Source: an uncultured Acidobacteriota bacterium (GTDB taxonomy: Bacteria > Acidobacteriota > Vicinamibacteria > Fen-336). From it: 64,000 bases of DNA. The translations under genes and the position numbers were made by a program. Where the stretch lies: NCBI GenBank assembly GCA_902826455.1, contig CADEEV010000002.1, positions 62,001 through 126,000 of the forward strand, in the 5' to 3' direction. Under the pieces are notes generated by a model. The model did no database searches and had not been told where the DNA came from. It saw only the letters and a program-made list of their open reading frames with translations. Positions 1 through 64,000 of this stretch are shown piece after piece; the stretch's first letter is position 1; each line of letters starts with the position of its first letter.

Positions 1-1075
1 CGAGCCGGTCCACCGCCGGCGTCGTGGCCCGGGAGTAGCCGTAGGTGGAGAAGTGACGCGCGCTCGCGGCGTCCAGGATCACGAGCAGCACGTTCATCCC
101 CGAGAGAGCCGTGCGCAGGGTCGTCGTGGGCGCCGGATCGTCGCCGGCCCCAGGGAACAGCACGTCGGCGCGCGCGCCCATCACGCGCGGGGCCGTCCAT
201 CGGACGCGGGCCCCGGAGGCGGCGTCGACGTGGAGCGTGAGCGCGGCGATCCCGCTGCCGGGCAGCGCCACGCGAACCTCGCGGCCGTCGCCCGGCACGG
301 CGCCCTTCCACAGCTCGCGCTCCGCCGTCGCGCCGGCGAGCGTCACGCGCAGCGTGGCCGGAGCGCCCTTCGCGGGCGCGGGCGTGAAGCGCAGCTCCGA
401 GCCGGCGCCCAGCCGCAGCACGTAGCGCAACGCTCCCGTGCCCTGGACGAGCGCGGGGATGCCGTCGCCGTGGACCTCGAGGGGCGGCGCGCCGCCCGCG
501 GCCAGGGCCGCGAGGCCGGGGTCGCCCGCGGGCCCGGCGGTGAGCGTGTAGAACGCCGCCGCGACGCGGCCGCCGTAGTCGCGGGTGTGACGCGACACGC
601 CGCGAAAGAACAGGCGGAGCACGTTGTCCGCGGCCGCGGCCGTCGGGGTGGCCGGCAGGTCGAGCACGTAGCGGGCCCGCGTCGGTTCCACGAACACGGT
701 CGGGCGCCGCCGGCCGTTGAAGTAGACGTCGAAGCGCAGCTTGCGCGTGCGTGGATGGGGGGCGAGATCGAGCACGACACGCCTGGCGTCGCCCGGAGCT
801 CCGCCGACCCGCAGCTCGACGCTCTGGCGGCCCCAGAGGAACGGCTCGGCGCGCTCGGGCTCGACCGGCGTCGCGAAGCCGTCGATCTGGAAACGGGAGG
901 CTCCCGGCGTGCCGAACACGACGTGGTCCCAGGGGCCGCTGGCGTCGGCGCTCCGGGCCAGGGCCACGAGGTCGTGGGTGACGACGAGGCTTCGCGGCGC
1001 AGGAGCCTCGCTCCGGCAGGCGACGAGGCTCGCGACGGCGGCCGGCAGGAGGAAGGAGAGGGAGACCCGCCGCAT
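1..1075 (-). CDS. Sulfatase / alkaline-phosphatase superfamily lipoprotein, 5' part (runs off left edge)
   Basis: This gene starts at ATG 1075 and is open to the window edge, giving the first 358 residues. It begins with a lipoprotein signal (hydrophobic stretch ending LVAC, Cys20). Residues 25-330 form a beta-rich region I do not recognise. Only at about residue 334 does a sulfatase N-terminal core appear: NVLLVILDAASARHFSTYGY followed by TTPAVDRL, matching the family pattern VVLISLDTLRADHLGCYGY. The position after the metal Asp is AAS rather than the common TLR. The catalytic Cys/Ser lies beyond the edge, so sulfatase, phosphodiesterase or phosphoethanolamine/glycerol transferase activity cannot be told apart. 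A TAGAGT -10 hexamer at 1089-1084 leaves 8 nt before ATG, suggesting its own leaderless promoter although it lies downstream of the efflux operon. Confidence 0.8.
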   Translation of the reverse strand, partial: MRRVSLSFLLPAAVASLVACRSEAPAPRSLVVTHDLVALARSADASGPWDHVVFGTPGASRFQIDGFATPVEPERAEPFLWGRQSVELRVGGAPGDARRVVLDLAPHPRTRKLRFDVYFNGRRRPTVFVEPTRARYVLDLPATPTAAAADNVLRLFFRGVSRHTRDYGGRVAAAFYTLTAGPAGDPGLAALAAGGAPPLEVHGDGIPALVQGTGALRYVLRLGAGSELRFTPAPAKGAPATLRVTLAGATAERELWKGAVPGDGREVRVALPGSGIAALTLHVDAASGARVRWTAPRVMGARADVLFPGAGDDPAPTTTLRTALSGMNVLLVILDAASARHFSTYGYSRATTPAVDRL

Positions 1076-1120
1076 TCGGGCTGACTCTAACAGAGCCGCG
1101 ACGGACGGTCGGCGGCCGGA

Positions 1121-2008
1121 TCAGCGCGCCGCGGGCGCGATGCGCAGCTCCACCGTCGTGCCGAGCTTCAGCGGGTTGGGCTCGGCGAACGCGACCTTGA
1201 CCGCCAGGATGCGGGTGTCGGTCGGACGCCCGGGGTCCTGGGGCTTCAGGCGCCGCAGCGTCACCGAGTCGGGAACCTCCTCGACGCGGCCGGCCCAGGA
1301 CCGCCCGGGGTAACCCTCGGCCGTGATCGCGACGGAGGTTCCCGGCGCGAGGGCCGAGGCGTCCGCTTCGTCGGCCTCGGCCTCGATGCGCAGCCGGTCG
1401 AGGTCGGCGAGCGTCACGAGCGCGTCGCCCGACTCGATCGTCTCGCCGGCGTCCGCGTGACGCAGGATCACGACGCCCGTGATCGGCGCGAGCACCCGGG
1501 TCTTGTCGAGCTGCGCCTCGTAGCGGGCGACGGTGGCCCGGGCGGTGTCGAGGCGCGCGAGGCCGATCTCGAGGTCGCGGTTCGCCTGGTCGAGGTCGTG
1601 GGGCGCGAGGATCTTCTGCTCCGCCAGGTCGCGCCGGCGCTTGAGGTTAGCCTCGGCCAGGCGGATCTCGGCCTGGGACTCGGCGACCCGGGCCCGCGAT
1701 TCGTTGAGCGAGGCGCGCAGCTCGTCGGACTCGAGCTCGGCGATCAGCGCGCCCTTCGTCACGGTCTGGCCTTCCTCGACGAGCATGCGCACCAGCCGGC
1801 CGGTCCGCTCGGCCCCCACGACCACCTCGGCGCCGGGGTAGGCCACGACGCGCCCCTCCGCCGCCACGTGGCGCGACTCGACCCGCACCGGCGCCGTGGC
1901 GATCGGCGGGGGAGTGCTGGCGAGGGCCTGGAACAGCGTGAGCCCGAGCAGCCCGACGCCGGCGAGGATCAGGACGGGGGTCTTCGATTTCATCTTCGAC
2001 TCCTTCAT
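1121..2008 (-). CDS. HlyD/DevB-type periplasmic adaptor subunit of an ABC exporter
   Basis: A 295-residue membrane fusion protein that would bridge the inner-membrane ABC permease to an outer-membrane channel. An N-terminal anchor covers about residues 10-28. The first lipoyl/barrel half (VEEGQTVTKGALIAELES) is near residue 80, a helical hairpin spans about 90-165 with RRRDLAEQKILAPHDLDQA, the second lipoyl half follows (TRVLAPITGVVILRHADAGE), and a beta-barrel ends the protein. The start at 2008 is favoured because its ATG overlaps the stop of the ATPase gene in an ATGA; an in-frame ATG five codons later is the alternative. It is the last gene of the TetR-permease-ATPase-adaptor operon. The set resembles cyanobacterial DevBCA exporters. 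The substrate is unknown. Confidence 0.9.
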   Translation of the reverse strand: MKESKMKSKTPVLILAGVGLLGLTLFQALASTPPPIATAPVRVESRHVAAEGRVVAYPGAEVVVGAERTGRLVRMLVEEGQTVTKGALIAELESDELRASLNESRARVAESQAEIRLAEANLKRRRDLAEQKILAPHDLDQANRDLEIGLARLDTARATVARYEAQLDKTRVLAPITGVVILRHADAGETIESGDALVTLADLDRLRIEAEADEADASALAPGTSVAITAEGYPGRSWAGRVEEVPDSVTLRRLKPQDPGRPTDTRILAVKVAFAEPNPLKLGTTVELRIAPAAR

Positions 2009-2679
2009 GCCGCGAGACGTCCGTCGCGGATTCCCACGACGCGGTCGGCGATCGAGCGCACGCGCGGATCGTGGGTGACGATCACGAGGCCCTTGGACTC
2101 GGCGCGGGCGAGATCCCGGAACAGCTCGAGCACCTGCTGGCCCACCGCGCTGTCGAGGTTCGCCGTGGGCTCGTCGGCGAGCAGCACCTGGGGCGATCCC
2201 GCGAGGGCCCGGGCGATCGCGACGCGCTGCTTCTGTCCGCCCGAGAGATCGCGCGGCAGGAAGCTCGAGCGGTCGCCGAGGCCGACGCGCTCGAGCACGC
2301 GGCGCGCCTCCTCGACGGCGGCGCGGCCGCCGATGCCCTTGACGTTCAGCGCGTACTCCACGTTCTCGTGTGCGGTGAGGGCCGGGAACAGGTTGTACTG
2401 CTGGAACACGAAGCCGATGCGGCGCCGCCGCACGTCGCGCAGGCGCGCGGGCGGCGCTCCGGTGACGGTCTCTCCGGCCACCGTGATCTCGCCGGCGCTC
2501 GGCGTGAGGATGCAGCCGAGGATCGACAGCAGCGTCGTCTTCCCGGAGCCGGACGGGCCCTCGAGGGCCACCACCTCGCCGGCAGCGACCTGCATCGACA
2601 CGCCCTTCAGGACCTCGACGCGCTCGGCGCCTTCCTCGAACACCTTCACGACGTTCGTCGCCGAGAGGACGGGCGTCAT
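2005..2679 (-). CDS. ABC exporter ATPase, MacB/DevA/LolD type
   Basis: A 224-residue nucleotide-binding subunit that powers the FtsX-type permease encoded just upstream. Walker A is GPSGSGKT at residues 41-48, the signature is LSGGQKQRVAIARAL near 145, and Walker B with catalytic Glu is VLLADEPTANLD near 168. The H-loop is IVTHD. The start at 2679 is chosen because that ATG overlaps the permease stop as ATGA (2676-2679) and because the family start MxxVLSxxNVxK follows it; longer readings extend only into the permease gene. Length and motifs place it with the lipoprotein/macrolide/DevA exporters rather than importers. It is co-translated with its partners through 4-bp overlaps on both sides. 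Confidence 0.93.
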   Translation of the reverse strand: MTPVLSATNVVKVFEEGAERVEVLKGVSMQVAAGEVVALEGPSGSGKTTLLSILGCILTPSAGEITVAGETVTGAPPARLRDVRRRRIGFVFQQYNLFPALTAHENVEYALNVKGIGGRAAVEEARRVLERVGLGDRSSFLPRDLSGGQKQRVAIARALAGSPQVLLADEPTANLDSAVGQQVLELFRDLARAESKGLVIVTHDPRVRSIADRVVGIRDGRLAA

Positions 2680-3800
2680 GCGCGGAACACCAGGGCCGGA
2701 TCGATGCCCGCGACGCGCCGGAACGAGAGCATCGCGGCGCCGAGGCACATGAGCACGGTGCCGACGAAGACGGCCGCGGCGAAGCTGGGGGAGATCAGGA
2801 CGTTCAGGTACAGCTTCGCCATGGCCGGCCGCATCGCGAGGGAGATGAGGCCGCCGAGGGCGAAGCCGATCACCGCCGCGATCAGCGCCTGCTCGCCGAG
2901 GATGCGGTAGATGTCCCAGTTGGAGCCGCCGATGGCCTTCACCGTGCCGAACTCCTTCACGTGCTCGACGGCCGAGGTGTAGAGCGTCTGGGCCACGACC
3001 ACGATGCCCACCAGGATGCCGAGGAACACCGTGACGCCCATGTTCATCCCGAGGCCGGTCGAGACGACCCAGTAGGACCGCGAGCGCGCGGCCCACTCGG
3101 CCTTCGTGTAGACGTCGTTGTAGGGGAGGCGCCGGCGGATCTCGGCCTTCACCGCCGCGGCGTCGGCCCCGGGCGCGAGCTTCACGAGCACGTACTCGGT
3201 CTTGCCCGAGAGCGTCTCGAGCAGCTCCTGGGCGTTGCCGAAGTCCATGAAGACGATGGGGGCGGTGGTGAACGACGCGGCGCCCGTCGTGGTGCCGATG
3301 ATCTTGAAGCGGCGCTGCAGGATCTCGCGGTAGTCGCCGATCGCGAAGGCGCCGAAGCGGCGCTCGGCCGAGCGGTCCATCAGGATGAAGCGGCCGCGCT
3401 TCAGGTCGCGCACGTCGGCGCCCTGCACGTTCCAGGGCAGGTTCCAGGCCTCGAAGTCCTCCAGGCCGTAGACGAGGCAGCCTTCCTCGGCGCCGCTCGG
3501 CAGCTGGATGTTCATGAACTGGACGATCAGGTTGTCCGCGCGCGCGACTCCCGGGATGCCGCGCACGCGCAGCACCCGCGTCTCGGGAAAGCTGTGGGCG
3601 AAGTCCACGTTCGGCGTCTCGCGCGACGTCACCCAGATGTCGGCGCTCGAATGCTCGATCGTCACCGTCGCCTTGTTCAGCAGGCCCATGAAGAGGCCCA
3701 CCTGCACCAGCACCAGCGTCACCGCGAAGGCGACCCCGGCCACCGTGATCGCGAAGCGCAGCCGGTCGTGGAACAGGTTGCGGCGGGCGAGGGAGACCAT
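2676..3800 (-). CDS. DevC-like FtsX-family ABC permease
   Basis: A 374-residue permease with one N-terminal transmembrane helix (about residues 18-40), a large periplasmic domain (about 45-245), and three C-terminal helices including VFLGILVGIVVVAQTLYTSA and LIAAVIGFALGGLISLAM. The opening LARRNLFHDRLRFAITVAGVAF and the periplasmic HSSADIWVTSR pattern resemble DevC of the cyanobacterial DevBCA exporters more than MacB. It is one gene of a four-gene unit behind a TetR regulator, which suggests export of a toxic or envelope-destined compound sensed by that regulator. Its start lies only 3 nt after the tetR stop codon. The match to DevC is by pattern recognition; substrate identity is unknown. 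Confidence 0.88.
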   Translation of the reverse strand: MVSLARRNLFHDRLRFAITVAGVAFAVTLVLVQVGLFMGLLNKATVTIEHSSADIWVTSRETPNVDFAHSFPETRVLRVRGIPGVARADNLIVQFMNIQLPSGAEEGCLVYGLEDFEAWNLPWNVQGADVRDLKRGRFILMDRSAERRFGAFAIGDYREILQRRFKIIGTTTGAASFTTAPIVFMDFGNAQELLETLSGKTEYVLVKLAPGADAAAVKAEIRRRLPYNDVYTKAEWAARSRSYWVVSTGLGMNMGVTVFLGILVGIVVVAQTLYTSAVEHVKEFGTVKAIGGSNWDIYRILGEQALIAAVIGFALGGLISLAMRPAMAKLYLNVLISPSFAAAVFVGTVLMCLGAAMLSFRRVAGIDPALVFRA

Positions 3801-3803
3801 CGC

Positions 3804-4418
3804 CTAGCCCTTCTCCACCATGAACCCGCGCAGGGCGTTGTCGCACGTCTGCTGGATCAGGTCCGACGCGGCGGGGGCGCAGGGGAACTGATCCGCGCGA
3901 TAGGTCACGAGCAGCGCCGTCGCGCCGTGCAGGCTCGCCCAGATCACCTGCGCGATCGTCTCGGGCGGCCCGGGCCGCAGGCGGCCCAGGGCCTGCGCCT
4001 CGCGGCAGGCGTCGAGGAGGAGCCGGAACGACTGCGCGCCGGGGTCGTCGTCGCTCATCTCGTGGTCGGGATGCTTCGGCGTGAGGAACATGAAGCGGTA
4101 GTGGTTCGGGTACTGGAGCGCGAACTGGGAGTAGGCGCGGCCCATCTGCGCCAGGCGCTCGATCGGATCCTCGGGCAGGCCGCCCGCCGTCAGGACCGCG
4201 AACAGCCGCGCGAAGTCCTCGTGGCAGAGCGCCTCGACGAGGTCTTCCTTGTCCTCGAAGTGGTTGTAGATCGTGGTGGGCGAGTACTCGATCGCATCGG
4301 CCACGGCGCGCATGGTGACGCGGTCGTAGCCCTCGTGGGCGAAGAGCTCACGCGCGGCGTCGAGGATCTTGCGCCGGACCTCTTCTTTCTCGCGTTCCCG
4401 TCGCTCGGTGATACCCAT
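3804..4418 (-). CDS. TetR/AcrR family transcriptional regulator of the efflux operon
   Basis: A 204-residue one-component regulator. The N-terminal helix-turn-helix domain (about residues 12-58) has the family pattern RRKILDAARELFAHEGYDRV, then TMRAVADAIEYSPTTIYNHF. The remaining all-helical region would bind the ligand and dimerise; it carries a TetR C-terminal pattern (WASLHGATALLV near residue 165). ATG 4418 is preceded by GAGG about 5 nt upstream. It is the first gene of the operon and is followed 3 nt later by the permease. A 17-bp inverted repeat overlaps its putative -10/start region, so autorepression with ligand-induced derepression of the exporter is the likely circuit (inference). 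Confidence 0.92.
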   Translation of the reverse strand: MGITERREREKEEVRRKILDAARELFAHEGYDRVTMRAVADAIEYSPTTIYNHFEDKEDLVEALCHEDFARLFAVLTAGGLPEDPIERLAQMGRAYSQFALQYPNHYRFMFLTPKHPDHEMSDDDPGAQSFRLLLDACREAQALGRLRPGPPETIAQVIWASLHGATALLVTYRADQFPCAPAASDLIQQTCDNALRGFMVEKG

Positions 4419-4434
4419 CTAACCTCGATCTCAG

Positions 4435-4477
4435 AGTTAACAACGTTAACTTACAGATCAGAGTTCCCCTGAGTCAA
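4435..4477 (-). promoter_or_regulatory. TetR-operon promoter with overlapping palindromic operator
   Basis: On the minus strand, TTGACT (4477-4472) and TAAGTT (4453-4448) are 18 bp apart and form a plausible sigma-70-type promoter. Positions 4435-4451 read AGTTAACAACGTTAACT, two perfect 7-bp inverted arms around a 3-bp spacer. The repeat overlaps the -10 and the expected transcription start and ends 16 bp before the tetR start codon. Its AT-rich composition stands out in this GC-rich window. It is the obvious candidate operator for the adjacent regulator. Confidence 0.65.
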
Positions 4478-4496
4478 GAAAAAAGCGCCGTCGTGG

Positions 4497-5867
4497 CTAG
4501 TGAGGAAGGCCGAAGAGGTAGTAGGTGAGGCACAGGCCGGCCAGGATCCAGCCGCCGGGCCGAACCTCCCGAGCTCGTCCTGTCAACGACTTGAGGACCG
4601 GGAACAGGACGAGTCCAGCCGTCAGGCCGTTCGCGATGCTGTAGCTGAAGACCATCAGGGCCAGGCTCGCGAACGCCGGCGCCGCCTCCGTGAGGTCGTC
4701 GAAATCGATGAGTCGCGCCTGGCCCAGCATCAGCACCCCGACGGTGACGAGGGCCGGCGCGTAGGCGTACCTCAAGGCCTGGAGCGGCTCGAGCAGCGGC
4801 ACGAAGAAGAGCGAGACGAGGAACAGTACCGCCGTCACCACCGAGGCCAGGCCCGTGCGCGCGCCTTCCTTGATGCCTGCTGCCGACTCGATGTAGGCGC
4901 CGCTCGTGGACGTCCCGACGAGACCGCTGAAGACGCAGGTGGCGGCGTCCACCAGCATCGGCCGCTCGATCTGCGGGAAATCGCCGCGCTCGTCGAGCAT
5001 GCCGCCGGCCGCTCCCACGCCGACCAGGGTTCCCAGGGTATCGAGCAGTCCCATGAGGAACAGGGTGAGCAGCACCGGCAGCAAGGAGAGGCGCAGGACG
5101 CCCGCGATGTCGAGCTGGAGCGCGATCGGCGCGAGGCTCAGCTCGCCGGCGAACGGGAGCGCGACCACGGCCTTCGGCCACTGGCCGTAGCCCAGGGCGA
5201 GGCCCAAGCCTGCGGTCGCGGCGATCCCCAGCAGGATCGCGCCGCGCACCTTGCGCGCGAGCAGCGTGGTCGTGACCACGAATCCGAACAGGGCGAGCAG
5301 CACCTGGGGCTCGCGCAGGTCGCCGATCTTCAGGGGAACGGCGGGAGCGCGCAGCAGCTCGCTGCCCGGCGCGAGGAGCGCCGCCGCCGGCATGCCCGCG
5401 GCCGCGCTCGTCACGATGCCGGTCTCGTAGAGGCCGATGAGGGCCAGGAAGAGGCCGATTCCGGCCGCGAACGCGTGCTTGAGGCTGGGCGAGATGGCGG
5501 CCGCGAGCGAGCCGCGCAGGCCCACGAGGGTCAGGAGCAGGAACGCGAGGCCGCTCACGAAGACGACGCCGAGGCGCTGCTGCCACGAGATGCCGAGGGC
5601 CGCGAGACCGAAGGCGAGGAACGCGTTCTCGCCCATGTACGGCGCCACCGCGATCGGCCGGTTCGCGTAGAGCCCCATCAAGAGCGTCCCGAAGGCGGCC
5701 GTCAGGATCGTCGCGACGGTGCCGGGTCCCGGCGGGATCCCGGCGAAGGCCAGGATCGCGGGGTTGACGACGATGATGTACGCCATCGCCGCGAACGTGG
5801 TCGCGCCGCCCAGCACTTCGCGTCTCACGTCCGTGCCGCGTGCGGCCAGGCCGAAGAAGCGCTCCAT
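4497..5867 (-). CDS. NCS2-family purine/guanine-hypoxanthine permease (AzgA-like)
   Basis: A 456-residue polytopic transporter, probably for purine bases (guanine, hypoxanthine or adenine) by proton symport. It starts MERFFGLAARGTDVRREVLG and continues with TFAAMAYIIVVNP, the typical AzgA/PbuG opening. Further family landmarks are MGENAFLAFG near residue 85 and STSGAYIESAAGIKEGARTG near residue 330. About 12-14 hydrophobic segments are visible. ATG 5867 is chosen because the family N-terminus begins there; the frame stays open far upstream but that is antisense-like shadow. It follows the serine-hydrolase-fold gene by 11 bp. A TAGAAT hexamer (5881-5876) ending 8 nt before the ATG overlaps that gene's TAG stop and could give a separate leaderless transcript. 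Confidence 0.9.
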   Translation of the reverse strand: MERFFGLAARGTDVRREVLGGATTFAAMAYIIVVNPAILAFAGIPPGPGTVATILTAAFGTLLMGLYANRPIAVAPYMGENAFLAFGLAALGISWQQRLGVVFVSGLAFLLLTLVGLRGSLAAAISPSLKHAFAAGIGLFLALIGLYETGIVTSAAAGMPAAALLAPGSELLRAPAVPLKIGDLREPQVLLALFGFVVTTTLLARKVRGAILLGIAATAGLGLALGYGQWPKAVVALPFAGELSLAPIALQLDIAGVLRLSLLPVLLTLFLMGLLDTLGTLVGVGAAGGMLDERGDFPQIERPMLVDAATCVFSGLVGTSTSGAYIESAAGIKEGARTGLASVVTAVLFLVSLFFVPLLEPLQALRYAYAPALVTVGVLMLGQARLIDFDDLTEAAPAFASLALMVFSYSIANGLTAGLVLFPVLKSLTGRAREVRPGGWILAGLCLTYYLFGLPH

Positions 5868-5875
5868 GGGCGCCG

Positions 5876-5881
5876 ATTCTA
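5876..5881 (-). promoter_or_regulatory. -10 hexamer for the NCS2 permease overlapping the upstream stop codon
   Basis: On the minus strand, TAGAAT uses the TAG stop codon of the preceding gene as its first three bases and ends 8 nt before the permease ATG. No convincing -35 is seen. Transcription starting about 7 nt downstream would give an essentially leaderless mRNA. Confidence 0.45.
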
Positions 5882-6982
5882 AGGCGGAGCGCTCCGGCTG
5901 TAGGCCTCCTCCATGCGTTGGTACAGGGTTCCGGGAATGCCGCCGCCGTCGGAGTTCGCGAGCACGGCGATCGTGAGGCGTCGCTCCGGCTCGTACCAGA
6001 CCGCCGTCGAGAACCCGGAGCCGAGGCCGGCATGGCCCCACACCGGTCGCGCGCCGTCGCTCTTCTCGCCGACCCCGTAGGCGTAGTTGCCGTCGCCGAA
6101 ACGGGTCATCCGCTGGAGCGCTTCCTCGTCCACGAGAGCCCCCCGGAACAGCGCGTCGGCCAGGCGCGCCGTGTCGCGAGCGTCGCAGGCGAGCCCGCGA
6201 TCGGTCCAGACCGCGCCCCAGATGCTGGTGGGAACCCGGCCGCCGGCCGCGAACGTGTCCACGAGCCCGTCCTTGGCCGCCGTGAAGCCGTGCACGATCT
6301 CGGGAGCGCGTGCGGGGTCGTAGGCGAAGGCGCAGCCCTCGATTCCCGCCGGCACGGCGACGAGCTTCTCGAAGACGTCCTCGATGGGCCGCTGCGTGAC
6401 GCTCTCGATCACGCCGCCCAGGACCACGTAGTCGCTCTGCGAATAGCGCTGCTCGGTTCCCGGAAACAGGACCCCTTCCAGCACGCGCAGCACCTCCTCG
6501 CGCGTCCAGGAGTGGGCCGGGTCCTGAAGACGGTAGTAGAGCTCGTCGGGCATCCGCAGGTAGTCGTCGAGGCCGCTGCGATGGTCGAGCAGCATCGCGA
6601 TCGTGATCGCGTCCGCGTTGGAGACGTAGGGGATGTACCGCGAGAGCCGATCGTCGAGGCGCAGCCGGCCGTCCTCGACGAGACGGAAGACCATCGAGGC
6701 GGTCGCGAGCTCGGTCACGCCCGCCAGGGGAAAGAGGCTGGTGCGCTCCAGGGGCCGGCCGGGCTCGCGGCTGAAGTCGCCGACGAAGCCGTCGAACACC
6801 GGCGCCCCGTCGCGAACGATGGCGGCGGCGACGCCGGGAGCGCCGGTCTCGAGACGGGCGCCGGCCAGCGCTTCGTCGAGGCTGCGTGGCGTGGGGGTCG
6901 GCGCCGGCTCGGGCTCGGAGCTCGACGAGCAGGCCGTGAGGCCCGCGAGCCAGCAGACGGCAACGAGAGATTGCCGGATCAT
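5879..6982 (-). CDS. Beta-lactamase-fold (class C / serine hydrolase) lipoprotein with degenerate active site
   Basis: A 367-residue lipoprotein (lipobox LTAC, Cys18, then a Ser/Pro-rich linker). The fold is recognisable from LVEDGRLRLDDRLSRYIPYV and LLDHRSGLDDYL (near residues 107-145), which match the class C beta-lactamase/esterase family. The family's SxxK nucleophile motif in F-x-I-G-S-V-T-K is replaced: the segment reads FPLAGVTELATA, so Ser becomes Gly and Lys becomes Glu. The Y-x-N motif reads YSQ. The third element (GHAG before LGSGFS) is kept. I therefore expect a non-catalytic, ligand-binding or sensor protein. An SD-like GGGAGGG precedes ATG 6982. It is co-oriented with the purine permease 11 bp downstream. 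Confidence 0.85.
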   Translation of the reverse strand: MIRQSLVAVCWLAGLTACSSSSEPEPAPTPTPRSLDEALAGARLETGAPGVAAAIVRDGAPVFDGFVGDFSREPGRPLERTSLFPLAGVTELATASMVFRLVEDGRLRLDDRLSRYIPYVSNADAITIAMLLDHRSGLDDYLRMPDELYYRLQDPAHSWTREEVLRVLEGVLFPGTEQRYSQSDYVVLGGVIESVTQRPIEDVFEKLVAVPAGIEGCAFAYDPARAPEIVHGFTAAKDGLVDTFAAGGRVPTSIWGAVWTDRGLACDARDTARLADALFRGALVDEEALQRMTRFGDGNYAYGVGEKSDGARPVWGHAGLGSGFSTAVWYEPERRLTIAVLANSDGGGIPGTLYQRMEEAYSRSAPP

Positions 6983-7212
6983 TCGGACCCTCCCGCTTCT
7001 TCGAATGGCGACGGTGGCAGCGTGTCTTCAACGCCTAGCAAAGGCCCTGCCATTCGTTCAGCGCCCTGAACTCCGCGACGGCGCGTGTGCGAGAGCTTCG
7101 CGAGCACCCGGATGTCACATTCCCCGGACGAGGTTGAGCCCCGGAGGCGACAGCCCGAGAGCCCCGGCGGCCGTTGCCGGGTGCCGCCGGCAGGGACTAA
7201 ACTCGACTTTCC
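6983..7212. other. Divergent intergenic region, largest gene-free interval of the window
   Basis: These 230 bp separate the serine-hydrolase-fold gene (minus) from kgd (plus). No gene, repeat or RNA structure is evident. The kgd side holds TTGCCG (7174-7179) and TAAACT (7198-7203) 18 bp apart, with the -10 ending 9 nt before the kgd ATG. No clear promoter is visible for the minus-strand gene beyond its SD. Confidence 0.5.
7198..7203 (+). promoter_or_regulatory. -10 hexamer of kgd
   Basis: TAAACT lies 18 bp downstream of TTGCCG (7174-7179) and 9 nt before the kgd ATG. No Shine-Dalgarno sequence lies in the short stretch between hexamer and start codon. Confidence 0.45.
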
Positions 7213-10200
7213 ATGGCCACTGCGACGACCGACCCGCTTCTCGACTCCCTCGTCAACGACTTCGGGGGCAACTACGTGTTCGCCCTCGACCTCCTGGAGC
7301 AGTACCGGCAGGACCGCCAGCTCGTCGACAAGACCTGGCGCGACTACTTCGACAGGATCGGCGGCCGGCCCGTGGAGGCCGAGGTGGTGGCGCCGGCGCC
7401 GCAGCCCGCGCCCGCTGCCGTTCCCGCGCGCGAGGCGACGCTGGTCCGGGCCGAGGCCGCGCCCGTGGCGGCCCCGCGCTCGAAGGCCATGATCGTGCCG
7501 GCGATCCTGCCCGGCGACATCGCGCAGCCGATCCGTGGCGGAGCGATGCGCATCGTCGAGAACATGGAGGCGAGCCTCGGGGTCCCCACGGCCACGTCGA
7601 TCCGGACGATCCCCGTGCGCACCCTCGAGGAGAACCGCCGCATCCTCAACAAGCACCGGGACGCGACCGGCGGGTCCAAGATCAGCTTCACGCACCTCGT
7701 GGCCTGGGCGATCCTGCGCTCCCTCGACGCGTTCCCGCGGCTGAACGACGCCTACGCGGAGCTCGACGGCACGCCCCACCGCATCCAGCGCGACAGCGTG
7801 CGCCTCGGTCTCGCGGTGGACGTGCAGAAGAAGGACGGCTCGCGCACCCTGCTGGTGCCGAACATCAAGGACGCCGGCAGCCTCGACTTCGCGAGCTTCC
7901 TGAACGCCTACGACGCGCTCATCGCCAAGACGCGCAAGAGCGCGATCACGCCCGACGACTTCCTCGGCACCACGATCTCGCTCACGAACCCCGGGACGCT
8001 CGGCACCACGTCGTCGGCGCCGCGGCTGATGCCGGGCCAGGGCCTGATCGTCGCGACGGGTGCCCTCGACTACCCGGCCGAGTACCGCTCGATGGCGCCG
8101 CGCACGTTGTCCTTGCTCGGCATCAGCAAGGTGCTGACGCTGACCTCGACCTACGACCACCGCATCATCCAGGGCGCCGAGTCGGGCCTCTTCCTGGCGC
8201 GCATGGAAGAGCTGCTGAAGGGCGAGATCGGCTTCTACGAGCGGATCTTCGAGGACCTGAAGCTGCCGCACCGGCCGGTGCGCTGGGAGATCGACTCGGC
8301 CCCCGGCCTCGGCGGTTCCGCCGGCGGCCGCGAGGAGACCGAGAAGCAGGCGCGTGTCCTCCAGCTCATCCACGCCTACCGGGTGCGGGGCCACCTGGTC
8401 GCGGACCTCGATCCCCTCGACAGCCAGCGCGCGCCCCACAAGGACCTCGACCCCGCGACCTACGGCCTCACGCTGTGGGACCTCGACCGCGAGTTCATCA
8501 CGAACGGCCTGTCGGGCCGCGACCGCGGGACGCTGCGCGAGATCCTCGAGACGCTGCGCGACACTTACTGCGGCACCGTCGGCGTCGAGTACATGTACAT
8601 CGCCGATCCCGAGCGCAAGGAATGGCTGCAGGAGCGCATGGAGTCCTCGCGCAACCGGCTGCCGCTCACGGCCCCGCAGCGCAAGCGCATCCTCGAGAAG
8701 CTCGTGGAGGCCGAGAGCTTCGAGAAGTTCCTCCACACCAAGTACGTCGGCCACAAGCGTTTCTCCCTCGAGGGCTGCGAGGCGCTGATCCCGCTCCTCG
8801 ACCGGGTGTTGTGCGACGCCGCCCGCAACGGCGTCAAGGAAGCCGTGATCGGCATGTCCCATCGCGGCCGCCTGAACGTCCTCGCGAACACGATCGGCAA
8901 GCCGCTCGCCCAGATCTTCTCGGAGTTCGAGGGCCACGTCGATGCCGACTCGACCCAGGGCTCGGGCGACGTCAAGTACCACCTGGGCGCCACGGGCGAG
9001 CACAAGGCCGACACGGGCGAGACGCTGTCCGTGAGCGTCGCTCCGAACCCGAGCCACCTCGAGTTCGTGAACCCCGTCGTCGAGGGTATGGTGCGCGCGA
9101 AGCAGGACTCCCTCGGGGACACCGAGCGCGCGAAGGTGCTGCCGATCCTGCTCCACGGCGACGCGGCGATCGCGGGCCAGGGAATCGTGGCCGAGACCCT
9201 GAACCTCGCCGGCCTCGAAGGCTACGCGACGGGCGGCACGATCCACATCGTGGTGAACAACCAGATCGGCTTCACGACGCTGCCCCAGGACGCGCGCTCG
9301 TCCACCTATTGCACGGACGTCGCGAAGATGGTCCACGCGCCGGTCTTCCACGTGAACGGCGACGATCCCGAGGCCGTGGCGTTCGTGTCGGCCATCGCCT
9401 TCGAGTACCGGCAGCGCTTCAAGCGCGACATCCTGATCGACATGGTGGGGTACCGGCGCTGGGGCCACAACGAGGGCGACGAGCCCTCGTACACCCAGCC
9501 GATCATGTACTCGAAGATCAAGGCCCACACCTCGATCGGCCAGCTCTACGGCGACCAGGCGCTGCGCGCGGGCTGGATCACCCGCGAGGAGCTCGACGCC
9601 GTCTGGGCCGAGAAGAAGGCCGAGATGCAGCGCGAGGGCGAGAGCGGCAGCCTCGCGTCGATCGCGCGGCGCGTCCAGGCCCCGATGGCTCCCGTCGACG
9701 CCTCGGCCATGCGCGCGCGCCTCAAGACCGCCCTCCAGGCCCTGGGTTCGGTGCCCGAGGGCTTCGAGCTACACCCGAAGCTGATGCCGCTGATCAAGAA
9801 GCGCGCGGAGCTGCTCGAGGGCCGCGGCGACGTGGACTGGGCGACGGCCGAGTCTCTCGCGTGGGGCACGCTGCTGCTCGAGGGCGTGCCCGTGCGGCTC
9901 TCGGGGCAGGACACCGGCCGCGGCACGTTCAGCCAGCGCCACGCGGTGCTGTACGACGTCCGGAACGGCAAGGAGTACGTGCCGCTCAACGCGCTGGCGC
10001 CGACCGGCACGCGCTTCGAGGTGCACGACAGCCTGCTCTCCGAGGCCGCGGTGATGGGCTTCGACTACGGCTACGCCGTGGCGGACCACCGCACCCTGGT
10101 GATGTGGGAGGCGCAGTTCGGGGATTTCTTCAACGGCGCCCAGGTCATCGTCGACCAGTTCTTCGCCGCCTCGGAGACGAAGTGGGGCCAGCCCCACGGA

Positions 10201-10863
10201 CTCGTGCTGCTGCTGCCTCACGGCCACGAAGGCCAGGGCCCCGAGCACTCGTCGGCGCGCATCGAGCGCTTCCTCACCCTGTGCGCCGAGGACAACATGC
10301 GCGTCAGCTACCCGTCGACGCCGGCCTCGTTCTTCCACCTGCTGCGCTGGCAGGGCCGCGAATCGGTCGAGAAGCCGATGGTGGTGTTCACGCCCAAGAG
10401 CCTGTTGCGCCACCCGCGCTGCGTGTCGTCCCTCGAGGAGCTGACCGACGGGCGCTTCGAGCCCGTGATCGACGACGCCGGCGCGGACCCGTCGCGCGTG
10501 CGGCGCATCGTGCTCACGAGCGGCAAGCTCTACTACGACCTGCTCAAGGGCCGCGAGGACAAGAAGGCCGACCACGTCGCGCTGGTGCGCGTGGAGCAGC
10601 TGTATCCCGTGCCCACGACCGAGCTCGCCCGCGCCCTCGCGCGCTACGCGCCCGACGCCGAGCTGGTCTGGGCCCAGGAGGAGCCGCGCAACATGGGCGC
10701 CTGGCGCTTCCTGCGCGAGTGGTTCCAGGAGGGCGTCGTGGCCGACGCCGGCAAGCGCGTGCCGCGCTACCTCGGCCGCCCCGGGAGCGCCTCGCCCGCG
10801 CCGGGCTCCCACAAGGCCCACGTGCTCGAGCAGGAGCACATCGTCTCCGAAGCCCTCGCCTGA
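7213..10863 (+). CDS. kgd: Multifunctional 2-oxoglutarate dehydrogenase E2-E1 (Kgd type)
   Basis: A 1216-residue fused TCA-cycle enzyme that oxidatively decarboxylates 2-oxoglutarate. Residues 1-45 are the E1 N-terminal helix region (NDFGGNYVFALDLLEQY). Residues 48-90 are an Ala/Pro linker. About 95-335 form a dihydrolipoyl succinyltransferase (E2) domain with the catalytic YDHRIIQGAESG motif near 316. The rest is the thiamine-diphosphate E1: GMSHRGRLNVLAN near 547, LHGDAAIAGQG near 650 and RRWGHNEGDEPSYTQP near 750. No lipoyl domain is present, as in mycobacterial Kgd, so a lipoyl-bearing E2 must come from elsewhere. The length matches that family (about 1,210-1,230 residues). Its stop overlaps the start of a lipoprotein gene. 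Confidence 0.96.
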   Translation: MATATTDPLLDSLVNDFGGNYVFALDLLEQYRQDRQLVDKTWRDYFDRIGGRPVEAEVVAPAPQPAPAAVPAREATLVRAEAAPVAAPRSKAMIVPAILPGDIAQPIRGGAMRIVENMEASLGVPTATSIRTIPVRTLEENRRILNKHRDATGGSKISFTHLVAWAILRSLDAFPRLNDAYAELDGTPHRIQRDSVRLGLAVDVQKKDGSRTLLVPNIKDAGSLDFASFLNAYDALIAKTRKSAITPDDFLGTTISLTNPGTLGTTSSAPRLMPGQGLIVATGALDYPAEYRSMAPRTLSLLGISKVLTLTSTYDHRIIQGAESGLFLARMEELLKGEIGFYERIFEDLKLPHRPVRWEIDSAPGLGGSAGGREETEKQARVLQLIHAYRVRGHLVADLDPLDSQRAPHKDLDPATYGLTLWDLDREFITNGLSGRDRGTLREILETLRDTYCGTVGVEYMYIADPERKEWLQERMESSRNRLPLTAPQRKRILEKLVEAESFEKFLHTKYVGHKRFSLEGCEALIPLLDRVLCDAARNGVKEAVIGMSHRGRLNVLANTIGKPLAQIFSEFEGHVDADSTQGSGDVKYHLGATGEHKADTGETLSVSVAPNPSHLEFVNPVVEGMVRAKQDSLGDTERAKVLPILLHGDAAIAGQGIVAETLNLAGLEGYATGGTIHIVVNNQIGFTTLPQDARSSTYCTDVAKMVHAPVFHVNGDDPEAVAFVSAIAFEYRQRFKRDILIDMVGYRRWGHNEGDEPSYTQPIMYSKIKAHTSIGQLYGDQALRAGWITREELDAVWAEKKAEMQREGESGSLASIARRVQAPMAPVDASAMRARLKTALQALGSVPEGFELHPKLMPLIKKRAELLEGRGDVDWATAESLAWGTLLLEGVPVRLSGQDTGRGTFSQRHAVLYDVRNGKEYVPLNALAPTGTRFEVHDSLLSEAAVMGFDYGYAVADHRTLVMWEAQFGDFFNGAQVIVDQFFAASETKWGQPHGLVLLLPHGHEGQGPEHSSARIERFLTLCAEDNMRVSYPSTPASFFHLLRWQGRESVEKPMVVFTPKSLLRHPRCVSSLEELTDGRFEPVIDDAGADPSRVRRIVLTSGKLYYDLLKGREDKKADHVALVRVEQLYPVPTTELARALARYAPDAELVWAQEEPRNMGAWRFLREWFQEGVVADAGKRVPRYLGRPGSASPAPGSHKAHVLEQEHIVSEALA

Positions 10864-12292
10864 GACGAGCGGCCGCCGGCCTCGCGCTCGTCCTGGCGGC
10901 CTGCGGCGGCGTCGCGCCCGCGGCGCCCCCGGCGCAGGCGCTGCGCATCGCGGTGGCGTCGGAGCTCCCGAGCCTCGAGCCCTGGCCCTTCGGCCACGGC
11001 GGCCAGGCGATCCTGTGCAACGTCTACGAGGGCCTGGTGGCCTTCGACGCGCGCATGCGCGTCGTGCCGGCTCTCGCCGAGCGCTGGGAGAGTCCCGACG
11101 AGCTGACCTGGCGCTTCTTCCTGAGGGCCGGCGTCCTGCGCCACGACGGGCGGCCCCTGGCAGCCGCCGACGTCGTCGCGAGCCTCGAGCGCTCCCGTCC
11201 CGCGATGGTGGCGAGCGTCGCGTCTCCCGCCGCCGGCGTCGTGGACATCCGCACGCTCCGGCCGGAGCCGATGCTGCTCAACGACCTGGTGCCGAGCTTC
11301 ATCGCCCTGCCGCCGGCCGGAACCGGCGGCGCCCTGGTCGGCGCCGGGCCGTACCGCGTCACGTCGTTCGAGCCCGGCCGCTCCCTGGAGCTCGCCGCCT
11401 TCGAGGGCTACTGGCGGGGCGCGCCGGCCGTGCCCACGCTGCGCTTCGTCTTCGAGTCCGATCCTGCCGGGCGCGAGCGCCTGCTCGCCGACGGCGCCGT
11501 GGACGTCGCGCTGCGCCTGCCGGAGAGCGCCAGGGACGCCGCCGGCTTCCGCCTGTCCTACCGCGCGGCGCCGGGCGCGCGCCTGCTCGCGCTGCGCGTC
11601 GATCGCGCGCCCTTCGACGACCTCCGCGTGCGGCAGGCGATCGATCTGGCCCTCGACCGTGGCGCCATCGCCCACGACGTCCTGGCGGGGCGCGCACGGC
11701 CGATGGGCCAGTTCCTGCCCCAGGGCTTCTTCGGGTCGGTGCCCGGTCTCGAGGGGCGCCCACGGGACCTCGCCGCCGCGCGGCGCCTCGTCGCCGTGGC
11801 CGGGCAGGGCCGTGGGATCGGCTTCGAGCTCACCCACGGCTCGGGGCGCAAGGCCGAGGCCGAGGCTCTCGCGGCCCAGCTCGCGGACGCGGGCTTCCGC
11901 GTCCGCTTGCGCTCCCGCAGCGCCGGCGAGATCTCCGGGCACCTCGAGACCGGCGACTTCGCCGCGGTCCTGTGGAGCCTGATCTCGTACACGGCCGACG
12001 CGAGCGACGTCTTCACGAACGTGCTCCATTCGCGGGACGAGGCCCGGGGCCTCGGCCGCCAGAACACCTTCGGCTATCGCGACGCCGCCCTCGACCGGCT
12101 GATCGAGCGCGCGGTGCTGGCCCGAGGCCTGAACGACCGCTCGACCCTGTTCCAGGAGGCGACCCGGCTCGCGGTGCGGGACCTGGCCGTCGTGCCCCTG
12201 TGGGAAGTGCCCTGGGTGACGGGCGTGCGCGACGACGTCGACTACGTGCCGAGCGCCGACGGCTGGTTCCGCGCCACGAGCGCGCGGCGACG

Positions 12293-12296
<4 letters not shown>
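10860..12296 (+). CDS. Family 5 extracellular solute-binding lipoprotein (peptide/nickel type), CTG start
   Basis: A 478-residue periplasmic binding protein of the oligopeptide/dipeptide/nickel family. It has a lipoprotein signal RRAAAGLALVLAAC, then IAVASELPSLEPW and NVYEGLVAFD, the usual SBP_bac_5 opening. Later landmarks are LTWRFFLRAGVLRHDGRPL, VGAGPYRVTSFEPG and FDDLRVRQAIDLALDR. The signal peptide starts directly at CTG 10860, which overlaps the kgd stop as CTGA; no ATG, GTG or TTG exists in frame before the lipobox. I therefore infer CTG initiation coupled to kgd translation. No ABC permease genes are adjacent, so it may serve an unlinked transporter or act as an orphan sensor. It converges with the response-regulator gene; the two stops overlap at CTAG. 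Confidence 0.85.
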
Positions 12297-13620
<1,324 letters not shown>

Positions 13621-13624
<4 letters not shown>

Positions 13625-14664
13625 CGCGGGGCCGGCTCCACCGCCAGCACGACGCGGAACGACGCGCCGCGCCGGCTCGGCCGGAGCACGAGGTCGCCGC
13701 CACGCCCGCGCACCAGGCTCCGGGCGATCGCGAGGCCCAGGCCCGTGCCCTCGTCGGGGTTGGTCGTGAAGAACGGCTCGAAGATGTGGTCGCGCGCCGC
13801 GGGCGCGATGCCGGGGCCGGTGTCCGCCACGATCAGGCTCAGGCGCCGCGAGGCGAGGCTCGCGCGGATCGTGAGCGTGCCGGATCCGGCCATGGCGCGG
13901 GCCGCGTTCAGGGCCAGGGCCATGACGACCTGCTGCAGGGAGTCGGGCTCGATGCGGGCGAGCGGCAGCGTCCTGGGAACCCGGGCTCGCACCTTCACGC
14001 GCTCGAAGCGCGGGTGGCGCTCGAGCAGCTTCAAGGCCGTCGCCACCACGGCGCCGACGTCGGCCGTCGTGCTGGCGTCGGGGCGCGCCTCCGCCAGGAG
14101 CGAGCGCACGAGGCGCTCGCAGCGCGCCACCTCGCTGCGGATGAGCCGGCGGAACTCGTCGGCCTCGCGCTTGCGCTTCGGATCGCCCTTCATCGCGAGG
14201 GAGGCGAGGGCCTCGGCGCAGCCCGCGATCCCGGCCAGCGGGTTCGAGATCTCGTGGACGACACCGGCCACGAGCTGGCCGAGGTAGGCGAGGCGGTCCG
14301 AGGCGATGAGCCGCATCTCGAGGGCCCGGCGCTCCGTGACGTCCTCGAACCACGAGAGCACGTGGGTCACACGGCCGCCGGCCTCGACCGGCAGGCGCCG
14401 CACGTGGAAGAGCTGGCCGCCGCGGCTCTCCACGGTGCCCTCGTGGGCCCGGCCGGTGCGGAACACCTGCTCGAGGATCGGCAGCGTCGCCTTGAAGCCG
14501 CGCGGGTGCAGGACGTGCTTCAGGTGCCGCCCCAGGACCTTCGCGCGGGGCTGGCCCTGGGGGCCCTCCTCGCGCAGGCGGTTCCAGGCCACGATCCGCA
14601 GCTCCCGGTCGACGACGTAGAGGCTGATCGGGATCGCGTCGAGGAAGGTCTCCGCCGAGGTCAA
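13621..14664 (-). CDS. PAS-domain sensor histidine kinase (NtrB-like)
   Basis: A 347-residue soluble kinase with no transmembrane segment. A PAS domain covers residues 1-112 (DAIPISLYVVDRELRIVAWN, ending SWFEDVTERR). The dimerisation/phospho-acceptor box is GVVHEISNPLAG with His137. The ATPase domain follows with N-box VVMALALNAARAM, G1 ADTGPGIAP, F-box FEPFFTTN and G2 GTGLGLAI. The start is TTG 14664, three nt after the phosphoesterase stop. It forms a classical pair with the sigma-54 activator downstream (ATGA overlap). Lack of membrane segments implies a cytoplasmic signal read through the PAS domain. Confidence 0.94.
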
Positions 14665-14667
14665 GGC

Positions 14668-15468
14668 TCAGGCCCCGAGGTCGGCTTCGCTCAGCAGCAT
14701 GCGATCGATGTTGCGGGCCCGGCCCGTGGCGGGATCGGCGTCCACCACCACGGCCGCGAAGCGCGGGTCGTTCTTCGCCGTCTCGAAGCGGCTCGGCATC
14801 GCCGTCAAGAAGCGCTGGATGATGGGCTCCTTCTCGACGCCGATCACCGAGTCGTAGGGCCCGGTCATGCCCAGGTCCGAGCAGTAGGCCGTTCCCTTGG
14901 GCAGCAGGCGATGGTCGCAGGTCGGCACGTGGGTGTGGGTGCCGACCACGGCCGTCGCGAGGCCGTCGAGGTAGTAGCCGAGGGCCATCTTCTCGGAGGT
15001 CGCCTCGGCGTGGATGTCGACGATGACGATCTTCGCTTCCTTCCTGAGACGCTCGACTTCGGCCATGCCCATCGTGAAGGGATCGTCCATGGCGCCGTTC
15101 ATGAAGACGCGGCCCGACAGGTTGAGGGTGGCGACCGGCACCCCCGAGTCCTTCGCCTTCCCGACGTGGAAGCCGCGCCCGGGCTGGCCCGCCGGGTAGT
15201 TCGCGGGCCGGAGCAGGTCGTTCAACTGGCCGATGTGCGGCAGGATCTCGCGCTTGTCCCAGATGTGGTTGCCCGACGTCTGGCAGTCGACGCCCAGGGC
15301 GCGGATCTCGTCGTAGATCTCGCGGGTCACGCCGAAGCCTCCGGCCGCGTTCTCCACGTTCGCGATGCAGTAGTCGATGTCCCACTTGCGGTAGACGTAG
15401 GGGAGCGCCTTCTTGAGGATGGCGCGGCCAGGGCTTCCGACGATGTCGCCGATGATGAGGATGTTCAC
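14668..15468 (-). CDS. ymdB: YmdB/TIGR00282-family metallophosphoesterase
   Basis: A 266-residue dinuclear metallophosphoesterase. The family residues fall at expected positions: D8 (GDIVGS), E39-N40 (NVENAAGG), N67-H68 (SGNHIWDK), H153 (DIHAE) and H178/H180 (GTHTHVP). In Bacillus subtilis the homologue acts on 2',3'-cyclic nucleotides and affects the biofilm/motility choice; the substrate here is inferred only from family membership. The start is GTG 15468. A GATAAT -10 (15480-15475) ends 6 nt before it, predicting a leaderless transcript that continues into the kinase and response-regulator genes. That places the phosphoesterase in a signalling operon. Confidence 0.93.
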   Translation of the reverse strand: MNILIIGDIVGSPGRAILKKALPYVYRKWDIDYCIANVENAAGGFGVTREIYDEIRALGVDCQTSGNHIWDKREILPHIGQLNDLLRPANYPAGQPGRGFHVGKAKDSGVPVATLNLSGRVFMNGAMDDPFTMGMAEVERLRKEAKIVIVDIHAEATSEKMALGYYLDGLATAVVGTHTHVPTCDHRLLPKGTAYCSDLGMTGPYDSVIGVEKEPIIQRFLTAMPSRFETAKNDPRFAAVVVDADPATGRARNIDRMLLSEADLGA

Positions 15469-15473
15469 GAGGG

Positions 15474-15480
15474 TATTATC
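15474..15480. promoter_or_regulatory. Shared bidirectional -10 element between ymdB and the GAF gene
   Basis: The two divergent genes are separated by only 17 bp. On the plus strand TATTAT (15474-15479) ends 6 nt before ATG 15486. On the minus strand GATAAT (15480-15475) ends 6 nt before GTG 15468. The hexamers overlap by five bases. Both genes would be leaderless. Any -35 contacts must lie inside the coding regions of the opposite gene. Confidence 0.6.
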
Positions 15481-15485
15481 CCATC

Positions 15486-15985
15486 ATGGACCTCGAGAAG
15501 CGGCTGATCGGCCTCGTGGCCGCCACGCGCGGCGACGGCGGCAAGGCGCTGCGCGGCGCCCTGCGCGACGATCTGCAGGCCCTGGCGCCCTTCGACCGGG
15601 GCGAGGTCGCGTTCCTGCGCGAGGGCCGGGTCGACCGCTGGCGGCTCGACGACGGGCCCGGCCCGGTCTCTGGCGACGACCTCGTGCGCCACGTCGCGGC
15701 CCACCCGGTGCCGGTGCGGGTCGACGACCTCCACGACACCTTCGACTTCGAGGGCACCCGCGAGAACCTCGAGGCGCTGGGCCTGCGCTCGCTCCTGGCG
15801 TTGCCGCTCTCGGGCTCGGGCGGCCTCGAGGGGGCTCTCGTGGTCGCCCGGGACTACGGCTGGGCCTTCGCGGGCGCGTCGCTGCGCGCCCTGGTGCCGT
15901 TCGCCGAGATGGCCGGCCTGTGCGTCGACCGCGCCCTGCAGCTCACCGCCTCGGGCGCCCGCCCGATCCGGAGCAAGCCCAGCCG

Positions 15986-15989
<4 letters not shown>
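15486..15989 (+). CDS. GAF-domain protein
   Basis: A 167-residue soluble protein consisting mainly of one GAF-like sensory domain: a helical start, VRVDDLHDTFDFEGTRENLEALGLRSLLALPLS, then LEGALVVARDYGWAF and a final helix LRALVPFAEMAGLCVDRAL. Cysteine is nearly absent and no output domain is present, so it would act through protein partners or as a small-molecule sensor. It is transcribed divergently from ymdB from an overlapping -10 and appears leaderless. It converges on lon with a 4-bp stop overlap. The ligand is unknown. Confidence 0.85.
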
Positions 15990-18423
<2,434 letters not shown>

Positions 18424-18427
<4 letters not shown>

Positions 18428-18888
18428 TCTTCCCTCCGCAATGGGATGACGGTTTCCCGGCCCCGGCGATCCTTGAGACGCGGCAGCGTCACGATCAGCA
18501 GCCCGCCCGTGAGCCGCGCCTCGGCCTTCTGGAAGTCCACGGCGATGTCGATGGGGATCGCGCGCTTGAAGCGCCCCTGGTGCCGTTCCATGCAGACGAA
18601 GGCCGCGGCGCCCGACCCGGGGCGCCGCTCCCGGCGCTCGCCCGAGACCACGAGGTCGTGGTCCTTGAACGTCACGCGCAGGGACTCGAGGGCGATCCCG
18701 GGAACCTCCATCACCACCTTGAGGTTGCCGCCGCACTCGTAGACGTCGGCGCTCGGCAGCCAGGCGGCCGACTCGGGGCGCTCGACGCGCTCCGCCTCGC
18801 TCAGGCGCTCGAAGAGCTGGTTCACCTCGCGCTGCAGCAGCGCGAGCTCGGACAGGGAGGTTCTCAGGGCTTTTCGGACGACGCTCAC
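18424..18888 (-). CDS. Hsp20/alpha-crystallin small heat-shock protein
   Basis: A 154-residue ATP-independent holdase. An N-terminal helical arm (1-45) is followed by the alpha-crystallin domain (about 48-140): PSADVYECGGNLKVVMEVPG, then LVVSGERRE and the C-terminal GGLLIVTLP, the family A-x-x-x-G-V-L-x-V-x-x-P variant. The usual C-terminal I-x-I/V motif appears as TVIPL. The start is GTG 18888. A TAGGCT hexamer overlapping the phosphatase stop lies 10 nt upstream and may be an internal promoter. The gene is coupled to lon by GTGA, so holdase and protease are made together. Confidence 0.92.
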
Positions 18889-18901
18889 TCTGGTCGGTAG
18901 C

Positions 18902-20542
18902 CTACACCCGTTTCAGAACGATCAGAGTCCGGTCGTCGGTGGCCTTTGCGCCGCCGGAGAAGACGTCGATGTCGGTCAGGATGTTGGCCTCGATGGCCGC
19001 CGCGGCCAGGGCGCGATCGCGCTTGATCGTCTGGGCCAGGCGCGGTTCGCCGTACTCCTCGCCGGCCTTGTCCCAGGTCTCGCTGACGCCGTCCGAGAAG
19101 ATCACCAGGGTGTCTCCGCGCTCGAGGCGGGCGCAGCCGTGGACGTAGGGGACCGAGTCGAACATGCCGAGGACCATGCCGCCCTCGGTGAGCTCCTCGA
19201 GGCGGCCGTCGGCGCGGGCCAGGATCGGCGGGTTGTGGCCGGCGTTCACGTACACGATGTCGCCGTTCACGGGATCGAGGCGCGCCATGGCGAAGGTGGC
19301 GAACTTGCCGTCGGGGATGTTCTGGCAGACCGTGCGGTTGATCCGGCCCACGGCCTCGGCGGGCTCGAACTCGGTCCAGTGGGCGCGCACGGCGGCGCGC
19401 AGCACGGTCATGAGCAAGGCCGCCCCGGTGCCCTTGCCCGAGACGTCGCCCAGCGCGAGGTAGAGCTTGCCGGCGTGCTCGATGTAGTCGAAGTAGTCGC
19501 CGCCCACGGTGCGACAGGGATGGTTGGAGCCCGAGACGTCGTAGCCGGCCAGGATCGGCGGCGCCCCTGGGAGGAGGCGGCGCTGGATCTCCGCCGCGCG
19601 CTTCATGTCGTCCTCGAGCTGCCGCTTCTCGATGTTCTCCTCGAGGAGCCGGACGTTCTCGATCTGAACCGCGGCGATGTTCGCGACGGCGGTCACCACC
19701 CGGAGGTCGTCCTCGGTGAAGGAATGGGAGTGCTGGACCGAGTCGAGGTAGACGAGACCGATCACGGCGTCGCGCTCGGCCACCTCCCCCGTGAACCACA
19801 GCGGGGCGCACAGGGCCGAGCGGATGCCGGAGGTCAGGATCGAGTCCTGGGTCTTGAAGGCCTGGTCCTCGAGGAGGTTCGGCATGAGCAGCGAGACACG
19901 CTCGCTCAGGGCCCGCCGCGCGATCGACCGGCTGACCTTGGTGATGGGTGCGCCCGCCCGGCTCTTCGAGGCCTTGATCACGGGCTGGGCCGCGCCGGCC
20001 TCCACGATCAGGATCGCGGCCCGCTCGGCCGGCACCGCCTCGAGGAGCAGCTCCAGGATCCGGTCGAAGAGCTCGTCCAGGGAGCGGTGGATGAGCAGGT
20101 CGCTCGCGGCCTGGCTGAGGGTCCGGAGCAGGCGATTCTGGCGCACCAGCTCCCCGGGATCGTCCACCGGCTTCGTGACGACGTCGGAGATCTCCTTGGC
20201 GGGGAAGATGCGGGTGCCGATCGGTTCCATGTCGTCGTCGGTGTCGTCGGACACGGCGTACGAGAAGGTCAGGCGGTGCTCGCCCAGGGTGATGAGGTCG
20301 CCCTCGCGCAGCGCCTGCTCCCCCGAGAGGCGCGCCCCGTTCAGGAGCGTGCCGTTCTTGCTGCCGAGGTCGATGAGCAGGTAGCCCGAGCCGCGGGCGC
20401 GCACTTCGGCGTGGTGGCGCGAGAGCCACTGGTCGGGCAGGAAGATGTCGTTCTCCCGGGAGCGCCCGATCGTCACGCGTTCTTTGTCGAGGCTCACGCG
20501 GCGGCTCGCGCCGTCCGCGGACTCGATGCGGATCTCGGCCAT
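18902..20542 (-). CDS. FHA-GAF-PP2C (SpoIIE-type) serine/threonine phosphatase
   Basis: A 546-residue signalling protein with three domains in order. An FHA phosphothreonine-binding domain (about 1-92) has VTIGRSRENDIFLPD, LSRHHAEVR and GSKNGTLLNG. A GAF domain (about 145-300) includes SALCAPLWFTGEVAERDAVI. The PP2C/SpoIIE phosphatase (about 310-546) contains QRRLLPGAPP, TVGGDYFDY, LALGDVSGKGTGAALLM and FSDGVSETWD with metal-binding Asp residues. Such proteins often control anti-sigma or anti-anti-sigma partners. Here it precedes hsp20 and lon on the same strand by 13 bp, hinting at partner-switching control of proteostasis (inference). A TAGAAT -10 (20561-20556) lies 13 nt before ATG 20542. 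Confidence 0.93.
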   Translation of the reverse strand: MAEIRIESADGASRRVSLDKERVTIGRSRENDIFLPDQWLSRHHAEVRARGSGYLLIDLGSKNGTLLNGARLSGEQALREGDLITLGEHRLTFSYAVSDDTDDDMEPIGTRIFPAKEISDVVTKPVDDPGELVRQNRLLRTLSQAASDLLIHRSLDELFDRILELLLEAVPAERAAILIVEAGAAQPVIKASKSRAGAPITKVSRSIARRALSERVSLLMPNLLEDQAFKTQDSILTSGIRSALCAPLWFTGEVAERDAVIGLVYLDSVQHSHSFTEDDLRVVTAVANIAAVQIENVRLLEENIEKRQLEDDMKRAAEIQRRLLPGAPPILAGYDVSGSNHPCRTVGGDYFDYIEHAGKLYLALGDVSGKGTGAALLMTVLRAAVRAHWTEFEPAEAVGRINRTVCQNIPDGKFATFAMARLDPVNGDIVYVNAGHNPPILARADGRLEELTEGGMVLGMFDSVPYVHGCARLERGDTLVIFSDGVSETWDKAGEEYGEPRLAQTIKRDRALAAAAIEANILTDIDVFSGGAKATDDRTLIVLKRV

Positions 20543-20555
20543 GTGGAGAGACTGG

Positions 20556-20561
20556 ATTCTA
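20556..20561 (-). promoter_or_regulatory. -10 hexamer of the FHA-GAF-PP2C gene
   Basis: TAGAAT on the minus strand ends 13 nt before the start codon, giving a leader of about 6 nt without a Shine-Dalgarno. It sits in the 22-bp gap behind the VWA gene. Confidence 0.45.
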
Positions 20562-20564
20562 CGC

Positions 20565-21500
20565 CTAGCCGCGCGCCTTGCGCCGCTTGGTCGCGAAGTA
20601 GCCCTTGCGGACGCGGACCACGGCGTCGGGACGGTCGACCTTCACCTCGATCTTGCGGAACAGGCTGTCGGGCGGCTTCTTCGGGGAGTAGGCGAGCAGG
20701 TAGTGCTGGTGCAGCTCGGCCGAGATCTCGGTGAAGATCTTCAGCAGCTCGCCGACGCGGTCGGGGAAGAAGTACTGCCCGCCGGTCTCGTCGGCCACGG
20801 TCTTGAGGAAGCCCTTCGGGGGAGCCTCGCCGGTCGTGCCGCCGCGGATGCCGACGGAGTAGATGGTGGCCTCGACCGAGCGGGCGTAGTCGACGACCGG
20901 CTTCTGGCCCATGCCGCTCGTGGTGTCGTCGCCGTCGGAGAAGATGATCACGGCCTTGCGGCCCGGGCGGTCCTTGATCCTCTCCAGGGCGTACTGCAGC
21001 GCGTCGTAAAGGCTCGTGCCGCCGAAGGCCTGCAGGCCCTGGATGAAGTTCTCGAGGCGGTCCTGGTCGCTCGTGAACTCGGCGCTGCCCTTGACGCTCT
21101 CGTTGAACCCCACGACGAGCGCCTCGTCCTCCGGCTCGAGCTTGCCGATGAAGCTGCTCGCGGCCTCCTGGAGGAAGGTCATGTTGGGCTTCATGCTGCC
21201 GCTCGCGTCGAGGACGAGGGCGATCGAGAGCGGGATCTTGTCGGCGCCGCCCTTCGCTTCCTGGAAGATGCTGACGTCCTGCGCGACGCCGTCCTCGAAG
21301 ACCTGGACGTTCCTCGGTCCGAGGCCGCTGATGAAGCGGCCCGCCTTGTCGTGGACCACGGCGGTGATCGAGACGAGGTCGACGTCCACCTCGAGCGTGA
21401 ACGGCTTGGGCGTCTGGGCCGGCGTCGGGGCCTGGGCGCGGGCCACGGCGCTCCCCGCGGCGAAGAGCAGGGCGAGCGTTGCGGCGGGGCGGAATTTCAA
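20565..21500 (-). CDS. Acidobacterial VWFA-related domain protein (secreted, MIDAS present)
   Basis: A 311-residue protein with a Sec signal peptide (about 1-22, ending VARAQA), a short Pro/Thr linker, then the acidobacterial VWFA-related pattern: DLVSITAVVHDKAGRFISGL and NVQVFEDGVAQDVSIF. A von Willebrand A domain follows with the metal site LVLDASGSMKPN (D-x-S-x-S type) and FSDGDDTTS. The C-terminus has HYLLAYSPKK and a KIEVKV..RVRKGYFA signature typical of this family. The start is TTG 21500 overlapping the DUF4126 stop (TTGA). The family is abundant in Acidobacteriota and its role is unknown; adhesion or envelope complex assembly is possible. Confidence 0.9.
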   Translation of the reverse strand: MKFRPAATLALLFAAGSAVARAQAPTPAQTPKPFTLEVDVDLVSITAVVHDKAGRFISGLGPRNVQVFEDGVAQDVSIFQEAKGGADKIPLSIALVLDASGSMKPNMTFLQEAASSFIGKLEPEDEALVVGFNESVKGSAEFTSDQDRLENFIQGLQAFGGTSLYDALQYALERIKDRPGRKAVIIFSDGDDTTSGMGQKPVVDYARSVEATIYSVGIRGGTTGEAPPKGFLKTVADETGGQYFFPDRVGELLKIFTEISAELHQHYLLAYSPKKPPDSLFRKIEVKVDRPDAVVRVRKGYFATKRRKARG

Positions 21501-22087
21501 GCGGGGCGTGCCTCGGGCTGGGCGCGGCGCGCCAGGCGCCGGGCCGCGAAGAAGACGAGCAGGACGAGCCCCAGGATCACGACCAGGGGCACCAGGACGG
21601 CGAGCACGAACATCACGAGCGCCAGCGCGTCCTCGAGCAGGCTGATCACCGGATTCGCGAGCCCGGCGGTGAACGTCGTGGAGAGCGCCCGCAGGCCGGA
21701 CTTGGCCGCGTGGGGCACGATCGCGGTGGGAGCACCGACGGCGAGGCCCAGCGCCGCCGCCGTCAAGGGATCGGTCACGCGGCCCATGACCGACGCCGCA
21801 AGCATGGCGCCGGCGGCGGGCCGCAGGATCGTGGAGATCGCGTCCAGCGTATGGTCCACCGCGGGGATCTTGTCCCCGGCGATCTCGAGGACCGTGGCGA
21901 CCGCGAACAGGATCAGCGCGCGGTTCGAGCCGAGGAAGTCGAAGGAGGCGCCGAGCTCCAGCCAGCCGAGCCGCTGGAGGCCTCCCGCGAGCAGCAGCGG
22001 GAGCCAGGCCCGGATGCCCGCGCAGGCCGAGAGCGCGATCGCGAGGCCTACTGCCTGAAGGACCTCGACGAGCGTCGCTTCGTCCAT
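21497..22087 (-). CDS. DUF4126 membrane protein
   Basis: A 196-residue integral membrane protein with about five hydrophobic segments. The N-terminal half has ALSACAGIRAWLPLLLAG and the family-typical KIPAVDHTLDAISTILRPAAGA near residue 75; the central part reads AAALGLAVGAPTAIVPHAAK. The C-terminus is a long hydrophobic helix followed by an Arg-rich tail. Such proteins are annotated only as DUF4126; no activity is established. It sits 10 bp after the upstream secreted protein gene and overlaps the VWA start, so it belongs to the 24502-20565 operon. Confidence 0.82.
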   Translation of the reverse strand: MDEATLVEVLQAVGLAIALSACAGIRAWLPLLLAGGLQRLGWLELGASFDFLGSNRALILFAVATVLEIAGDKIPAVDHTLDAISTILRPAAGAMLAASVMGRVTDPLTAAALGLAVGAPTAIVPHAAKSGLRALSTTFTAGLANPVISLLEDALALVMFVLAVLVPLVVILGLVLLVFFAARRLARRAQPEARPA

Positions 22088-22097
22088 GAAATCGAGC

Positions 22098-22856
22098 TTA
22101 CTCCATCCCCATCTCGATGCGGAACGTCTCGAGGCCCTTCATCTTCTTCTTCGGGAAGCCGGCGTACTCCATGCGGCCCACGTCCTGCTTGACGCGCACG
22201 AAGGTCGGGGCCGCCGGCTTGATCTCGACGTAGATCGAGTTCGCGGCGAGCTCGTGCTCGCTGCCGGCGGCGTCCCGGCCGAAGTACGCGACGCGCAGCT
22301 TGCGCTCGCCGGTGCGCTCGGGGGGCAGCGACAGCCGGAGCGTGATGCGGCCCGGGCGCGTCTCGGGGGGCTCGACCGTGACGCCCTCGGCCGCCGAGGC
22401 CGTCATGCTCTCGGGCGAGAAGCCGAACGCGTTCATGAGGGCTCCCGGAATGTCCGGGTCGGGCTTCGCGTCCGCGTAGGTCGCGACGACCGCCTCGTCG
22501 AGGCTCACCTCGAAGCGCAGCGTCGGGTCGAAGGACGGATCCTTCGTGGACCACGCCTGCCAGAAGCTGGCGCCGCTCACGAGCAGCACCAGCTCGGGCC
22601 CCGCGGCCTCGGGCGCCGCAGCCGCCACCGCGGCGGCCGCGGCCGCGTCGAGGATCTCCTCGCGGCCGTCGTCCTTCTGGATCTTGAGGATGCGGCCGCG
22701 CGGGATAGACAGGCGGCCGTAGGGCGTCTGGACCTTGTAGATGCCGCCCTCGATGCCCAGGGTCTTCCCGGACACACGGTCTCCGTCGTCGAGGGTGTAG
22801 ACGTCCGCGAAGACGGGCACGGCGGCGAGGAGGCACAACGCGGCGATCGAGCGCAT
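22098..22856 (-). CDS. Secreted protein of unknown function
   Basis: A 252-residue protein with a Sec signal peptide (MRSIAALCLLAAVPVFA). The mature N-terminus has VYTLDDGDRVSGKTLG and QTPYGRLSIPRGRILKI, a small SH3-like repeat pattern often seen in secreted proteins of Planctomycetes and Acidobacteriota. An alanine run (about residues 78-95) separates it from a beta-rich C-terminal domain with DPTLRFEVSLDEAVV and LRLSLPPERTG. I do not recognise a defined family. The start ATG 22856 overlaps the preceding stop as TGATG, indicating coupled translation with the PATAN-DnaJ-TPR gene. Its role is unknown. Confidence 0.75.
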   Translation of the reverse strand: MRSIAALCLLAAVPVFADVYTLDDGDRVSGKTLGIEGGIYKVQTPYGRLSIPRGRILKIQKDDGREEILDAAAAAAVAAAAPEAAGPELVLLVSGASFWQAWSTKDPSFDPTLRFEVSLDEAVVATYADAKPDPDIPGALMNAFGFSPESMTASAAEGVTVEPPETRPGRITLRLSLPPERTGERKLRVAYFGRDAAGSEHELAANSIYVEIKPAAPTFVRVKQDVGRMEYAGFPKKKMKGLETFRIEMGME

Positions 22857-24502
22857 CAGTTCTTCCCGAAGAGTTTCTTGAGGAATCCCGGCTTCTGCTC
22901 CTCCTCGGCGAGCGGCACCTCGGGGGCCAGTTCGAGAGCCTGCGCCGCCGCCTCCTCGTGCTCGGGCTTCAGCTCCAGGACTCGCTGGAACTCGTGAAGC
23001 GCCCGCGCCTTGAGACCGCTCGCCTTGTAGAGCTCGCCGAGCGCCAGGTGGGCCTCGACGTTCTTCGGGTCGTCCTGGACCACGCTCTGGAGCTGCTCCT
23101 CCCCGCGCTTCAGCCACTTGGGATTCTTGAGATAGGCCTTGCCCAGCAGGACGCGGATGCGGTTCTTCATCCGCGGCTCCGCGCCGGCCACCGCCGGCTC
23201 CAGGAGCTGGATGGCGTCCCAGTACTTCTCCTTGGCGAAGTAGGCGTACGCCTTCCGGAAGGCCTCTTCCGACTGGCGCGCCTCCTGCTCGGGATCGAGG
23301 GGGACTTCCGGTTCGGGCGCCGTCACGACGATCGTGCCTCCCGGCGGGATCCGCGGCGTGCGCGAGGCAAGGTCGGCCTCGTAGTTGCCGCGCGTGCGCG
23401 GATTGCGCAAGACCTCGTAGGCCTCTCCCAGGCGGATGAAGATCGCCTCGATCTTCTCGCGCAGGTCGCCCAGGGCCGGGTCGTGGTGGGTGTCCGGGTG
23501 GAACTTCTTCGCGAGCTTGAAGTAGGCCTCCTTCACCTGGGCCTCGCTCGAGGCGCGCGGGATGCCCAGGACGTCGAAGTGGCTCTTGGTCTTGAGGCCG
23601 TCGAAGGCCTCGAGGACTTCCTGCCGCCGCGCCTCGCGCGCGCGGGTCGTCTCGGTGCTCTCGGCCGGGCCCGGTGGGGGCGCGGGAGTCGCCGGCGACG
23701 GCGGCGCCACGGTCGGGAGGGGCGCACGCGGCAAGGCCCCCGTCTTCGCCGGCTGACCCACGGGCCGCGTGTCCGGCTTCGGCTGCGGCTTCGGAGGCAG
23801 GGGCAGGAACTCGACGACGCCCGTCGACACGAGGCCGAACAGCGAGCGCAGCGTGTCGTCGTGGACCATGGGGATCACCTGGAGCAGCTCGCGGGCGCTC
23901 AGGGTTCCGTCGATGCGCGAGAGCACGTAGCCGTCGGCGGGGCTGAGGGCGATCTTCTGGAAGCGCAGCAACGGATCGGCCGAAAGGCCAAGGATGCGGT
24001 CGATGTCGCCGAGGGCGAAGCGGATCACGTCGGGATCGTCGATGCTGCGGACTGCCTCGAGGATCATCTCGCCGGTCGACAGGCGCAGGCTCATGTCCGG
24101 CTCGAGGTCGGACTCCTCCTTGTCCTCGAAGGCGTACTCGCCCTCCGACCAGGAGAAGACCTTGCGCAGGATCTCGCGCACATGGACGCCGAGCGCGTCC
24201 TCGAGCTTGTCCTTGTCCATGATCGCGAGCTCGACGAGGACGGCCCCGAGGCGCTTCTTGTCGCGCAGCACGAAGCCCGTCGCGCGCTTCAGGTCGGCCG
24301 CGGACAGCACGCCCTGGGCCACCAGGGTCTCGCCCAGGCGCTCGTCCTTCACGTTGGTGTCCGCGTGGACGATGTGGCCGGCGCGCAGGTACACGCTGCG
24401 GCGCTCGCCCTCACGCGTGAAGTGCAGGAAGCCGGTCTTGCGGCCGACGTAGAGCTGTCGAAGGACCTCGGGAAGCAGACCCTCGGTCAGGGAGCCCTTC
24501 AT
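22856..24502 (-). CDS. PATAN/DUF4388 - J-domain - TPR protein
   Basis: A 548-residue cytoplasmic protein combining three modules. The N-terminal PATAN (DUF4388) domain (about 1-110) reads GSLTEGLLPEVLRQLYVGRKTGFLHF and YLRAGHIVHADT. A second helical region (110-230) ends in a Pro-rich linker (about 235-290). A J domain (about 305-375) has the HPD triad in KKFHPDTHHDP near residue 335. Tetratricopeptide repeats (about 430-520) include LALGELYKASGLKARALHEF. The combination suggests a scaffold or DnaK co-chaperone linked to two-component or motility signalling. The start ATG 24502 is preceded 15 nt upstream by TATACT. It heads the operon running to the VWA gene. Confidence 0.88.
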   Translation of the reverse strand: MKGSLTEGLLPEVLRQLYVGRKTGFLHFTREGERRSVYLRAGHIVHADTNVKDERLGETLVAQGVLSAADLKRATGFVLRDKKRLGAVLVELAIMDKDKLEDALGVHVREILRKVFSWSEGEYAFEDKEESDLEPDMSLRLSTGEMILEAVRSIDDPDVIRFALGDIDRILGLSADPLLRFQKIALSPADGYVLSRIDGTLSARELLQVIPMVHDDTLRSLFGLVSTGVVEFLPLPPKPQPKPDTRPVGQPAKTGALPRAPLPTVAPPSPATPAPPPGPAESTETTRAREARRQEVLEAFDGLKTKSHFDVLGIPRASSEAQVKEAYFKLAKKFHPDTHHDPALGDLREKIEAIFIRLGEAYEVLRNPRTRGNYEADLASRTPRIPPGGTIVVTAPEPEVPLDPEQEARQSEEAFRKAYAYFAKEKYWDAIQLLEPAVAGAEPRMKNRIRVLLGKAYLKNPKWLKRGEEQLQSVVQDDPKNVEAHLALGELYKASGLKARALHEFQRVLELKPEHEEAAAQALELAPEVPLAEEEQKPGFLKKLFGKN

Positions 24503-24567
24503 ATGCAGTGAAACGGCAGTATAGACCGCGTCATCCTCGAGAGGAACCCGGGGGACCGGGCGGAGGG

Positions 24568-25605
24568 CTACCGCTTCTTGGCGGGAACGCTCTTCGCCTC
24601 GAGCGCCGAGAAGCGGTGCACGAGGGGGATGTCCTTCATCGTGAGCAGGCCCGGCCGGGCCGCCATCAGCTTGGGGATGGCGTTGATCGTGATCGCCGCG
24701 GTGGCCAGGTCGCCGGCGATGCCGCCGGTGATCGTCATGTCGATCGGGGGCAGGCCGTCGATCAGGACGTGATCGCGCGGCGACTCGGCGCCGACGTACA
24801 TCTGCAGGTCGAGGCTGACGGCCAGCTCGCCGTTGCGATAGCCGCGGGCCGACTGCTTGACGCCCGCGGCGTTGCCCGCCGGCACCCGGAGGTAGGCCGT
24901 GTCGAGGTCGCGAGGCGCGATGGCCGGCTCGAGGGTCTCGTCGACCCGGTCGAGCTTCCAGCCGAGGGCGGCGGCGATCATGTGGACCGACTCGGGCAGC
25001 CCGACGTGGCGGACGCTGCCCTCGGTCTTGGCGCGGTTGAACTGCGCGGGGGTGAGACCGGCTCCGACCTTGCGCTGCAGGGGCAGGCGTCGCGTCGCGG
25101 CGTCCACGACGCGGGTGACCGAGACGCGGTTGACCTGAGCGCACGGCGCCGTCAGGAACAGGGCGAGGGCGTCCATGGCGTAGCCGGGGTTGACGCCCGT
25201 GCCGAGGACCGTGACCTTCTTCTTGCGCGCCATCTGGTCGATCTCGCGGAACGCGGCCGCGCGCGACGGCGTGGGGAAGGCGAGCTCTTCGCAGGTCGTG
25301 ACGACGTTCAGGCCCTTCTGCACGAGGGCGGCGATCTGGGCCTTTACGTCCCGCACCGACGACGTCGTGCTGAGGATCGCGACGTCGGCCTTGGTCTTGC
25401 GGAGCAGCTTGGCCGGGTCCCCGATCACCTTCATGCGCAGCTTCTTGGGGAGCCCGAGCACGACGCCGAGGTCCTTGCCGGCCTTGTCGGGGGCGAGATC
25501 GGCGGCGCCCACGACCTTGAGGCCGTCGGTCTCGAGGGCGAGCCGCGCGATGCCCTGGCCGATCGGGCCGAGGCCGATGTGGACGACGCGGATCTCGCGG
25601 CTCAG
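24568..25605 (-). CDS. Dihydrodipicolinate reductase-like / 2,4-diaminopentanoate dehydrogenase-like oxidoreductase, CTG start
   Basis: A 345-residue NAD(P)-dependent oxidoreductase. The N-terminal Rossmann motif is VVHIGLGPIGQGIARLA, followed by DVAILSTTSS and NVVTTCEELAFP. The central domain has GTGVNPGYAMDALALFLT, characteristic of the 2,4-diaminopentanoate dehydrogenase branch rather than of lysine-pathway DapB. The frame contains no ATG, GTG or TTG before the Rossmann strand; the only candidate is CTG 25605, which overlaps the stop of the upstream small gene as CTGA. The commonly called start at 25512 would delete the nucleotide-binding loop. The substrate is unknown; an amino-acid catabolic role is possible. 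Confidence 0.85.
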   Translation of the reverse strand: MSREIRVVHIGLGPIGQGIARLALETDGLKVVGAADLAPDKAGKDLGVVLGLPKKLRMKVIGDPAKLLRKTKADVAILSTTSSVRDVKAQIAALVQKGLNVVTTCEELAFPTPSRAAAFREIDQMARKKKVTVLGTGVNPGYAMDALALFLTAPCAQVNRVSVTRVVDAATRRLPLQRKVGAGLTPAQFNRAKTEGSVRHVGLPESVHMIAAALGWKLDRVDETLEPAIAPRDLDTAYLRVPAGNAAGVKQSARGYRNGELAVSLDLQMYVGAESPRDHVLIDGLPPIDMTITGGIAGDLATAAITINAIPKLMAARPGLLTMKDIPLVHRFSALEAKSVPAKKR

Positions 25606-25829
25606 CGTTCCACCTCGATGCGGCCGATCTCTTCCTCGGCCTCGGCCGAGACGATCACGGTCGATGCGATGGGAAGGAGGCTCGTGAAATTCTTGCCCGA
25701 GGAATCGAGAAGGACTTCGAAGAAACCCTCGGGTGCCACGCGGATCAGGCGGCCCTTCGCGACCTTGGCCCCCAGGGTGTTCGCGAGGATCTCGCTGTAT
25801 ATCCGGATCGGCGCTTCGCGTTCAATCAT
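25602..25829 (-). CDS. Small conserved-looking protein (75 aa) coupled to the DapB-like gene
   Basis: A 75-residue acidic/mixed protein: MIEREAPIRIYSEILANT, then RVAPEGFFEVLLDSSGKNF and a Glu-rich end AEAEEEIGRIEVER. No motif is recognised; predicted strands suggest a small beta fold. A G-rich ribosome-binding stretch precedes ATG 25829. Its stop overlaps the CTG start of the DapB-like oxidoreductase (CTGA), which is the best evidence that it is real: initiation at CTG would rely on ribosomes finishing this gene. It may be an accessory subunit or regulator of that enzyme (inference). Confidence 0.65.
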   Translation of the reverse strand: MIEREAPIRIYSEILANTLGAKVAKGRLIRVAPEGFFEVLLDSSGKNFTSLLPIASTVIVSAEAEEEIGRIEVER

Positions 25830-25960
25830 GCGACACCCCCGCGAGTGCCTTTGGAATCAGCGACTTGGATCTGGGTTGACCCCGGTTCATCGTTCGAAAG
25901 GCGGCACATACTAGCACAACTCCCCCGAGGGTATAATCGCCGCGCTCAAGGCCTGCCTGC
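25830..25960. other. Divergent intergenic region with plus-strand TATAAT
   Basis: A perfect TATAAT (25932-25937) serves the plus-strand cNMP-PATAN gene, giving a leader of about 17 nt. For the minus-strand small gene the best candidate is TAGTAT (25913-25908), with a long G-rich leader. TTGACC at 25876-25881 has no partner at promoter spacing. No RNA structure is evident. Confidence 0.45.
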
Positions 25961-26956
25961 ATGTCCACACTGATCGATCCCGCGTTTCTCAGGGGCTCCG
26001 ACCTCTTCGAGAACCAGCCCGCCGAGGTGCTCCAGGCCGTCCTCGCCCAGGGCCGCGTCGAGGAATATGGCTCGGGCGGCATCGTCTTCCGGCAGGGCGA
26101 GCAGGGCGACCGGCTGTACATCGTGAAGAGCGGCGCCCTCGAGGTGCTGGCGACCCCCGCAGACGGCGCGGAGGCCGTGCCGGTCGCGTACATGGGCGCC
26201 GGAGAGGTGCTGGGCGAACTGGCGCTCCTCACGGGGTCCCCCCGCACCGCCACGGTGCGCTGCCCCGAGAAGGCCGAGCTCTTCGTCCTCGAGAAGCCGG
26301 TGTTCCTGGATCTCATGGACAGCCTGCCGGCCTTCTCGCGCAACCTGTGCCTGGTGCTCGCGAAGCGCCTCGAGGCGACGACCCTCAAGGTTCCCCGCTC
26401 GTCCACGAAGCAGCTCCAGGGAAACCTGCGCTTCTTCGACCTCGCGACCGTGATCCAGACCCTCATCGGGTCCCACCAGACCGGCAACCTCACGGTCACC
26501 CAGGAGGGCAGCAAGCAACGCATCGCGGAGCTGTTCTTCTTCAAGGGCAACATCGCCCGGGCGAAGGTCAAGCAGCTCACCGGAGACGACGCCGTCTTCC
26601 AGCTCTTCCAGTCCCCGCTCGAGGGCGAGTTCTCGTTCACGGGCCGCAACGTCCAGGAGGACGAGGTCCAGGCCGAGGTCACGCTGCCCGGCATCTCGCT
26701 CCTCATGGAGTCCGTCCGGCTTCAGGACGAGCTCCCGTTGCTGCAGGCGCGCATTCCCGACGCGAACCGGGTCTGGAAGCAGAAGGCCTCGCAGCTGCAG
26801 TGGGAGGAGCCGGACACGCTGGAACTCGCGGTCGCGCTCTGGTCGCGCTTCAAGAAGGGCGCGTCCGTCGCGGACCTGCACCGCGACGTGCCGCGCTGCT
26901 CCTACTTCATCTACAGGACGGTCCTGGGAATGGTCGACGCGGGTCTCATCGAGTAG
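25961..26956 (+). CDS. Cyclic-nucleotide-binding - PATAN (DUF4388) regulator
   Basis: A 331-residue protein. A cNMP-binding domain (about 10-130) has IVFRQGEQGDRLYIVKSGALEVL and the phosphate-cassette-like GEVLGELALLTGSPRTATVRC. A PATAN/DUF4388 domain follows (about 150-265): LQGNLRFFDLATVIQTLIGSHQTG, ELFFFKGNIARAKVKQLTGD and FQSPLEGEFSFTG. The C-terminal part (270-331) is helical without a recognisable DNA-binding motif. In place of a classical CRP output it therefore likely works by protein interaction. It is the second PATAN protein within 4 kb and is transcribed divergently from the small/DapB-like pair. A TATAAT sits 23 nt before ATG. Confidence 0.88.
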   Translation: MSTLIDPAFLRGSDLFENQPAEVLQAVLAQGRVEEYGSGGIVFRQGEQGDRLYIVKSGALEVLATPADGAEAVPVAYMGAGEVLGELALLTGSPRTATVRCPEKAELFVLEKPVFLDLMDSLPAFSRNLCLVLAKRLEATTLKVPRSSTKQLQGNLRFFDLATVIQTLIGSHQTGNLTVTQEGSKQRIAELFFFKGNIARAKVKQLTGDDAVFQLFQSPLEGEFSFTGRNVQEDEVQAEVTLPGISLLMESVRLQDELPLLQARIPDANRVWKQKASQLQWEEPDTLELAVALWSRFKKGASVADLHRDVPRCSYFIYRTVLGMVDAGLIE

Positions 26957-26965
26957 AGACCCGGG

Positions 26966-27463
26966 CTAGACCTTGCCGGCCTCTCGGATCTTCTGCTCGA
27001 GCAGCCGGCTCTCCTTCTTCGCGTCGGCGATCTCGTCCGCGAGCCTCGAGAGCTTCTGGCGCTTGGCCAGGAACAGGTAGTTCGCCACCTCGAGGAAGAT
27101 CCCGCTCGCGATGGCGACGCCGAGCGCCTCCAGAGCGAGGTCGACCGACACCAGCCGGTCCTTCTGGCCCACCTGCCACAGCACGTAGATGAGGGCGAGG
27201 CCGAGGCCGTTGATGCCGAGGCCGAAGCTGCCCCGGGCCTTGCGCGCGTCGGCCTCCAGGCGCTCGACCATCGTACGGTTGGCCTGGAGCGCGTCGCGCA
27301 GCGGCGTCGCGTCGGCGATCACGAGGCGGAGCACCTCGCCCCGGACGATCTTGTGCTTGGTGCCGCACGAGCCGCACTTGATATGGTCGCCCTGGGCGTA
27401 CGAATCGGGCACCACCACGTCGGCCCGGCAGTGGATGCACCGTGCACGCTGGGAGTGCTCCAT
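26966..27463 (-). CDS. Zinc-ribbon membrane-associated protein
   Basis: A 165-residue protein. The N-terminal zinc ribbon has CIHCRADVVVPDSYAQGDHI then CGSCGTKH (two C-x2-C knuckles, about residues 9-34). A coiled segment (about 50-78) is followed by two hydrophobic helices (GLGINGLGLALIYVLWQVG; LEALGVAIASGIFLEVANYLF), and a charged C-terminal coiled coil (RQKLSRLADEIADAKKESR). I do not recognise a specific family. It converges with the cNMP-PATAN gene. A TACGCT -10 (27476-27471) ends 7 nt before ATG 27463, predicting a leaderless mRNA. Its function is unknown; a redox or metal-linked envelope sensor is possible. Confidence 0.75.
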   Translation of the reverse strand: MEHSQRARCIHCRADVVVPDSYAQGDHIKCGSCGTKHKIVRGEVLRLVIADATPLRDALQANRTMVERLEADARKARGSFGLGINGLGLALIYVLWQVGQKDRLVSVDLALEALGVAIASGIFLEVANYLFLAKRQKLSRLADEIADAKKESRLLEQKIREAGKV

Positions 27464-27470
27464 CGAGGTC

Positions 27471-27476
27471 AGCGTA
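27471..27476 (-). promoter_or_regulatory. -10 hexamer of the zinc-ribbon gene (leaderless)
   Basis: TACGCT on the minus strand ends 7 nt before the ATG; no Shine-Dalgarno fits in between. Confidence 0.4.
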
Positions 27477-27496
27477 ACACGAGCGTCAAACCCGGT

Positions 27497-28750
27497 TTAG
27501 GCACGCCCCACCCACCTCAGGATCTCGGGCAGCGTCGGACGCTTGCCATACATGAGGATGCCGACCCGGTAGATGCGCGCGGCCCCCCAGTTGAACAGCA
27601 CGATCGTGGCGAGGGTCAGCAGGATCGACGCCGCCACCTGCCAGGCCGGGGGCATCAGCGCCGAGACCCGGAGGAACATCAGCAGGGGAGTCCAGAACGG
27701 CACGAGGGACAACACGGTCGAGAGGGTGCTGTCCGGGCTCGACAGCACCATGGGGAAGAACATGAAGCCCACGATCAGCGGCATCAGCACCGGGAACACG
27801 AGGCTCTGGGCCTCCTGCTGCGAGTTCACGGCGGCCCCCACCGCGGCGTAGAGCGCGCCGTACAGGAAATAGCCCAGCAGGAAGAACACGACGAACAGCA
27901 CCAGGACGACGGGCTGGAGCTCGGGCAGCTTCAGGCCCGAGGCCGAGGCGGCGTGAGCGCCGAAGAACGAGAGCGCCACGACGCAGCTCACCCACACCAG
28001 GAACTGGGTGAGTCCCACCGCGCCGACCCCGAGGAGCTTCCCTGCGAAGAGCTGGACAGGGGAGACCGAGGAGACCATCACCTCCACCACCCGGTTCGTC
28101 TTCTCCTCGATGACGCCGTTCATGAGCGCCCCGCCCCACATGGCCACGGTCGAGTAGAGGGCGATCAGCAGGATCATCGAGAGCAGGAACGAGCCGCCCT
28201 TGTCCTCGCGCTCGCCCGTGTCCGAGAGCCGGATCGTCCTCAGGTCGAGGCGCCTCAGGAGCCCCGACAGCCGGTCCTCGGGCACACCGGCGCCCGTCAG
28301 CCTCACGGCGATCAGCGCGTCCTCCACGGCCTGGCTCATGAGCCCGAGGTCCATGACGTTGCTGACGGTCCGGCCGTAGTACTCGGACTCGGAGCGCGCC
28401 AGGGCGTCCGGCGGCAGGTACAGGTAGCCGTCGAGGCGCCCGTCGAGCACGGCGGCCCGCAGCGCCGTGCGCGCGGCGTCCGTCGTGCCCACGGCCGCGG
28501 CCTCGACCACGAAGCGCGGCTCGCCCAGCACGCGCCGCTCGCGCAGCGCGTGCTCCACCGGCGCGCCCAGGCCGCCGGCGGCGTCCAGCACGGCGATGCG
28601 CAGGGGTTTCCCGCGCTGCGTCGCCATGAGCGCGCTGGGCACGACCGTGAAGGCCGTCATGAACAGGGGTCCGAGGAGCGTCCCGATGAGGAAGGCCTTG
28701 GAGCGCACGCGCTCCACGTACTCCCGCCGCACGATCGCGAAGAGCCTCAC
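27497..28750 (-). CDS. ABC-2 type permease (NatB-like)
   Basis: A 417-residue exporter permease. One N-terminal transmembrane helix (about 17-38, FLIGTLLGPLFMTAFTVVPSA) is followed by a large extracytoplasmic region (about 45-215) and a C-terminal block of about five helices, including LLSMILLIALYSTVAMWGGAL and VVLVLFVVFFLLGYFLYGALYAA. EEKTNRVVEVMVSSVSPVQLFAGKLLG is the hallmark of the NatB/ABC-2 permease family that, with NatA, exports sodium or drugs in Bacillus. The start is GTG 28750 overlapping the ATPase stop as GTGA. The substrate here is not determined by the sequence. Confidence 0.92.
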   Translation of the reverse strand: MRLFAIVRREYVERVRSKAFLIGTLLGPLFMTAFTVVPSALMATQRGKPLRIAVLDAAGGLGAPVEHALRERRVLGEPRFVVEAAAVGTTDAARTALRAAVLDGRLDGYLYLPPDALARSESEYYGRTVSNVMDLGLMSQAVEDALIAVRLTGAGVPEDRLSGLLRRLDLRTIRLSDTGEREDKGGSFLLSMILLIALYSTVAMWGGALMNGVIEEKTNRVVEVMVSSVSPVQLFAGKLLGVGAVGLTQFLVWVSCVVALSFFGAHAASASGLKLPELQPVVLVLFVVFFLLGYFLYGALYAAVGAAVNSQQEAQSLVFPVLMPLIVGFMFFPMVLSSPDSTLSTVLSLVPFWTPLLMFLRVSALMPPAWQVAASILLTLATIVLFNWGAARIYRVGILMYGKRPTLPEILRWVGRA

Positions 28751-29667
28751 GCGGTCGCTCCGCCGGGGCGCGTGACCTGCTCGACGAAGATCGCGTGGAG
28801 GCTCGGCTCGACGATCTCGAAGCGCCGCACGCGCACGCGCTCCGTCACGAGCCTCAGGATCTGCTGCGGGTCCGCCCCGGGCGCCAGCCGCAGCTCGGCG
28901 AACTGCCCGTGGTCCGTGACCCGCTCGACCCCCGGCAGCGCCCCGAAGAACGCGCCGTCGCCGTCGAAGGCGATCGCGAGGCAGTTGCTGCCGAAGCGCC
29001 GCTTCACGTCGGAGACGCTGCCGTCGAGGAGCTTCTCGCCGCGGTCGATGAGCGCCATGGAGTCGCAGAGCTTCTCCACGGTCTCCATCTGGTGGCTCGA
29101 GAGCACGACGGTCCTGCCCTCGCGGCGCAGCTCGAGCAGCACCAGCCGCATGACGTCGGCTGCCACGGGATCGAGGCCGCTCATGGGCTCGTCGAGGATC
29201 AGGATCTCGGGCTCGTGGAGGACGGTGGCGATGAACTGCGCCTTCTGCTGCATGCCCTTCGAGAGCTCGTTGAGGCGCCGCCGCCGCCACTTGTCGTCGA
29301 GGCCGACGCGCTCCATCCAACCCGGCAGGCGGCGCCGGGCCTCGTGGCGGGACGTGCCCTTCATCTCGGCGAAGAAGAGGAGGGCGTCCTCGAGGATCAT
29401 GCGGGGGTACAGCCCGCGCTCCTCGGGCATGTAGCCGATGCGGTCGCGGGCGGCCCCGTCGGCGGGGCGGCCCAGGATCTCGATCGTCCCGGAATCCGGC
29501 GCCAGGACGTTCATGACCATGCGCAGGGTCGTGGTCTTGCCGGCGCCGTTGGGCCCCAGCAGGCCGAACACGCTGGCCCGGGGCACCGAGAGGCTCAAGC
29601 CGCTCACGGCGCTGTGACCGGAATAGCCCTTGGTCACCCCTTCGAGACGGATCGCCACGTCGGTCAC
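28747..29667 (-). CDS. ABC-2 exporter ATPase (NatA/DUF4162 type)
   Basis: A 306-residue ATPase. Walker A is GPNGAGKTT near residue 38; the signature is LSKGMQQKAQF near 135 (a K-for-G variant of LSGGQ common in this family); Walker B is ILILDEPMSGLDP. Residues about 220-300 form the extra C-terminal domain of the NatA group (RRFGSNCLAIAFDGDG to LHAIFVEQV). The start is GTG 29667. A TATAAT on the minus strand (29681-29676) ends 8 nt before it, so the ATPase-permease pair appears to be transcribed as a leaderless operon divergent from the diguanylate cyclase gene. Confidence 0.93.
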   Translation of the reverse strand: MTDVAIRLEGVTKGYSGHSAVSGLSLSVPRASVFGLLGPNGAGKTTTLRMVMNVLAPDSGTIEILGRPADGAARDRIGYMPEERGLYPRMILEDALLFFAEMKGTSRHEARRRLPGWMERVGLDDKWRRRRLNELSKGMQQKAQFIATVLHEPEILILDEPMSGLDPVAADVMRLVLLELRREGRTVVLSSHQMETVEKLCDSMALIDRGEKLLDGSVSDVKRRFGSNCLAIAFDGDGAFFGALPGVERVTDHGQFAELRLAPGADPQQILRLVTERVRVRRFEIVEPSLHAIFVEQVTRPGGATA

Positions 29668-29675
29668 GCGGCGGG

Positions 29676-29683
29676 ATTATAAT
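29676..29683. promoter_or_regulatory. Palindromic ATTATAAT serving divergent promoters
   Basis: The 8-bp palindrome contains TATAAT on the plus strand (29678-29683) and on the minus strand (29681-29676). The minus copy ends 8 nt before the GTG of the ABC ATPase (leaderless). The plus copy overlaps an ATG at 29682, so the cyclase must initiate downstream, at TTG 29727 behind an AGGAG. Confidence 0.6.
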
Positions 29684-29726
29684 GTCCGATCAGGTCCCAA
29701 CTTCCTCCCTGGTCCGTAGGAGTCGC

Positions 29727-31520
29727 TTGAGCGAAACCGTCCCGAGCAGCGGAACCCGGCGCTTCCGGTTCAGCCTGCAGGCGAAGATCGTCCTGCTGGT
29801 CCTGCTCTGCGTCGGCGTGCCGCTGTTCTCCATGGGTCTGTACGGGCTGCGGCTCAACCGCGAGCTGCTCCAGGACAAGGTCCACGAGAACCTGACGAAC
29901 CAGCTCTTCCGGAAGTCGACCGAGATCGACGACTGGTTGAAGGCCCGCATCGGCGACGTGAAGCAGTGGTCAGCCACGAAGTTCGTGTTCGAGGGCTCCG
30001 AGGTCCTGACCACGCGGCCCGCCCGCGAGGTCAACCAGGCCCGCACCGACATCAACGAGTACCTGGCCCGCGTCATGGGCTTCTACCGGACCTACGACTC
30101 GCTGTTCGTCGTGAACCTGGCGGGCGAGGTGATCGCGTCGACGCGCGAGGAGCGCCTCGAGGAGAACGTGAAGCGTCTCCTCCAGCCCAACATCTCGAGC
30201 GAGGGCGTGAGCCCCATCTTCCGCTCGGAGTGGCTCGGCGGCCGGCCCACCATGGTCGCGTACCACCCCGTGGTGAACCGCAAGGGCGAGGTGATCGCGT
30301 TCGTGATCGCGCGCTTCGACCTCGACGAGCTCGAATCGCACCTCGACACGCCGGTCGACGCCGAGACGGCCTTCCTGTCCGTCGACCTCAAGGACCCGTC
30401 GACCCTCGAGGACAACCTCACCAACTCCACCGAGCCGCCGTCGTTCTGGCTCCTCGACGAGGGCGGCGGCATCGTGGCCGAGGCCGGCAAGGTGGTGGCG
30501 CGTCCCGGCGAGCGCAAGTTCGAAGGCGAGCTCCCCACGGCGAATCCCCTCCTGGGGCCCGTGCTCGAGCGCCGGATCCCGGGTCACGGCGTCTCCGTCT
30601 ACACCGTCCGCCGCATGGAGGGAGCCATGCCGGGCTTCCTCGTCGCCTCGATGGCGAAGGAGGTGGCCTACCGCTCGGTCGAGGAATCCAAGCTCCGCCT
30701 CCTGCGCTGGGGGCTGCCGGGCCTCCTGTTGATCCTCGCGCTCACCGCCTACGTCGCGCGTCGCGCCCTGCGCCCGATCCTGCTGCTCTCCGACGGCGCC
30801 AAGCGCGTCAGCATGGGCGAGGACGTGTTCCTGCCGGCCTCGGGCAACGACGAGATCGCCGAGCTGACCGTGGCGTTCAACGACATGGTGAGCAAGGTGC
30901 GCGAGGGCCGCCAGCGCCTCGAGGAGGCCCGCGACCAGCTCTCCCAGACCAACGAGGGGTTGCGCGCGGCCAACCGCACCCTGGAGACGCTCGCGATCAC
31001 CGACGGCCTCACCGGCCTCTACAACCACCGCCACTTCCAGGACACGATCGACAAGGAGATCCGGCGCTGCGATCGCGAGAGCCGGCTCCTCAGCCTGCTG
31101 CTCATCGACATCGACCACTTCAAGCAGTACAACGACCGCTTCGGCCACACCGAGGGCGACGCGGCCCTGCGCCGCGTGGCCGGCCAGATCGCAGCGAAGA
31201 TCCGCTCGACCGACATGGCCTTCCGCTACGGCGGCGAGGAGATGGCGGTGCTGCTGCCCTCGTGCGGCAAGGAGCAGGCGACCGAGGTGGCCGAGAAGAT
31301 CCGCGTGGCGGTCAGCACCAGCACGGCACGCAGCGGGCGCTTCGGCGCCAAGAACACCGTCTCGGTCGGCGTCGCCACGTTCCCGGAGGATGGCCGCGTG
31401 GCGCGCGCCCTCGTGGACACGGCCGACGCCGCGCTCTACCAGGCGAAGGCGGCCGGCCGCGACCGCGTCGTGCAGGCCGGCGGCCCGGTGCAGTCCGACC
31501 GCAAGGAAACGGCGGGCTAG
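29727..31520 (+). CDS. Membrane diguanylate cyclase (extracytoplasmic sensor - HAMP - GGDEF)
   Basis: A 597-residue cyclic di-GMP synthase. TM1 is about 20-40 (IVLLVLLCVGVPLFSMGLYG), an extracytoplasmic dCache-like sensor about 42-315, TM2 about 325-345 (GLPGLLLILALTAYVARRAL), HAMP about 346-400, a coiled coil, then GGDEF about 435-597. The active site reads RYGGEEM rather than GG[DE]EF. The inhibitory I-site RSTD lies the canonical five residues upstream. The ATG at 29682 lies inside the -10 hexamer and would not be in the mRNA. TTG 29727 has AGGAG 5 nt upstream and puts residue 1 just before the basic segment preceding TM1. It is divergent from the ABC exporter. Confidence 0.9.
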   Translation: MSETVPSSGTRRFRFSLQAKIVLLVLLCVGVPLFSMGLYGLRLNRELLQDKVHENLTNQLFRKSTEIDDWLKARIGDVKQWSATKFVFEGSEVLTTRPAREVNQARTDINEYLARVMGFYRTYDSLFVVNLAGEVIASTREERLEENVKRLLQPNISSEGVSPIFRSEWLGGRPTMVAYHPVVNRKGEVIAFVIARFDLDELESHLDTPVDAETAFLSVDLKDPSTLEDNLTNSTEPPSFWLLDEGGGIVAEAGKVVARPGERKFEGELPTANPLLGPVLERRIPGHGVSVYTVRRMEGAMPGFLVASMAKEVAYRSVEESKLRLLRWGLPGLLLILALTAYVARRALRPILLLSDGAKRVSMGEDVFLPASGNDEIAELTVAFNDMVSKVREGRQRLEEARDQLSQTNEGLRAANRTLETLAITDGLTGLYNHRHFQDTIDKEIRRCDRESRLLSLLLIDIDHFKQYNDRFGHTEGDAALRRVAGQIAAKIRSTDMAFRYGGEEMAVLLPSCGKEQATEVAEKIRVAVSTSTARSGRFGAKNTVSVGVATFPEDGRVARALVDTADAALYQAKAAGRDRVVQAGGPVQSDRKETAG

Positions 31521-32426
31521 CTACTCGACGAGCCGGCGGTAGACCCAGCCCGTGACCTCGCCGAGGGTCACTTTCAGCCAGTCCCCGCGCGCCGCCACAG
31601 CCGTCAGCACGTCGCCCTTCGCCGCCTTGCCGACGATGGCGGCCGACGTCCTCGGCTCCGCGCGCAGATTCACGGTCGCGGCCCGGACCGTGTACTGCTT
31701 CTTGGAGGGCGGCCGGTCGCCCGCGGTCTCGGGGCCGCCGCTGCGACGCCGGTCCTGCAGCAGGTCCTGGGCCTTCTGGGCGAAGAAGGCGGCGGCGCCG
31801 TAGTTCTCCTCGACGATCTGCTGCTCGGCGCGCTCCACGAGCTCCTCGCAACGGGCCAGGTTGGCCGTGCGCCCGCGCTGCTCCTGGTAGCGGTTCATGA
31901 AGATGCGCGCTTCCGCGATGGCCGACGACGCCTCCGCCTTGCTGTCCAGGCCGCGCAGCTTGGCCTTCAGCCGGATGATCTCGTTCTCGGTCAGCTCGAG
32001 GTCGCGCGACAGCAGGGCGACCTCGTCCTCGAGCCGGCGCTGATCCTCGTCGCTCTTCTTCGCGCGCGCCTGCAGCCTGTCGACCTGGGCCGCGGCTTTC
32101 TCGACCTCGGCCACGCGCAGGTCGGGAGTGTCGGCGCTCGTGAGCTGGGTCGCGCAGCGGGCCTCGGCGATCGCGAGCTGGGAGAGCCACTCGGCGTCCA
32201 CCGGCTTCTTCGCCTTGCCGGCCGCGTCCTCGGCCCGGGACAGGTAGCTCTCGGCGCGCTTGAGGCAGTCGGGCGCATGCTCGGAAGCGCCGGCCTTGCG
32301 CGCCGCCGCAACCGCCTCGCGGGCCGGCTGGAGATCGACGACCGCGGTCTTCGGCGGAGTCTTCGCGGCGCACGCGGCGAGCGCCGCCGTCGCTGCCAGG
32401 AGCCAGGGACGGGAGCCGCGGAGCAT
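31521..32426 (-). CDS. Lipoprotein with coiled coil and C-terminal SH3 domain
   Basis: A 301-residue lipoprotein (signal ending LAAC, Cys about 18). Residues 30-110 resemble a DUF4398-like helical region (LQPAREAVAAARKAGASEHAP, YLSRAEDAAGKAKKP). A long coiled coil spans about 105-165, and helical repeats follow (AEARIFMNRYQEQRG, EELVERAEQQIVEENY). The last 65 residues form a bacterial SH3 domain: YTVRAATVNLRAEPRTSAAI, WLKVTLGEVTGWVYRRL. ATG 32426 is chosen over 32444 because TAGACT (32440-32435) ends 8 nt before it and the signal begins there. It probably acts at the cell wall or outer membrane. It abuts the cyclase gene tail to tail. Confidence 0.85.
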   Translation of the reverse strand: MLRGSRPWLLAATAALAACAAKTPPKTAVVDLQPAREAVAAARKAGASEHAPDCLKRAESYLSRAEDAAGKAKKPVDAEWLSQLAIAEARCATQLTSADTPDLRVAEVEKAAAQVDRLQARAKKSDEDQRRLEDEVALLSRDLELTENEIIRLKAKLRGLDSKAEASSAIAEARIFMNRYQEQRGRTANLARCEELVERAEQQIVEENYGAAAFFAQKAQDLLQDRRRSGGPETAGDRPPSKKQYTVRAATVNLRAEPRTSAAIVGKAAKGDVLTAVAARGDWLKVTLGEVTGWVYRRLVE

Positions 32427-32434
32427 CGTGCGGG

Positions 32435-32475
32435 AGTCTAGCACGCGCTTCCGGTCCGACCGCTTCGGCTATGAT
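32435..32475. promoter_or_regulatory. Two divergent -10 hexamers for leaderless genes
   Basis: On the minus strand TAGACT (32440-32435) ends 8 nt before the SH3 lipoprotein ATG. On the plus strand TATGAT (32470-32475) ends 6 nt before GTG 32482. Both distances match a transcription start at or next to the start codon. The 55-bp intergenic region holds nothing else recognisable. Confidence 0.5.
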
Positions 32476-32481
32476 CAGCCC

Positions 32482-33135
32482 GTGACGATCGTCTCCGTGT
32501 CCGGGGCGTGCAGCCGCGCCGGAAAGACGGCCCTGGCGGCCGGCATCCTCGGCTCCCTGCCTCCCGGCTCGGCCAGCGCCGTGAAGTTCACCACCACCGA
32601 GGACGTCTTCGAGCGCTGCCCGCGCGGCACGACCTGCATCGTGTGCGACATCGACGTTCCCTTCCGCATCGTCGAGGACGTGAAGACGCTCCGCGAGCCC
32701 GGCACGGACACCGACCGCCTGGCGCTCGCCGGCGCCTCCCGCGTCCTCTGGGCGATCGCGAAGCTGGGCGCCGCACCCCTCGCCTGGAAGGCCGTGCGCG
32801 CGCGGCTCGGGAGCGGGAGCGTCGTCATGGAGGGCTCCACCGTCGTGGACCTGGCCGTGCCCGACCTGCTCCTCTTCGTCGTGCACCCGCACCTCTCGCC
32901 CTCGCGCTGGAAGCCCACGTCTCCCGCGCTGATCGCGCGTGCCGACGCGGTGATCGTCAACCGTCCGGCGTCCGACGCGCGGCCGCCCGCCGAGGACGTC
33001 CTGGCCGAGCTCGCCCGCCACAGGCCCACGGGCGACGTTCGCATCGCCGACGTGATGCAGCCGCTCCACGCTTGGGCCCCCGACCTTCACGAGAGAGTCC
33101 AGAAGATCCAGCATGCGAATCTCGCTCGCGCATAG
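32482..33135 (+). CDS. MobB-like P-loop NTPase of unknown role
   Basis: A 217-residue protein starting with a P-loop, VSVSGACSRAGKTALAAGIL (Walker A G-x4-GKT, residues 8-16), followed by CIVCDIDVPFRIVEDV and, near 115, VVMEGSTVVDLAVPDLLLFV. The layout resembles the molybdopterin-guanine dinucleotide accessory protein MobB and related small GTPase-like proteins, but the conserved core is too short to assign that function. Four cysteines lie in the first 60 residues (including TCIVCD). The start GTG 32482 follows a TATGAT by 6 nt. It overlaps the MqnD-like gene by 23 bp, so the two are probably functionally linked. Confidence 0.75.
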   Translation: MTIVSVSGACSRAGKTALAAGILGSLPPGSASAVKFTTTEDVFERCPRGTTCIVCDIDVPFRIVEDVKTLREPGTDTDRLALAGASRVLWAIAKLGAAPLAWKAVRARLGSGSVVMEGSTVVDLAVPDLLLFVVHPHLSPSRWKPTSPALIARADAVIVNRPASDARPPAEDVLAELARHRPTGDVRIADVMQPLHAWAPDLHERVQKIQHANLARA

Positions 33136-33943
33136 CCCCGACAGCGACGACGCCTTCATGTTCTACGGCCTGGCCTCGGGCAACGTCCCGACGGGCGACC
33201 TCGACGTGCGCCACACGCTCACCGACATCGAGACGCTGAACCGCGAGGCCATGGAGGGCAGGCACGAGGTCACCGCGATCTCCTTCCATGCCTACCCGTA
33301 CGTGGCCGACAAGTACGCGCTCATGCCCTGCGGCGGCAGCATCGGCGACGGCTACGGGCCGCTGCTCGTGGCGCGCGAGCCCATGGACCCCAGGGAGATC
33401 GCCGGGAAGACCGTGCTGGTCCCGGGGACGCTCACAAGCGCCTTCCTCGCCCTCAAGCTCTTCGCGCCCGGCGTCGCGACGCGCGTCTTCACGTTCGACA
33501 AGATCCTCGACGAGGTGCGCGCCGGCCGGGCCGACGTGGGCCTCATCATCCACGAAGGCCAGCTCACGTTCGGCGGCCAGGGGCTGCACAAGGTGCTCGA
33601 CCTCGGCGCCTGGTGGAAGGGCGAGACCGGCCTGCCGCTGCCGCTGGGCGGGAACGCCGTGCGCCGCGATCTCGGTCCCGACGTGATGGCGCGCCTCACC
33701 CGCATGGTGCGCGACACCGTGCGCTACTCCCTCGAGCATCGGCCCCAGGCCCTCGAGTACGCCATGACGTTCGCGCGGGGCATGGAGACCGGCATCGCCG
33801 ATCGCTTCGTGGGCATGTGGGTGAACGAGATGACCCTCGACTGCGGCGAGCGCGGCCGGCGCGCGATCCAGCTGCTGCTCGACCGCGGCCACGAGGCCGG
33901 TGTCATCCCGCAGCGCGTCGTCGCAGACTTCGTGGACGCCTGA
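33113..33943 (+). CDS. MqnD/MqnA-family periplasmic-binding-fold protein (futalosine menaquinone pathway-like)
   Basis: A 276-residue protein of the MqnA/MqnD fold (type II periplasmic-binding fold without signal peptide). The opening LAHSPDSDDAFMFYGLASG matches the MqnD (1,4-dihydroxy-6-naphthoate synthase) pattern SPDxDDxFxFxxL. Further landmarks: EVTAISFHAYPYVADKYALM, GDGYGPLLVAREPM, DVGLIIHEGQL and LPLPLGGNAVRRDLG. The Asp-Asp and His residues of the active site of that family are visible (D13, D14; H in IIHEGQ). No other menaquinone gene is nearby, so a paralogous role is possible. It overlaps the upstream NTPase gene and is coupled to the following gene by TGATG. Confidence 0.82.
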   Translation: MRISLAHSPDSDDAFMFYGLASGNVPTGDLDVRHTLTDIETLNREAMEGRHEVTAISFHAYPYVADKYALMPCGGSIGDGYGPLLVAREPMDPREIAGKTVLVPGTLTSAFLALKLFAPGVATRVFTFDKILDEVRAGRADVGLIIHEGQLTFGGQGLHKVLDLGAWWKGETGLPLPLGGNAVRRDLGPDVMARLTRMVRDTVRYSLEHRPQALEYAMTFARGMETGIADRFVGMWVNEMTLDCGERGRRAIQLLLDRGHEAGVIPQRVVADFVDA

Positions 33944-34413
33944 TGACACGCCGGGAGGGAAGCTTCCCCGACTGGACGCTGCCCGACGTGGAGGGCGCGT
34001 CGGCGTCGCTCTCGCAGGCGTGGGCGGCCGGCCCGGCCCTCGTGCTGGTCGGCCATCGGACCTGCAAGACCACGCGCGAGACGCTGCCCTGGGTGGAGCG
34101 GCTGCACCGGCGCCGCGGTGCCAACGCCACGGTGGTGGCCGTGCTCCAGGACGATCCCGCGACGGCGCGCGAGCTCGTGGCGGCCCAGGGCCTGCAGATG
34201 CCCGTGCGCCTCGAGGCCGATCCCTACCCGCTCGCCGCCGCCCTCGATCTCACCACGGTGCCGACGCTGTTCGCGATCGACGTCGGCGGGGCGATCACGG
34301 CCGTCTCCGAGGGCCTGCGCCGCGGCGATCTCGAGGCCTTCGGCCGGCACCTGGGCGTCGAGGGCGAGCTCTTCACGGCCGAAGACAAGGTGCCGGCGGG
34401 CAAGCCCGGTTGA
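33943..34413 (+). CDS. Thioredoxin-fold peroxiredoxin-like protein with a single cysteine
   Basis: A 156-residue cytoplasmic protein with an AhpC/TlpA-type thioredoxin fold: FPDWTLPDVEGASASLSQA, LVLVGHRTCKTTRETLPWVE, VVAVLQDDPATARELVA and the cis-Pro region LTTVPTLFAIDVGG. The redox motif is C-x2-T (TCKTT) instead of C-x2-C, and no other cysteine occurs, so it can act only as a one-cysteine peroxidase or a thiol partner. There is no signal peptide. Its ATG overlaps the MqnD-like stop (TGATG). The three-gene set NTPase, MqnD-like, thioredoxin-like looks like one unit. Confidence 0.78.
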   Translation: MTRREGSFPDWTLPDVEGASASLSQAWAAGPALVLVGHRTCKTTRETLPWVERLHRRRGANATVVAVLQDDPATARELVAAQGLQMPVRLEADPYPLAAALDLTTVPTLFAIDVGGAITAVSEGLRRGDLEAFGRHLGVEGELFTAEDKVPAGKPG

Positions 34414-34446
34414 CTGCCGCGCGAACCGACACCTCGGTGAGGTGAC

Positions 34447-34932
34447 ATGGCGATCGCACTCCTGACCCTGGCGCTCGTGGGGACACTCGCGCTCCTCGGC
34501 ACGATCGGCCTCGGCTACGGCCTGCCGGCGGGCCTCGCGCTGATGAAGACCCACTTCCTGCTGGCCCTCGGCGCCACCACGCTGCTGGTCGCGGCCCACT
34601 CCTTCATCATGTTCTTCCTCATCGCCACCGGCGTCGAGCTCAAGGACATGGAGAAAGCCCACGGCTGGGGCGACTCGTTCCGGCGCCGGACGGTCGGCCT
34701 CAAGGGCCGCGTCTTCCCGGTCGCGACCCTGACGCTGGTCCTCGTGATCGCGAACTTCATCCTCGGCGCCGCCGCCCACACGCGGGCGATCCCGGCCTGG
34801 GTCCACGCCGTCCTGGCGTGGACGACGTTCGCAGCCTGCGCGCTCACCCTGTATCGCGAGTACCGCGTGCTCGGCGACAACAACCGTCTCATCGAAGAGG
34901 CCGGGGCGCGGCGCCGGGGGGCCACGCCATGA
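34447..34932 (+). CDS. Four-helix membrane protein of unknown function
   Basis: A 161-residue membrane protein with four hydrophobic segments (about 3-25, 36-62, 92-112, 120-140). Notable conserved-looking residues include MKTHF in the second segment, HSFIMFFLIATGVELKDMEK, and a His in AAAHTRAIPAWVHAV. Histidines in or next to helices could bind a metal or heme, but no family is recognised. The gene has a good ribosome-binding site (GAGGTG, 4-6 nt before ATG). It follows the thioredoxin-like gene by 33 bp, so the link to the MobB-like/MqnD-like unit is likely but not certain. Confidence 0.75.
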   Translation: MAIALLTLALVGTLALLGTIGLGYGLPAGLALMKTHFLLALGATTLLVAAHSFIMFFLIATGVELKDMEKAHGWGDSFRRRTVGLKGRVFPVATLTLVLVIANFILGAAAHTRAIPAWVHAVLAWTTFAACALTLYREYRVLGDNNRLIEEAGARRRGATP

Positions 34933-34981
34933 GCGGTGGTGTATCGTTTGCGCGGGGCACAGCCCCGCTGGAGGAGCTCAT

Positions 34982-35698
34982 ATGAATCGATCGCTCTCGT
35001 CGACGCTTCTGATCCTGACGACGACGCTGGCGGGATGCCAGCCCCAGGCGCCCGCGCCGGCCTCCTCTCCCGCTCCGGCCGAGCCCGGCGCGGCTCCCGC
35101 CACGCAGGCGGCGGCGCCCGCGGCGGCGCCCGCCGCGCCGGCAACGGTCCCGGCCATGCGGCCTGCCGTGACCCAGGCGCCGCGCCCGCAGCCGATCGTG
35201 ATTCCCGACGGCACCACGCTCCGGCTCAACCTCGAGAACTCCATCTCCACCGCGAGCGCCCGAGACGGCGACGCCGTGCTCGCGACGCTGGGCGAGGACC
35301 TCGTGGTCGGCGGCAAGGTCGTGGCTCCCTCTGGCAGCGAGGTGCGCGGGCGCGTCACGACGTCGGTGCGCTCGGGCAAGACGAAGGGCCGCGCGCGTCT
35401 GGTGTTCGGCTTCGACACGCTGATCGCCAAGGGACGGCAGGCCGCGATCGAGACCACCTCGGTCGACATCACGGCGGATCCCTCGAAGAAGAAGGACGCC
35501 GCCATGATCGGCGGCGGAGCCGGCGCGGGCGCGATCCTCGGCGCCATCATCGGCGGCAAGAAGGGCGCGGCGATCGGCGCCGGAGTCGGCGCGGCGGCCG
35601 GCACCGGTACGGTCCTCGCCACGCGTGGCAAGGAAGTGGAGCTGGCCGCAGGCCAGCCCGTCCACGTGAGCCTGGTGGCCGACGCGAGGCTCGAGTGA
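34982..35698 (+). CDS. Glycine-zipper lipoprotein
   Basis: A 238-residue lipoprotein (lipobox LAGC, Cys19). An Ala/Pro low-complexity linker covers about 20-68. A beta-rich domain (about 70-160) reads IPDGTTLRLNLENSIST, ARDGDAVLATLGEDLVVGG and SGSEVRGRVTTSVRSG, similar to proteins described as BON- or TrbI/LysM-like secreted domains, though no single family is clear. A glycine zipper follows (about 175-215): MIGGGAGAGAILGAIIGGKKGAAIGAG. Such zippers insert in the outer membrane. A strong GGAGGAG lies 5 nt before ATG; TATCGT about 40 nt upstream is a possible -10. Its stop overlaps the GlsB-like start (GTGA). Confidence 0.82.
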   Translation: MNRSLSSTLLILTTTLAGCQPQAPAPASSPAPAEPGAAPATQAAAPAAAPAAPATVPAMRPAVTQAPRPQPIVIPDGTTLRLNLENSISTASARDGDAVLATLGEDLVVGGKVVAPSGSEVRGRVTTSVRSGKTKGRARLVFGFDTLIAKGRQAAIETTSVDITADPSKKKDAAMIGGGAGAGAILGAIIGGKKGAAIGAGVGAAAGTGTVLATRGKEVELAAGQPVHVSLVADARLE

Positions 35699-35946
35699 TC
35701 GGCCTGCTCTGGACCGTCGTCATCGGCGGCATCGTCGGCTGGCTGGCCAGCGTCTTCATGAAGGCCAACGCCCAGATGGGCCTCTTGCTGAACATCATCA
35801 TCGGCATCGCCGGCTCGGCCCTGGGTCTGTTCCTGGCCGGGCTGATCGGGATCGCGGCCTACGGCCTGATCGGCCGCATCGTGGTCTCGACGCTCGGAGC
35901 CATGCTGTTCATAGCACTGCTGCGCGGCCTGCGGGTCCTCCGGTAG
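35695..35946 (+). CDS. GlsB/YeaQ/YmgE-family stress membrane protein
   Basis: An 83-residue membrane protein with three hydrophobic helices. The family signature is clear: GLLWTVVIGGIVGWLASVFMK, then NIIIGIAGSALGLFLAG, ending with a third helix LGAMLFIALLRGL. Members are induced by general stress in many bacteria and have no defined biochemical activity. The start is GTG 35695 within GTGA, coupling it to the glycine-zipper lipoprotein; both may respond to envelope stress. A TAGGAGAG sequence at its stop is the ribosome-binding site of the next gene. Confidence 0.88.
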   Translation: MIGLLWTVVIGGIVGWLASVFMKANAQMGLLLNIIIGIAGSALGLFLAGLIGIAAYGLIGRIVVSTLGAMLFIALLRGLRVLR

Positions 35947-35956
35947 GAGAGCGCCG

Positions 35957-36832
35957 ATCAAGGTCCACCTCGTCGACGGCACGTACGAGCTGTTCCGCGC
36001 CTACTACGGCGCGCCCGAGGCGCGCTCGCCCGACGGGCGCGAGGTGGGCGCCACGCGGGGCCTGCTGCGCTCGTTCCAGGCGCTGCTGAAGGAGGACGGC
36101 GTCAGCCACGTCGCGGTGGCCTTCGACCACGTGATCGAGTCCTTCCGCAACGGGCTGTTCCCGGGCTACAAGACCGGCGAGGGCATCGATCCGGACCTGT
36201 ACGCGCAGTTCGGTCTCGCCGAGCGCGCGACCGACGCCCTCGGCATCGCGATGTGGCCGATGGTCGAGTTCGAGGCGGACGACGCCCTCGCCACCGGGGC
36301 CGCGCGCTGGGCGGATGCGCCCGGCGTCGAGCAGGTGCTGATCTGCACCCCCGACAAGGACCTCGCCCAGTGCGTGCGCGGCACCCGGGTGGTGCGCTTC
36401 GACCGCATGCGGCGTCTCGTCCTGGACGAGGCCGGCGTCCACGAGAAGTTCGGCATCGCGCCGGCGTCGATCCCGGACTGGCTGGCGCTCGTCGGCGACG
36501 ACGCCGACGGCATCCCGGGCATTCCGCGCTGGGGAGCCAAGTCCGCCTCGGCCGTCCTCGGCCGCTTCGGCCGCATCGAGGACATCCCGGACGACCCCGG
36601 CCGCTGGGGCATCCCCGTGCGCGGAGCGGCGGCCCTCGCCGAGAGTCTCGCGGGACGACGCGAGGAGGCCGCCCTCTACCGGCGCCTCGCGACGCTGCGT
36701 ACCGACGCGCCGCTCACCGAGTCCCTCGAGGACCTCGAGTGGAAGGGCGCCCGGCGCGGCCTGCTCGAGGACTTGTACCGCGAGATCGGCGAGGACGACC
36801 TGCCCGGCCGGGTGCCGCGCTTCAGGGACTGA
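35957..36832 (+). CDS. 5'-3' exonuclease / flap endonuclease (PolA N-terminal-like), ATC start
   Basis: A 291-residue structure-specific nuclease of the FEN family. The first strand HLVDGTYELFRAYYGAP carries the first metal Asp (residue 7). Further acidic sites lie in VEFEADDALATGAAR and ICTPDKDLAQCV, and the helix-hairpin-helix region is ALVGDDADGIPGIPRWGAKSAS. The N-terminal motif is read straight from ATC 35957, which has TAGGAGAG 5 nt upstream; no ATG, GTG, TTG or CTG is in frame before it. The first conventional start, GTG 36044, would remove the metal-binding Asp. I infer ATC initiation. It converges on the HAD gene with an 11-bp overlap. Confidence 0.82.
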   Translation: MKVHLVDGTYELFRAYYGAPEARSPDGREVGATRGLLRSFQALLKEDGVSHVAVAFDHVIESFRNGLFPGYKTGEGIDPDLYAQFGLAERATDALGIAMWPMVEFEADDALATGAARWADAPGVEQVLICTPDKDLAQCVRGTRVVRFDRMRRLVLDEAGVHEKFGIAPASIPDWLALVGDDADGIPGIPRWGAKSASAVLGRFGRIEDIPDDPGRWGIPVRGAAALAESLAGRREEAALYRRLATLRTDAPLTESLEDLEWKGARRGLLEDLYREIGEDDLPGRVPRFRD

Positions 36833-37421
36833 CGAGCGCTTCGAGGCAGGCCCGGCGGCTTTCGTCGACGCCTCTCACGAGCCGGCACACGAGCCCGGCG
36901 CGCTCCCCGGCGGCGACGCACTCGGGGTTGTCGTCGAGGAACAGGATCTCGGACGGCGCCACGGCCAGGTCGGCCACGACGTGCTCGAAGATCGCGGCGT
37001 CGGGCTTGCGCTGGCGCAGCTCGTACGAGACGTAGCAGCGCTCGAAGTGCCGGCTCAGGCGGAACTCGTCGCGGAGCTGGCGCCAATGGATCTCGTTGTT
37101 GTTCGTGAGGCAGGCGAGGCGCACCCGGGGCCGCAGCTCGTCGAGGAGCTCGAGGGCGCCCGGCATGGGTCCGCGGTCCCAGGTCTCGAAGTGCCCGAGG
37201 AACGCCGCGGGCGAGAGTGCGAGGCCGAGCTCGAGGCTCGCCCGCCGTGCGAACTCCAGGGGGGCGAGGCTGCCGATCTCGAAGGCCCCGACCGCGGGCG
37301 ACGTCATCCAGAAGCGCCGCGAGGCCTCGCTCGTGAGGCGGCCTTCCGACAGCGCCGCCACGGCCGCGACGCCGTCGAAGTGCACGAGCACGCCGCCGAG
37401 GTCGAACAGGATCACCTTCAC
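36822..37421 (-). CDS. HAD-superfamily hydrolase (subfamily IA)
   Basis: A 199-residue phosphatase-like protein. Motif I is VILFDLGGVLVHFD, where the second Asp of the usual D-x-D is replaced by Gly, as in the YihX/epoxide-hydrolase-like group. Motif II is ACLTNNN near residue 105, the motif III Lys lies in RQRKPDAAIFEH, and motif IV is EILFLDDNPE. A helical cap lies at about residues 15-85. The substrate is not predictable. The start is GTG 37421; TATAGT (37433-37428) ends 6 nt before it, a clear leaderless arrangement. Confidence 0.88.
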   Translation of the reverse strand: MKVILFDLGGVLVHFDGVAAVAALSEGRLTSEASRRFWMTSPAVGAFEIGSLAPLEFARRASLELGLALSPAAFLGHFETWDRGPMPGALELLDELRPRVRLACLTNNNEIHWRQLRDEFRLSRHFERCYVSYELRQRKPDAAIFEHVVADLAVAPSEILFLDDNPECVAAGERAGLVCRLVRGVDESRRACLEALVSP

Positions 37422-37427
37422 GCCCGC

Positions 37428-37433
37428 ACTATA
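37428..37433 (-). promoter_or_regulatory. -10 hexamer of the HAD gene (leaderless)
   Basis: TATAGT on the minus strand ends 6 nt before GTG 37421. It is flanked by the GC-rich inverted repeat CGCCCGC / GCGGGCG (37421-37427 / 37434-37440), so the AT hexamer sits in the loop of a possible operator. Confidence 0.5.
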
Positions 37434-37454
37434 GCGGGCGCCCCACGGCGGTCC

Positions 37455-39923
37455 CTACTCGGACAGCACGATGCTGGGGTCGATGCGGGTGGCGCGCCTC
37501 GCCGGCAGCGCGCACGCCGCGAGGGCCACCATGGCGAGCAGGAGGCTGACGCCGCCCACGACGCGCGGGTCGGTGGCGTCGATGCCGAAGAGCTGGCTCT
37601 CGAGACCCCGGCGCAGGGCCGCGGCGGCCGCGACACCGCACGCGAAGCCTCCGGCCACGAGCACGAGGCCCTCGCGCAGCACGAGGCCGAAGATGGCCCT
37701 GGAGCTGCTGCCGAGGGCGATGCGGATGCCGATCTCGCGACGCCGCTGCGACACGAGGTACGCGAGGACCCCGTAGAGGCCCACGGCGGAGAGCAGCAGC
37801 GCCACCGCGCCGAAGCTCAGGGACAGGAGCGCGGGCGAGCGGCGGTTGAGAAGTGCGCGATCGGTGCGCTGTTCGAGGGTGCGCACGTCGAACAGCGGCA
37901 GCTCCGGGTCGAGGGACTGCACGGCGTTCCGCAGGCCGGCCGTCGCGCCCTCGGGCCGGCCCTCGGTCTTGAGCGCGAAGGTGACGAGCCGGGAGACGTC
38001 CTGGTCCATGGGATAGAAATACGTCCCGACGGTCTTGTCGCCCTCGGTCATGTCCGCGAGCTTCAGGTCGGCCACGACGCCGACCACGGTCAGGAACACG
38101 GTCCTCTCGTTCACCGCCGTCAGGTCGTCGTTGCTGGTGGGTCGGTACATCCGGCGTCCGATGGGATCCTGGCCTGGCCAGAAGCGCCGGGCGAGCTTCT
38201 CGTCCACGATCAGCACGCGCGGGGCGCCGTCTCCGTCGGACTCGGTGAAGAACCGCCCGCGTACGAGACGCGTCCCGAGGCTCTCGAAGTAGCCGGGCGT
38301 GACGTCGACGGCGGCGGGAGAGATGAGCGACTCGCCGGGCTTCATCGTGTAGCCCTCGGCGAGGATCACGCTGTCGTTGTGGCGATCCCCGAACGGGATG
38401 GTGTCGGTCGCACCCGCGCTCGTGACGCCCGGCAGAGCCCGCAAGCGCCGCAGGGCTTCGTTCGTGAACGTGCGCAGTGCGGGCTCCTCGGCGTAGCGGG
38501 TCCGCGGAAGGCTGACCGAGGCCGTGAGCACCCGCTCGGCGACGAAGCCGGGGTCGATCTCGAGGACCTTCCGGAAGCTCGCGAACAGCAGGCCGGCGCC
38601 CACGAGCAGGACGAACGTGAAGGCGACCTGCGCCACGACCAGGGCCCGGCGCAGCGCGCGCAGACCCGTGCCGCCCGAGTTCGCGCGGCCTTCGTCGCGC
38701 AGCACCGCCGTCAGGTTCCGCGGCATCAGGCTCGCGACGGGGAGCAGTCCCATCACCAGCCCGACGACGAGGGCGATGCCGACGCCGTAGCCGATCGCGA
38801 CGCCGTCGAGGGCGATCTCGGCGCCGTGGGGAAGATCCTGGAGATCCAGCACGCCCAACGTCCGGAGCGCGGCCGCCGCCAGGCCGAGTCCGAAGGCCGC
38901 GGCCACCAGCGTGAGGATCGCGCTCTCGACCACGAGCTGGCGGGCCACCTGCCAGCGCTCGGCGCCCAGGGCCAGGCGCGTCGCGAGCTCCTTCGCCCGC
39001 GTGCGCGCCCGCACCAGGACCAGGTTCGCGACGTTGACGCAGCCGATCAGCAGGACGAACAAGGCGCCTCCCCACAGCAGGAAGAGCGTGCCCTTCACGT
39101 CCTTCACGAGCCGGTCAGCCATCCTCATCGCGGCGGTATGGAAGCCGGCGTTCGTGAGGATCTCCTTCAGGTTCGGGAAGCGCTCCAGGTTCGCCGCGTT
39201 CAGCGCGTCGATCTGGGCCTGCGCCTGCTCGAGCGTGGCGCCCGGCTTGAGCCGCCCCAGGTTCCAGTAGTTGTTGCTGTGCCGGTTCTCGTCGGAGCGG
39301 TCCTCGGTCGTGAAGGCGACGGGTCGCCACAGCGAAACGCCCGGGTCCATGGCCTCGAAGCTCGCCGGCATGACGCCGACGACCCGGTACGGCTGGCCGT
39401 CGACCGCCAGGTCCTGGCCGAGCGCGGCGGGGTCGGCTCCGAACTGGCTCCGCCAGAGACCGTCGCTCAGGATCACCCGCTTCTCGTTGCCGACCTCGCC
39501 CTCGTCGTCGGTGAACGCGCGACCCAGGACGGGGGCGACCCGGCACATGCGGAAGAACGACGGCGTGACGTTCGCGACCCGGATCCGCTGCGGCTGCCCG
39601 TCGCGGCCGATGCTGAGGCTCGCGTGGTTGAGCAGGGACTGCTCCTCGAGCACGGTCACGGCCTCGCGCCGGTCGTAGTAGTCCGGGACGCCGGAGTTGG
39701 GGCTGTCGGCGGCGCCCGCCTGGGGGTACTGGTTCGCCATGAGCACGATGCGCTCGGGCTCGGGGATCGGCAGCGGCCGCAGCAGGACGTGGTGGACCAC
39801 CGAGAAGAGCGCCACGTTGGCGCCCAGGCACAAGGACAGCGTCAACGCGGCCGTGGCCGTGAACGCCTTGTCCCGGCGCAGCAGCCGGAACGCCATCTGC
39901 AGGTCGCGGCGGAACCATTCCAT
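37455..39923 (-). CDS. ADOP-type (acidobacterial duplicated orphan permease) FtsX/MacB-like permease
   Basis: An 822-residue permease with two MacB/FtsX units and no partner ATPase nearby. The N-terminus FRRDLQMAFRLLRRDKAFTA and ATAALTLSLCLGANVALFSV are the family opening. About eight transmembrane helices occur: one near 25-45, three near 270-380, one near 420-440, and three near 690-800 (e.g. SFGAVALLLSAVGLYGVLAY). Periplasmic domains lie at about 50-265 and 445-680, and the C-terminus ARRATRIDPSIVLSE is the ADOP ending. These permeases occur in large numbers in Acidobacteriota and remain functionally obscure. ATG 39923 is preferred; an upstream in-frame GTG would add only three residues. 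Confidence 0.9.
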   Translation of the reverse strand: MEWFRRDLQMAFRLLRRDKAFTATAALTLSLCLGANVALFSVVHHVLLRPLPIPEPERIVLMANQYPQAGAADSPNSGVPDYYDRREAVTVLEEQSLLNHASLSIGRDGQPQRIRVANVTPSFFRMCRVAPVLGRAFTDDEGEVGNEKRVILSDGLWRSQFGADPAALGQDLAVDGQPYRVVGVMPASFEAMDPGVSLWRPVAFTTEDRSDENRHSNNYWNLGRLKPGATLEQAQAQIDALNAANLERFPNLKEILTNAGFHTAAMRMADRLVKDVKGTLFLLWGGALFVLLIGCVNVANLVLVRARTRAKELATRLALGAERWQVARQLVVESAILTLVAAAFGLGLAAAALRTLGVLDLQDLPHGAEIALDGVAIGYGVGIALVVGLVMGLLPVASLMPRNLTAVLRDEGRANSGGTGLRALRRALVVAQVAFTFVLLVGAGLLFASFRKVLEIDPGFVAERVLTASVSLPRTRYAEEPALRTFTNEALRRLRALPGVTSAGATDTIPFGDRHNDSVILAEGYTMKPGESLISPAAVDVTPGYFESLGTRLVRGRFFTESDGDGAPRVLIVDEKLARRFWPGQDPIGRRMYRPTSNDDLTAVNERTVFLTVVGVVADLKLADMTEGDKTVGTYFYPMDQDVSRLVTFALKTEGRPEGATAGLRNAVQSLDPELPLFDVRTLEQRTDRALLNRRSPALLSLSFGAVALLLSAVGLYGVLAYLVSQRRREIGIRIALGSSSRAIFGLVLREGLVLVAGGFACGVAAAAALRRGLESQLFGIDATDPRVVGGVSLLLAMVALAACALPARRATRIDPSIVLSE

Positions 39924-39962
39924 TGAACACACCCCCGGGTCGCGGACGTCGGCTTGCCCCGG

Positions 39963-41021
39963 TTAACGCGTCGGAAACGCGTCGGGTTCGGAATTCTTCA
40001 GCCGATTCAGCGCCCAGGCGGCGTGCTCCCGCACCAGCGGATCCTCGTCGGCCGCCAGGCGCTCGAGGGCGGGCACGTGGGCCGCGTCCCCGGAGTTGCC
40101 CATGGCGACCGCCACGTTGCGGAGCAGCCCGCGGCGCTTCGAGCGCTTGACCGGGCTGCGGCGAAAGCGGACGGCGAAGGCCCCCGCGTCGAGGCTGGCC
40201 AGCTCCGCCAGGTCCGGCGCGACCAGCCCGTCGCGGGCCGCGAAGCGTCCGCCGGCCTGGTGCCGGCGTTTGCGGTTCCAGGGACAGACGTCCTGGCACA
40301 GGTCGCACCCGAACACGTGGTGGCCGATCCCGGGGCGGAGCCCTTCCGGAATCGCTCCCTTGGCCTCGATCGTCAGGTAGCTGATGCAGCGCGTCGCGTC
40401 GAGGACGTAGGGCGCCGGAAACGCGCCGGTGGGGCAGACGTCGAGGCACGCCGTGCACGACCCGCACATGTCGACGCGCGGTGCGTCGGGGGAGAGGTCG
40501 AGATCGGTGACGAGCTCGCCCAGGAAGAACCAGGAGCCGTGCTCCGGGTGCAGAAGGCAGGTGTTCTTGCCGTAGGCGCCGAGGCCGGCGGCCGCGGCAT
40601 ACGCCTTCTCGGCGATCGGGCCCGTGTCGGCGTAGCGCCGCGACCGGAACGGGCCCGCGATCTCGGCGAGCCGGGCCGCCAGGCGATCGAGCAGCGCGGC
40701 CATCACGTCGTGGTAGTCGTCGCCCCAGGCGTAGCGGGCGATCCAGCCCCGATCCCCCGGGGCCTCGCGGGAGTACGGGGCCGGCGTGTCGTAATTCAGC
40801 CCCACGCACAGGACGGACCGGGCCCAGGGAAAGGCCACCCGCAGGTCGCTGCGGCGTTCCACCTGCGACGTCAGGTACGCCATCTCGCCCGCGTGGCCGC
40901 TCGCCACCCACGATGCGAAGAAGGCCAGCTCGGCGGGTGCGTCGGGGCGCGCCACGCCGACGAGGTCGAAGCCCGCCTCGAGGGCCGCAGTCTTGACGCG
41001 CTCCGCGAGGCTCTGGGACAC
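39963..41021 (-). CDS. queG: Epoxyqueuosine reductase
   Basis: A 352-residue cobalamin- and iron-sulfur-dependent enzyme that makes queuosine in tRNA. The N-terminal part has the family patterns VGLNYDTPAPYS, RYAWGDDYHDVM and AAAAGLGAYGKNTCLLHPEHGSW. Two ferredoxin-type clusters follow: CGSCTACLDVCPTGAFPAPY near 195-215, and CDLCQDVCPWNRK near 245. The C-terminal 60 residues form a HEAT/PBS-lyase-like repeat (DPLVREHAAWALNRL). The start is GTG 41021 with CATAAT (41034-41029) ending 7 nt before it. It lies 39 bp upstream of the ADOP gene on the same strand. Confidence 0.95.
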   Translation of the reverse strand: MSQSLAERVKTAALEAGFDLVGVARPDAPAELAFFASWVASGHAGEMAYLTSQVERRSDLRVAFPWARSVLCVGLNYDTPAPYSREAPGDRGWIARYAWGDDYHDVMAALLDRLAARLAEIAGPFRSRRYADTGPIAEKAYAAAAGLGAYGKNTCLLHPEHGSWFFLGELVTDLDLSPDAPRVDMCGSCTACLDVCPTGAFPAPYVLDATRCISYLTIEAKGAIPEGLRPGIGHHVFGCDLCQDVCPWNRKRRHQAGGRFAARDGLVAPDLAELASLDAGAFAVRFRRSPVKRSKRRGLLRNVAVAMGNSGDAAHVPALERLAADEDPLVREHAAWALNRLKNSEPDAFPTR

Positions 41022-41028
41022 TCCCGGG

Positions 41029-41119
41029 ATTATGCGTCAGCGGCTCGCGGCGCTGCGCTTCGGCGACGACACGCAGTTCCGGGTGCTCCGCATCTTCGTC
41101 CTCTAGCGCGCACTATAAT
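41029..41119. promoter_or_regulatory. Divergent -10 hexamers of queG and nadA
   Basis: On the minus strand CATAAT (41034-41029) ends 7 nt before the queG GTG. On the plus strand a perfect TATAAT (41114-41119) ends 10 nt before ATG 41130 of nadA and overlaps an ATG at 41118. The 108-bp region between the genes shows no other element. Confidence 0.55.
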
Positions 41120-41129
41120 GGCGGTGACG

Positions 41130-42218
41130 ATGCTGCAGCTGCCGCTGCCCGAGGCGATCACACGGGCTCCCGCCGACGAGCTCGCGGAGCGCATCACGGA
41201 CGCGAAGCGGACCCTCGGCACGCGCCTCGTGATCCTGGGTCACCACTACCAGCGCGACGAGGTGATCCGTCACGCGGACTTCCGCGGCGACTCCTTCAAG
41301 CTCGCCCAGGCCGCCGCCTCGCGCCCGGAGTCGGAGTTCATCGTCTTCTGCGGCGTGCACTTCATGGCGGAGTCCGCCGACATCCTCTCGGCGCCGCATC
41401 AGAAGGTGGTGCTGCCCGACATGAACGCCGGCTGCACGATGGCCGACATGGCGGACATCACCCAGGTCGAGGACGGCTGGGACGCGATCACGCGGGTGAT
41501 CGGGGACGACCTGCTCCCGGTCACGTACATGAACTCCACGGCGTCCCTCAAGGCGTTCGTGGGAGAGCGCGGGGGAGCCGTCTGCACGTCGTCCAATTGC
41601 CGCGCGGTCCTGGAGTGGGCGTGGAAGGCGAAGCGGCGCGTGATGTTCTTCCCCGACCAGCATCTCGGCCGCAATACCGCCTACCGCATGGGCGTGCCGC
41701 TCGACCAGATGCAGGTGTGGGACCCCTACGAGGACAACGGCGGCCTGAGCGACGACGCGATTCGCGGCTCCCGGTTGTTGCTGTGGAAGGGCCACTGCTC
41801 GGTCCACAACCGGTTCACCCCGGAGATGGTCGACCAGCGGCGCGCGCAGATCCCCGGCGTCAAGGTCATCGTGCACCCCGAGTGCCGCTTCGAGGTGGCG
41901 CAGAAGGCCGACGCCATCGGCTCCACCGAGGGCATCCTGAAGATCATCCAGGACAGTCCCGCGGGCACGAAGTGGGCCGTCGGCACCGAGCTCAACATGG
42001 TGCTGCGCATGGCCCGCGAGCTCGCGGCGACCCACCAGGTCGTGGCCCTCGACGACTGCTTCTGCGTGTGCGGCACGATGTTCCGCATCGACCCGCCGCA
42101 CCTGCTCTGGGCCCTCGAGGCGCTCGTCGAGGGCCGCATCGTCAACCGCGTGTCGGTGCCCGATCGGATCGCGGGGCCGGCTCGCATCGCCCTCGACCGC
42201 ATGCTGTCGATCACCTAG
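41130..42218 (+). CDS. nadA: Quinolinate synthase A
   Basis: A 362-residue [4Fe-4S] enzyme that condenses iminoaspartate with dihydroxyacetone phosphate in de novo NAD synthesis. Family motifs: VILGHHYQRDEV, RGDSFKLAQ, IVFCGVHFMAESADIL, VVLPDMNAGCTMAD, TYMNSTASLKAF, FFPDQHLGRNTAYRMG, WKGHCSVHNRF and HPECRFEV. Cysteines suitable for the cluster occur in FCGVHF, HPEC and the C-terminal CFCVCGTMF. The TATAAT at 41114-41119 overlaps the upstream ATG 41118, so ATG 41130 (or GTG 41124) is the likely start. nadB and nadC are not in the window. It heads a tight operon with a cyclophilin, a small protein and a cysteine protein. Confidence 0.95.
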   Translation: MLQLPLPEAITRAPADELAERITDAKRTLGTRLVILGHHYQRDEVIRHADFRGDSFKLAQAAASRPESEFIVFCGVHFMAESADILSAPHQKVVLPDMNAGCTMADMADITQVEDGWDAITRVIGDDLLPVTYMNSTASLKAFVGERGGAVCTSSNCRAVLEWAWKAKRRVMFFPDQHLGRNTAYRMGVPLDQMQVWDPYEDNGGLSDDAIRGSRLLLWKGHCSVHNRFTPEMVDQRRAQIPGVKVIVHPECRFEVAQKADAIGSTEGILKIIQDSPAGTKWAVGTELNMVLRMARELAATHQVVALDDCFCVCGTMFRIDPPHLLWALEALVEGRIVNRVSVPDRIAGPARIALDRMLSIT

Positions 42219-42227
42219 GCTGCCGCG

Positions 42228-42788
42228 ATGCTCTCCGCCATCCTCCTCGCTGTCCTGGCTACCGCGAACGCCGGGCCTCACGTCGTGATCGACACGGAGC
42301 TGGGCTCGATCGAGGTCGAGCTGGCGCCGGCCCAGGCTCCGACGACCGTGGCCAACTTCCTGCGCTACGTCGAGGCTCGTCGCTACGACGGCGGCCAGTT
42401 CCATCGCACGGTGACCCTCGCGAACCAGCCGCAGAACAAGGTCAAGATCGAGGTCATCCAGGGCGGCGCGAACCCGACCGGTCAGGACTTCGCGCCCGTG
42501 CCCCTCGAGCGCACGCGGGACACGGGCCTGCGGCATCGGGACGGCACGATCTCCATGGCCCGGGACGGCCCCGACACCGCCACCTCCGACTTCTTCCTCT
42601 GCATCGGCGACCAGCCCGAGCTCGACTTCGGAGGCAAGCGCAACCCCGACGGACAGGGCTTCGCGGCCTTCGGCCGGGTCGTCTCCGGGATGGATGTCGT
42701 GAGGGCGATCCAGAAGTCGCCCGCGCGAGGGCAGACCCTCACGCCCCCGGTGCTCATCCGCAGCGCCGTCGTCCGTTCACGAAACTAA
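42228..42788 (+). CDS. Secreted cyclophilin-type peptidyl-prolyl isomerase
   Basis: A 186-residue periplasmic foldase. The signal peptide is MLSAILLAVLATANA. The cyclophilin domain follows: VVIDTELGSIEVELAPAQAP, TTVANFLRYVEARRYDGGQF with the catalytic-region FHRTV, then a variant of the FFIT loop (TSDFFLCIGDQPELDFGG) and FAAFGRVVSGMDVV. It starts 9 bp after nadA. The functional link to NAD synthesis is not obvious; co-transcription may just reflect gene packing. Confidence 0.92.
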   Translation: MLSAILLAVLATANAGPHVVIDTELGSIEVELAPAQAPTTVANFLRYVEARRYDGGQFHRTVTLANQPQNKVKIEVIQGGANPTGQDFAPVPLERTRDTGLRHRDGTISMARDGPDTATSDFFLCIGDQPELDFGGKRNPDGQGFAAFGRVVSGMDVVRAIQKSPARGQTLTPPVLIRSAVVRSRN

Positions 42789-42795
42789 GGAGCCC

Positions 42796-43227
42796 ATGTC
42801 CAAAGAGAAGGCCGACTACAACGACGCGGATCTCGTCCTGCGCCTGTACGAGACCCGCCGCGAGACCGTGATGCGCGAGTCCCGCGCCGCCATCGGCAAG
42901 TTCTGGCCGAAGACCTACGAAGAGGTGCAGGCCGTGATGAAGCCGGACCACCCCATGAACCCCGCGTACCGGCAGATCGCGAGCTACTGGGAGATGGTCT
43001 ACGGCATCGTGCGCCACGGCATCGTCAATCCCGACTTCTTCCTCGAGTCGAACGGCGAAGGGATGTTCTTCTTCGCCAAGATCCACCCGTTCCTCGCCGA
43101 GATCCGCCGCGACACGTCGCCGACGGCGCTGGGCAACACCGAATGGGTCGCCACCGAGACCGAGAAGGGCAAGAAGATGTTCGCGGCCTTCCAGGCCCGA
43201 GTGCAGAAGATGGCGGCCGCGCGCTAA
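42796..43227 (+). CDS. Conserved-looking cytoplasmic protein of unknown function
   Basis: A 143-residue helical protein. Features: a charged start (SKEKADYNDADLVLRLYETR), RESRAAIGKFWPKTYEEV, and YWEMVYGIVRHGIVNPDFFLES in the middle, then FFFAKIHPFLAEIRRDTSPT. No cysteine and no membrane segment. The aromatic-rich centre suggests a compact helical bundle; similar short proteins are annotated only as hypothetical. AAGGAG lies 5 nt before ATG 42796, the best ribosome-binding site of the nadA operon. It lies between the cyclophilin and the cysteine protein, spaced 7 and 8 bp. Confidence 0.75.
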   Translation: MSKEKADYNDADLVLRLYETRRETVMRESRAAIGKFWPKTYEEVQAVMKPDHPMNPAYRQIASYWEMVYGIVRHGIVNPDFFLESNGEGMFFFAKIHPFLAEIRRDTSPTALGNTEWVATETEKGKKMFAAFQARVQKMAAAR

Positions 43228-43235
43228 GGCCAGGA

Positions 43236-43940
43236 GTGCCGCAGTTCGCCGTCGTCTCGGGAGGACCGGAGGGCGCCTTCTACGTGCGCCAGCTGCTCCG
43301 TGCCGCCCGGGCGGGCCGCGCGGTCGTCGAGCGGATCGTGGTCGTCGATCGTGATCCCGGATGTGCCGCCGCCCGGGAGTTCGGCGCCGAACCCTTGGTG
43401 GACCTGGCCTGCGCCGACTGGGTCGAGTGGCTCGACGGGCATCTCGACGCGATGCCGGAAGGCTCGCAGCTGGTGCCGTATCACTGGGCCCCCCACGTCC
43501 TTCTCGAATGGCTCCGCCGTCAGTTGACGCGCGACGGCGGGCGAGCGGAGCGCGGCCCGCGCCTGGCTCCGCGGGGCCTGCCCTTCGAAGGCGACGTGGC
43601 CCACGGCGATCGCGCCCTGTCCTACGCGGCGTGGATCTGCCCGGCCACCTGCATCGAGCCGGTGCTCTGTCCCCACACACGCGGGCCCAAGGACTGGAGC
43701 CTGGCCGAGGATCTCGACCGGCCCCACGAAGCCGACGCCGTCGACGGCCGTCTCGTCTTCCGGTGCCTCCACTACGCCTACGGCGTCGGGACGATCCCGG
43801 TGGCGGACATCCTCGCGGTCCGCGACCGCGTCCTCGACGGGCGGCGTCAGGGCGACCGGGCGTATCTCGTGGCCACGAGCAGCCACTGCCACGCCCTCGC
43901 GACTACCTTGTCGGTGTCGGGCTCTCCGCGAGGAGCGTGA
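43236..43940 (+). CDS. Unrecognised protein with a C-x3-C-x5-C motif, last gene of nadA operon
   Basis: A 234-residue protein that I cannot assign. The N-terminus looks Rossmann-like: FAVVSGGPEGAFYVRQLL, then IVVVDRDPGCAAAREFG. A central patch has LVPYHWAPHVLLEWL. The striking element is WICPATCIEPVLCPHTRGP, with Cys135, Cys139 and Cys145, joined by Cys177 in FRCLHYAYG and Cys218-His219. This could bind an iron-sulfur cluster or zinc. The position behind nadA, itself a [4Fe-4S] enzyme, is suggestive. The start GTG 43236 has AAGG 7 nt upstream. It overlaps the convergent tlpA-like gene by 38 bp. Confidence 0.72.
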   Translation: MPQFAVVSGGPEGAFYVRQLLRAARAGRAVVERIVVVDRDPGCAAAREFGAEPLVDLACADWVEWLDGHLDAMPEGSQLVPYHWAPHVLLEWLRRQLTRDGGRAERGPRLAPRGLPFEGDVAHGDRALSYAAWICPATCIEPVLCPHTRGPKDWSLAEDLDRPHEADAVDGRLVFRCLHYAYGVGTIPVADILAVRDRVLDGRRQGDRAYLVATSSHCHALATTLSVSGSPRGA

Positions 43941-44418
43941 GCATCGCCTGGAGCCAGGCCTCGCCGTCCTTCTCGTTGAATCGCGGCGGCGTGCGCCGGA
44001 TCATCCCGTCCGGGTCCACGAGCCAGCTCACGGGGACGCCGAGGCCGCCGCTCGCGAGGAAGTGCGTCTCCACGAACTCCGGCCCCAGCAGGACCGGGAA
44101 GGTCAAGGCGTGCTTCTTCGCGAAGGCCCGGGCATCGGCCGGCTTCTCGTCGATGCTGATGGAGATCACCGCCACGCCGCGGCGCTGCGCGACGGCGTCG
44201 TGGAGCCGCTGCACGAAGGGCAGCTCGGCGCGGCACGGCACACACCACGTGGCCCAGACGTTGACGAGCGTCGTCTTGCCGGCGATGTCGGCGGGCGTCC
44301 AGCTGCGTCCCTCGAGATCCGGCAGCGAGAAGGGCACGACGCGAACCGGCCTCGGCCCCTCCTGGGCGAAGCCGGGCAGGGCCCCGAGGGCCAGCACGAA
44401 CCCCATCACCCGCAGCAC
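43903..44418 (-). CDS. TlpA/ResA-type periplasmic thiol-disulfide oxidoreductase
   Basis: A 171-residue exported thioredoxin-fold protein. The signal peptide reads MGFVLALGALPGFAQ after a short basic start. The domain has PFSLPDLEGRSWTPADIAGK, the redox site NVWATWCVPCRAELPFV (C-x2-C), ISISIDEKPADARAF, and the cis-Pro segment LGVPVSWLVDPDGMI. Such proteins reduce cytochrome c apoproteins or other periplasmic disulfides. GTG 44418 is chosen because TATCAT (44430-44425) ends 6 nt upstream and the signal peptide starts there; the longer frame reads into the divergent gene. Confidence 0.9.
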   Translation of the reverse strand: MLRVMGFVLALGALPGFAQEGPRPVRVVPFSLPDLEGRSWTPADIAGKTTLVNVWATWCVPCRAELPFVQRLHDAVAQRRGVAVISISIDEKPADARAFAKKHALTFPVLLGPEFVETHFLASGGLGVPVSWLVDPDGMIRRTPPRFNEKDGEAWLQAMLTLLAESPTPTR

Positions 44419-44424
44419 GGCTCG

Positions 44425-44446
44425 ATGATAGCGCTTGAAGTAGACT
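44425..44446. promoter_or_regulatory. Divergent -10 hexamers of the tlpA-like and Rieske genes
   Basis: On the minus strand TATCAT (44430-44425) ends 6 nt before GTG 44418, predicting a leaderless tlpA-like mRNA. On the plus strand TAGACT (44441-44446) would give a leader of about 18 nt for the Rieske gene. Confidence 0.45.
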
Positions 44447-44470
44447 CCCGCCCGGAGGTTCCGCCGGGCC

Positions 44471-44779
44471 ATGGCTGAATTCGTGCGCGTCCTCGCGGCG
44501 CAGGAGCTGGCTCCGGGCGCGTGTCGCGAGGTGCTCGCCGGCACGACGCCCGTGGCCTTGTTCAACCTGTCGGGCACCTTCCATGCGATCTCGAACGTGT
44601 GCCTCCACCGCGGCGGGCCCCTGGGCCAGGGCGTCCTCGACGGACCGTTGGTGCTATGTCCCTGGCACGCCTGGGCCTTCGACGTGACGACCGGCGTGAG
44701 CGACGTGAACCCCCAGCTCCGCGTGAGGCGCTTCGACGTGAAGGTCGAGGACGGTCAGGTCTACGTGAAGGCCGAGTAG
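44471..44779 (+). CDS. Rieske [2Fe-2S] ferredoxin-like protein
   Basis: A 102-residue soluble Rieske protein with C-x-H-x16-C-x2-H ligands: C44 and H46 in NVCLHRGGPLGQG, and C63 and H66 in LCPWHAWAFD. The compact size and sequence resemble the ferredoxin components of aromatic dioxygenases and the NirD small subunit. No oxygenase or reductase lies nearby, so it probably donates electrons to an unlinked partner, or to the radical SAM enzyme two genes downstream (speculative). It starts a co-oriented set with the glycosyltransferase 7 bp later. Confidence 0.93.
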   Translation: MAEFVRVLAAQELAPGACREVLAGTTPVALFNLSGTFHAISNVCLHRGGPLGQGVLDGPLVLCPWHAWAFDVTTGVSDVNPQLRVRRFDVKVEDGQVYVKAE

Positions 44780-44786
44780 CGCGCCG

Positions 44787-45935
44787 TTGCCACTGCTCTC
44801 GGCGTTCGTCGGCGTGAGCGGCGCCCTCTGGCTGCTGACCGCCGGCTACCTCCTCCTCCTGACGGCGCTCGCGCGACGCGGCTCGAGGACGTCCGCTCCG
44901 CGGGTCGCGCCCTGGCCGGACGTCGCGATCGTCGTGCCGACTCGCGACGAGGAAGGCTGCATCGAGGCCAAGCTCCGCGACCTCGCCGCCCTCGGGCTGC
45001 CCCGGGTCCGGATCGTCGTCGTGGACGGCGCTTCGAGGGACGCGACGCCCGCCCTCGTGGAGGCCGCGATCGCGGGCGGCGCCCCCGTTCTCCTGGAGAG
45101 CCTCCCCGCCTCCCGGTCGAAGGCCGAGCAGCTGAACCACGTGCTCGCCGGCGCCCGCGAGGAGTTCGTCGTCATCACCGACGCCGACACGCGGCTGGCG
45201 CCCGGCTGCGTCGAGGCCCTGGTCGGCCACCTGTCCGCGAACGCCGACACGGCGATCGTCGGCGCCGTCGTGCGGCCGGCCACACGCCTCGCCGAGGAGC
45301 GCCTGCACTGGCGGATCGTGAACCGGCTCTGGTGGCTCGAGGGAGAGGCCTTCTCGTCCACCGGCCTGTCCGGCGTGTGCTACGCCGTCCGGCGCGCGGC
45401 CATCGCGCGGATCGAGACCGACACGACCGCCGAGGACGTGCAGCTCGCCCTCGCGGTCGGCGCCCGCGGCCTGCGCGCCCGCATCTGCCCCGAGGCGCTC
45501 GCCATCGAGCTGCGCGTGCCGCAGACCGGCGCCGAGCTCCTCACGTACCGCCGGCGCCGCGGCTTCGGCTTCGCGAACGAGCTCCGGCGCGGGCTGCCGC
45601 CGGGAACGCCGCGCCGGGTGCGGCTGTTCCACGGTGTCCGGCGGCTCCAGTTCGAAGCCGCTCCCGTGCTGCTGGCCGCCGCGGTCGTGCTGGGCGGCGC
45701 GCTCCTGGCGTCGGGCCAGCCCGGCGCCGTGCTCGGGGCGCTGGCCGCGTTCGCCGCGACGCTGACCTTCGCCTGCCGTCCCATCCCCGGGTCGGCCCTG
45801 GATCCGCTGCGCCTTGCGGCGCTGCCCTGGGCCGCCTGTCGTCTCGCCGGCCTCGTCTGGCTGGCCCTGATCGCGGCGCCGCGCCACCCGCCGGCCCGCG
45901 AAGATGAGGTGCGATGCTCCGAACCCGTCATCTGA
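44787..45935 (+). CDS. Family 2 membrane glycosyltransferase
   Basis: A 382-residue glycosyltransferase. An N-terminal membrane helix (about 3-25) leads into the GT2 catalytic domain: VAIVVPTRDEEGCIEAKLRD, IVVVDGASRDATPALVEAA, the D-x-D-like ITDADTRLAPGCVEAL, TGLSGVCYAVRR and TAEDVQLALAVG (catalytic Asp), then a Q/R-x-x-R-W-like element LTYRRRRGFGFANEL. Two or three C-terminal helices follow. Layout resembles polymerising or lipid-linked sugar transferases. The start is TTG 44787. It overlaps the radical SAM gene by 22 bp, implying a common pathway. Confidence 0.9.
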   Translation: MPLLSAFVGVSGALWLLTAGYLLLLTALARRGSRTSAPRVAPWPDVAIVVPTRDEEGCIEAKLRDLAALGLPRVRIVVVDGASRDATPALVEAAIAGGAPVLLESLPASRSKAEQLNHVLAGAREEFVVITDADTRLAPGCVEALVGHLSANADTAIVGAVVRPATRLAEERLHWRIVNRLWWLEGEAFSSTGLSGVCYAVRRAAIARIETDTTAEDVQLALAVGARGLRARICPEALAIELRVPQTGAELLTYRRRRGFGFANELRRGLPPGTPRRVRLFHGVRRLQFEAAPVLLAAAVVLGGALLASGQPGAVLGALAAFAATLTFACRPIPGSALDPLRLAALPWAACRLAGLVWLALIAAPRHPPAREDEVRCSEPVI

Positions 45936-46921
45936 GGATGGCCGGCCACTTCCTGAAGCACCGCTTCGCCGACGTGCATCCGTTCGAGGTGCAGGCCATG
46001 CTCCTGAACGCCTGCAACCTGCGCTGCTCCTACTGCCGTTGCCCGGACCTCAAGAGCGCGCTGCTCAGCACTGCCCAGTGGCTCGAGACCTTGCGCGAGT
46101 TCGCGGCGCTGGGCACGCTGCGCATCAAGTTCCAGGGCGGCGAGCCGACGCTACGCCACGACTTCAAGGAGCTGTGCGCGGAGAGCCGGCGTCTCGGCAT
46201 CCTGACCGCGGTGGTGAGCAACGGCATCCGCCTCGTGGAGCAGCCCGACCTGTTCGACGAGCTCGACGAGGTCGTGGTGAGCGTCGACGGCCCGATCGCC
46301 GAGCTCCACGACCGGCAGCGCGGCGCCGGCACCCACGCCCAGGCCCTGCCCGCCCTGCGCCTCGCCCGCGAGCGCGGCAAGCCCGGCTTCGCCGTGATGG
46401 TCGCGAGTCGCGAGACGCTGCCCCACGTCGAGGCCATGCTGGACCTCGCCGAGAGCATGGACATCGGCCTGCAGGTGCAGCCCGTGACCTTCGGCATGCG
46501 CAACTACGACGAGGCCCCGAAGGACACGCTGGCGCTGCGCGACGACCAGGTGCGCGCCCTGCACCACCAGCTCGCCGCCTGGAAGCGCGCGGGACGGAGG
46601 CTCATGTTCTCGGCGGCCGTGTACGAGCGCGTCACCCGCTGGGACGACCACACCGTGCTGAACCGCCGCAGCGTCGGCCCCTCGGGCTGCGTCGCCGGCC
46701 GCTTCTACGTCCACATCGAGCCGGACGGGGACATCTGGCCGTGCCAGCAGCACGGCTCGTCCTTCACCCCGAAGAACCTCGTCAAGGACGGCCTCCGCGA
46801 GGCGCTGCTCCACGTCCAGACCCACGACTGCAGCGACTGCTTCGCGACCTACCTGAACGAGCGCAAGGACATCTTCGGCCTCAAGCCCCAGGCCCTCCTC
46901 GGGCTGCTGCGGCGCGGTTAG
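45914..46921 (+). CDS. Radical SAM/SPASM-like protein
   Basis: A 335-residue radical SAM enzyme. The cluster motif C-x3-C-x2-C is in LLNACNLRCSYCRCPD near residue 38; FQGGEPTLRHDF and VVSNGIRLVEQPDLFDEL are the SAM-binding strands. The C-terminal region holds further cysteines: SGCVAGRFYVHIEPDGDIWP, CQQHG, and HDCSDCFATYLNERKD, a shortened SPASM-like auxiliary cluster site. Proteins of this type modify peptides, sugars or lipids (e.g. hopanoid or surface glycan maturation). The coding overlap with the GT2 gene suggests that both act on the same surface molecule. Confidence 0.9.
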   Translation: MLRTRHLRMAGHFLKHRFADVHPFEVQAMLLNACNLRCSYCRCPDLKSALLSTAQWLETLREFAALGTLRIKFQGGEPTLRHDFKELCAESRRLGILTAVVSNGIRLVEQPDLFDELDEVVVSVDGPIAELHDRQRGAGTHAQALPALRLARERGKPGFAVMVASRETLPHVEAMLDLAESMDIGLQVQPVTFGMRNYDEAPKDTLALRDDQVRALHHQLAAWKRAGRRLMFSAAVYERVTRWDDHTVLNRRSVGPSGCVAGRFYVHIEPDGDIWPCQQHGSSFTPKNLVKDGLREALLHVQTHDCSDCFATYLNERKDIFGLKPQALLGLLRRG

Positions 46922-46966
46922 GTTTTTGCCCGGGGCTGTGAGAAGAATGGAGGCTTGGAGGACTCG
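46922..46966. other. Intergenic leader of the VWFA gene
   Basis: These 45 bp hold two GGAGG elements. The second (46957-46961) is 5 nt before TTG 46967 and fixes that start; the earlier in-frame TTG at 46955 would have no usable spacing. No convincing -10 is seen. Confidence 0.45.
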
Positions 46967-49147
46967 TTGCCCAAGCGCCTGAACTGTCTCGTGTTCGCCC
47001 TCACCGCCCTCGTTGCGGTTCCCGGAGCACTCGCCCAGCAGCCCAAGCCGTCCCCGACCCCGACTCCCGTGGCGCTCTCGACCGGCACGCCCACGTTCGC
47101 GGCGGGCGTCGAGCAGGTCACGGTCGACACCGTGGTCGTCGACAAGAAGGGCGTTCCGGTCACGGGCCTGAAACAGTTCGACTTCACGGTCCTCGAGGAC
47201 GGCCAGCCCCAGGAGATCACGAACTTCGAGGCGATCCAGCTGCCCACGACGCCGTCCGCGGCGCCTCCCCGCAAGCCGATCATCTCGACCAACCAGCGCA
47301 AGGAGGACCGCACCGGGCGGACCTTCATCATCGTCTTCGACGACATCCAGATGACGCGCTTCCAGGGCAAGGCGGCGAAGGCCGCCGTGGCGGAGTTCCT
47401 CAAGTCCGGCGTTCGCGAGGGCGATCGCGTCTCGCTCGTGGCCACGGGCGGCGGCGCCTGGTGGAGCACCCGCATGGAGGCGGGCCGCGAGGAGCTGATC
47501 GGCCTCGTGAAGCGTCTCGACGGCCGCCTGCAGCCGGACTTCGGGCCCGACAAGATGTCGGACTACGAAGCGATGCGCATCAACGTCTACAACGACCAGG
47601 AAGTGACCGCCCGGGTCTCCCGGCGCTTCGAGAGCCAGGGCGCGTCGCCCGGCGGCAGCGGACGGGACGCCGGTCGGAGCAACGCCCTCGGCGATCCCCT
47701 CGTCCGCGGCAAGGCCTCGGAGGTGTACTTCCGCGCGGTGACCCGCAACCGGATCACCCTCGACGTGATGGAGCGCGTGCTCAACTCGCTCCAGGCCACC
47801 AAGGGCCGCAAGTCGATGCTGCTCGTCTCCCAGGGCTTCATCTACGATCCGAACCTGTCGGAGTTCAAGGAGGTCGTGCAGGCCTCGCGACGCGGCAACA
47901 CGGCCATCTACTTCATCGACTCGCGTGGGCTCGAGGGGCTGGGCGACCTCTACTCGGCCGAGTTCGGCGGCGCCACGGACGCCCGCGACGTGGGCTCGGC
48001 GCTCCTCGACAACGTGCAGGCCGCGGAAGGCTCCGAGTCCCTGGCGGGAGACACCGGCGGCTTCTCGGTCAAGAACACGAACGACCTGGCGAAGGGCATC
48101 GGCCGCATCGCCGCCGAGACCCAGAGCTACTACATGATCGGGTACAACCCGACCAACGCGAAGCAGGACGGGCGCTTCCGCAAGATCGAGGTCAAGCTCG
48201 GCCCCAACCAGAAAGGCCTCAAGGTCCGCGCCCGCAAGGGCTACTACGCCCCCCTCGAGGGCAAGGGCGGAAAGGCCCTGAAGCCGGGGGAGAACGACCC
48301 GGCGATCCAGCGGGCCCTCGACTCGCCCTACGAGCTCGACGACATCCCGATGCGCATGACCGCCTATTCGTTCGACGAGTCGTTGCTGGGCAAGCTCAAC
48401 GCCCTGGTCGCGGCCGACGTGGACGTGCGGGGCTTCCAGTTCGAAGAAGCCGAGGGCCGCTCCGTCGACGCCCTCGAGTTCCTGATGGTGGTCGCCCATC
48501 GCGATACCGGCGAGTTCTTCCAGTACAACCAGAAGGTCGAGATGAAGCTGATGCCGAAGACCCGGGCCAAGCTCGAGAAGACGTGGTTCTCGCTCTCCCG
48601 CGACTTCGAGCTCGCCCCGGGCGGCTACCAGGCCAAGCTGGTCGTCCGCGACAAGAACAGCGGACGCGTCGGCACCGTGATCCACGAGTTCGACGTGCCC
48701 GATCCGGCGGAGTTCCGCTCCTCCACCTTGAACCTGAGCGACACCCTCGAGATCAAGACCGAGGGCGACCAGGGACCGCCGCGGCCCGCGTTCCTCGCGC
48801 GCCGCGAGTTCCCGTCGGGCGCCACGCTCTACTGCCAGTTCTCGGTGTTCAACGCCGAGAAGGAGAAGGGCACGGCGATGCCCCGGGTCAGCGCGAACTT
48901 CGAGATCAAGGACTCGGAGGGCCTCACGCGCACGCGCGTGAACCCGACCGTCATCAACCCGACCTCCCTCGGGAAGCTGTCGCGCCTCGTGGGCACGTCC
49001 CTGGAAGGCTTGACTCCCGGAAACTACGAGTTCACCCTGAACCTCAAGGACGAGGTGAGCGGCAAGTCGCTGCAGGTGAAGGAGCCGTTCGCGGTGATCG
49101 CCGCCGATCCCGCGGCGGCGGCCGCAGCCGCTCCGACGGCGCCCTAG
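46967..49147 (+). CDS. Large acidobacterial VWFA-related domain protein (secreted)
   Basis: A 726-residue protein with a Sec signal (KRLNCLVFALTALVAVPGAL..AQ) and Pro/Thr-rich start. The acidobacterial VWFA pattern is complete: VTVDTVVVDKKGVPVTGLKQ, DFTVLEDGQPQEITNFE, TFIIVFDDIQMTRFQG, SMLLVSQGFIYDPN and YYMIGYNPTNAKQDGRFRKI ending RARKGYYAP near residue 425. The metal site is FDDIQ rather than D-x-S-x-S, so metal binding is doubtful. The C-terminal 300 residues are a beta-sandwich-rich region with repeated ELAPGGYQAKLVVRD and LTPGNYEFTLNLKD strands, possibly Ig-like. The start TTG 46967 is fixed by GGAGG 5 nt upstream. Its role is unknown. Confidence 0.88.
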   Translation: MPKRLNCLVFALTALVAVPGALAQQPKPSPTPTPVALSTGTPTFAAGVEQVTVDTVVVDKKGVPVTGLKQFDFTVLEDGQPQEITNFEAIQLPTTPSAAPPRKPIISTNQRKEDRTGRTFIIVFDDIQMTRFQGKAAKAAVAEFLKSGVREGDRVSLVATGGGAWWSTRMEAGREELIGLVKRLDGRLQPDFGPDKMSDYEAMRINVYNDQEVTARVSRRFESQGASPGGSGRDAGRSNALGDPLVRGKASEVYFRAVTRNRITLDVMERVLNSLQATKGRKSMLLVSQGFIYDPNLSEFKEVVQASRRGNTAIYFIDSRGLEGLGDLYSAEFGGATDARDVGSALLDNVQAAEGSESLAGDTGGFSVKNTNDLAKGIGRIAAETQSYYMIGYNPTNAKQDGRFRKIEVKLGPNQKGLKVRARKGYYAPLEGKGGKALKPGENDPAIQRALDSPYELDDIPMRMTAYSFDESLLGKLNALVAADVDVRGFQFEEAEGRSVDALEFLMVVAHRDTGEFFQYNQKVEMKLMPKTRAKLEKTWFSLSRDFELAPGGYQAKLVVRDKNSGRVGTVIHEFDVPDPAEFRSSTLNLSDTLEIKTEGDQGPPRPAFLARREFPSGATLYCQFSVFNAEKEKGTAMPRVSANFEIKDSEGLTRTRVNPTVINPTSLGKLSRLVGTSLEGLTPGNYEFTLNLKDEVSGKSLQVKEPFAVIAADPAAAAAAAPTAP

Positions 49148-49172
49148 TACCTGGCATCGCGGGCCCCCCGGC

Positions 49173-49178
49173 TAGAAT
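49173..49178 (+). promoter_or_regulatory. -10 hexamer of the capsule-type glycosyltransferase gene
   Basis: TAGAAT ends 9 nt before GTG 49188, so the transcript would start within about 3 nt of the start codon. Confidence 0.45.
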
Positions 49179-49187
49179 GAGGGCCGC

Positions 49188-51056
49188 GTGAGCGGGACCC
49201 TCGTCATCTACGCGCCGGCCGCTCGCGAGGCGGCGCGCCGCCGCGAGGCGGAGGGCGCCCGCATCCTGTGCTGGGACGACGCCTTGCCGTCCCTCGCCGA
49301 GCGGGACGCGGTCGACGAGGCGGCCATGGCCTGGACGAAGGCCTGGGGCCGCCATCCCCTCGTCGAAGGCCGCTCGATCCGCGAGCTCGCCACCTGGAAG
49401 GGCGTGTCGCTCTGGTGGTTCGCGGAGATCTATCTCTACTACAGCACCCGCGGGCCGAAACACGCGCGCATCGTCGACACGGCCCTGCGCGTGCTCGAGC
49501 GCGAGGCACCGGCCGAGGTCGAGGCGCTGGGACTTCCGGCGGTCGAGAGCGTCCTGATCGGCCGCGCGTGCACGGCGCTCGCCATCCTCTTCCACGGGCC
49601 GCGCCACGTGCCCGGCCTCGGGGTCCGGCTCGCCACGCTGCGCGTCTCGCTCCTCGCCCGCCTCAACACCCTGCGGGCCCTCGCGACCACGCTGAAGGCC
49701 CACTTGCAGGGCCTTCCGGTGCGCGCGCCCGCCTCGCGTCCGCGCGTGCTCTTCCTCTCCCACGCCGCTTTCTGGCGGGACGGCAAGGAGCACTACTTCG
49801 GCAGCCTGATCCCGGGAGTCGAAGCCGACGCCGCGCTCGAGGCGATCGTCGTCGGCGTCGGGCCACAGGCGCCGTTCCGGCATCGCGGCCGGCGCGACAC
49901 CCTGGGCGAGTGGGTACGGTTGCGGCCCGATGCCGCGCCCTACGAACCCCTGGGCCGGCACCGTCGCTGGCCGGTTTTTCTCGAGCTCTTGCGGGCCACG
50001 CGCGAGATCCGTCGGCTCTGGCACAGGCTGAAGGACAGCGCGCCCATGCGCGAGGCCTTCTCGCATCGGGGCGTCTCGTTCGCCGACCTCTCCGGGCCCG
50101 ATCTGGCCGAGACCCTGCTCCTGCAGCTGCCGTGGTCGGTGCTCGTCTACGAGGAGCTCCAGGCGCTCTTCGCCCGGGTCCAGCCTGCCGAGCTGTGCCT
50201 GTACGCCGAGTCGAGCGGGCTCGGGCGTATCGCGGTGGCGGCCGCCCGCGCCGCCGGCGTGCGCAGCGTCGCGATCCAGCACGGCATCCTCTATCCGAAG
50301 TACTTCTCGTACCGCCACGACGCCGACGAGCCCGACAGCCCGCTGCCCGACAGGACGGCCCTCTTCGGCGAGGCCGCGCGCGAGTTCCTCACGACGGAGG
50401 GCCGCTATCCGCCCGAGAGCCTGGTGCTGACCGGCAGCCCGAAGTTCGACGAGATCGTGTCGATGACGCGGAGCTGGGATCGCGCCGAGCTGCGCCGTCG
50501 CCTGGGCGCCGCCCCCGAGGAGCGGCTGCTCGTCGTCGCGGGCCGCTACGAAGGCATCGTGGGCTACCAGTCGATCGGCAGCGCCTTCGCCGGCTTCGTG
50601 CGCGCGATCGAGGCGCTGCAGACCGTGCGCTGCGTCGTGAAGCCGCATCCCGCCGAGAACCCCGAGGCGTACCAGCCCACGCTACGGGCGAGCGGCACGA
50701 CCAAGACGCGCCTCGCTCCGGCCGGCATGAGCCTTCTCGAGATGCTCCACGCCTGCGATGCCCTCGTGACCGTCGAGTCGCTCTCCGCCGTCGAGGCGCT
50801 CGCGGCCTCGCGGCCCGTGCTGCTGCTCAATACGCCCACGAACCTGCGCGAGCTCGAGGACGCGGGCGTCGCGCTGGGCGTGCCCGAGGGCCAGGATCCC
50901 GAGCCCGCGCTGCGGGCGCTGCTCTTCGACGCCGCGACCCAGGCGGGGCTCGCGGCCGCCCGCGAGCGCTACCTGTCGCGCGTCGCCTGCGGCATCGACG
51001 GACGCGCCACCGAACGCCTGCTAACGCTGATCCGCGAGGTCGCCCTCCGCCGCTAG
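49188..51056 (+). CDS. GT-B-like surface polysaccharide / glycerophosphotransferase-type enzyme
   Basis: A 622-residue cytoplasmic or membrane-associated protein. The C-terminal half has the fold of capsule polysaccharide and CDP-glycerol glycerophosphotransferases: VRSVAIQHGILYPKYFSYRH, FGEAAREFLTTEG, LVLTGSPKFDEIVSM, VVKPHPAENPEAYQP (with the conserved K-P-H-P) and VTVESLSAVEALAASRPVLL. The first 230 residues are helical with a hydrophobic segment near 80-130 and no recognised family. The order suggests transfer of a sugar or glycerol-phosphate to a glycan. It overlaps the convergent GNAT gene by 36 bp; that gene, an ACP and FkbH form the adjacent divergent cluster. Confidence 0.8.
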   Translation: MSGTLVIYAPAAREAARRREAEGARILCWDDALPSLAERDAVDEAAMAWTKAWGRHPLVEGRSIRELATWKGVSLWWFAEIYLYYSTRGPKHARIVDTALRVLEREAPAEVEALGLPAVESVLIGRACTALAILFHGPRHVPGLGVRLATLRVSLLARLNTLRALATTLKAHLQGLPVRAPASRPRVLFLSHAAFWRDGKEHYFGSLIPGVEADAALEAIVVGVGPQAPFRHRGRRDTLGEWVRLRPDAAPYEPLGRHRRWPVFLELLRATREIRRLWHRLKDSAPMREAFSHRGVSFADLSGPDLAETLLLQLPWSVLVYEELQALFARVQPAELCLYAESSGLGRIAVAAARAAGVRSVAIQHGILYPKYFSYRHDADEPDSPLPDRTALFGEAAREFLTTEGRYPPESLVLTGSPKFDEIVSMTRSWDRAELRRRLGAAPEERLLVVAGRYEGIVGYQSIGSAFAGFVRAIEALQTVRCVVKPHPAENPEAYQPTLRASGTTKTRLAPAGMSLLEMLHACDALVTVESLSAVEALAASRPVLLLNTPTNLRELEDAGVALGVPEGQDPEPALRALLFDAATQAGLAAARERYLSRVACGIDGRATERLLTLIREVALRR

Positions 51057-52079
51057 GCCGGCCTCGTCGAGGAACGGCCGGCGCAGGCCGTTGTCGCCCC
51101 AGTCCAGGTTGACCAGGTACGAGGAGGCGTCCGCGGGCAGCGCGATCGGCCCCTTCAGGGTTCCGACAGCCAGGGGCCGGGCGCCTTCGCGGCGGAACCC
51201 GAAGCCCTCGAACACCCGCTGCATCGCGGTGTTGAGACTCGTCAGGATCACGGTGCGCGGCGCGACGTCCGCCGCGCCCACCTCCAGCGCTGCCAGGAGC
51301 ATGCCCTGGGCGAGCGCCAGGGCGTCGTCCGCATCGCCGTGGGCCACGATCAATCGCGAGGGGCTGTCGTTGATCACGACGAACCCGGCCGGCGCGCCGC
51401 GGCGCAGGATCCGGAACAGTCGATAGCGCACGAAGGGCAGCCGCAGGTCGTAACGCCAGCGCAGGTAGTCGAGGTCGGGAGCGAACCGGAACGGGAACGC
51501 GGAAGTTGCGGGCGCGAGGCCGTCCACGTACTCGTGCTCCTCGCGTACCGCGAGGACGTCGCGTACCCCCGCCGCGAGGCGCGTCGCGAAGGCGGGCAAC
51601 GGACGCCGCGCCACGCGGCGCAGCAGCGTCTTCGCGGCCCGCCTCCAGGCGGCCTCGCCCGGACGTGGGGCGTAGGGCGGATTGAGGACGTAGGTCGGCA
51701 CCTCCGGTGCGTAGGCCCAGTTCCGCGCCCGCGTGATCTTGTGGGTATCGGCGCTGCCTCCGAACACGATGCCGGCGCCGGCGCGCTTCATCCACTGCAT
51801 GAACAACAGGCCGCCGGCGCCCGGCTGCAGCGCGTAGAAGTTCGTGGCGAAGCCGAGGAACAGCTCGCGGCCGTCGGCCTCGAAGCGCATGCGGTCGATG
51901 CCGATGCTGCCCTCGACGCGCTCGTCGTCTCCGAAGAGGAGGAACAGCCGGCACCAGTCCTGCGTCGTGTAGTAGTGGTCGACGAAGGGCCGGTGCGCGA
52001 GCGCCGAGTTTCGGCCGAAGGCCGGGCTTGCGGCCTTCAGGGCCTCGAAGTGCTCGGGGCGGTACTCGACTAGGCGCAC
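51021..52079 (-). CDS. GNAT-fold acyltransferase of the FkbH-ACP module
   Basis: A 352-residue protein with two GNAT-like halves. The N-terminal part has VEYRPEHFEALKAAS and FLGFATNFYALQPGAGGLLF, and the middle ARNWAYAPEVPTYVLNPPYA. The C-terminal half reads YLRWRYDLRLPFVRYRLFRI, GFVVINDSPSRLIVAHG, LSLAQ-like helix ALAQGMLLAALEVG and TSLNTAMQRVFEGFGFRREG, typical of FemAB-like or Lnt-like acyltransferases that take acyl groups from carrier proteins. Being third in the operon after FkbH and an ACP suggests it moves the ACP-bound group onto a glycan or lipid. The start is GTG 52079. Confidence 0.78.
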   Translation of the reverse strand: MRLVEYRPEHFEALKAASPAFGRNSALAHRPFVDHYYTTQDWCRLFLLFGDDERVEGSIGIDRMRFEADGRELFLGFATNFYALQPGAGGLLFMQWMKRAGAGIVFGGSADTHKITRARNWAYAPEVPTYVLNPPYAPRPGEAAWRRAAKTLLRRVARRPLPAFATRLAAGVRDVLAVREEHEYVDGLAPATSAFPFRFAPDLDYLRWRYDLRLPFVRYRLFRILRRGAPAGFVVINDSPSRLIVAHGDADDALALAQGMLLAALEVGAADVAPRTVILTSLNTAMQRVFEGFGFRREGARPLAVGTLKGPIALPADASSYLVNLDWGDNGLRRPFLDEAGLAAEGDLADQR

Positions 52080-52086
52080 GCGCCGG

Positions 52087-52326
52087 TCACGCGGTGTCGC
52101 GGGCCTCGAGGTCCGCGAGGATCTTCGCGAACGACGTCTGGCGCGCCAGGTCCTCGGGCTCGAAGCTCACGCCGAACTCCTCCTCCACCAGGCTGAGCAG
52201 CGTGATCGTCGCGACGGAGTCCCATGCGGCGATCGAGCCGAGGCTGGCCTCGGCGATCTGCGCCTCGTCCAGGTCGGGAAAGACGGCCGCGAAGCACCGC
52301 CGCAGGCGCGTCTCCGTGTCGGCCAT
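52087..52326 (-). CDS. Acyl carrier protein
   Basis: A 79-residue acidic carrier protein. The phosphopantetheine site is WDSVATITLL with Ser35 (a DSV variant of the usual DSL), in helix 2; helix 1 is ETRLRRCFAAVFPDL and helix 3 LVEEEFGVSFEPEDLA. The start ATG 52326 overlaps the FkbH stop as TGATG. ACPs next to FkbH typically carry glyceryl or hydroxymalonyl units. Being a stand-alone ACP outside fatty-acid genes, it is dedicated to this locus. Confidence 0.9.
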   Translation of the reverse strand: MADTETRLRRCFAAVFPDLDEAQIAEASLGSIAAWDSVATITLLSLVEEEFGVSFEPEDLARQTSFAKILADLEARDTA

Positions 52327-54053
52327 CAGGCCTCCTCCACCTGGTGGAAGAGCCGCGGGCAACGCTCGAAGAACTCGGCGCGCGCGAGCCGGGAGCGCGG
52401 CTCGGGTGGGCGGCCCAGGAAGGCCGCGAAGAAGTCGCGCAGCGGCCCGTTGCGCGGCGTGGGGGTGAAGTCGAGGACGAGGGCGTCGGCGTCGAAGCGC
52501 TCGAAGAGGGCCGCGAGGCAGCGATGCTCGATGCGGCGCGAGAAGGCGCGGCAGCTCAGCACGAAGGTCTCGAGGACGAGCGTGCGGTCCTCGAGGCGGC
52601 CCGCGAGCACGGCGATCTTGCCGAGCCGCCCGTACTTGTCGTCGTAGGACACGACGAGGCGGAACGCGCCCGGCCCCTCGAGCGCCTCGTGCCAGGCCGC
52701 CTCGCTCGGCCGGGCTCCGTTGAGGTTGAACTGGTTGGTCTTGAGCACGAGCTCGAGGGCCCGCGGGTCGGAGGAGTCGGTCGCGAAGTGCAGCTGGACC
52801 CGGGCCTGGGCCTGCTCGAGGAACGCCTCGGGCGCCTCGCCGCTTTCCGTACGGACGGCGCGTAGAGCCTGGTTCGCCCGCAGGCTCTCCCGGCGCAGGC
52901 GGTCCTCCTCGAGGACGCGGGGCTTCGCGAACAGATCGCGCAGGTGGGCGAGGAAGCTCGGCAGCGACGCGTCCTCGCGCTCGGGAAACGAGAGGCACGT
53001 CATGTCGGGGTAGGCCGCCTGGACCTCGGCCCGCTCCATCGGGCTGTCGTCGACGAACACGACGCTCTCGCTACCCACGTTCCACTCCGCGAGGATGCGG
53101 CCCACCGCAGCCGACTTGGGCCCCCAGCTCGCCTCGACGGGGGAGAGCCGATCCGCGGGCAGCACCAGGTCCTCGCGGGCGAGCGCCTCGGCGACGAGCT
53201 CGGGATCGTTCTTGCTGGCGGCCGCGAGCAGGGCGCCCGAATCGGACAGGCCGCGCAGGAGCTGTTGGTACAGGCCGTGGGCCTGGGCGTTGTGGTCGAG
53301 GTCCCAGGCGACGCCCGCGACGCCGTCCTCTCCGAGGATCCCGTGCCACAGCGTGCCGTCGAGGTCGGTGATCAGGCCCTTCCGCGGCGAGGGCGGAAGG
53401 AGGGTCTGCACCAGGAGCGCCCCGACGTGCCAGGCGTGAGGCCGCGAATAGGGGAAACCCGAGACGAGGTCGCTGCGGGAATCGAGGCGCTCGGCCGCAG
53501 GCGAGAGCTCGGCGAGGCGCTCGCTGCTGACGACCCGGGCGCCGGCCGCCGCCACGCGCTCGGCGAACGTCGCGAGCGCGGTGCGCAGCGCGAGCTCGAG
53601 GCGGCCCGCCTGCCATCCCGGCGAGGGAAGGAGCGGCGACAGTGGGAGGGTGGGGAGGCACACGGCAACGGGCAGGCGGGCCGCAAGGGTCTCGATCCGC
53701 GCCCCCAGCCGGTCCAGGGCACGCCCGGACTCGGCGATCACGTCCTCGGTGGCCGACAGGCCATCGCCCCCGGCCCGCCGCAAGCCCAGCCGCGCGTCGA
53801 GGTCGGGCCACTCCATCGCGACGCACAGCCCCTCGAGTCCTTCGGCGGAGACGGACTCGAGGCTCGCAGCCAGGTCGCCGAAGCTGCCGGTCTCGATCTG
53901 CACGGGCTGCCGGGCGTGGCGCTTCTGGAGCTCTGCGGCCAGGAACGTCTGCAGGTGGAGGGGAGTGAAGCTACTGGCCAGGAAGCACTTCCAGGGCGCC
54001 GCGCCGTCCTGGGGCGCCGCGCGCAGGACCTCCAGGGCTTCGATCAGCTTCAC
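52326..54053 (-). CDS. FkbH-like HAD-IIIC protein (glyceryl-ACP forming type)
   Basis: A 575-residue enzyme. The N-terminal third (about 1-215) is an SGNH-like region with CFLASSFTPLHLQTFLAAEL. The HAD-IIIC domain (about 215-370) has the catalytic ITDLDGTLWHGILGEDG, AAASKNDPELVAEAL (motif II/III) and VFVDDSPMERAEV. The C-terminal 190 residues resemble the family's acyl-transfer region: LKTNQFNLNGARPSE and LETFVLSCRAFSRRIEH. In polyketide pathways FkbH loads a 1,3-bisphosphoglycerate-derived glyceryl group on an ACP. The start GTG 54053 is preferred over 54068 because TACCAT (54065-54060) ends 6 nt before it. Confidence 0.88.
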   Translation of the reverse strand: MKLIEALEVLRAAPQDGAAPWKCFLASSFTPLHLQTFLAAELQKRHARQPVQIETGSFGDLAASLESVSAEGLEGLCVAMEWPDLDARLGLRRAGGDGLSATEDVIAESGRALDRLGARIETLAARLPVAVCLPTLPLSPLLPSPGWQAGRLELALRTALATFAERVAAAGARVVSSERLAELSPAAERLDSRSDLVSGFPYSRPHAWHVGALLVQTLLPPSPRKGLITDLDGTLWHGILGEDGVAGVAWDLDHNAQAHGLYQQLLRGLSDSGALLAAASKNDPELVAEALAREDLVLPADRLSPVEASWGPKSAAVGRILAEWNVGSESVVFVDDSPMERAEVQAAYPDMTCLSFPEREDASLPSFLAHLRDLFAKPRVLEEDRLRRESLRANQALRAVRTESGEAPEAFLEQAQARVQLHFATDSSDPRALELVLKTNQFNLNGARPSEAAWHEALEGPGAFRLVVSYDDKYGRLGKIAVLAGRLEDRTLVLETFVLSCRAFSRRIEHRCLAALFERFDADALVLDFTPTPRNGPLRDFFAAFLGRPPEPRSRLARAEFFERCPRLFHQVEEA

Positions 54054-54059
54054 GGACTG

Positions 54060-54069
54060 ATGGTACACT
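54060..54069. promoter_or_regulatory. Overlapping divergent -10 hexamers between fkbH-like and deacetylase genes
   Basis: On the minus strand TACCAT (54065-54060) ends 6 nt before GTG 54053. On the plus strand TACACT (54064-54069) ends 10 nt before TTG 54080. The hexamers share two bases, so two polymerases could not occupy both at once. Confidence 0.5.
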
Positions 54070-54079
54070 CGAAGCCCTC

Positions 54080-55066
54080 TTGACCCGTATCGACGCCAGT
54101 TCTTCCCGGCCCGCGATCCTCGTGGGCATCGATACCGAAGCCGACAACCAGTGGTCCGAGTCGGCCCGCCGCACGCTCGAGGTGAAGAACGCCGAGCGAC
54201 TGCCGGGCCTCCAGGCGCTGCTCGAGCGTCACGGCGTGCGGCCGACCTACCTCGTCACCCACGAGATGGCCACGACCGAGTCTTCGGCAGCGATCCTTCG
54301 CGACCTCGGCCGTGCCCGGCGTTGCGAGATCGGCGCCCACCTCCACCCCTGGAGCTCGCCGCCGCTCTCGTCGCAGCCGGACGCGGGTCACCCGTTTCCG
54401 AGCCAGCTCGACACGCCGCTGCTCACCCGGCAGCTCCGGGAGTTGACCGAGGTCATCGAGGCGAACCTCGGCGTCCGGCCGACCACCTACCGGGCCGGCC
54501 GCTGGGGACTCGACGAGCGCGCGCTGCCGTTGCTCGAGGAGCTCGGCTTCACGGTCGACACCAGCGTCGACCCGCTGCTGAACGAGACCCGCAAGGGCGG
54601 ACCGCTGTTCGCGGGCGCGCCCTCGCAGCCGTACCGGCCCGCCTACTCCGACGTCCGCAAGTCCGGCGGCGCCCGCATCCTCGAAGTGCCGGTGTCGTCC
54701 GGGACGATGCCGCACCTGGGCAAGCCGCTGGAGACGCTCTACACGCGCCTGCCGCCGCTGCGCTTCCGCGGCGGCCTGAAGCGGCTGGGGATCAAGCCCG
54801 TGTGGCTGCGGCCCTCGTACAACACCCTCGAGGAGATGAAGGCGTTCGCCTCGGCCCTGGCGCAGCGCGGCACGAGCTGCTTCAACATCGCGTTCCACTC
54901 GAGCGAGATGCTGCCGGGCGGCAGCCCCTACAGCCCCGACCAGCGCAGCATCGACCGCCTGCTCTCGGACCTCGAGGGCCTGCTCGAGCACCTCACCAGC
55001 CGTCTGGGCGCCGAAGGGCGCACCTTCGCGGAGTTCGCTGCCGGCTTCGAGACCCGCGCGGCGTGA
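54080..55066 (+). CDS. Polysaccharide-deacetylase (NodB-like) family protein
   Basis: A 328-residue protein with a (beta/alpha)7 deacetylase fold. The opening has ILVGIDTEADNQW (metal Asp region), then VRPTYLVTHEMATTESS and CEIGAHLHPWSSPPL with the metal His pair, and RPTTYRAGRWGLDERALPLL, followed by LEVPVSSGTMP and FNIAFHSSEMLPGG. It resembles WalW/PF01522-type deacetylases from surface glycan loci; a signal peptide is absent, so it would act in the cytoplasm on a lipid-linked precursor. The start is TTG 54080. It overlaps the methyltransferase gene through GTGA. Confidence 0.85.
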   Translation: MTRIDASSSRPAILVGIDTEADNQWSESARRTLEVKNAERLPGLQALLERHGVRPTYLVTHEMATTESSAAILRDLGRARRCEIGAHLHPWSSPPLSSQPDAGHPFPSQLDTPLLTRQLRELTEVIEANLGVRPTTYRAGRWGLDERALPLLEELGFTVDTSVDPLLNETRKGGPLFAGAPSQPYRPAYSDVRKSGGARILEVPVSSGTMPHLGKPLETLYTRLPPLRFRGGLKRLGIKPVWLRPSYNTLEEMKAFASALAQRGTSCFNIAFHSSEMLPGGSPYSPDQRSIDRLLSDLEGLLEHLTSRLGAEGRTFAEFAAGFETRAA

Positions 55067-55902
55067 GGCAGATCGACGACGCGGCCATCAAGGCCGCGGG
55101 TGCCGAGCGTTTTCGCAGCGAGTATCACTACGCGGTGTTCGAGTACCTGCGCAGCGCCAAGGTCATCCGCGCGCTGGAGCGGGGCGGCGTCAAGGTCCAC
55201 GGCCGGATCCTGGACGCCGGCTGCGGCGGCGGCGGCACGGCGCTGTCCCTGGCGGAAGAGGCGACCTTCGCCGTGGGCATCGACATCGCCGACCGCTTCG
55301 CCGGCACGGGCACGCGCCTCGCGGCCGAGAAGGACGTCCGCAACGCGGCCTTCGCCCAGGCCGACGGCAGCCGGCTGCCGTTTCGCGACGGTGTCTTCGA
55401 TCTCGTCTTCAGCCACTCGGTGATCGAGCACGTCACGCAGGCCGAGGCCTACCTGGCCGAGTGCCGTCGCGTGTTGCGCCCGGGCGGCAGCCTCTACCTG
55501 TCGACCGCGCCCTACCTTTCGCTGGCGGGCTCGCACTTCCCGAGACTGCTGGTGCCGATCCCGTTGCACCTGGTGCTGGGCCGGCCGCTCGCGTTCTGGA
55601 GCTACCGCCAGATCGGGCGCTTCGCGCCCTGGCTGTTGCAGGAGGGCAAGCACGGCAGCAGCTTCATCTCCCTGGCCGCCGAGGGGAAGATCAAGCAGGA
55701 CGACCTGCTGCAGCGCGTCACGGTGCGAGAGCTGTCGGGTTGGATCGAACGCTCCGGGTTCCGTCTCGTGCGCGAGGACCGCCACGTGACGGGCTTCTTC
55801 AAGAACTACCTGCCGGGAGCCCTCCGCCGCTGGCTGGAGCGCACGCCCTTCACCCAGGACGTGATGATCGGCCACATCGAGTGCGTCCTCGAGAAGGCCT
55901 GA
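55063..55902 (+). CDS. Class I SAM-dependent methyltransferase
   Basis: A 279-residue enzyme. The SAM-binding motif I is ILDAGCGGGGTALSLAEE near residue 48; motif II FAVGIDIADR, then FAQADGSRLPFRDGVFDLVF and HSVIEHVTQAEAYLAECRRV, and RPGGSLYLSTAPY complete the fold. The C-terminal part (about 160-279) is variable with aromatic-rich segments, likely the acceptor site. The start GTG 55063 overlaps the deacetylase stop as GTGA. Both genes probably modify a sugar of the same surface glycan. It converges on secG with adjacent stop codons. Confidence 0.9.
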   Translation: MRQIDDAAIKAAGAERFRSEYHYAVFEYLRSAKVIRALERGGVKVHGRILDAGCGGGGTALSLAEEATFAVGIDIADRFAGTGTRLAAEKDVRNAAFAQADGSRLPFRDGVFDLVFSHSVIEHVTQAEAYLAECRRVLRPGGSLYLSTAPYLSLAGSHFPRLLVPIPLHLVLGRPLAFWSYRQIGRFAPWLLQEGKHGSSFISLAAEGKIKQDDLLQRVTVRELSGWIERSGFRLVREDRHVTGFFKNYLPGALRRWLERTPFTQDVMIGHIECVLEKA

Positions 55903-56277
55903 CTACTTCGCGGCGGGGCTGGCGGCGGGCTGCGACGCGGCCGGAGCGGCGGGAGCCGTCGTGGACGGCACCACCAGCGGCACCGCGGTTGCGACGGGAG
56001 ACGGGGCCGTGGTCGGGATCTTGTCGAGAACGGAGCGGCTGCCGGGCCGGATGATCGAAAGCGCCAGGCTCGTGCACATGAACACGGCCGCGAGGATCGT
56101 CGTCGCGCGCGAGAGCACGTTGGCCGAGCCGCGCGGGCCGAAGGCCGTCTGGGTGCCGCCGCCGCCGAAGGCGCTGGCCAGGTCCTGGCCCTTGCCCTGC
56201 TGCAGGAGAACGACGCCGATCAGGAACAGGCACGCGAGCACGTGCAGGGTGAGGACGAGGTAGTAGGCGATGTACAT
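55903..56277 (-). CDS. secG: SecG preprotein translocase subunit
   Basis: A 124-residue SecYEG accessory subunit. The first helix is YYLVLTLHVLACLFLIGVVLLQ, followed by the conserved loop QQGKGQDLASAFGGGGTQTAF and FGPRGSANVLSRATTILA leading into the second helix (VFMCTSLALSII). The final 40 residues are an Ala/Pro/Thr-rich tail seen in many SecG proteins. ATG 56277 is chosen because SecG proteins start with a short MxxxYYxxLxxH segment. TATACT (56339-56334) and an AGGAAG-type ribosome-binding site lie upstream, so this gene has a normal leader of about 50 nt. Confidence 0.95.
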   Translation of the reverse strand: MYIAYYLVLTLHVLACLFLIGVVLLQQGKGQDLASAFGGGGTQTAFGPRGSANVLSRATTILAAVFMCTSLALSIIRPGSRSVLDKIPTTAPSPVATAVPLVVPSTTAPAAPAASQPAASPAAK

Positions 56278-56333
56278 TTTCTTGGCTTCCTGGACTCCAC
56301 GGGCGGTCACTCCGGCGGCCGCGCGAAACCGCA

Positions 56334-56367
56334 AGTATAGCCGCAAGCACGCGGGGCCCGCTACAAT
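56334..56367. promoter_or_regulatory. Divergent promoters of secG and the amidohydrolase
   Basis: On the minus strand TATACT (56339-56334) serves secG with a leader that holds a Shine-Dalgarno. On the plus strand TACAAT (56362-56367) ends 7 nt before ATG 56375, predicting a leaderless amidohydrolase mRNA. The pair contrasts leadered and leaderless modes within 35 bp. Confidence 0.5.
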
Positions 56368-56374
56368 CCGGGCC

Positions 56375-57757
56375 ATGCTCCGAAAGCTTCTCGTTCAAGT
56401 CCTTGTATTGCTGGCCGTTACGGGCCTGCCCGCGGCGGCCGAAAAGCCCCCGGCCACGGCCTTCATCGACGTGAACGTCGTGCCGATGGACTCGGAGCGC
56501 GTTCTGACGGGCCAGACCGTCGTGGTCGAGGGCGACCGGATCCTGTCGGTCGGCCCGTCCGCCAAGGCCACGATCCCGCGCGGCGCCACGCGCATCGCGG
56601 CGAAGGGCCGGTATCTCATGCCCGGCCTCGCGGACATGCACATCCACATCCCGGTCGAAGGCTCGGACGAGGCGAGCGCATCCAAGGAGTTCTGGCTGTT
56701 CGTGGCCCACGGCGTCACCACGGCGCGCGTGATGATCGGGCAGCCGGAGCACCTCGCGCTGCGCGACAGGATCGCGAGCGGCGCGCTGCTCGGGCCCACG
56801 CTCTACGTCGCGAGCCCGCCGCTCGGGATCAAGGCGGGGACGCTCCCGGGCGTGCCCGAGCTCAAGACGCTCGACGACGCGCGCCGCTTTCCGTCGAAGC
56901 AGAAGAAGGCCGGATACGACGCAGTCAAGATCCTCGACGACCTGACTCTCGAGCAGTACGACGCGATCGCGGCGGGATGCCGCGAGGCCGGGATCCCGCT
57001 CGTCGGCCACGTGCCCGATGCCGTGAGCCTCGAGCACGCCCTCGAGAGCCAGGCCTCGATCGAGCACCTGGCCGGCTACATCGAAGCGTTGATTCCGGCG
57101 GATCTTCGTCGCAAACCCGACCTGCGCTTCCGCGACATCCTCGGCAAGCTCGAGACCGCGCGCATCCCGGATCTCATCGTGGCCACGAAGAAGGCCCACG
57201 GCGTCAACGTGCCGACGCTCTACTTCTGGAGCGCCCTCGTCGGGAGCGACACGCCGGAGCAACTCGGGACCCGCGCGGGCCTCGAGTTCGTCCCGGCGAA
57301 GGAGAAGGCCGCCTGGGTGGAGCAGCGCACGAAGGCGCTCGCGCGCATGGGCACGCCCCCGGTCGACTATTCCTCGTACCACGCCGTGCGCGCCCAGATC
57401 ACGAAGGCCCTGTCCGACGCGGGCACCACGCTGCTTCTCGGCACGGATTCGCCCGACTTCTACAACGTCGCGGGCGTCGCCGCCCACGAAGAGCTCGACC
57501 GGCTCGTGGCCGCCGGCCTCACGCCGTACCAGGCCCTGAGCGGCGGCACTCGTGAAGCGGCGGCGTTCGTCCACGGCGAGAAGGAGTTCGGGACGATCGC
57601 GCCGGGGCTCAGGGCCGACCTCATCCTCGCGGAAGCGAACCCGCTGGCCGGCGTCGCGACGCTGCGCACGCCCGTCGGCGTGATGGTGCGCGGCCGCTGG
57701 ATCGCGCGTCCCGAGATCCAGCAGCACCTCGACGCCATCGCCGCCGAGGCGAAGTAG
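56375..57757 (+). CDS. Secreted amidohydrolase (imidazolonepropionase/prolidase-like)
   Basis: A 460-residue exported metal-dependent hydrolase. The signal peptide is KLLVQVLVLLAVTGLPAAA. The amidohydrolase core has VVVEGDRILSVGP, the metal site MPGLADMHIHIPVEG (H-x-H), the probable carboxylated Lys in YDAVKILDDLTLEQYD, IPLVGHVPDAV, ASIEHLAGYIEAL, and the final Asp in TLLLGTDSPDF. The C-terminal LAPGLRADL-like segment (TIAPGLRADLILAEANPL) is standard for the family. Related acidobacterial enzymes cleave Xaa-Pro or cyclic amide substrates; the substrate here is open. No further gene of a pathway is nearby. Confidence 0.9.
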   Translation: MLRKLLVQVLVLLAVTGLPAAAEKPPATAFIDVNVVPMDSERVLTGQTVVVEGDRILSVGPSAKATIPRGATRIAAKGRYLMPGLADMHIHIPVEGSDEASASKEFWLFVAHGVTTARVMIGQPEHLALRDRIASGALLGPTLYVASPPLGIKAGTLPGVPELKTLDDARRFPSKQKKAGYDAVKILDDLTLEQYDAIAAGCREAGIPLVGHVPDAVSLEHALESQASIEHLAGYIEALIPADLRRKPDLRFRDILGKLETARIPDLIVATKKAHGVNVPTLYFWSALVGSDTPEQLGTRAGLEFVPAKEKAAWVEQRTKALARMGTPPVDYSSYHAVRAQITKALSDAGTTLLLGTDSPDFYNVAGVAAHEELDRLVAAGLTPYQALSGGTREAAAFVHGEKEFGTIAPGLRADLILAEANPLAGVATLRTPVGVMVRGRWIARPEIQQHLDAIAAEAK

Positions 57758-57773
57758 GGCGTTCGACTCGTGC

Positions 57774-57779
57774 TACGCT
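57774..57779 (+). promoter_or_regulatory. -10 hexamer of a small membrane-protein gene
   Basis: TACGCT ends 7 nt before GTG 57787 in the gap behind the amidohydrolase gene. Confidence 0.4.
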
Positions 57780-57786
57780 GAAGGCC

Positions 57787-58017
57787 GTGACTCGCCGCGA
57801 CCCGGTCCGCTTCCTGCTCTTCGCGCTCTGCTGCGCGGCGATCGTGGCGGTCGCCCTCACTCCGCTCGGCGCGGCGGCCCTGCTCGCGGTCCTGCCGGTC
57901 GTGCTCGCACTCGTCGTCGTGACGGAGGGCCGCCGCTTCGCTCCCGTCCTCGTTCCCCTCCCGGTCTCGCCCCGCCTCGCGCGCACGTCGACCCCGCGCG
58001 CGCCGCCCGTCTCCTAG
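57787..58017 (+). CDS. Small membrane protein (76 aa), unknown function
   Basis: A 76-residue protein with a basic start (TRRDPVRF), two adjacent hydrophobic stretches (about 9-28 FLLFALCCAAIVAVALTPLG and 29-47), and a Pro/Arg-rich tail (SPRLARTSTPRAPPVS). The N-terminus could be a signal peptide or anchor. I do not recognise it. Evidence that it is real: TACGCT ends exactly 7 nt before GTG 57787, the same arrangement as larger genes in the window, and it fills the space between two genes of the same strand. Confidence 0.55.
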   Translation: MTRRDPVRFLLFALCCAAIVAVALTPLGAAALLAVLPVVLALVVVTEGRRFAPVLVPLPVSPRLARTSTPRAPPVS

Positions 58018-58059
58018 TCGCTTCCGCGCCGTTCCGCGTGAACTCGACAGGAGAGGTGT

Positions 58060-58254
58060 ATGTGGAGAGGGAAGGGCGACTTCCGGTCGCTGCTGCTGTG
58101 CGTGGCCCTGGCCTTCGGCTCGGTGGCCGGCGTGCCGATGCGTCCGGACGAGATCCAGCGCCTGATGCGCACGCTGGCGACGGGCGCCATCGTCCAGACG
58201 GCGCCCGACGAGGCGGAAGAAGGCGACCGTGTCGACGGCGACGGGGTCAGTTGA
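58060..58254 (+). CDS. Small exported or membrane-anchored protein (64 aa)
   Basis: A 64-residue protein: a basic start (WRGKGDF), a hydrophobic segment (SLLLCVALAFGSVAGVP), then a conserved-looking MRPDEIQRLMRTLATGAIVQ segment and an acidic tail (PDEAEEGDRVDGDG). I believe similar small proteins with an M-R-P-E-E-I-x-x-L-M segment exist in related bacteria, but cannot verify it. A good AGGAGAGG lies 4-6 nt before ATG 58060. It overlaps tpiA tail to tail by 8 bp. Function unknown. Confidence 0.6.
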   Translation: MWRGKGDFRSLLLCVALAFGSVAGVPMRPDEIQRLMRTLATGAIVQTAPDEAEEGDRVDGDGVS

Positions 58255-59001
58255 AGCGGACGATGCGCAGGAACGACTCGGCCTTGAGGCAGGCGCCGCC
58301 GACGAGGGCGCCGTCGATGTCCGACTCGGACATCAGTCCGTCGATGTTGTCGGGCTTGACGCTCCCGCCGTACAGGATGCGCTGGGCGGCGGCGACGCCC
58401 TCGCCGTGGCTCTTCGCGACCTGCTTGCGGATGAAGGCGTGGACCTCCTGGGCCTGCGCCGGGGTCGCGACCTTGCCCGTGCCGATCGCCCAGACCGGCT
58501 CGTAGGCGACGACGGCGATCGCGGCCTCCTCGGGGCTCAACTGGCGCAGCGCGCGCTCGAGCTGGCGCTCGAGCACCGCGAACATCTGGTCCGACTCGCG
58601 CTCGGCGAGCGTCTCGCCGATGCACGTGATGGGAACGAGCCCATTGTCGAAGGCGGCGCGCGCCTTCTTGCCCACGCCCTCGTCGGTCTCGCCGAAGAGC
58701 TGACGGCGCTCGGAGTGCCCGAGAAGCACGTGGCTCGCTCCCGCGTCCTTCAGCTGCGCCGGCGCGATCTCGCCGGTGAAGGCGCCTTCCTTCTCGGAGT
58801 GCATCGTCTGGCCCGCGACGTGGATGCCGCTGCCGCGCAGGGCTTCGGCGACGCTCGCGAGCGCCGTGAACGGCGGCGCCACGAGGACCTCGCGGGAGAC
58901 CGGATCCTTGTCGAGGCTCGCGCGCAACTCGGCGACGAGGGCCTTCGCCTCGGCGAGCGTCTTGTACATCTTCCAGTTGCCGGCCAGGAAGGGCTTGCGC
59001 A

Positions 59002-59002
<1 letters not shown>
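58247..59002 (-). CDS. tpiA: Triosephosphate isomerase
   Basis: A 251-residue TIM-barrel enzyme interconverting dihydroxyacetone phosphate and glyceraldehyde 3-phosphate. The opening FLAGNWKMYKT carries the substrate-binding Asn9 and Lys11. The catalytic His is in LLGHSERRQLFGE (near 97) and the catalytic Glu in VVAYEPVWAIGTGK (near 168). The phosphate loop ends with ILYGGSVKPDNI. ATG 59002 overlaps the pgk stop as TGATG. It is the third gene of the gap-pgk-tpiA operon; length is normal. Confidence 0.97.
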
Positions 59003-60186
<1,184 letters not shown>

Positions 60187-60187
60187 C

Positions 60188-61259
<1,072 letters not shown>

Positions 61260-61266
61260 GGGAAGG

Positions 61267-61272
61267 TATAGT
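61267..61272 (+). promoter_or_regulatory. -10 hexamer of the OPT transporter gene
   Basis: TATAGT lies 19 nt before ATG 61292, giving a leader of about 13 nt that contains GAGGA. Confidence 0.45.
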
Positions 61273-61291
61273 CGGGGCCTTTGACGAGGAC

Positions 61292-63196
61292 ATGACCCTG
61301 GAACGACCGACCCCCGTCGCGGAGTTCACGCTCAAAGCCATCGTCGCCGGCGTCGTTCTCGGCATCGTCTTCGGCGCGGCGAACGCGTACCTGGGCTTGC
61401 GCGTGGGCATGACGGTGTCGGCCTCGATTCCTGCCGCCGTCCTGACGGTCGCGCTGTTCCGCCTGTCGGGCTCGAAGGGCACGATCCTCGAGGCCAACCT
61501 CTCGCAGACGATCGGCTCGGCCTCGACGTCGCTCTCGACCGGCACAATCTTCACGATCCCGGCGCTGTTCCTCTGGGGGATGGCGCCGCCGTACCTGCAG
61601 GTCGTCGTGCTGTGCTTCCTGGGCGGCGTGCTCGGCCTCTCGGCCATGATCCCGCTGCGGCGCCTGCTGATCGTGGACGCCGCCGACGAGCTGCCGTATC
61701 CGGAAGGCACGGCCTGCGCCGAGGTCCTGCGCGCGACCGCGGCCGGCGCCTCGGGCAGCGAGTGGATCTTCCGGGGCATGGTCGTGGGCGCGGCCGTGAA
61801 GCTGCTGATCGCGCTGGTCTTCCTGGTTCCGAGCGAGATCGGCATGGCGCTGCCCGTGCTGCCGAAGGCCGAGCTCGCCCTCGAGATCGCCCCCGCGCTG
61901 CTCGGCGTGGGCTTCATCCTCGGCTACCGCATGGGCGGCATCTGCGTCGCGGGCTCGATCATCTCGTCGCTGGCGCTGACGCCGCTCATCGCCTGGATCG
62001 GCGCCGGCCTCACGACGCCGCTGTATCCCGAGACGACGCGGCTCGTCTCCGAGATGGACGCCGGCGCCATCTGGTCGCGCTACGTCCGCTACATCGGCGC
62101 GGGCGCCGTCGCGACGGCCGGCATCCTCACCGTGCTGCGCGGCCTGCCCACGATGGCCCAGGCCTTCATGGCCGTCGCGAAGGGCGTGCGCAGCGGCGGG
62201 GCCGGCACCGGCGGCTCGGACGCGAAGGGCGGCTTCCTGAGCGGCCCGCCCCAGACCGACCGCGACCTGCCGGGCGCCTTCGTGATCGGCGGGATCATCT
62301 TCGTGGTGGCCACGGCCGCCCTCGTGCCGGGCGTCTTCGCCGGCGGCATGGGCCCGCTGCAGCGCGCCGTCTGCGCCGCAGGCGTCGGCTTCTTCGGCGT
62401 GCTGTTCGTGGCAGTGGCCGCGCGCATCGTCGGCATCGTCGGCGTCTCGTCGCAGCCCACGTCGGGCATCGCGCTGGTCACGCTCCTCGGCGTGGCCTCG
62501 ATCTTTGCCGCCGCCGGTTGGACGGAGCCGGGCGCGCGCGCGGCCGTGCTCACGGTCGGCACGATCGTGGCCATCGCGGCGTCCAAGGCCGGCGACATCT
62601 CGCAGGATCTCAAGACCGGGTTCCTCGTCGGCGCGACGCCGGCGCGGCAGCAGTTCGGCCAGCTCATCGGCGCCGCGTTCGCCTGCTGGGCCGTGGCCGC
62701 CACCGTGATCCTGCTGGGCACCGCCTACGAGTTCGGCTCGAAGGAGATCCCGGCGCCTCAGGCGACATTGATGAAGACGATCATCGAAGGCGTGCTGGCC
62801 GGGCAGCTCCCGTGGGGACTCGTCCTGAGCGGCGCCGGCATCTCGATCGGGGCGATGCTGTGCGGCATCTCGGGCCTCGCCTTCGCGATCGGCGTCTACC
62901 TGCCGCTCGCGACGATGGCACCGCTGTTCGTCGGGGGCTGCGTGCGTGCCCTGACGCTGCGCGGCACGAAGGAGAGCAGCGATAGCGATCCGGGCGTCCT
63001 GGCCGCTTCGGGCCTCGTGGCGGGAGAGGGTCTGGCCGGAGTGCTCGTGGCCGGGCTGGTGGCCGCGAAGATCGCGCCGAAGTCGATCGATCCCCGGCTC
63101 GGCGGTCTCACGGGCGAGCTCGCCGCGACGGCGATCGTGCTCGCGGTCTGCTACTTCCTGTACGTCGCGGGCCGCGACGGCAAGCGCACCGCCTGA
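61292..63196 (+). CDS. OPT-family oligopeptide/metal-chelate transporter
   Basis: A 634-residue polytopic membrane protein with about 15-16 hydrophobic segments. It begins EFTLKAIVAGVVLGIVFGAA then NAYLGLRVGMTVSASIPAAV, the bacterial OPT (TIGR00733-like) start. Other family elements: LPYPEGTACAEVLRATAAG, ILGYRMGGICVAGSIISS, RYVRYIGAGAVATAGIL and KAGDISQDLKTGFLVGATPA. OPT proteins import small peptides or iron-siderophore/nicotianamine-like chelates by proton symport. No other transport gene is adjacent; the following gene begins 2 bp later. Confidence 0.93.
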   Translation: MTLERPTPVAEFTLKAIVAGVVLGIVFGAANAYLGLRVGMTVSASIPAAVLTVALFRLSGSKGTILEANLSQTIGSASTSLSTGTIFTIPALFLWGMAPPYLQVVVLCFLGGVLGLSAMIPLRRLLIVDAADELPYPEGTACAEVLRATAAGASGSEWIFRGMVVGAAVKLLIALVFLVPSEIGMALPVLPKAELALEIAPALLGVGFILGYRMGGICVAGSIISSLALTPLIAWIGAGLTTPLYPETTRLVSEMDAGAIWSRYVRYIGAGAVATAGILTVLRGLPTMAQAFMAVAKGVRSGGAGTGGSDAKGGFLSGPPQTDRDLPGAFVIGGIIFVVATAALVPGVFAGGMGPLQRAVCAAGVGFFGVLFVAVAARIVGIVGVSSQPTSGIALVTLLGVASIFAAAGWTEPGARAAVLTVGTIVAIAASKAGDISQDLKTGFLVGATPARQQFGQLIGAAFACWAVAATVILLGTAYEFGSKEIPAPQATLMKTIIEGVLAGQLPWGLVLSGAGISIGAMLCGISGLAFAIGVYLPLATMAPLFVGGCVRALTLRGTKESSDSDPGVLAASGLVAGEGLAGVLVAGLVAAKIAPKSIDPRLGGLTGELAATAIVLAVCYFLYVAGRDGKRTA

Positions 63197-63198
63197 CC

Positions 63199-63522
63199 GT
63201 GGCCCGAACTCCCCAGGCTCCGACCCACAAGCTCACGATCGACGGCATCGACTATTTCTGGAGCCAGCGCCACGAGTGGGCGGTCTGGGGCAAGGGCGTC
63301 CAGGCTGTCTCGTTCTCCGTGGCGCTCGTGCCGGGAAAGTCGCGCGAGCTGATCCTGGACCTGAGCTTCCGGGTCGAGGTCACGGACCGCAAGCCGACGG
63401 ACGCGAAGGTCGCGATCGCGGTCGAGGACGCGACGCGCGCTGCGCTCTCGGATGGCTGGAAACCCGACACGCGCGGCCGCGCGTTCCGCTACGAGATCAC
63501 CGAGCCGTACGAGGTGAACTAG
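63199..63522 (+). CDS. Small protein of unknown function (107 aa)
   Basis: A 107-residue soluble protein: HKLTIDGIDYFWSQRHEWAV near the start, then VSFSVALVPGKSRELILDLS and FRVEVTDRKPTDAKVAIAVE, ending GRAFRYEITEPYEVN. The predicted beta-rich fold and aromatic pairs suggest a small ligand-binding or structural domain; I do not recognise it. The start is GTG 63199, 2 bp after the OPT stop, so it is probably co-expressed with the transporter. It overlaps the convergent asparaginase gene by 4 bp. Confidence 0.75.
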   Translation: MARTPQAPTHKLTIDGIDYFWSQRHEWAVWGKGVQAVSFSVALVPGKSRELILDLSFRVEVTDRKPTDAKVAIAVEDATRAALSDGWKPDTRGRAFRYEITEPYEVN

Positions 63523-64000
63523 ATTCGTCGGGCGCTGGCCATGAACGGCGTGTTGCGGTGCGCGACGAAGGCACCGTCCGCCGTCAAAGCGATGAGCCCC
63601 GCGGCGCCGTTCACGCGATCGAGGTCGGCGATGACCGTGGCCGCAGCCTGCTCGCCGGTGCGGCCATCCGCGACGAGGTCGGCCAGGCGCTTCGCGCTGA
63701 GCAGCACCATCACGCGCTCCCCGACACCGGTCATCGACACGCCCACGCGCGGCGTGCAGTAGGTCCCGGCGCCGATCACCGGCGTGTCTCCGACGCGGCC
63801 CGGGTAGCACTGGCCGGTGCCACCGGTCGACGTGGCGGCGGCCAGCCGGCCCTGGCCGTCGAGGGCGACGCAGCCGACGGTGCCGAGTCGCCGCGGGTTC
63901 TCGGCCTTCCAGTCGGCGCCCATCGCCGCGTAGTCGAGGGCGACGTACTGGGCCTTCAGGTTCTCCTGCCAGTACGCGATCTTCGACGGCGTCGCAACTA
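63519..64000 (-). CDS. Isoaspartyl peptidase / L-asparaginase (Ntn hydrolase), C-terminal part
   Basis: The C-terminal 159 residues are present; the 5' part lies beyond the right edge. The autocleavage site and nucleophile Thr are in RLGTVGCVALDGQG, so the visible part is mainly the beta subunit. STGGTGQCYPGRVGDTPVIG followed by AGTYC is the substrate-binding signature of IaaA/ASRGL1 enzymes. The end DRVNGAAGLIALTADGAFVA is also typical. The family removes isoaspartyl dipeptides and asparagine. It is convergent with the small gene upstream of it in the window. Confidence 0.92.
   Translation of the reverse strand, partial: VATPSKIAYWQENLKAQYVALDYAAMGADWKAENPRRLGTVGCVALDGQGRLAAATSTGGTGQCYPGRVGDTPVIGAGTYCTPRVGVSMTGVGERVMVLLSAKRLADLVADGRTGEQAAATVIADLDRVNGAAGLIALTADGAFVAHRNTPFMASARRI

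Follow-up and report, generated by a model that had tools for sequence, protein, structure and literature searches.

The window, a 64,000-nucleotide stretch of DNA from an uncultured Acidobacteriota bacterium, carries on its minus strand, from 54053 to 51021, a single tight operon of three genes encoding an FkbH-type enzyme, an acyl carrier protein (ACP) and a GNAT acyltransferase, as the initial annotation of this DNA had claimed. The FkbH gene (52326..54053; 575 aa, with an SGNH-like N-terminal domain, a HAD-IIIC phosphatase domain and a GNAT-like C-terminal domain, assigned from TIGR01686, motifs and Foldseek domains) overlaps that of a free-standing 79-aa ACP (52087..52326) in the sequence TGATG, and the 352-aa GNAT (51021..52079) starts 7 nt past the ACP stop. 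The longest reading frame for FkbH opens at 54068; the GTG at 54053 matches the MKLIEAL start of relatives. Coding periodicity is strong in all three genes, with third-position GC of 0.92–0.96. We rejected recent foreign DNA as a description of the region, whose composition is without anomaly, and also a functional linkage to the adjoining gap, pgk and tpi genes, the makers of 1,3-bisphosphoglycerate: because eight family and nine class loci contain no match to any of the three, we regard the adjacency as coincidence.

Head to head with FkbH, across a gap of ~26 bp and in the arrangement first described, lies a plus-strand pair encoding a NodB-like polysaccharide deacetylase (54080..55066) and a SAM-dependent methyltransferase (55063..55902; PF08241, 81 bits). 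The deacetylase scores 22.2 bits against PF01522, just below the cut-off of 23.1, and its assignment draws also on homologues in an operon conserved within the family and on residues D18, D22, H87 and H89, invariant among relatives; its first motif reads DTE rather than the usual DD. With no signal peptide apparent by eye, it is probably cytoplasmic. The methyltransferase is conserved also in relatives without FkbH, and is therefore not specific to glyceryl. On the other side, the GNAT gene lies tail to tail with that of a 622-aa plus-strand protein (49188..51056), the two overlapping by 36 bp. Initially read as CDP-glycerol-transferase-like, this protein does not match PF04464 (CDP-glycerol glycerophosphotransferase); it matches PF05159 (Capsule_synth, 24.5 bits) and, weakly, the surface-carbohydrate NCBIfam families NF046086, TIGR04396 and TIGR04326, and we reassign it as a capsule/surface-polysaccharide glycosyltransferase. 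In two relatives, homologues with 48–49% identity lie ~8 kb away from the operon conserved in the family.

An FkbH clade without PKS- or NRPS-linked members

To our knowledge, FkbH enzymes have been described almost only from antibiotic assembly lines. The enzyme in the window exceeds the TIGR01686 cut-off of 146.65 bits with a score of 208 and carries all of the expected motifs (DxDxT, SKN, K318, DD340/341 and SCR), each kept in 97–100% of its clade; an alignment of 124 FkbH domains, including those from polyketide synthases (PKS), shows little or no variation in DxDxT, DD and SCR, and the SCR cysteine (Cys506, numbered from the longer reading frame starting at 54068) is invariant. A structure model of moderate quality (pLDDT 78, pTM 0.54) yielded Foldseek matches to an SGNH-like N-terminal part (EstL5; BF1531, PDB 3SLR), a HAD phosphatase (MDP-1) and a GNAT-like C-terminal part. 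BF1531 of Bacteroides fragilis, the only solved relative found, shares the fold over ~400 columns, its HAD-IIIC part matching FkbH residues 224–362; it was deposited as uncharacterised, and the solved structure is limited to its N-terminal part. Given this complete set of motifs and domains, the enzyme looks intact and is predicted to be capable of loading an ACP unaided; members of the family load glyceryl from 1,3-bisphosphoglycerate onto ACP (PMC7489565, PMC8949500). Since FkbH has a GNAT-like domain of its own, the separate GNAT would be free for a downstream role. The ACP scores 23.5 bits against PF00550 (cut-off 20.8), and the phosphopantetheine serine on which the initial annotation depended is present (Ser37 in WDSV).

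A profile scan of genome contigs gave 80 FkbH loci, picked by similarity rather than at random and mostly from MAG contigs, with most enzymes 42–51% identical to the window's over their full length. A tree of 124 FkbH domains, with SH-aLRT support from a quick search, places the window's enzyme in a 76-row clade (SH-aLRT 100), mostly from Acidobacteriota and Planctomycetota, that contains none of the ten PKS- or NRPS-linked FkbHs in the tree but includes a Paludibaculum plasmid glycan locus and phage-labelled contigs. Its nearest relatives, too, come mostly from Acidobacteriota and Planctomycetota. No ketosynthase (KS) was detected in any of the 80 loci or in the window, using a probe that recovered, at E values under 1e-60, the KS of FkbH loci linked to PKS. 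We therefore reject, on tree, gene context and a KS search with a positive control, a PKS origin of the trio, which is no leftover of a polyketide cluster; the observation that it is accompanied by no polyketide synthase is borne out.

At least 66 of the 80 loci have an ACP encoded on the FkbH strand and within 600 bp of that gene; in some of the remaining 14 a contig end cuts the region or the ACP is slightly farther away. Beside the FkbH–ACP pair, 42 loci carry acyltransferases of several kinds (four GNAT families, hexapeptide transferases, AAC(3)-type and WcbI-type enzymes), and an MBOAT adjoins FkbH in two plasmid loci and in a second FkbH locus of the window's own genome. VOC genes occur in 21 of the 80 loci and MaoC–SDR genes in 21, a sign that those relatives probably modify the ACP-bound acyl group; neither kind of gene is present in the window, whose module thus represents a minimal version. 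Deacetylases, glycosyltransferases, O-antigen ligase/Wzy and amino-sugar genes recur near FkbH. Many other neighbours within 8 kb on the MAG contigs are unrelated. One phage-labelled contig holds an amino-sugar cassette (FkbH–ACP–GNAT–VOC–Gfo/Idh–DegT aminotransferase), and a Maritalea plasmid combines pseB, FkbH, a sialate-synthase-type gene and a DUF4910 gene, whose product is presumably related to Cj1295 of Campylobacter jejuni. Together with C. jejuni itself, discussed below, these are independent hints that FkbH–ACP pairs serve amino sugars.

A tandem GNAT with an altered donor loop

The GNAT, whose sequence matches nothing in Pfam or NCBIfam, including the NodA family PF02474, is predicted by AlphaFold2 (pLDDT 88, pTM 0.86) to adopt a tandem GNAT fold, with Foldseek matches (probability 1.00, E down to 4.8e-11) to tandem GNATs of the Eis, clavulanate and N-myristoyltransferase types. 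In an alignment of this family (c20) with its homologues, the canonical acyl-CoA loop RxxGxG is present in 13 of 13 CoA-type proteins and in none of six FkbH-linked ones, all six of which have instead a four-residue deletion and a QPGAGG-type sequence, located in the model between the strand at residues 71–83 and the helix at 88–100. This difference points, though indirectly, to ACP rather than CoA as the probable donor for the GNAT.

A search for further FkbH–ACP–GNAT triplets found the window's GNAT family at six others among the 80 loci (32–52% identity), where FkbH always has an ACP next to it and a polysaccharide deacetylase is present as well; of the 74 remaining FkbH loci, only 15 have such a deacetylase (p=0.0002), and the association holds at five of six (p=0.003) when one deacetylase found only with a looser query is dropped. 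The family turned up in none of 395 other genomes of the phylum, and no plasmid relatives were found. The FkbHs paired with it are spread over the tree rather than forming one clade, so the pairing has arisen or moved more than once.

Relatives within the bacterial family offer a natural comparison. A deacetylase 57–65% identical to that of the window occurs in eight of 13, and all eight also have a CoA-type tandem GNAT, adjacent to it in seven, where the operon order is GNAT–deacetylase–GT4–methyltransferase. Four of the five other relatives lack both GNAT and deacetylase; in the fifth, a 78%-complete genome, GNAT fragments are present and no deacetylase was found. More distant relatives in the class have a methyltransferase–GNAT–deacetylase set without FkbH. 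The window's genome, estimated to be 100% complete, has kept the deacetylase and methyltransferase (57–65% and 57–71% identical, respectively, to those of the family operon) and has a homologue of the GT4 gene on another contig; the CoA-type GNAT is absent from it, and FkbH–ACP–GNAT occupies its place beside the deacetylase–methyltransferase pair. The simplest reading of these arrangements is that acyl transfer after deacetylation has been kept while the donor and the acyl group may have changed. CoA-fed and putatively ACP-fed GNATs beside the same deacetylase thus constitute a ready-made comparison for donor switching.

A candidate acyl-swap module on surface glycans

Taken together, we lean towards the view that the trio and the deacetylase form a cytoplasmic acyl-swap module that places glyceryl, by way of ACP, on an amine of a surface glycan. 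FkbH would dephosphorylate 1,3-bisphosphoglycerate and load glyceryl, by way of its invariant cysteine, onto the phosphopantetheine of its ACP partner; the NodB-like deacetylase would take the N-acetyl group off a HexNAc-type residue, either in a sugar precursor or in an oligosaccharide; and the tandem GNAT would move glyceryl from ACP, rather than from CoA, to the freed amine. The methyltransferase may modify the product further, and glycosyltransferases would build it into capsule or exopolysaccharide. An ACP-dependent route to glyceryl on a surface sugar had been proposed initially, and part of that proposal is supported: glycan genes are found repeatedly around FkbH, and an acyltransferase (GNAT, hexapeptide, WcbI or AAC(3)-type) takes the third position, whereas the CDP-glycerol link finds no support. 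We infer the glyceryl group, the amine acceptor, the identity of the sugar and the role of ACP as donor; the evidence points to N-acylation following deacetylation, a more specific chemistry than first suggested.

The same ACP route could deliver something other than plain glyceryl (lactyl, 3-hydroxypropionyl or O-methylglyceryl), or form an ester rather than an amide, an outcome that we consider rather unlikely but worth weighing. The VOC and MaoC–SDR genes within the FkbH clade, the adjoining methyltransferase, read beside the di-O-methylated glyceroyl of C. jejuni (PMC3068675), and the MBOAT and hexapeptide O-acyltransferase types next to FkbH elsewhere all speak for it; yet the window's module includes none of the VOC or MaoC–SDR genes, its methyltransferase is shared with FkbH-less relatives, and the pairing of a GNAT with a deacetylase favours an amine acceptor. 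Some PKS loading modules have GNAT-like glyceryl-transfer domains. By analogy, and in keeping with the shared operon, the 352-aa GNAT might itself carry glyceryl from FkbH to ACP for use elsewhere; we judge this improbable because the C-terminal domain of FkbH, which carries the invariant SCR, is itself GNAT-like, and, further, most FkbH–ACP pairs of the clade do without a homologue of the 352-aa GNAT, which instead tracks deacetylases and replaces the CoA-type GNAT of a conserved deacetylase operon.

A lipid or protein as the target of the trio, in a neighbourhood that is only loosely linked, also seems very improbable, even though the unrelated genes around many FkbH loci and the N-myristoyltransferases among the fold matches might suggest it: the repeated company of deacetylases, glycosyltransferases, O-antigen ligase/Wzy and amino-sugar genes argues for a polysaccharide. 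Service in trans to a polyketide or nonribosomal peptide we regard as highly improbable. The genome does encode ketosynthases, on contigs C4, C13, C14 and C60, but none lies on the window's contig, C2, no FabH-, acyl-CoA-dehydrogenase- or FkbM-type partner stands beside the trio, and both the clade free of PKS- and NRPS-linked enzymes and the KS-free loci of the relatives weigh against it.

Relation to known systems

The preferred reading, N-linked glyceryl delivered by ACP, has parallels in several known systems. Nod-factor synthesis follows a similar logic: NodB frees an amine, NodA re-acylates it from the dedicated ACP NodF, and NodS is a methyltransferase. The window likewise combines a NodB-like deacetylase, an acyltransferase, a dedicated ACP and a methyltransferase, but its acyl group would be loaded by FkbH rather than a fatty-acid KS, its acyltransferase is not NodA by sequence, and no chitin-oligosaccharide synthase of the NodC type was identified among its annotated neighbours. 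In the Pseudomonas syringae viosamine island (vioS, vioR, acp, vioB and vioM), a dedicated ACP feeds an N-acyltransferase (PMC3927599); the window has counterparts in its ACP, predicted loader, putative N-acyltransferase and methyltransferase, and the island decorates an amino sugar of a surface glycan, although its loader is a KAS III plus reductase (3-hydroxybutyryl) rather than FkbH and it has no deacetylase step (PMC3927599). Tetronate glycerate-utilisation operons (for example with Mad7/Mad8) pair an FkbH-like enzyme with a dedicated free-standing ACP, as the window does, and are proposed to form glyceryl-S-ACP from 1,3-bisphosphoglycerate (PMC7489565). Unlike them, the window has a GNAT and a deacetylase, and its FkbH belongs to a separate clade; it has no Agg4/Agg5-type pair, and none of the partners of tetronate or methoxymalonyl-ACP operons (a FabH-like, ring-forming enzyme, an oxidoreductase or a PKS) was found among its annotated neighbours.

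On the flagellin of C. jejuni, pseudaminic acid bears a di-O-methylglyceroyl group (PMC3068675), a glyceric-acid substituent on a surface glycan, and the C. jejuni locus includes an FkbH-domain gene, cj1302, mentioned in passing (PMC7099621); the sugar and the flagellin context differ from those of the window. Cj1295 is the gene shown to be required there, the loading enzyme was left unnamed, and an ACP/FkbH route lay outside the tests (PMC3068675, PMC7099621). In a literature in which subscription journals were thinly covered, that mention of cj1302 was the only link between FkbH and a surface glycan that we found, with no direct report of FkbH alongside O-antigen or polysaccharide.

We file the locus itself as a putative case of known ACP-fed glycan acylation, here with FkbH as the proposed loader. 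Tentatively, and with slightly more doubt than conviction, we suggest that it may belong to a widespread, undescribed form of glycan acylation, in which FkbH–ACP pairs would draw glyceryl from glycolysis, GNATs switched from CoA to ACP would acylate a deacetylated amino sugar, and whole modules could be swapped for CoA-dependent acyltransferases, altering the chemistry of the glycan. If so, an FkbH clade acting with ACPs at glycan loci would account for the arrival of glyceroyl and related groups on the surface sugars of bacteria and would provide a genomic marker for predicting glyceroyl-type glycans. An enzyme type familiar chiefly from antibiotic biosynthesis would then have been put to building sugar coats, with a specific chemistry that can be tested.

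Glycolytic genes beside the methyltransferase

One base past the end of the SAM-dependent methyltransferase gene of the window begins a stretch comprising secG, tpi, pgk and gap (window 55903-61198), the pgk and gap products of which handle 1,3-bisphosphoglycerate, the FkbH substrate. Across the loci examined in family and class relatives, gap, pgk and tpi gave zero matches.

FkbH genes on phage and plasmid contigs

Three phage contigs from IMG/VR each carry an ACP-FkbH-small GNAT trio (L139:7768-9489, L140:7752-9511 and L142:7780-9450), around which no glycan genes are in view; in L140 a single 435-aa ORF fuses ACP and FkbH. A NAMPT gene lies near the trio in L140 and L142, and a RecF/SMC-type ATPase gene near that in L139. 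On a further, phage-labelled contig, FkbH, ACP, GNAT (PF13302), VOC, Gfo/Idh/MocA and DegT aminotransferase genes (L143:7509-12793) form an apparent N-acyl amino-sugar cassette. A Maritalea myrionectae plasmid groups pseB, FkbH, SDR, DUF4910 and a sialate-synthase-type gene (L158), making it a candidate glyceroyl-nonulosonate locus.

A second FkbH locus in the same genome

The genome that contains the window has a second FkbH locus on contig C1 (L024:7208-11754), where a distant relative of the window FkbH adjoins genes for an MBOAT acyltransferase and a GDSL-like protein, together with an ACP-like ORF that is divergent and has WTSL as its motif. In plasmid relatives, MBOAT is paired with ACP-FkbH. 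The locus may represent the periplasmic equivalent of the window's FkbH-ACP-GNAT module.
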